Below are positions 1-22,563 of a stretch of DNA of 22,563 nt, piece after piece. The notes beneath the pieces are model-generated. The model was not told the origin of the DNA. It was given only the letters and a program-made list of their open reading frames with translations, and ran no database searches. The stretch is from positions 1-22,563 of the IMG/VR virus record IMGVR_UViG_3300047481_000299; one strand, 5' to 3'. The stretch comes from a virus. The translations under genes and the position numbers were made by a program. Each line of letters begins with the position of its first letter. Within the stretch, counting starts at the first letter, position 1.

Positions 1-46
1 TGGACATGCTCGTGTCCAGGCTATGTTTATAGGGGAAAATGTCGTC

Positions 47-292
47 ATGCAGACAGCCAAATGCAGACTTTGCAATAGGCCCTACAGCCCAGATTGTGAC
101 TGGCAGCAAGGGAGATGTCCTGGGCACCCGCCCTTGATTGACACAAAAGTGTGGCATGAATACAACATACTGCGGCATATTAGCAACATCTATAGTAGCA
201 CTAGATTCACTGTGATTGAGCTTTTGGTCCTGCTAGTAATAACCCTTTATTTGACCTGGGTATTAGTTTCAGCTATAATAGTGGTACAGTAA
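47..292 (+). CDS. Small zinc-ribbon-like protein with C-terminal membrane segment
   Basis: An 81-residue protein. The N-terminal third has Cys pairs and a CPGH motif (CRLCNRPYSPDC, then GRCPGHPP), which suggests a small zinc-binding knuckle of a kind common in short phage proteins. The last ~25 residues (VIELLVLLVITLYLTWVLVS) form one hydrophobic membrane segment, so the protein may be membrane-anchored with the zinc knuckle on one side. I prefer the ATG at 47 because AGGGGA at 31-36 lies 10 nt upstream. An in-frame ATG at 23 would add eight residues but has only a weak ribosome site. The promoter of the next gene lies inside its 3' end. The function is unknown. Confidence 0.6.
   Translation: MQTAKCRLCNRPYSPDCDWQQGRCPGHPPLIDTKVWHEYNILRHISNIYSSTRFTVIELLVLLVITLYLTWVLVSAIIVVQ
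251..279 (+). promoter_or_regulatory. Sigma-70-like promoter for the AAA+ ATPase gene
   Basis: TTGACC (251-256) and TATAAT (274-279) are separated by 17 nt, a near-consensus bacterial housekeeping promoter. The expected transcription start is near 286. That leaves a leader of about 26 nt containing GGAG (300-303) before the ATG at 312. The promoter lies inside the coding sequence of the preceding small gene. Confidence 0.7.
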
Positions 293-311
293 ACAACACG
301 GAGCGACACAC

Positions 312-1346
312 ATGTCTCAAGTACGTATTAAGTCAGGTAGCTATCGTAGTTTTGTAGCAGACGGTAAAGTGTTTGAGCTAGTCAAGCAGTTTCAACCCAG
401 TGGCAACCCCAATGTTGGTGGCTATGTCACAGTTAAGAATGGTGGTACTTTTGCTGGTATGCCTGAGACCATTCGTATCAAAGTCGCAGCATTTACTGAC
501 TACGAGTTTGTTGGCGAAGACGCTGCTCCCGCAGTAAGTGAGGTAGTTGCTCAAGCTCAAGCCGTTACTCAAACTGATGAAGAGCGTATTGCAGAGATTG
601 CAGAACGCTTTGCTATACTTAATGATATGGCTAAAGCCTGTATCGCAGGCGACATTCGTGCTATGATTGTGTCTGGTCCGCCAGGAGTAGGCAAGAGTTT
701 TACAGTAGAACGTGAAGTTGAGAAAGCACAATTGCTGGATCAAATTGCTGGCACAAGACTTCGTGCAGAAGTTGTAAAAGGTAGTGCTACGCCAATTGGC
801 TTGTATCAGACTCTGTACAAGTACTCAGACAAGAACTGTGTGCTGGTGTTTGATGACTGCGACAGTATTTTGCTTGACGACGTTTCGTTAAACTTGCTAA
901 AAGGTGCTCTAGACTCAGGCAAGAAGCGCAAGATTTCTTGGCTCAGTGAAAGTGCTGCTCTCAAGCGTGAAGGTATCCCTGACAGCTTTGAGTTCCGCGG
1001 CTCGGTAATTTTTATTACTAATCTTAAGTTTGACGCAATGAAGTCACAGAAGTTGCGTGATCACTTGGATGCACTGCAAAGCCGCTGTCACTATTTGGAC
1101 TTGACGCTTGACACCATGCGTGACAAGTTGCTACGTATTCGCCAAATTGCTGGCACTGGTGACTTGTTTGCAGACTATGAGTTTGAGTCTGGTGAGGACC
1201 AAGAAGTTATTGCGTTCATGGAGCGTCACCAAAGTCGCTTACGCGAAATGAGCTTGCGTATGGCAACTAAGATTGCTGACTTGCGTAAGACGTTCCCTGC
1301 AAAGTGGCAGTCACTGGCTCAGTCAACTTGCATGAAAATGGCATGA
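312..1346 (+). CDS. AAA+ family ATPase
   Basis: A 344-residue protein. Residues 1-70 look like a separate small beta-rich domain (YVTVKNGGTF, IRIKVAAF), followed by an Ala/Val/Gln-rich linker (~72-88). The ATPase core has Walker A GPPGVGKS (122-129), Walker B VLVFDDCD (177-184), sensor 1 IFITN (233-237) and a likely arginine finger at R258 in LQSRCHYLDL. A single AAA+ domain with a D-D-x-D Walker B suggests a ring-forming remodeler or loader. The substrate cannot be inferred. It is not clearly the T4 clamp loader gp44, which lacks this N-terminal domain. It has its own promoter (251-279) and an SD at 300-303. Its stop overlaps the next start (ATGA), so the two are probably translationally coupled. 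Confidence 0.85.
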   Translation: MSQVRIKSGSYRSFVADGKVFELVKQFQPSGNPNVGGYVTVKNGGTFAGMPETIRIKVAAFTDYEFVGEDAAPAVSEVVAQAQAVTQTDEERIAEIAERFAILNDMAKACIAGDIRAMIVSGPPGVGKSFTVEREVEKAQLLDQIAGTRLRAEVVKGSATPIGLYQTLYKYSDKNCVLVFDDCDSILLDDVSLNLLKGALDSGKKRKISWLSESAALKREGIPDSFEFRGSVIFITNLKFDAMKSQKLRDHLDALQSRCHYLDLTLDTMRDKLLRIRQIAGTGDLFADYEFESGEDQEVIAFMERHQSRLREMSLRMATKIADLRKTFPAKWQSLAQSTCMKMA

Positions 1347-1555
1347 ACGACTTAACTAGACGTATAGCTCAACAGGCTGCCCGGGATGTGGACTTGTCAT
1401 ATCCCGGGGATGCTTATCCAAATGCCATCGTCCGTAGACTTGTTGAAGACTATGTGTTAGAATTAAACAAGGTTAAATGGATTGGTGACGACGATGGGTG
1501 GAATCAAGCAGTCAAAACTATTCAGACGGACTTACAAAAACGGTTTTTGGGATGA
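1343..1555 (+). CDS. Small conserved phage-type protein, unknown function
   Basis: A 70-residue, probably all-helical soluble protein (MNDLTRRIAQQAAR ... IVRRLVEDYVLEL). I chose the ATG at 1343 because it overlaps the TGA of the ATPase gene (ATGA), the usual coupled arrangement. A longer in-frame start at 1304 would lie well inside the upstream gene. The general pattern (short N-terminal helix, then a helix ending in xxVxxL) resembles small early proteins found in many large phages, but no function is known. The gene carries an unusually stable inverted repeat at 1380-1408. Confidence 0.6.
   Translation: MNDLTRRIAQQAARDVDLSYPGDAYPNAIVRRLVEDYVLELNKVKWIGDDDGWNQAVKTIQTDLQKRFLG
1380..1408 (+). 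repeat. Strong intragenic inverted repeat / RNA hairpin
   Basis: CCCGGGAT (1380-1387) and ATCCCGGG (1401-1408) are perfect complements. Inner bases 1388-1390 and 1398-1400 extend the stem to 11 pairs with one G-U, closing a 7-nt loop (1391-1397). No T-run follows, so it is not a simple intrinsic terminator. Confidence 0.6.
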
Positions 1556-1559
1556 GGAC

Positions 1560-1982
1560 ATGGGATTAGATCAATATATGTATGTAGCAGCACGAGCCGG
1601 TCAATATAAAGACTTTTATGAAAATGCTGATATTATAAAGGACGAGAACCATAATATACAGTATCAAAATTCATCTGTTTCCCAACCAATTGAAATTGGA
1701 TATCGAAGAAAGCACCCGAATTTGCAGGGGTGGATGGAACAGTTGTTTGCTGAGAAAGGTGGAGAGTGTGACACCTTCAACGGTGTTGAAGTTGAACTGA
1801 CTTGGGACGATATTGATCGGCTAGAGCAGGATGTGCTAGCAGGACGACTTCCACCTACACAGGGATTCTTTTTTGGTAGCGATAGCGACGAACACTATCG
1901 GGAACAAGACTTAGAGTTTTGTCGTCGTGCCAAAGCAGAATTGTTTATGGGTCTCAAAGTATTTTATAATTCATCATGGTAA
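1560..1982 (+). CDS. Conserved phage protein of the MGLD...PTQGFFFGS type
   Basis: A 140-residue protein. It has the hallmarks I recall from a widespread phage and bacterial family of unknown function: an MGLDQYMY start, an aromatic/basic IGYRRKHPNLQGWM segment (46-59), an acidic helix LTWDDIDRLEQDV (80-92), then LPPTQGFFFGS (97-107) and a terminal YNSSW. The ATG at 1560 is chosen because MGLD is the characteristic family start. The upstream in-frame extension to 1482 overlaps the previous gene in another frame. GAGG lies only 2 nt before the start, so initiation may rely on coupling to the upstream stop. Its stop overlaps the next start by 7 nt. Confidence 0.7.
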   Translation: MGLDQYMYVAARAGQYKDFYENADIIKDENHNIQYQNSSVSQPIEIGYRRKHPNLQGWMEQLFAEKGGECDTFNGVEVELTWDDIDRLEQDVLAGRLPPTQGFFFGSDSDEHYREQDLEFCRRAKAELFMGLKVFYNSSW

Positions 1983-2449
1983 CTGAAACCTTTTATGTCC
2001 GGCGTGGTCGGCGGTATGTTCCAGTTCGTGCATATGATAATATGCTGCAAGACTCCTTGCCGCATGGTGCTTATGTCACAGTGGTAAAGCCAGGCCTTAG
2101 TATCAGCAGATATGCTATAGACCCTGCCTATGCTCCTATGATCGCTGCTGGTATTGTGGCACGTGAAGCCATGATCAAGGTAATGGTCAAGGCTGCCGAA
2201 GTTGGACTCGGGCAAGGTCGTCGGCCTATGACCAAAGAACAAAGTCAGGCATGGGAGAACTTAATTAAGGTATTTGGTCCTGACGCTAGACAACTAGAAT
2301 ATCCAAATGTGGGTGACGTCACTCAGGCTGGGGTCGATGCTATGGTAGCAGAAGCAGAACAACTATTGACTCACCCCTCAGTTCGTTCAGCATATGAGCA
2401 TTTTATCACTGTATCAAAACTAGTAAAGGACTACAATGAGCGGCTATAA
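1976..2449 (+). CDS. Hypothetical phage protein
   Basis: A 157-residue soluble protein with no recognised catalytic motif. The N-terminal ~45 residues are beta-like and contain an RRGRRYVPV basic stretch. The middle is a helical, Ala-rich segment (APMIAAGIVAREAMIKVMVKAA as a run of helix-formers). The C-terminal ~55 residues form an amphipathic helical pair ending in VSKLVKDYNERL. It starts inside the last codons of the preceding gene and ends 14 nt inside the following one, so it belongs to the same polycistron. Confidence 0.65.
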   Translation: MVTETFYVRRGRRYVPVRAYDNMLQDSLPHGAYVTVVKPGLSISRYAIDPAYAPMIAAGIVAREAMIKVMVKAAEVGLGQGRRPMTKEQSQAWENLIKVFGPDARQLEYPNVGDVTQAGVDAMVAEAEQLLTHPSVRSAYEHFITVSKLVKDYNERL

Positions 2450-2807
2450 TCTTATACGCAAGATTCGATACCTAGAGGAAGAATGCCATAAACTAGGCTT
2501 TCAAATTTGTCATGCCAGACATTTTAATAACGAGTTTGATGACGTTTTGGCACTCAAGCCTAGAGATGACTGCCTTCCCATTTATAGCAGAGATGCTGAA
2601 GTGTTCATTGGTACCATAGAGGAACTAAATCGTTGGATACAAGGCTTTCAATTTGCTAGGAAATATGAAAGTATGATCATGGGCTCAAAGCATGACGCTG
2701 CTCGTGATCGTAAGGAACAAGACTATAGGAACAAGGTATTGCTTAAACGAATCGAAACCGGTCGATTGGAAACCAGCCCTGAATTTGGTAGCCCCAATGG
2801 AGCCTAA
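2436..2807 (+). CDS. Conserved phage hypothetical protein
   Basis: A 123-residue protein. The pattern IRKIRYLEEECHKLGF, then VLALKPRDDCLPIYSRDAE, then IEELNRWIQGFQFARKY and a charged helical tail (DRKEQDYRNKVLLKRIE) matches a conserved architecture I recall in large phages, always without an assigned function. The N-terminal half looks alpha/beta and the last third is a charged helix that could mediate oligomerisation. It starts within the end of the preceding gene and is followed after 2 nt by the next gene. Confidence 0.65.
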   Translation: MSGYNLIRKIRYLEEECHKLGFQICHARHFNNEFDDVLALKPRDDCLPIYSRDAEVFIGTIEELNRWIQGFQFARKYESMIMGSKHDAARDRKEQDYRNKVLLKRIETGRLETSPEFGSPNGA

Positions 2808-2809
2808 TA

Positions 2810-3190
2810 GTGTCCACTCAAGCTGAAGAACTGCTATTGCGTGACGCCATGAACTTCTATGTTAGTATCACAGAAGTTTATGGTGCTGAGGCGGGTATAC
2901 GCATGTTTACCCATCTCTGCGAGGATGTCTGCCCTGACCTCGGGCAGCTAGTATTCTTCAAAATGTTGGAAGGGCAGACTCGTGGCAGGATAACAGTTCG
3001 TGGTGTCAATGCTAACTATGATCGAGTTGGTTGTGTGCGGGAAATACGACGCCTTACTGGTTGTGGATTGAAAGATGCCATTGCCCAACTCGAAAAACTT
3101 GCTCAAGGTGGGTCAGTTGTGTTAGAATTACAGCGTGGTCAGGAAGTCAGTACTTATTCTATGGCCGAACTTGGTTTAATTATTGCTTAG
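2810..3190 (+). CDS. Ribosomal protein L7/L12 C-terminal-like phage protein
   Basis: A 126-residue protein starting at GTG, with GGAG at 2799-2802 (7 nt upstream) fixing the start. Residues 1-60 are a helical domain of unknown type. Residues 71-96 carry RVGCVREIRRLTGCGLKDA followed by IAQLEKL. This closely follows the bL12 C-terminal signature K-I-x-V-I-K-x-V-R-E-I-T-G-L-G-L-K-E-A-K, the region that contacts translation factors on the ribosome. Viral homologues of bL12 are known. Here the rest of bL12 (N-terminal dimerisation domain and hinge) is not recognisable, so the resemblance may be a reused fold rather than a functional ribosomal stalk protein. Confidence 0.6.
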   Translation: MSTQAEELLLRDAMNFYVSITEVYGAEAGIRMFTHLCEDVCPDLGQLVFFKMLEGQTRGRITVRGVNANYDRVGCVREIRRLTGCGLKDAIAQLEKLAQGGSVVLELQRGQEVSTYSMAELGLIIA

Positions 3191-3198
3191 GAGTTAAC

Positions 3199-3708
3199 AT
3201 GAACTTTGCTAGATTTTGTGAATTGACTGGACATAGACTTACCGAAGTCAGCCACTTTCTATGGCCCTGCTATGGTGAGAACGCACATAATTTTTCTTAT
3301 TGGAATGAAGACCATGATGGGTTCAGTATCAACACCATTGTACGCTTAGACGGCATGATAGTTGAAGTATTAGAAGTGTGCGACTATGCTGGCAATCGTG
3401 CGTATCGTTGGTTTAATCCCGCAACTGGTGCTCGTGATGTTTATATTGCAGCAGCACCTGCTCACTGCGAAAACTATCGCCAGGCCTGGGACGATGTTGA
3501 CTTTGTTGACTTAGAAGTCTTAGAAGACTTCATTGCCAAAGCCGAAGCCATTCGTGATGGTAGAGATTACGATGAGCGTGTGACCATGCCTATTGATATC
3601 TCCGATGAGGACTTTGCTTGGATCGCTAAATTAGCACATGAAAGAGATATCACTTTCAATCAAATGGTAGAACATATTCTGCGTGAAGAAATTGCACGCC
3701 ACGCCTAA
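3199..3708 (+). CDS. Phage protein with C-terminal ribbon-helix-helix-like domain
   Basis: A 169-residue protein. The start at 3199 is fixed by TAGGAG (3188-3193). A much longer in-frame reading from 3031 runs through the preceding gene and is not credible. Residues 1-125 are an acidic, aromatic-rich domain of unknown function. Residues 130-166 (PIDISDEDFAWIAKLAHE, then RDITFNQMVEHILREEI) have the strand-helix-turn-helix spacing of ribbon-helix-helix DNA-binding proteins, so it may be a transcription regulator or antitoxin-like protein. It is the last gene of the first operon and lies directly before the terminator at 3738-3760. Confidence 0.65.
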   Translation: MNFARFCELTGHRLTEVSHFLWPCYGENAHNFSYWNEDHDGFSINTIVRLDGMIVEVLEVCDYAGNRAYRWFNPATGARDVYIAAAPAHCENYRQAWDDVDFVDLEVLEDFIAKAEAIRDGRDYDERVTMPIDISDEDFAWIAKLAHERDITFNQMVEHILREEIARHA

Positions 3709-3737
3709 TCCAGTTTGTCATAAGCCCTCGCTATTCG

Positions 3738-3760
3738 GTGCCCTTAGGGGCACTTTTTTT
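3738..3760 (+). terminator. Intrinsic terminator
   Basis: A GC-rich stem GTGCCC/GGGCAC (3738-3743 with 3748-3753) closes a TTAG loop and is followed by seven T residues (3754-3760). It ends the first operon. The last two T residues form the first bases of the -35 box of the next promoter. Confidence 0.9.
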
Positions 3761-3788
3761 GACTAGAGACAAACAAAAGTGCTATAAT
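3759..3788 (+). promoter_or_regulatory. Sigma-70 promoter with extended -10, predicted leaderless transcript
   Basis: TTGACT (3759-3764), an 18-nt spacer and TATAAT (3783-3788). TG at 3780-3781 gives an extended -10 (TGcTATAAT). Only 5 nt separate the -10 box from the ATG at 3794, so the transcript should begin at or within a base of the start codon. The promoter is fused to the upstream terminator. Confidence 0.75.
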
Positions 3789-3793
3789 AACTT

Positions 3794-4900
3794 ATGAAAC
3801 GTTTGAATTATGTGGAAGATTATATAGATCTTTTAGCGAAACATCACCAACTTACTTGGCCACCAGTTGCTCCTTTAATTAAATTAGCCAGATACGATGA
3901 GCCAATTGTGGCTGGGATGGCGGAACAACTTAATCAAAATACAGGCTTTACTGATAAGCAGGCAGAGCTAGCTCATAAAATTGTAATGAAATATCGCAAA
4001 CAATGGACTGGCATTGGTTACGATGTAGAACATCTTTCCGTACCCAAGTACCGGCTGCCTATTAGAAAGATTGATAGAAGGAAAATAGTTGATATCAAAA
4101 ATAATCAAATTCAATTAAGATTTCCCTACGATCAAGATTTGATTAGCAAAATACGAGCAGCAGTAAACGACATCCCAGGAAGTTTATTTTTTGATAGAGA
4201 ACAACGTGCCTGGTGTGCAGCCATGATTGAACCAAGAATAGTATGGGCTAAAGAATTTGGCTGTATGTATCAATTTGACTTTACTGAGGAATTCGATTAT
4301 GTGTTAAATACTTTGTTGAGTCAAAAAGATTATAGTATTGAACTAGTTAGAATTAACAATGAATTTAAAATCACTAATGCACATGATTCTTTACTACAAT
4401 ATATCGATGAACATGGTGGGTTAGTTGACAGTAATCTATTACAACTACTCGATCTAAGTGGTATATGTTGTTATTCTGTCAATCCAAGTATATTCAATGA
4501 ACTTAAAATAGATGATGTCATACGGAATATGTTGACTAATAGAGAATTAAATTTATTATATGGTCAAGCGGGAATTAATTTGCAACCAGCTATTGAATAT
4601 GCTAAAATTACTAATAGGTTTCCAATTTATGTATACGAAAATGGCCACAATGTGATGCGTAAACAGTTAGATAAGTATTTCTCCGCATCACAAATAGTCG
4701 AACGAAAAAATACAACTAGTACCAATGATGTAATATATTTCAACCATTGGAAATACTCAGATGAATATATGCCTTTATTATTGACTACTCATACATTGAT
4801 GATTGGTAATAGACGTTTACAAATGCTGCATGCCGCAGAAAAAGTTTTTTATTATACACAGGAAATAGTAACCGATAATGCAATGTCAGCTATTAATTAA
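3794..4900 (+). CDS. HARP-like domain protein preceding UvsW
   Basis: A 368-residue protein and first gene of the replication/repair operon. Residues 51-71 (GFTDKQAELAHKIVMKYRKQW) are a helical motif I recall in phage helicase-associated proteins. Residues 107-141 (IQLRFPYDQDLISKIRAA, then PGSLFFDREQRAW) fit the HARP pattern: F-x-Y-x-x-x-L-I-x-x-I-R, then P-G, then W/F-D, then W. In SMARCAL1-type annealing helicases HARP precedes the helicase core and binds DNA forks. The remaining ~220 residues are unassigned. No ATPase motif is visible, so the protein may be a DNA-binding partner of the helicase encoded by the overlapping next gene (23-nt overlap). There is no SD, consistent with a leaderless mRNA. 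Confidence 0.6.
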   Translation: MKRLNYVEDYIDLLAKHHQLTWPPVAPLIKLARYDEPIVAGMAEQLNQNTGFTDKQAELAHKIVMKYRKQWTGIGYDVEHLSVPKYRLPIRKIDRRKIVDIKNNQIQLRFPYDQDLISKIRAAVNDIPGSLFFDREQRAWCAAMIEPRIVWAKEFGCMYQFDFTEEFDYVLNTLLSQKDYSIELVRINNEFKITNAHDSLLQYIDEHGGLVDSNLLQLLDLSGICCYSVNPSIFNELKIDDVIRNMLTNRELNLLYGQAGINLQPAIEYAKITNRFPIYVYENGHNVMRKQLDKYFSASQIVERKNTTSTNDVIYFNHWKYSDEYMPLLLTTHTLMIGNRRLQMLHAAEKVFYYTQEIVTDNAMSAIN

Positions 4901-6332
4901 GGACGAAGTCAATGTCAAGATCGATGGATTAGATGTAAATACACGCCGAGATCTGACTAAACACTTTAAATATGAAGTACCTGGAGCGAGATATCTACCG
5001 GCGGTACGATTAGGTCGGTGGGACGGAAAAGTTAGTTATTTCAGTTTGGCTGGTTCTACTTACATCAATCTGTTACCAGAAATAGTCCCTATGTTAGAAG
5101 AACGTGGATATGATATCAATCTACAAGATACAAGATCTTATTCTACTACATTTTCTTTTGAACAAGTGCATGAACAAAGTTTTCAGCATCAGCATTGGCC
5201 AGACGGGCATACCCAAGTTGGGTTGCCTGTGCTATTACGCGATTATCAAGTTGAAATAGTCAATCGTTTTTTACAAAATCCTCAATGTATACAGGAAGTT
5301 GCTACCGGTGCCGGAAAAACCATTATGACAGCAACTTTAAGTGCCAGTGTTGAAAAATATGGTCGTAGTATAGTCATTGTGCCAAACAAAAGTTTAGTGA
5401 CACAAACTGAAAAAGATTATCATGTACTGGGATTAGATGTTGGAGTATATTTTGGTGACCGTAAAGAGTTTGGCCATCGTCATACTATTTGCACGTGGCA
5501 AAGTTTAAATGTACTTTTAAAAAATACCACGCAAGGCAGTGCCGATATAGCCATTGGAGAATTTCTTAATAATGTAGTATGTGTTATAGTAGATGAAGTA
5601 CACATGGCCAAGGCAGATGCCTTGAAATCATTATTAACCGGGGCAATGAGTCATGTACCCATTCGATGGGGATTGACCGGCACTGTGCCAAAAGAAGAAT
5701 ATAATCGTTTAGCCATATTGTGTACATTGGGTCCAGTAATAGGTCAACTTAGTGCCAGTGAGTTACAAGAACAAGGTGTATTGGCTGAATGTCATGTTAA
5801 TATTGTTCAATTACAGGATCACAAAGAGTACACAAATTATCAAAGTGAACTCAAATATCTATTAGAAAATCAAGATAGATTAGATTATATCAGCAGCATG
5901 ATTGAACGCATACGCGGTTCGGGCAATACTTTGATCCTTATTGACCGTGTGGCTGCCGGCCGTGCTTTAGTAGAACGAATTCGAGATGCGGTATTTGTAT
6001 CAGGTGCTACCAAAGGTAGTGAAAGGCAAGAAGAATATGACGAAGTGGCAACGGCAGCAGATAAAGTCATTGTCGCAACCTACGGTGTAGCAGCAGTTGG
6101 CATCAATATTCCTAGGATTTTTAATCTTGTGCTTGTTGAGCCTGGTAAGAGTTTTGTACGTGTCATACAAAGCATTGGGCGTGGTATTCGCAAAGCGTCA
6201 GACAAAGACTTCGTACAGATCTGGGATATAACATCATCGTGCAAGTTTGCCAAGCGGCATCTTACACAGCGTAAGTCTTTTTATAAAGAGGCTAATTATC
6301 CATTTGACTTTGAGAGAGTAGAATACTTATAA
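4878..6332 (+). CDS. uvsW: UvsW-type superfamily 2 DNA/RNA helicase
   Basis: A 484-residue protein, close to T4 UvsW (about 500). An N-terminal DNA-binding domain with RLGRWDGKVSYF (44-55) parallels the NPRFRYGNWDG region of T4 UvsW. The helicase core has the Q-like LRDYQVEIV (120-128), Walker A ATGAGKT (142-148), DEVH (239-242), motif III LTGT (266-269), motif V ATYGVAAVGIN (400-410) and motif VI QSIGRGIR (431-438). UvsW unwinds branched intermediates and R-loops and moves T4 from origin-dependent to recombination-dependent replication. The gene overlaps the HARP-like gene, so the two products may act together. The next gene has its own promoter inside the 3' end of this one. Alternatives such as a generic UvsW/RecG-like helicase are less likely. 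Confidence 0.93.
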   Translation: MQCQLLIKDEVNVKIDGLDVNTRRDLTKHFKYEVPGARYLPAVRLGRWDGKVSYFSLAGSTYINLLPEIVPMLEERGYDINLQDTRSYSTTFSFEQVHEQSFQHQHWPDGHTQVGLPVLLRDYQVEIVNRFLQNPQCIQEVATGAGKTIMTATLSASVEKYGRSIVIVPNKSLVTQTEKDYHVLGLDVGVYFGDRKEFGHRHTICTWQSLNVLLKNTTQGSADIAIGEFLNNVVCVIVDEVHMAKADALKSLLTGAMSHVPIRWGLTGTVPKEEYNRLAILCTLGPVIGQLSASELQEQGVLAECHVNIVQLQDHKEYTNYQSELKYLLENQDRLDYISSMIERIRGSGNTLILIDRVAAGRALVERIRDAVFVSGATKGSERQEEYDEVATAADKVIVATYGVAAVGINIPRIFNLVLVEPGKSFVRVIQSIGRGIRKASDKDFVQIWDITSSCKFAKRHLTQRKSFYKEANYPFDFERVEYL

Positions 6333-6333
6333 T
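6304..6333 (+). promoter_or_regulatory. Sigma-70-like promoter, predicted leaderless transcript
   Basis: TTGACT (6304-6309), an 18-nt spacer and TATAAT (6328-6333). The ATG at 6340 lies 6 nt after the -10 box, exactly where transcription should start. The elements and spacer length are the same as in the promoter at 3759-3788, but this one sits inside the end of uvsW. Confidence 0.7.
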
Positions 6334-6339
6334 AACATT

Positions 6340-6849
6340 ATGTCAAGAATACTTAATTTAGATACCAATAGGTCTTATGACCTTAATGAAATACCCGACG
6401 AAGTAGAAGATCTACGATTTTGTGTATTGGATAATTCTGATCCCAAAACACCAGACTATTTTTATATTCCATTAATATTTCTCGAAAGTTTTAATTCGCC
6501 AGCACTGGTATTACGCATAGGTGATCATACAGTGAAAATGCCTGTAGATTGGCAATTATTAATAGGTGAGATTGATTTAGGTGATCTCGAAGTCGTACCA
6601 CTTACAAGTATAAATGATCGTGGGTTCTCAGCCTTTTGTTTCAATCCAATTACTAGTTATCGGCCTGAGTTTCATCAAGTCGAAATCATCGATATCTATC
6701 AAGATGTAAAATGGTATTTTCCTAAACTTAAACCTGGTCAAATGTTAGCAGTTCCTTTAAATACAGATGATGACAATCCATTGTGTGCGTTTTTTGTAAA
6801 AGACATAAGTCGAGTAAGTGAAGTAGTTGACTTTGGAAAGGCATGGTAA
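6340..6849 (+). CDS. Conserved T4-like marine phage hypothetical protein
   Basis: A 169-residue soluble protein with mostly beta character. Its conserved-looking centre is MPVDWQLLIGEIDLGDLEVV (60-79), then INDRGFSAFCFNPITSYRPEF and a late LCAFFVKD. I recall proteins with this signature from marine T4-like phages, where no function is assigned. No enzymatic motif, signal peptide or membrane segment is visible. It has its own promoter (6304-6333) and no SD. Its stop overlaps the next start (TAATG), indicating coupled translation with the following gene. Confidence 0.65.
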   Translation: MSRILNLDTNRSYDLNEIPDEVEDLRFCVLDNSDPKTPDYFYIPLIFLESFNSPALVLRIGDHTVKMPVDWQLLIGEIDLGDLEVVPLTSINDRGFSAFCFNPITSYRPEFHQVEIIDIYQDVKWYFPKLKPGQMLAVPLNTDDDNPLCAFFVKDISRVSEVVDFGKAW

Positions 6850-15400: not shown

Positions 15401-16204
15401 TTTGCAATAACAGCTAGTGTTGATTCGCTTAATGTTGTAAGCTCATTGACTATCAATACTTTTGCAACCGAAAACGTTAGTGCTAACGTATTAACTGCTA
15501 ATACAGCAAGTGTAATTGCTTTAACCGCTACTAATGCAGTTATATCAAGTAATGTTAGTATAGGCGGTAATATTAGTGTAGTGGGTACATCAACATTGAC
15601 AGGGTATACCGCAGCAACAGGCACAGTTGGTAATTTAAACGCCAATGTATTTGTAGCTAATTCTGTGTCATCAACAGAAGGTACAATAAATCAATTAACA
15701 AGTATCAATGCTGCTATAACTAACACCGCTACCATAAGTGGAACTGCCAATATTGCAATAGCTATATTGGAGATTACAACCGCTAATGTAATTACTGCTA
15801 ATACACTAACTGTAAGCGGAAATATTAACGGATCTGGTAATAATTTATCTGGATTCGCTAATGTTGCAAGAACAGGTTCGTACACTGATTTAATAAATAC
15901 TCCTGCCACAAACTATGAACCCAAGTTTGACATTAGAACAGCAGACTTTACAGCAAATGTAGGCAGACGTTATGGCATAGATACTAGAGTTGGAACAATT
16001 ATATCTACATTACCTAACTCAGGACTCACAGCAGGTGATGCTATATTCTTCATTGATGCCGGCGGTGATTTTACCGCTAACAACTTTACCATAGCCAGAA
16101 ATGGTAATACTATCAATGGCGTTGGTTCAAACTTTGTTGCAAATACCAATGGGGATAGTGTTGGAGTATTTTGGAATGGAACAGGTTGGAGAACTTACCA
16201 ATGA
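9425..16204 (+). CDS. Giant repetitive tail-fibre-like protein
   Basis: A 2259-residue, Asn/Ala/Thr-rich, Cys-poor protein. Residues 18-57 (LFKRQTTPVAEVYVGPSGEL then FDTGLKGLRVHDGVTAGG) match the N-terminal module of many phage fibres. Residues ~140-650 are heptad-like EANARIAADTSLQANI repeats, probably a trimeric coiled coil. Four LGxxxxRWxDIY-type modules occur near 694, 1065, 1252 and 1552. FPDGTxQTTAF-type motifs occur near 745, 1302 and 1751. NTDPxALDSLTEL-type motifs occur near 500, 1335 and 1430. A ~130-residue domain is present twice (about 1102-1227 and 1602-1734). TTGxYxDLxxxP repeats fall at about 1820-1875, with another near the end. The C-terminal ~100 residues (ending GVFWNGTGWRTYQ) look like a receptor-facing cap; no autocleaving chaperone domain was seen. 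It probably binds the host surface. Confidence 0.85.
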   Translation: MTISNTVLNLNVRQLLFKRQTTPVAEVYVGPSGELVFDTGLKGLRVHDGVTAGGTRVPTLQDANNFSNTWSVYWSNVYVQAGLEPVYQSIAGAISYAGNIEQGVNAITGNLTPALARLEAVWQSLGNNTSFLDLVTTGFANINNSLSNEVNRAVTAENYLEALISTETNVRIANVTSINSQFANVIVSINDEISTRAAADAVFTTNIAQLNVGLTNEIAAREAADLLLANDISNEANARIAADTTEANLRANADTLLTNTITTEIANRQANISAEANTRIAEDTSLQANIIIERTERLANVVALYANVADERTRAITSENAIDANLQAEITARIAGNVTLSNLLVAETLRATTKEAQIDANVTAANIARILADAVIDANVILVNTNMLANVAIERQARLDLGNLLNANIAVVVSNFANGLILANANLTTEITRAVAAETVLQTNIYNEANARISGNTVLLTLLNAETTNRQANIAIVNATISSESANRIANVTNLQTQINNILNNTSPGALDSLAELVLAFQAADANLLVTINTLSTGANSALSLETTRATQAETSLQNNINFESNLRAAAINLVYSTIASNSAAQTAAITAETTARAAAIVSLQSNIVAEQTARILSDVLIQANLATEITARITAVSNEANTRSAAIASLTANIVAIESREDNIVNGAFTVDLNNTGQLNVPGHVIPKNNLNQDLGSPTQRWRDLYISASTINMGTGNISIDPVAGLQIQNAGVPVPVTGNIRFPDGTAQTTAFLPVFITNEANARTAADNSLQSNITTVDTARITGNTVVSAIITQEISDRAAADTSLQANITAVNTASTTGNTIVSARITTEIADRISADANLQANINTVNAASISGNTIVSARITQEILDRISADANLQANINTVNAASISGNTIVSARITQEITDRSNADVLLQANITTLSNAITTANTVSNTLMLRAVSDEANLRIAADTSLQSNIVAALNSANASIITANTIITTRLNTEITDRIANVASAEANIIVERTRALEAEANIAANVANLTVQVVTGLKPSLLNSSFFANLTTSGELQTPGNVYSVASNGSNLGTSVYPWNAVYAKNAGIFLGNAGIRLTEGGNLTVATAVQSTGVGTQFNEIEWSNTLSQIVFRVYENTEMYALMTKFVGGEIIEAVTPFTRTIRVTGIPSYPTTPSGVDGSSVAYYNFTVPVNEVRPGGLVPATLVTYQYIISCRLVVQPRTSIGSLTNGSITADISTGGNLLLPGNVIPKSTNLYTLGTATRIWQDIYLDGTARFNNVTMTVNTAGVRVTNISNTSLPYFGNIVFPDNTIQTTAFLTSYITNEANTRANAVANLQSQLNFIKTNTDPAALDSLTELLANFNATSSNVASVANTAVFAEFLRANTVETAITANLNSEIVRAIAAETSLQANIVTANITLANIIANVTANLQSQINYINQNTDVSSIDSLTEIVTHFGNVTANNFNTLADGINTEANIRANADAALLANITTESATRSNAITAITANITTLFTLIAAPVVANLTNGNNSVRLGSTDALTITVANTVLTGNLVSTSSNNDIGHPSRRWHDIYLTGNLNVTSNISGTPGAVIGSTIYFDDVGITSDRNGAVGVLSEEFGLSSTPATVLDAQWVGNVISLADFVTPSNAHIAKNNTIKNIMSNLVGGEQLIVTFPFTTTLTILTKPVQGFGDVWTFTVNETRPSGAFSIGIINYTYQFLNRFRFLQSSRSTVRSLTNYGRTLLLSETGNVVMPTNGNIVFNDNTVQQTAFRYEFITSLQSNITSNISSNVIIANTAIIASLTATNVTATNITFTGNVTGSGAALTGFANVARTGVYSDLTERPTLANIATTGNYSDISGTPILANVATTGAYADLTGRPANVSLFNNDSDYANVTFVATQIAAFNSTISTNVITANTATITSLTATNITGLNDATFNNLIVTSGTITSLTVATQNANVFVANTANIASFRATNVTITNGAFASNLVVSAYASFQNSFSNNLFAITASVDSLNVVSSLTINTFATENVSANVLTANTASVIALTATNAVISSNVSIGGNISVVGTSTLTGYTAATGTVGNLNANVFVANSVSSTEGTINQLTSINAAITNTATISGTANIAIAILEITTANVITANTLTVSGNINGSGNNLSGFANVARTGSYTDLINTPATNYEPKFDIRTADFTANVGRRYGIDTRVGTIISTLPNSGLTAGDAIFFIDAGGDFTANNFTIARNGNTINGVGSNFVANTNGDSVGVFWNGTGWRTYQ
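11720..12259 (+). repeat. Tandem 108-bp (36-residue) repeats in the fibre gene
   Basis: Five in-register units start at 11720, 11828, 11936, 12044 and 12152. Each encodes the pattern DRxxADxxLQANIxTVNxAS, then xxGNTIVSARITxEI. Units 3 and 4 are almost identical at DNA level: comparing 11936-12040 with 12044-12148 I find a single difference. The outer units are diverged. This indicates a recent duplication inside an older array. Confidence 0.85.
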
Positions 16205-16347
16205 GTATAAATGACGCAGACCCAATTATTCTTAGTGAACATCGGGCTCAAAGTTTTTATAGCAATAATTTCATTAGTATTGAGAGACTCAGCGACGGTA
16301 TTCTGGCTCCACGACCAGTTGGCTCGGCCTCTAATCCTACAGTTTAA
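16201..16347 (+). CDS. Small 48-residue protein downstream of the fibre gene
   Basis: The ATG at 16201 overlaps the fibre stop codon (ATGA), and the frame stays open to TAA at 16345-16347. The product begins MSINDADPIILSEHRAQSFY and ends RLSDGILAPRPVGSASNPTV. It has no membrane segment or Cys. Tight coupling to the fibre gene suggests a small structural, assembly or fibre-trimming role. No family was recognised. Short length makes coding status less certain, but the overlap and the ordinary codon use of its neighbours support it. Confidence 0.5.
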   Translation: MSINDADPIILSEHRAQSFYSNNFISIERLSDGILAPRPVGSASNPTV

Positions 16348-16367
16348 GATTTGGTGATTCAATTTAG

Positions 16368-16396
16368 TTGATTAATCTACAGTATTAGTGTATACT
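16368..16396 (+). promoter_or_regulatory. Promoter of the primase-helicase operon
   Basis: TTGATT (16368-16373), a 17-nt spacer and TATACT (16391-16396). The ATG of the primase gene (16404) begins 7 nt after the -10 box, so the transcript should be leaderless or nearly so. The -10 box lies inside an inverted repeat (16379-16398). Confidence 0.6.
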
Positions 16397-16398
16397 GT
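16379..16398. promoter_or_regulatory. Inverted repeat overlapping the primase -10 box, candidate operator
   Basis: ACAGTAT (16379-16385) and ATACTGT (16392-16398) are perfect 7-bp complements separated by 6 nt. The right arm covers most of the TATACT -10 element, as expected for a repressor site. It is not followed by a T-run. Confidence 0.5.
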
Positions 16399-16403
16399 TA
16401 AGA

Positions 16404-17381
16404 ATGTTGTCGTCTATACAAAATACAGTTACACAATTAATACCTGCCAGGCGTAGACGTAGTCCCAGTGGATGGATTAGTTTCGACGCGGTTTGTTGCT
16501 ATCATAGAGGGCAAAGAGCCGACACCAGAGGTAGAGGTGGTATAATCACTGGAGCCGACGGTGCTGTAACTTATCATTGCTTTAATTGTAATTTTAAAGC
16601 TGGATATAAGCCAGGTAATTATCTTGGTTACAAATTTAGACGGCTTTTAGGTTGGTTAGGTGCCGACGACAATACCATAAACCGTTTGGTGATCGAATCG
16701 GTTAGAATCAAAGACCTAACTCCACAACTCGAAACTCAAGAAGAAGATGAAAAAATCTCTTTTAAAGCAAGACCGTTGCCAGATGATTGCCAGTTAGTAG
16801 ATTCAGATCCCATAGCTTTAGAATATTGTAAACAACGTGCTATCGATTTAGATCGTTATCCATTGCTAGTAAGTAGTCGGACCGAGTATAACCTTAATCG
16901 TCGTATTATTATTCCGTTTACCTGGCAAGGACAATTAATTGGATATACCAGTCGTTGTTGGGATCCGGCAGTAAAACCAAAGTACTATAGCAGCATTGAG
17001 GCTAACTATGTGTACAACATCGACATGCAAAGCCCAACAGCAAAATTTGCAATTGTCTGCGAAGGACCATTTGATGCTATGAGTATTGATGGCATCGCTA
17101 TATTAGGTAATGAATGCAGCGAAACACAAATGAATATCATCGACAATCTCAACAGAGAAATTATATTAGTTCCTGATGCTGATCGTGCAGGAGCCAAGTT
17201 GGTTGATAGTGCATTAGATTTTGGATGGTCGGTGAGTTTTCCAATTTGGCAAGAAACCTGTAAAGACATTAATCAAGCAGTAGTCAAGTATGGTAAACTA
17301 TTTGTATTAAAAAGTATATTAATGGGCAAAGAATCATCTCGATTAAGAATTGGAATCAAACGTAAACTATTATTAAAATAA
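16404..17381 (+). CDS. 61: DNA primase (gp61/DnaG-type with TOPRIM domain)
   Basis: A 325-residue protein, close to T4 gp61 (about 340). The N-terminal zinc-binding region has VCCYHRG (30-36) and YHCFNCNF (57-64), i.e. Cys31/32-His34 and Cys59-Cys62, which recognises the template. The TOPRIM catalytic core shows VCEGPFDAMS (218-227), with the conserved Glu220, then LVPDADRAG (255-263) with the metal-binding Asp258 and Asp260, followed by KDINQAVVKYG (287-297). It makes RNA primers at the fork and would work with the helicase encoded 1 nt downstream. Its promoter and a possible operator lie directly before the start; no SD is present. Confidence 0.9.
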   Translation: MLSSIQNTVTQLIPARRRRSPSGWISFDAVCCYHRGQRADTRGRGGIITGADGAVTYHCFNCNFKAGYKPGNYLGYKFRRLLGWLGADDNTINRLVIESVRIKDLTPQLETQEEDEKISFKARPLPDDCQLVDSDPIALEYCKQRAIDLDRYPLLVSSRTEYNLNRRIIIPFTWQGQLIGYTSRCWDPAVKPKYYSSIEANYVYNIDMQSPTAKFAIVCEGPFDAMSIDGIAILGNECSETQMNIIDNLNREIILVPDADRAGAKLVDSALDFGWSVSFPIWQETCKDINQAVVKYGKLFVLKSILMGKESSRLRIGIKRKLLLK

Positions 17382-17382
17382 T

Positions 17383-18789
17383 ATGGAAAAAGACTATCCT
17401 GTTGATTTACAAAAATTGTTTTTAGAAATTATGCTATCTGATGCACAGAGTTTCGTGCGAGTGCAAAATATCTTTAATCACGAAAACTTTGATCGTAGTG
17501 TACGTGAAGCTGCAAAATTTATTGCAGATCATACTAGAAAATATACAGTGGTTCCTACCTACGAACAGATACGTGCAGTCACCGCCACTGAATTAAATAG
17601 AGTTGAGTTAGACGAATCACAATTGAATTGGTTTTTGGAAGAATTTGAAAATTTTACTCGCCGACAGGAATTAGAACGTGCGATATTAAAATCGGCCGAT
17701 TTGATAGCCAAAGGTGACTATAATCCGGTAGAAAAGTTAATCAAAGACGCAGTTCAAATTAGTTTAACTAAAGATATGGGCACTGACTATTTCGCAGATC
17801 CCAAACAACGATTAATCTTATTAAAAAGCAATAATGGTCAAGTTAGTACAGGTTGGCCCAACTTAGACAAAATATTATATGGTGGTTTCAACCGAGGAGA
17901 ACTACAAATTTTTGCGGGAGGGTCTGGATCTGGTAAAAGTTTAGTCATGCAAAACTTGTCAGTGAATTGGGTATTAGCTGGATTAAATGGTGTGTATCTT
18001 ACATTAGAACTCAGCGAAGGATTATGTAGCATGAGGATTGATAGTATGGTGACTGACACCAGTAGTAAAGAAATATTTAAGGACATTGATAATGTAGACA
18101 TGAAATTGCGTATAGTTGGAAAAAAGTCTGGACGACTGCAAGTTAAGTATATGCCAGCACAAAGTAATGTAAATGATATACGCAGTTATGTTAAAGAACT
18201 TCAAATCCAATCTGGGAACAAGATTGATTTCCTGTGCGTTGATTATTTAGATTTGATCATGCCGGTGTCAGCTAAAGTAAGTCCTAACGATTTATTTGTC
18301 AAAGACAAGTATGTATCAGAAGAACTACGAAACTTAGCTAAAGAATTAAATGTATTGTTTGTTACTGCTTCGCAGTTGAATAGATCAGCCGTAGAAGAGG
18401 TTGAGTTTGATCATAGCCATATAGCAGGTGGTATCAGTAAGATTAATACAGCAGACAACGTGTTTGGTATCTTTACTAGTCGTGCCATGCGTGAACGTGG
18501 CAAATATCAAATTCAAGCAATGAAAACACGTAGTAGCAGTGGTGTAGGACAAAAGGTTGAGCTAGAATTTGATATCGAAACTCTGCGTATACGTGATCTA
18601 GCAGATGATGGTGAGTATAATAAATTTAAGAAACAATCCAGTACAATTTACGATCAAATCAAAAGTAAAAGTACAATTACTACCAATGACAATGTACCCC
18701 AGGATCAACCAGGACAAATTACAGTGACACCTACTACCAGCAAGTTAAAAGAAATGTTGGCTGGTCTTAAAAGTAATAGAACTGTTTAA
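17383..18789 (+). CDS. 41: Replicative DNA helicase (DnaB/gp41 type)
   Basis: A 468-residue protein, the size of T4 gp41 (475). Residues 1-125 form the helical N-terminal domain. The RecA-like core has FAGGSGSGKS (177-186, Walker A), LTLELSE (206-212) with the catalytic Glu209, FLCVDYLDLI (283-292, Walker B), VTASQLNRSA (327-336) and the DnaB-like KTRSSSGVG segment (381-389) with basic residues. The C-terminal tail (KLKEMLAGLK) probably binds a partner such as the primase or loader. It unwinds DNA 5'->3' on the lagging-strand template. It begins 1 nt after the primase stop without an SD, so translation is probably coupled. Its 3' end overlaps the convergent polymerase gene by 4 nt with no terminator between. 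Confidence 0.93.
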   Translation: MEKDYPVDLQKLFLEIMLSDAQSFVRVQNIFNHENFDRSVREAAKFIADHTRKYTVVPTYEQIRAVTATELNRVELDESQLNWFLEEFENFTRRQELERAILKSADLIAKGDYNPVEKLIKDAVQISLTKDMGTDYFADPKQRLILLKSNNGQVSTGWPNLDKILYGGFNRGELQIFAGGSGSGKSLVMQNLSVNWVLAGLNGVYLTLELSEGLCSMRIDSMVTDTSSKEIFKDIDNVDMKLRIVGKKSGRLQVKYMPAQSNVNDIRSYVKELQIQSGNKIDFLCVDYLDLIMPVSAKVSPNDLFVKDKYVSEELRNLAKELNVLFVTASQLNRSAVEEVEFDHSHIAGGISKINTADNVFGIFTSRAMRERGKYQIQAMKTRSSSGVGQKVELEFDIETLRIRDLADDGEYNKFKKQSSTIYDQIKSKSTITTNDNVPQDQPGQITVTPTTSKLKEMLAGLKSNRTV

Positions 18790-20510
18790 AATTTAAAAGT
18801 ATCAATCTCAAAGCATTCTATATAACAACTGTCGTTGTTCATACGTAGCCTTCCATTACCTGCCACATAATCAAAATCACTATAACCAACAGGTTTACGC
18901 ACAGTGATATCAATATATTGTCCATTCCCAACGCCCAAGGTAAGAAATGTTACATATTTGCCAGTTTCGCCTTTAAACACACGCCCATTGGCGATTAATC
19001 CTACAAATTCAAATCTATCTTGATAGGTATTCATGCAGTACATATTAGGCAAAAATTTGTCCGTAGCCCACCATCCTTGTTTTTTATATTCCCAAATTGG
19101 ATCTAATGGTATACCATTATGATATCCTAGACTTCTGAGGTCGACTCCTGCTCGATATGCCTCTCTACGATACACCCAACGCCGATAACTGCCTTGGCAA
19201 TGTTTTAAACAAGCCTCCCAAAATTTCACAGGATTATGTGCCTTTTGATAAGCCAATGCCCAAATCAATCTACCGAGATTAACAGCATGAGCTCGACACA
19301 GACCAAAGTTGCCTAATTGGTAAAGTTCGTTAATAATATTTTTTTTATTTTCACTATGGCCTATTAGTTCCATGAATTCTAGTACACGTTCTTCGTTACG
19401 TTTAGCAAAAGCACGACGATACATGTCTGCTTGGTATTGGTCACAACCAATTAACTTTGATATTTTATATATGGCATCGTCTTCATAAACTATAGTATCT
19501 GATAGTTTTTGTTCTGTCCAATCATGGAAAAAACTGGCTTTTTGTCTACCTGTGGTAGCAACAGGACGCACCAATGCAGTAGCAAAAACGCAGTCTGATC
19601 GATTTTTTGGTTTTATAGCACGAAATAGTCTACGCATGGCTGGCGATTCGCCTTGTGTTACACCTAACACATCTCCATTGGTCAACAGTTGACAGGTTGC
19701 TTCATCAGTTTCAGGATAGTCTTCTAGTCCAAGACTTGGATCAATTTCTACCAGCTGGCTCAGCCCACGATTCGCTAATATATCTACTTTAAGATGCTCT
19801 AGGTCTTCGATTTCATTCTTGTCGAGTAGTATTTGATTTTCACCATTTTTTAAACTGCGAGGTAATTTATATTTGAATACCAGTATACCGCCACAATGTT
19901 TACTGATGGCACGTTTTTGTCCGAGTAGTTTACGCTCAATTCTACCTGCTTCGGTAGGATCTACTCCTAGTTTTTCATAGCTGAAATTTCTTGGCAATTT
20001 GCCAGTGGCACCTAACCTACGTGCAGCTTCACGTCTAGCAGATTTAGTTTTGAATTTAACATAGTTACTGATTCTAGCAGTGCGTCCAGGCCAACGGTCA
20101 AATATACGATTCATCACTGTTTCTTGTGCCCAGTGTGGGTAATCAATATCTACGTCTGGCAAATCATCACGCAAGGGATTAATAAAACGTGCCAGTGGTA
20201 TATTCCATAATATGGGATCAACATCTGTGATCCCTAGTAGGTAGCAGACCAGGCTTGAGCCTGCGCTACCTCTAGTCATATGTGGAATGTCATTGGTTAA
20301 TTCTAAGATGTCACATATTTGATGAAAGTACTCAGCGAACCTTAGATTAAAAATTAGAGTGATTTCTTCAGCTAATCTTTGATTATATTCTTGTGTATCG
20401 GGGCAATTTCTTTTAAACCTGGCAAATAATTTCTCTACTGACTGGGCGTCGATGTTTTCCATAATTGATAAACCTTTTAAAGACCATAATGTATCCATAT
20501 TTAGTTTCAT
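18786..20510 (-). CDS. dnaE: PHP-less DnaE-like DNA polymerase III alpha subunit
   Basis: A 574-residue C-family polymerase. In order it shows RLAEEITLIFNLRFAEYFHQ (45-64, the region just after PHP in DnaE) and RGSAGSS (80-86). The palm motif is PDVDIDY (118-124) with Asp119/Asp121. HCGGILVF (205-212) is followed by HLKVDIL (239-245) with the third Asp243. QGESPAMRRLF (286-296) precedes ALVRP (312-316) and GLCRAHAV (403-410, like the NKSHA motif). At the end is an OB-fold-like FVGLIANGRVFKGETGKYVT (502-521). Cellular DnaE is about 1160 residues; here the ~270-residue PHP domain is absent and other regions are shortened. The start at 20510 has no clear SD; an ATG four codons later is an alternative. 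It is transcribed against its neighbours, converging on the helicase gene. Confidence 0.88.
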   Translation of the reverse strand: MKLNMDTLWSLKGLSIMENIDAQSVEKLFARFKRNCPDTQEYNQRLAEEITLIFNLRFAEYFHQICDILELTNDIPHMTRGSAGSSLVCYLLGITDVDPILWNIPLARFINPLRDDLPDVDIDYPHWAQETVMNRIFDRWPGRTARISNYVKFKTKSARREAARRLGATGKLPRNFSYEKLGVDPTEAGRIERKLLGQKRAISKHCGGILVFKYKLPRSLKNGENQILLDKNEIEDLEHLKVDILANRGLSQLVEIDPSLGLEDYPETDEATCQLLTNGDVLGVTQGESPAMRRLFRAIKPKNRSDCVFATALVRPVATTGRQKASFFHDWTEQKLSDTIVYEDDAIYKISKLIGCDQYQADMYRRAFAKRNEERVLEFMELIGHSENKKNIINELYQLGNFGLCRAHAVNLGRLIWALAYQKAHNPVKFWEACLKHCQGSYRRWVYRREAYRAGVDLRSLGYHNGIPLDPIWEYKKQGWWATDKFLPNMYCMNTYQDRFEFVGLIANGRVFKGETGKYVTFLTLGVGNGQYIDITVRKPVGYSDFDYVAGNGRLRMNNDSCYIECFEIDTFKF

Positions 20511-20546
20511 AGTTTTTTAACTAATTTTATTTTATTACCCACTAAA

Positions 20547-20552
20547 TATAAT
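20547..20552 (+). promoter_or_regulatory. Possible -10 element upstream of the 20569 gene
   Basis: TATAAT lies in a 58-nt AT-rich divergent gap. The predicted transcription start is near 20559, which overlaps the GGAG (20558-20561) used by the TTG start at 20569. No convincing -35 was found. Confidence 0.4.
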
Positions 20553-20568
20553 ATCTCGGAGATTGATT

Positions 20569-20817
20569 TTGCAGAAACGCACTAGAAGTATATTGGCAGA
20601 ACTGGATGGTCTTGGATTAAAACGAGATAGAGAACATTTCGTAGAATCCAGGGCTACTAATGTTATTCAAAGTGCCATCAATTTATTACAGTTTATCAAG
20701 GAAAATTATGACATTGAAACCGCCGGTGAACTTGAAAGACGTTTGTTAAATAGTATACGCAGTGGAGATACCAATAAATTTACTCGTGGTATAAGAAAGT
20801 TAAAAGATGAAAGTTAA
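20569..20817 (+). CDS. Conserved T4-like phage hypothetical protein
   Basis: An 82-residue, charged, all-helical protein. I use the TTG at 20569 because GGAG at 20558-20561 is 7 nt upstream; a TTG at 20563 is too close to it. The sequence RSILAELDGLGLKRDREHFV, then ESRATNVIQSAINLL, then AGELERRLLNSIRSGD and FTRGIRKLK matches a pattern I recall as conserved in marine T4-like phages, always without a function. The basic C-terminus may contact nucleic acid. It is the first gene of the final plus-strand operon and overlaps the next by 11 nt. Confidence 0.65.
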   Translation: MQKRTRSILAELDGLGLKRDREHFVESRATNVIQSAINLLQFIKENYDIETAGELERRLLNSIRSGDTNKFTRGIRKLKDES

Positions 20818-21535
20818 TGAAGTTACAACAATAGACGAAGGTCCATGGGATATAATGCGTCGCGGATGGCAAGGCATGAAGTCTGCGTATCGTGCTGGGC
20901 AAGATAAACTTATGGCCAACAAAATATCTAGTAGATTGATGAGAGACTGGGCGGGATATGCACAACAAGTAGAAAATAATTATAACGTAACAGATTGGTC
21001 TAAGGTGTTACAGTCATATGGTAATCTTTCTTTTCCCAATGTCAAATCTAGTATACCAGTTCCAAAAATTACTTCACCAGGTGGTGCTTTCTTTGATTCA
21101 AACATAGCCAATTATATCAAAGCCAGAACTCAAGAATATATGCAAATGCAAGGTCAAAAAGACGACTTTCCAGACTTAGACGCTAAACCGGATCAACCTG
21201 TTCCGGCCACAGAACCACCAAAACCAGCACCAAAGCCTGTGGCCCCAGAAATAGTACCACAGGATTCAGCCGGGCCGAGTAGAATGGTATCTGTGCATCC
21301 ATACCAGGGTATATCATATGCCTACAACGTAATTAAGAATCAATGGATAAACAATCGTACAAATCAAGTCATAGACGATCCTGGGATGATTAAACAACTT
21401 AACATTTCTTATAACAAAGCTAATCAGAGACCTACGTTATACAATATGACCCCGGCTGATAAATTAGCTCAACAACGTGACATTAAACAAAGAAAAGCAG
21501 CACAACGAGCAAGAACAGAACTAGGAATGACCTAA
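20807..21535 (+). CDS. Hypothetical phage protein with proline-rich linker, possible packaged protein
   Basis: A 242-residue protein. The N-terminal domain (~1-115) is basic and helical. Residues ~127-155 form a Pro/Ala/Lys-rich linker (PATEPPKPAPKPVAPEIVP). The C-terminal part starts VSVHPYQGISYAYNVIKNQW and ends in a highly basic helix (QQRDIKQRKAAQRARTELG). The first residues MKVNEVTTIDEGPWD carry I-D-E before Gly, resembling the (I/L)xE cleavage site for the T4 prohead protease gp21, so it may be packaged and trimmed. I recall related small proteins in marine T4-like phages with unknown roles. The stop overlaps the next start (TAATG). Confidence 0.6.
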   Translation: MKVNEVTTIDEGPWDIMRRGWQGMKSAYRAGQDKLMANKISSRLMRDWAGYAQQVENNYNVTDWSKVLQSYGNLSFPNVKSSIPVPKITSPGGAFFDSNIANYIKARTQEYMQMQGQKDDFPDLDAKPDQPVPATEPPKPAPKPVAPEIVPQDSAGPSRMVSVHPYQGISYAYNVIKNQWINNRTNQVIDDPGMIKQLNISYNKANQRPTLYNMTPADKLAQQRDIKQRKAAQRARTELGMT

Positions 21536-22239
21536 TGTACGTAATAAGAGAAGGTGGTAATGCCATACCCAGTAGTAATCCAGTAGCAAAAGATGACATA
21601 AAAGAAGTGGTAGCTAGGGCCAAGTCTTTGTTACCACCTGCTATTGCTAAAGGTACTCAAGTTGATATAGGTAGTGCTGGATACAAAATAGAATCTGGTG
21701 ACATTGATATTTTTGTTGAAGCACAGGATGTGGTTGACTTTTTCAAAACTGCAGAAGCAAAAGATCCTGTAAAAGATGCCAAACAAATGCTTAAGCGGTA
21801 TTTTGAGGAACAGGGAATACAAAGCGTAGTTATAGGACGCAATGTGCATATAGGAATTCCTTATCGTACAGCACAAAATAAATCTGGATTAGCTCAGGTA
21901 GATGTAATGGTCATACATGATGCTGCTGTGGTCGCTCCTTGGCATCAACATGGTCCGCGTGGGGCTTATGATGACCCCGATTTTAAAGGTAGTGAAGTCT
22001 TTATTTTATTAAACAGTTTAGCCAAATTCAAAAATTTAAAATTTGATGCGTTTGGTGGAAAGCTAATGCAAAGAGATACAAATCAAGTAGTAGGCAGAAC
22101 ACGCAAAGAAGTAGCTAAAATTTTATTAAATCCTGGAGCCAAAGAACGAGATTTAGACAGTGTTAAAAATATTATGGCAGCACTGGCCACAGATCCAGAT
22201 CGAGAAGGTAAACTTGCACAAGCTAGACAAGATCAGTGA
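21535..22239 (+). CDS. Nucleotidyltransferase-fold protein
   Basis: A 234-residue protein. Residues 46-59 (GSAGYKIESGDIDI) match the G-S-x-x-x-K-x-x-S-x-D-I-D signature of the DNA polymerase beta-like nucleotidyltransferase superfamily, with Asp56 and Asp58 as likely metal ligands. QVDVMVI (121-127) supplies the expected third Asp123. Known members add nucleotides to RNA, proteins or antibiotics; the substrate here is unclear. A typical polyA-polymerase C-terminal domain is not evident. TAGGA lies 8 nt upstream of the start. The N-terminus MYVIREGG contains I-R-E before Gly, again like a prohead-protease site. It is followed after 13 nt by a ligase-like gene, so the two could act together in RNA or DNA end repair. 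Confidence 0.75.
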   Translation: MYVIREGGNAIPSSNPVAKDDIKEVVARAKSLLPPAIAKGTQVDIGSAGYKIESGDIDIFVEAQDVVDFFKTAEAKDPVKDAKQMLKRYFEEQGIQSVVIGRNVHIGIPYRTAQNKSGLAQVDVMVIHDAAVVAPWHQHGPRGAYDDPDFKGSEVFILLNSLAKFKNLKFDAFGGKLMQRDTNQVVGRTRKEVAKILLNPGAKERDLDSVKNIMAALATDPDREGKLAQARQDQ

Positions 22240-22252
22240 TGACAAAATTAAA

Positions 22253-22563: not shown

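Follow-up and report, generated by a model that had tools for sequence, protein, structure and literature searches.

The window, which is the whole stretch of 22,563 nucleotides of viral DNA that was analysed, encodes a C-family DNA polymerase that lacks the PHP domain and consists of a single chain (the one-piece enzyme). We propose that it is probably a second, accessory, non-proofreading polymerase of a large T4-type phage, working with the primosome. A first-pass annotation of the same DNA had placed a PHP-less, half-size DnaE polymerase beside a T4-type helicase and primase, and both the enzyme and its neighbours were recovered here:

18786..20510, minus strand: one-piece PHP-less C-family DNA polymerase (574 aa; Pfam, AlphaFold2 model and PDB matches)
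17383..18789, plus strand: gp41-like DnaB-family replicative helicase (PF03796; PHROG 19; T4 gp41 by phmmer, 1e-24)
16404..17381, plus strand: gp61-like primase (Toprim; PHROG 47, E 2.8e-35)

The polymerase reading frame contains 0 internal stops. Its true start is probably Met17 (position 20462), which gives a protein of 558 aa, since relatives start at the equivalent codon and AAAGG lies upstream of Met17; a signal of this type was not found ahead of Met1. The Pfam search matched PF07733 (DnaE palm/thumb; E 1.5e-38, model positions 8-260) and PF17657 (fingers; E 8e-14) and found no PHP, HhH, exonuclease or CTD, and the best PHROG was PHROG 405. Compared with the C-family (DnaE/PolC) as a whole, the protein has the Pol-beta-like palm, the PDxDxD motif, the third Asp, the thumb and the fingers, and it lacks the PHP domain. 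Compared with DnaE-type enzymes, it has the C-terminal OB domain and lacks the HhH, the beta-clamp-binding motif and the CTD. These results confirm that the reading frame encodes an intact C-family core made of palm, thumb, fingers and a C-terminal OB fold.

An AlphaFold2 model was built from the window sequence together with viral and bacterial homologues (mean pLDDT 86.8, pTM 0.86). The highest DnaE match in the PDB was M. tuberculosis DnaE1 (Z 33.8), and Taq DnaE was matched with its OB domain included (Z 32.3, model residues 21-573). Residues 20-464 of the model align with residues 284-834 of E. coli alpha, which shows that the chain begins where the PHP domain would end, as had been claimed earlier. 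The structure alignment places the end of the fingers near residue 464 and the beginning of the OB domain near 496. The C-terminal segment that had been called OB-like is an OB fold of the SSB/PriB-like kind (residues 496-574, Z about 7.8-8.1), with six strands at 491-572.

The palm motifs and the KSHA equivalent reported in the first-pass annotation are present, and the active site is conserved. Asp121, Asp123, Asp243, Lys241 and His408 are invariant in 99 viral one-piece sequences and Asp119 is kept in 98 of the 99, the single substitution being the only loss of a catalytic aspartate seen among these homologues. In a 66-row C-family alignment, the catalytic Asp119, Asp121, Asp123 and Asp243 together with Lys241 are invariant. 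The KSHA equivalent reads CRAHA, and its invariant His408 occupies the position that we take to be the sugar-selecting residue of DnaE; Arg108, Arg114 and Arg365 are also conserved. In the fingers, the canonical YQEQ is replaced by YEDD and RPGPM by RPVA. These substitutions are specific to the family, which shows that it is a remodelled lineage and not a recent truncation, and they could alter the chemistry or the substrate. Between the window and the related contig L004, pN was 0.12 and pS was 0.72 for this gene, and in comparisons of the window with 84%-identical relatives, nonsynonymous differences per site were about 6 times less frequent than synonymous differences. The gene is therefore under strong purifying selection, and almost every complete copy has a length of 543-616 aa. 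The protein might instead be a decayed or non-polymerising nucleotidyltransferase remnant of a DnaE gene, which would fit the loss of PHP, HhH and CTD and the altered finger motifs, but the conserved catalytic triad, Lys241, the three arginines and His408, the purifying selection and the near-constant length make decay very doubtful.

We also considered that an upstream PHP domain had been lost through faulty assembly. This was rejected on three grounds: a near-identical contig (L002) has a stop 2 codons upstream, what precedes the gene in the window is coding DNA of the opposite strand, and a PHP domain lies upstream of the core in 0 of about 150 contigs with the same architecture.

The same PHP-less design was present in those approximately 150 environmental virus contigs. 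Increasingly broad pattern scans of IMG/VR returned 23, then 457, then 532 matching contigs, the last two counts possibly taking in some ordinary phage DnaEs. Among 50,697 phage records searched by tblastn, a clear full-length relative (38% identity) was found only in LR756508 (484 kb, unannotated), and looking for single-sequence relatives that resemble LR756508 brought up none. In 84,980 species genomes (bacterial and archaeal), patterns specific to the family yielded no confirmed one-piece relative. A broader genome scan returned, among the matches listed, ordinary DnaEs with about 25-31% identity to the one-piece enzyme; the cellular DnaEs examined among them carry 240-370 residues upstream of the core, in the place of the PHP domain, except for one copy at a contig edge. 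The other sampled annotated phage DnaEs are either full-size or have the PHP domain in an adjoining gene or reading frame. An example is the split DnaE of Microbacterium phage Dauntless, in which a PHP protein of 345 aa (gp55) and a PHP-less polymerase of 766 aa (gp56) lie side by side (L346 1357-4705). The Dauntless polymerase chain resembles the one-piece enzyme in lacking PHP, but it retains the HhH and its PHP domain is encoded next door. The earlier suggestion that another gene supplies the PHP function thus has a precedent in Dauntless, but a PHP gene was found in 0 of 18 records related to the window.

A C-family tree, which the first-pass annotation had proposed building, was inferred with IQ-TREE from the 66-row alignment. 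All of the one-piece sequences included (20/20) fall in one viral clade with support of 100/100, which excludes DnaE1/3, DnaE2 and the remaining sampled phage DnaEs; the tree resolves no sister group for this clade. The bacterial DnaE1/DnaE3 enzymes and the one-piece enzyme share the palm, thumb and fingers fold, the catalytic residues and the C-terminal OB domain, whereas the clamp-binding region, like the PHP, HhH and CTD, belongs to the bacterial enzymes only.

The phage enzyme could be a dedicated translesion (mutagenic) polymerase, the counterpart of bacterial DnaE2/ImuC. DnaE2 too is an accessory C-family enzyme (PMC3919608, PMC12926913), and like the one-piece enzyme it works without an active PHP proofreader; the absence of a proofreading domain and the presence of the enzyme in addition to a high-fidelity polymerase would agree with such a role. 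In contrast to the one-piece enzyme, DnaE2 retains its PHP domain, though degraded (PMC12926913), and it keeps the HhH and its imuA/imuB neighbours. Genes like imuA or imuB were not noticed beside the one-piece gene, whose neighbours are replication genes, and the DnaE2 rows form a separate branch of the tree. We consider a dedicated mutagenic role unlikely.

As to gp43, the first-pass annotation had offered two possibilities, that the phage has replaced gp43 or that it carries both polymerases. Carrying both holds for the two largest relatives, which are long metagenomic records of 338 and 484 kb, and replacement does not. The 338-kb relative (G001) encodes a complete gp43-like family B polymerase (PolB; 887 aa, exonuclease and polymerase domains both present), as well as T4-like gp41, gp61, gp44, gp46, gp47, gp55, UvsX and UvsW, and LR756508 has PolB matches alongside its one-piece polymerase. 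In LR756508.1, these matches extend across two long reading frames (260623-266900; 1022 + 625 aa), a layout suggestive of an interrupting intein or intron. T4 gp43 is a member of the same kind of replisome as the one-piece enzyme but has an unrelated catalytic fold and its own exonuclease. That the one-piece enzyme is itself the main replicative polymerase, in place of gp43, was suggested by its location with the helicase and primase and by the finding that no PolB was detected in the shorter one-piece relatives (up to 183 kb). However, both records above 300 kb also carry PolB, and in G001 about 199 kb separate the gp43 gene from the one-piece gene and place it farther out than the collinear shorter contigs reach, so the gene order of G001 places PolB outside the contigs that were compared gene by gene. 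The one-piece enzyme also has no recognised proofreading or clamp site. Replacement of gp43 was therefore rejected as the leading explanation and is very improbable. For the phage of the window, we infer gp43, since the window is a 22.5-kb fragment and gp43 is not within it.

The proofreading and clamp functions were also searched for elsewhere. A separate 3'-5' exonuclease, which had been put forward earlier, was not seen in G001, where DnaQ/RNase_T was not found, and single DnaQ/RNase_T matches occur in two other related records. No conserved C-terminal peptide that could bind the beta clamp, as judged by a recognisable motif, was found in the one-piece family. A search for the T4-type clamp gp45 (PF02916), which divergent clamps could escape, gave nothing in G001 and a weak, sub-threshold match in LR756508.

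A second C-family gene, which the first-pass annotation had missed, lies elsewhere in the window, directly downstream of a zinc-finger gene:

7977..8543, plus strand: catalytic C-unit of split minimal Pol III alpha (188 aa; phrog_11778, E 5e-55)
7300..7980, plus strand: zinc-finger protein, PHROG 11058 (PHROG match; same order in seven genomes)

The C-unit starts exactly at the DxDxD motif (DVDID), has its third Asp in IKLDFL (KLD), has only a fingers stub and ends with FKKSHSISYA. Residues D6, D8, D10, K66, D68 and H169 are invariant in 29 relatives. Its model (pLDDT 91) maps on residues 397-779 of E. coli alpha, and only C-family polymerases matched it above background. Iyer et al. (2021, PMC7824862) described a split minimal Pol III alpha that accompanies PolB in group 2.2 jumbo phages, and 7977-8543 encodes the C-terminal half of that enzyme. 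The PHROG 11778 C-half is present in 63 annotated jumbo-phage records, and matches to the N-half in 64. The N-unit (PHROG 11127, 171 aa, GTG start) was found at 1513-2028 on the minus strand of L037, which corresponds to 257441-257956 of G001; there it is near the gp44 clamp-loader gene, and a distance of about 5 kb separates the C-unit gene from that of the one-piece enzyme. Since G001 encodes all three, PolB, the split enzyme and the one-piece enzyme occur together in at least one phage of the group. In each of the seven genomes compared, the zinc-finger gene immediately precedes that of the C-unit, and the zinc-finger protein is a possible partner of the split polymerase.

The split and one-piece enzymes are both phage-specific and PHP-less, both occur together with a family B polymerase in large phages related to T4, and they have the same three catalytic aspartates. 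The split enzyme consists of two proteins (about 171 + 190 aa) from which most of the thumb, the fingers and the OB domain are missing, whereas the one-piece enzyme is a single chain of 558-574 aa in which thumb and fingers are complete and an OB fold is present. In a tree that included the joined split halves, the two formed separate clades; a union of these clades was not rejected (p-AU 0.31), nor was it supported. The one-piece enzyme might act in one assembly with the split Pol III alpha (PHROG 11127 + 11778), for example as a partner or regulator, given that every large main-lineage relative has the C-unit gene in the same conserved block and that both split halves are present in G001. 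However, LR756508 has PolB and the one-piece enzyme and separate split units were not found in it, the annotated jumbo phages with split units gave no full-length one-piece match by tblastn, and each set has its own clade, which makes a joint assembly quite improbable. The split minimal form is already known; what is new here is the one-piece form with full fingers and OB fold in its own viral clade. Our literature searches, whose coverage was incomplete and took in few subscription journals or preprints, found the split form and not the one-piece form.

The genes of the conserved block upstream of the C-unit are:

312..1346, plus strand: AAA ATPase, PHROG 1250 (Pfam/PHROG searches, genome comparison)
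4878..6332, plus strand: UvsW-like helicase (UvsW_N and ResIII by Pfam; PHROG 16)
6340-6849 and 6843-7310, plus strand: two uncharacterised proteins, PHROG 11279 and PHROG 11758 (conserved between UvsW and the C-unit)

The order in the main lineage, with some gaps at contig ends, is AAA ATPase, UvsW, PHROG 11279, PHROG 11758, PHROG 11058, C-unit, primase, helicase and one-piece polymerase, and the gp61-like primase has a collinear homologue in every large relative of this lineage. In the window, the polymerase gene is convergent with the gp41-like helicase gene and overlaps it by 4 nt. At most main-lineage loci, the one-piece gene adjoins gp41 either convergently or downstream on the same strand, which shows that this neighbourhood survives rearrangement. 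The linkage is not universal, since a second lineage (L271, L282, L323, L334 and others) and LR756508 have the one-piece gene away from gp41. The one-piece polymerase gene of LR756508.1 is followed directly by a gene for a translation elongation factor (PHROG 6880; L025 22253-24298).

The long-lasting position beside the gp41 helicase and gp61 primase suggests that the accessory polymerase acts with the primosome. It is predicted to add dNTPs by DnaE-type two-metal chemistry and, since it has no proofreading PHP domain and no recognised clamp site, it should be short-range and error-prone or depend on other proteins for fidelity. Such an enzyme, presumably active as a polymerase and of low processivity, may extend RNA primers, fill short gaps or pass lesions alongside the primosome, and would then leave the 3' end to gp43, the proofreading polymerase of family B. 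Going further, we suggest tentatively, as a possibility that we would not bet on, that this virus-only PHP-less branch serves a T4-type replisome alongside gp43 as a distinct polymerase for the lagging strand or for primer extension, which with the split enzyme would make three DNA-polymerase systems with divided labour in one virus.

Published work (PMC3666897) describes the PHP domain as a strictly conserved part of replicative C-family polymerases and as a structural necessity in E. coli Pol III. A viral PHP-less family that is widespread and has an intact active site makes this requirement testable on a natural enzyme of 560 aa. The one-piece version also adds to the earlier report that some jumbo phages have a split minimal Pol III alpha in addition to PolB, and it raises the question of why one phage would have several unrelated or diverged DNA polymerases.

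Two further genes of the window lie outside the shared block order:

9425-16204, plus strand: repetitive reading frame of 2259 aa, rich in Ala, Asn and Thr (tail-fibre-like; no PHROG match)
21535-22239, plus strand: nucleotidyltransferase-like protein of 234 aa with the motif GDIDIFV (no Pfam or PHROG match)

The repetitive frame is inserted between the C-unit and the primase, where other relatives have short genes. The nucleotidyltransferase-like protein has a homologue in G001 at 297986-298699.
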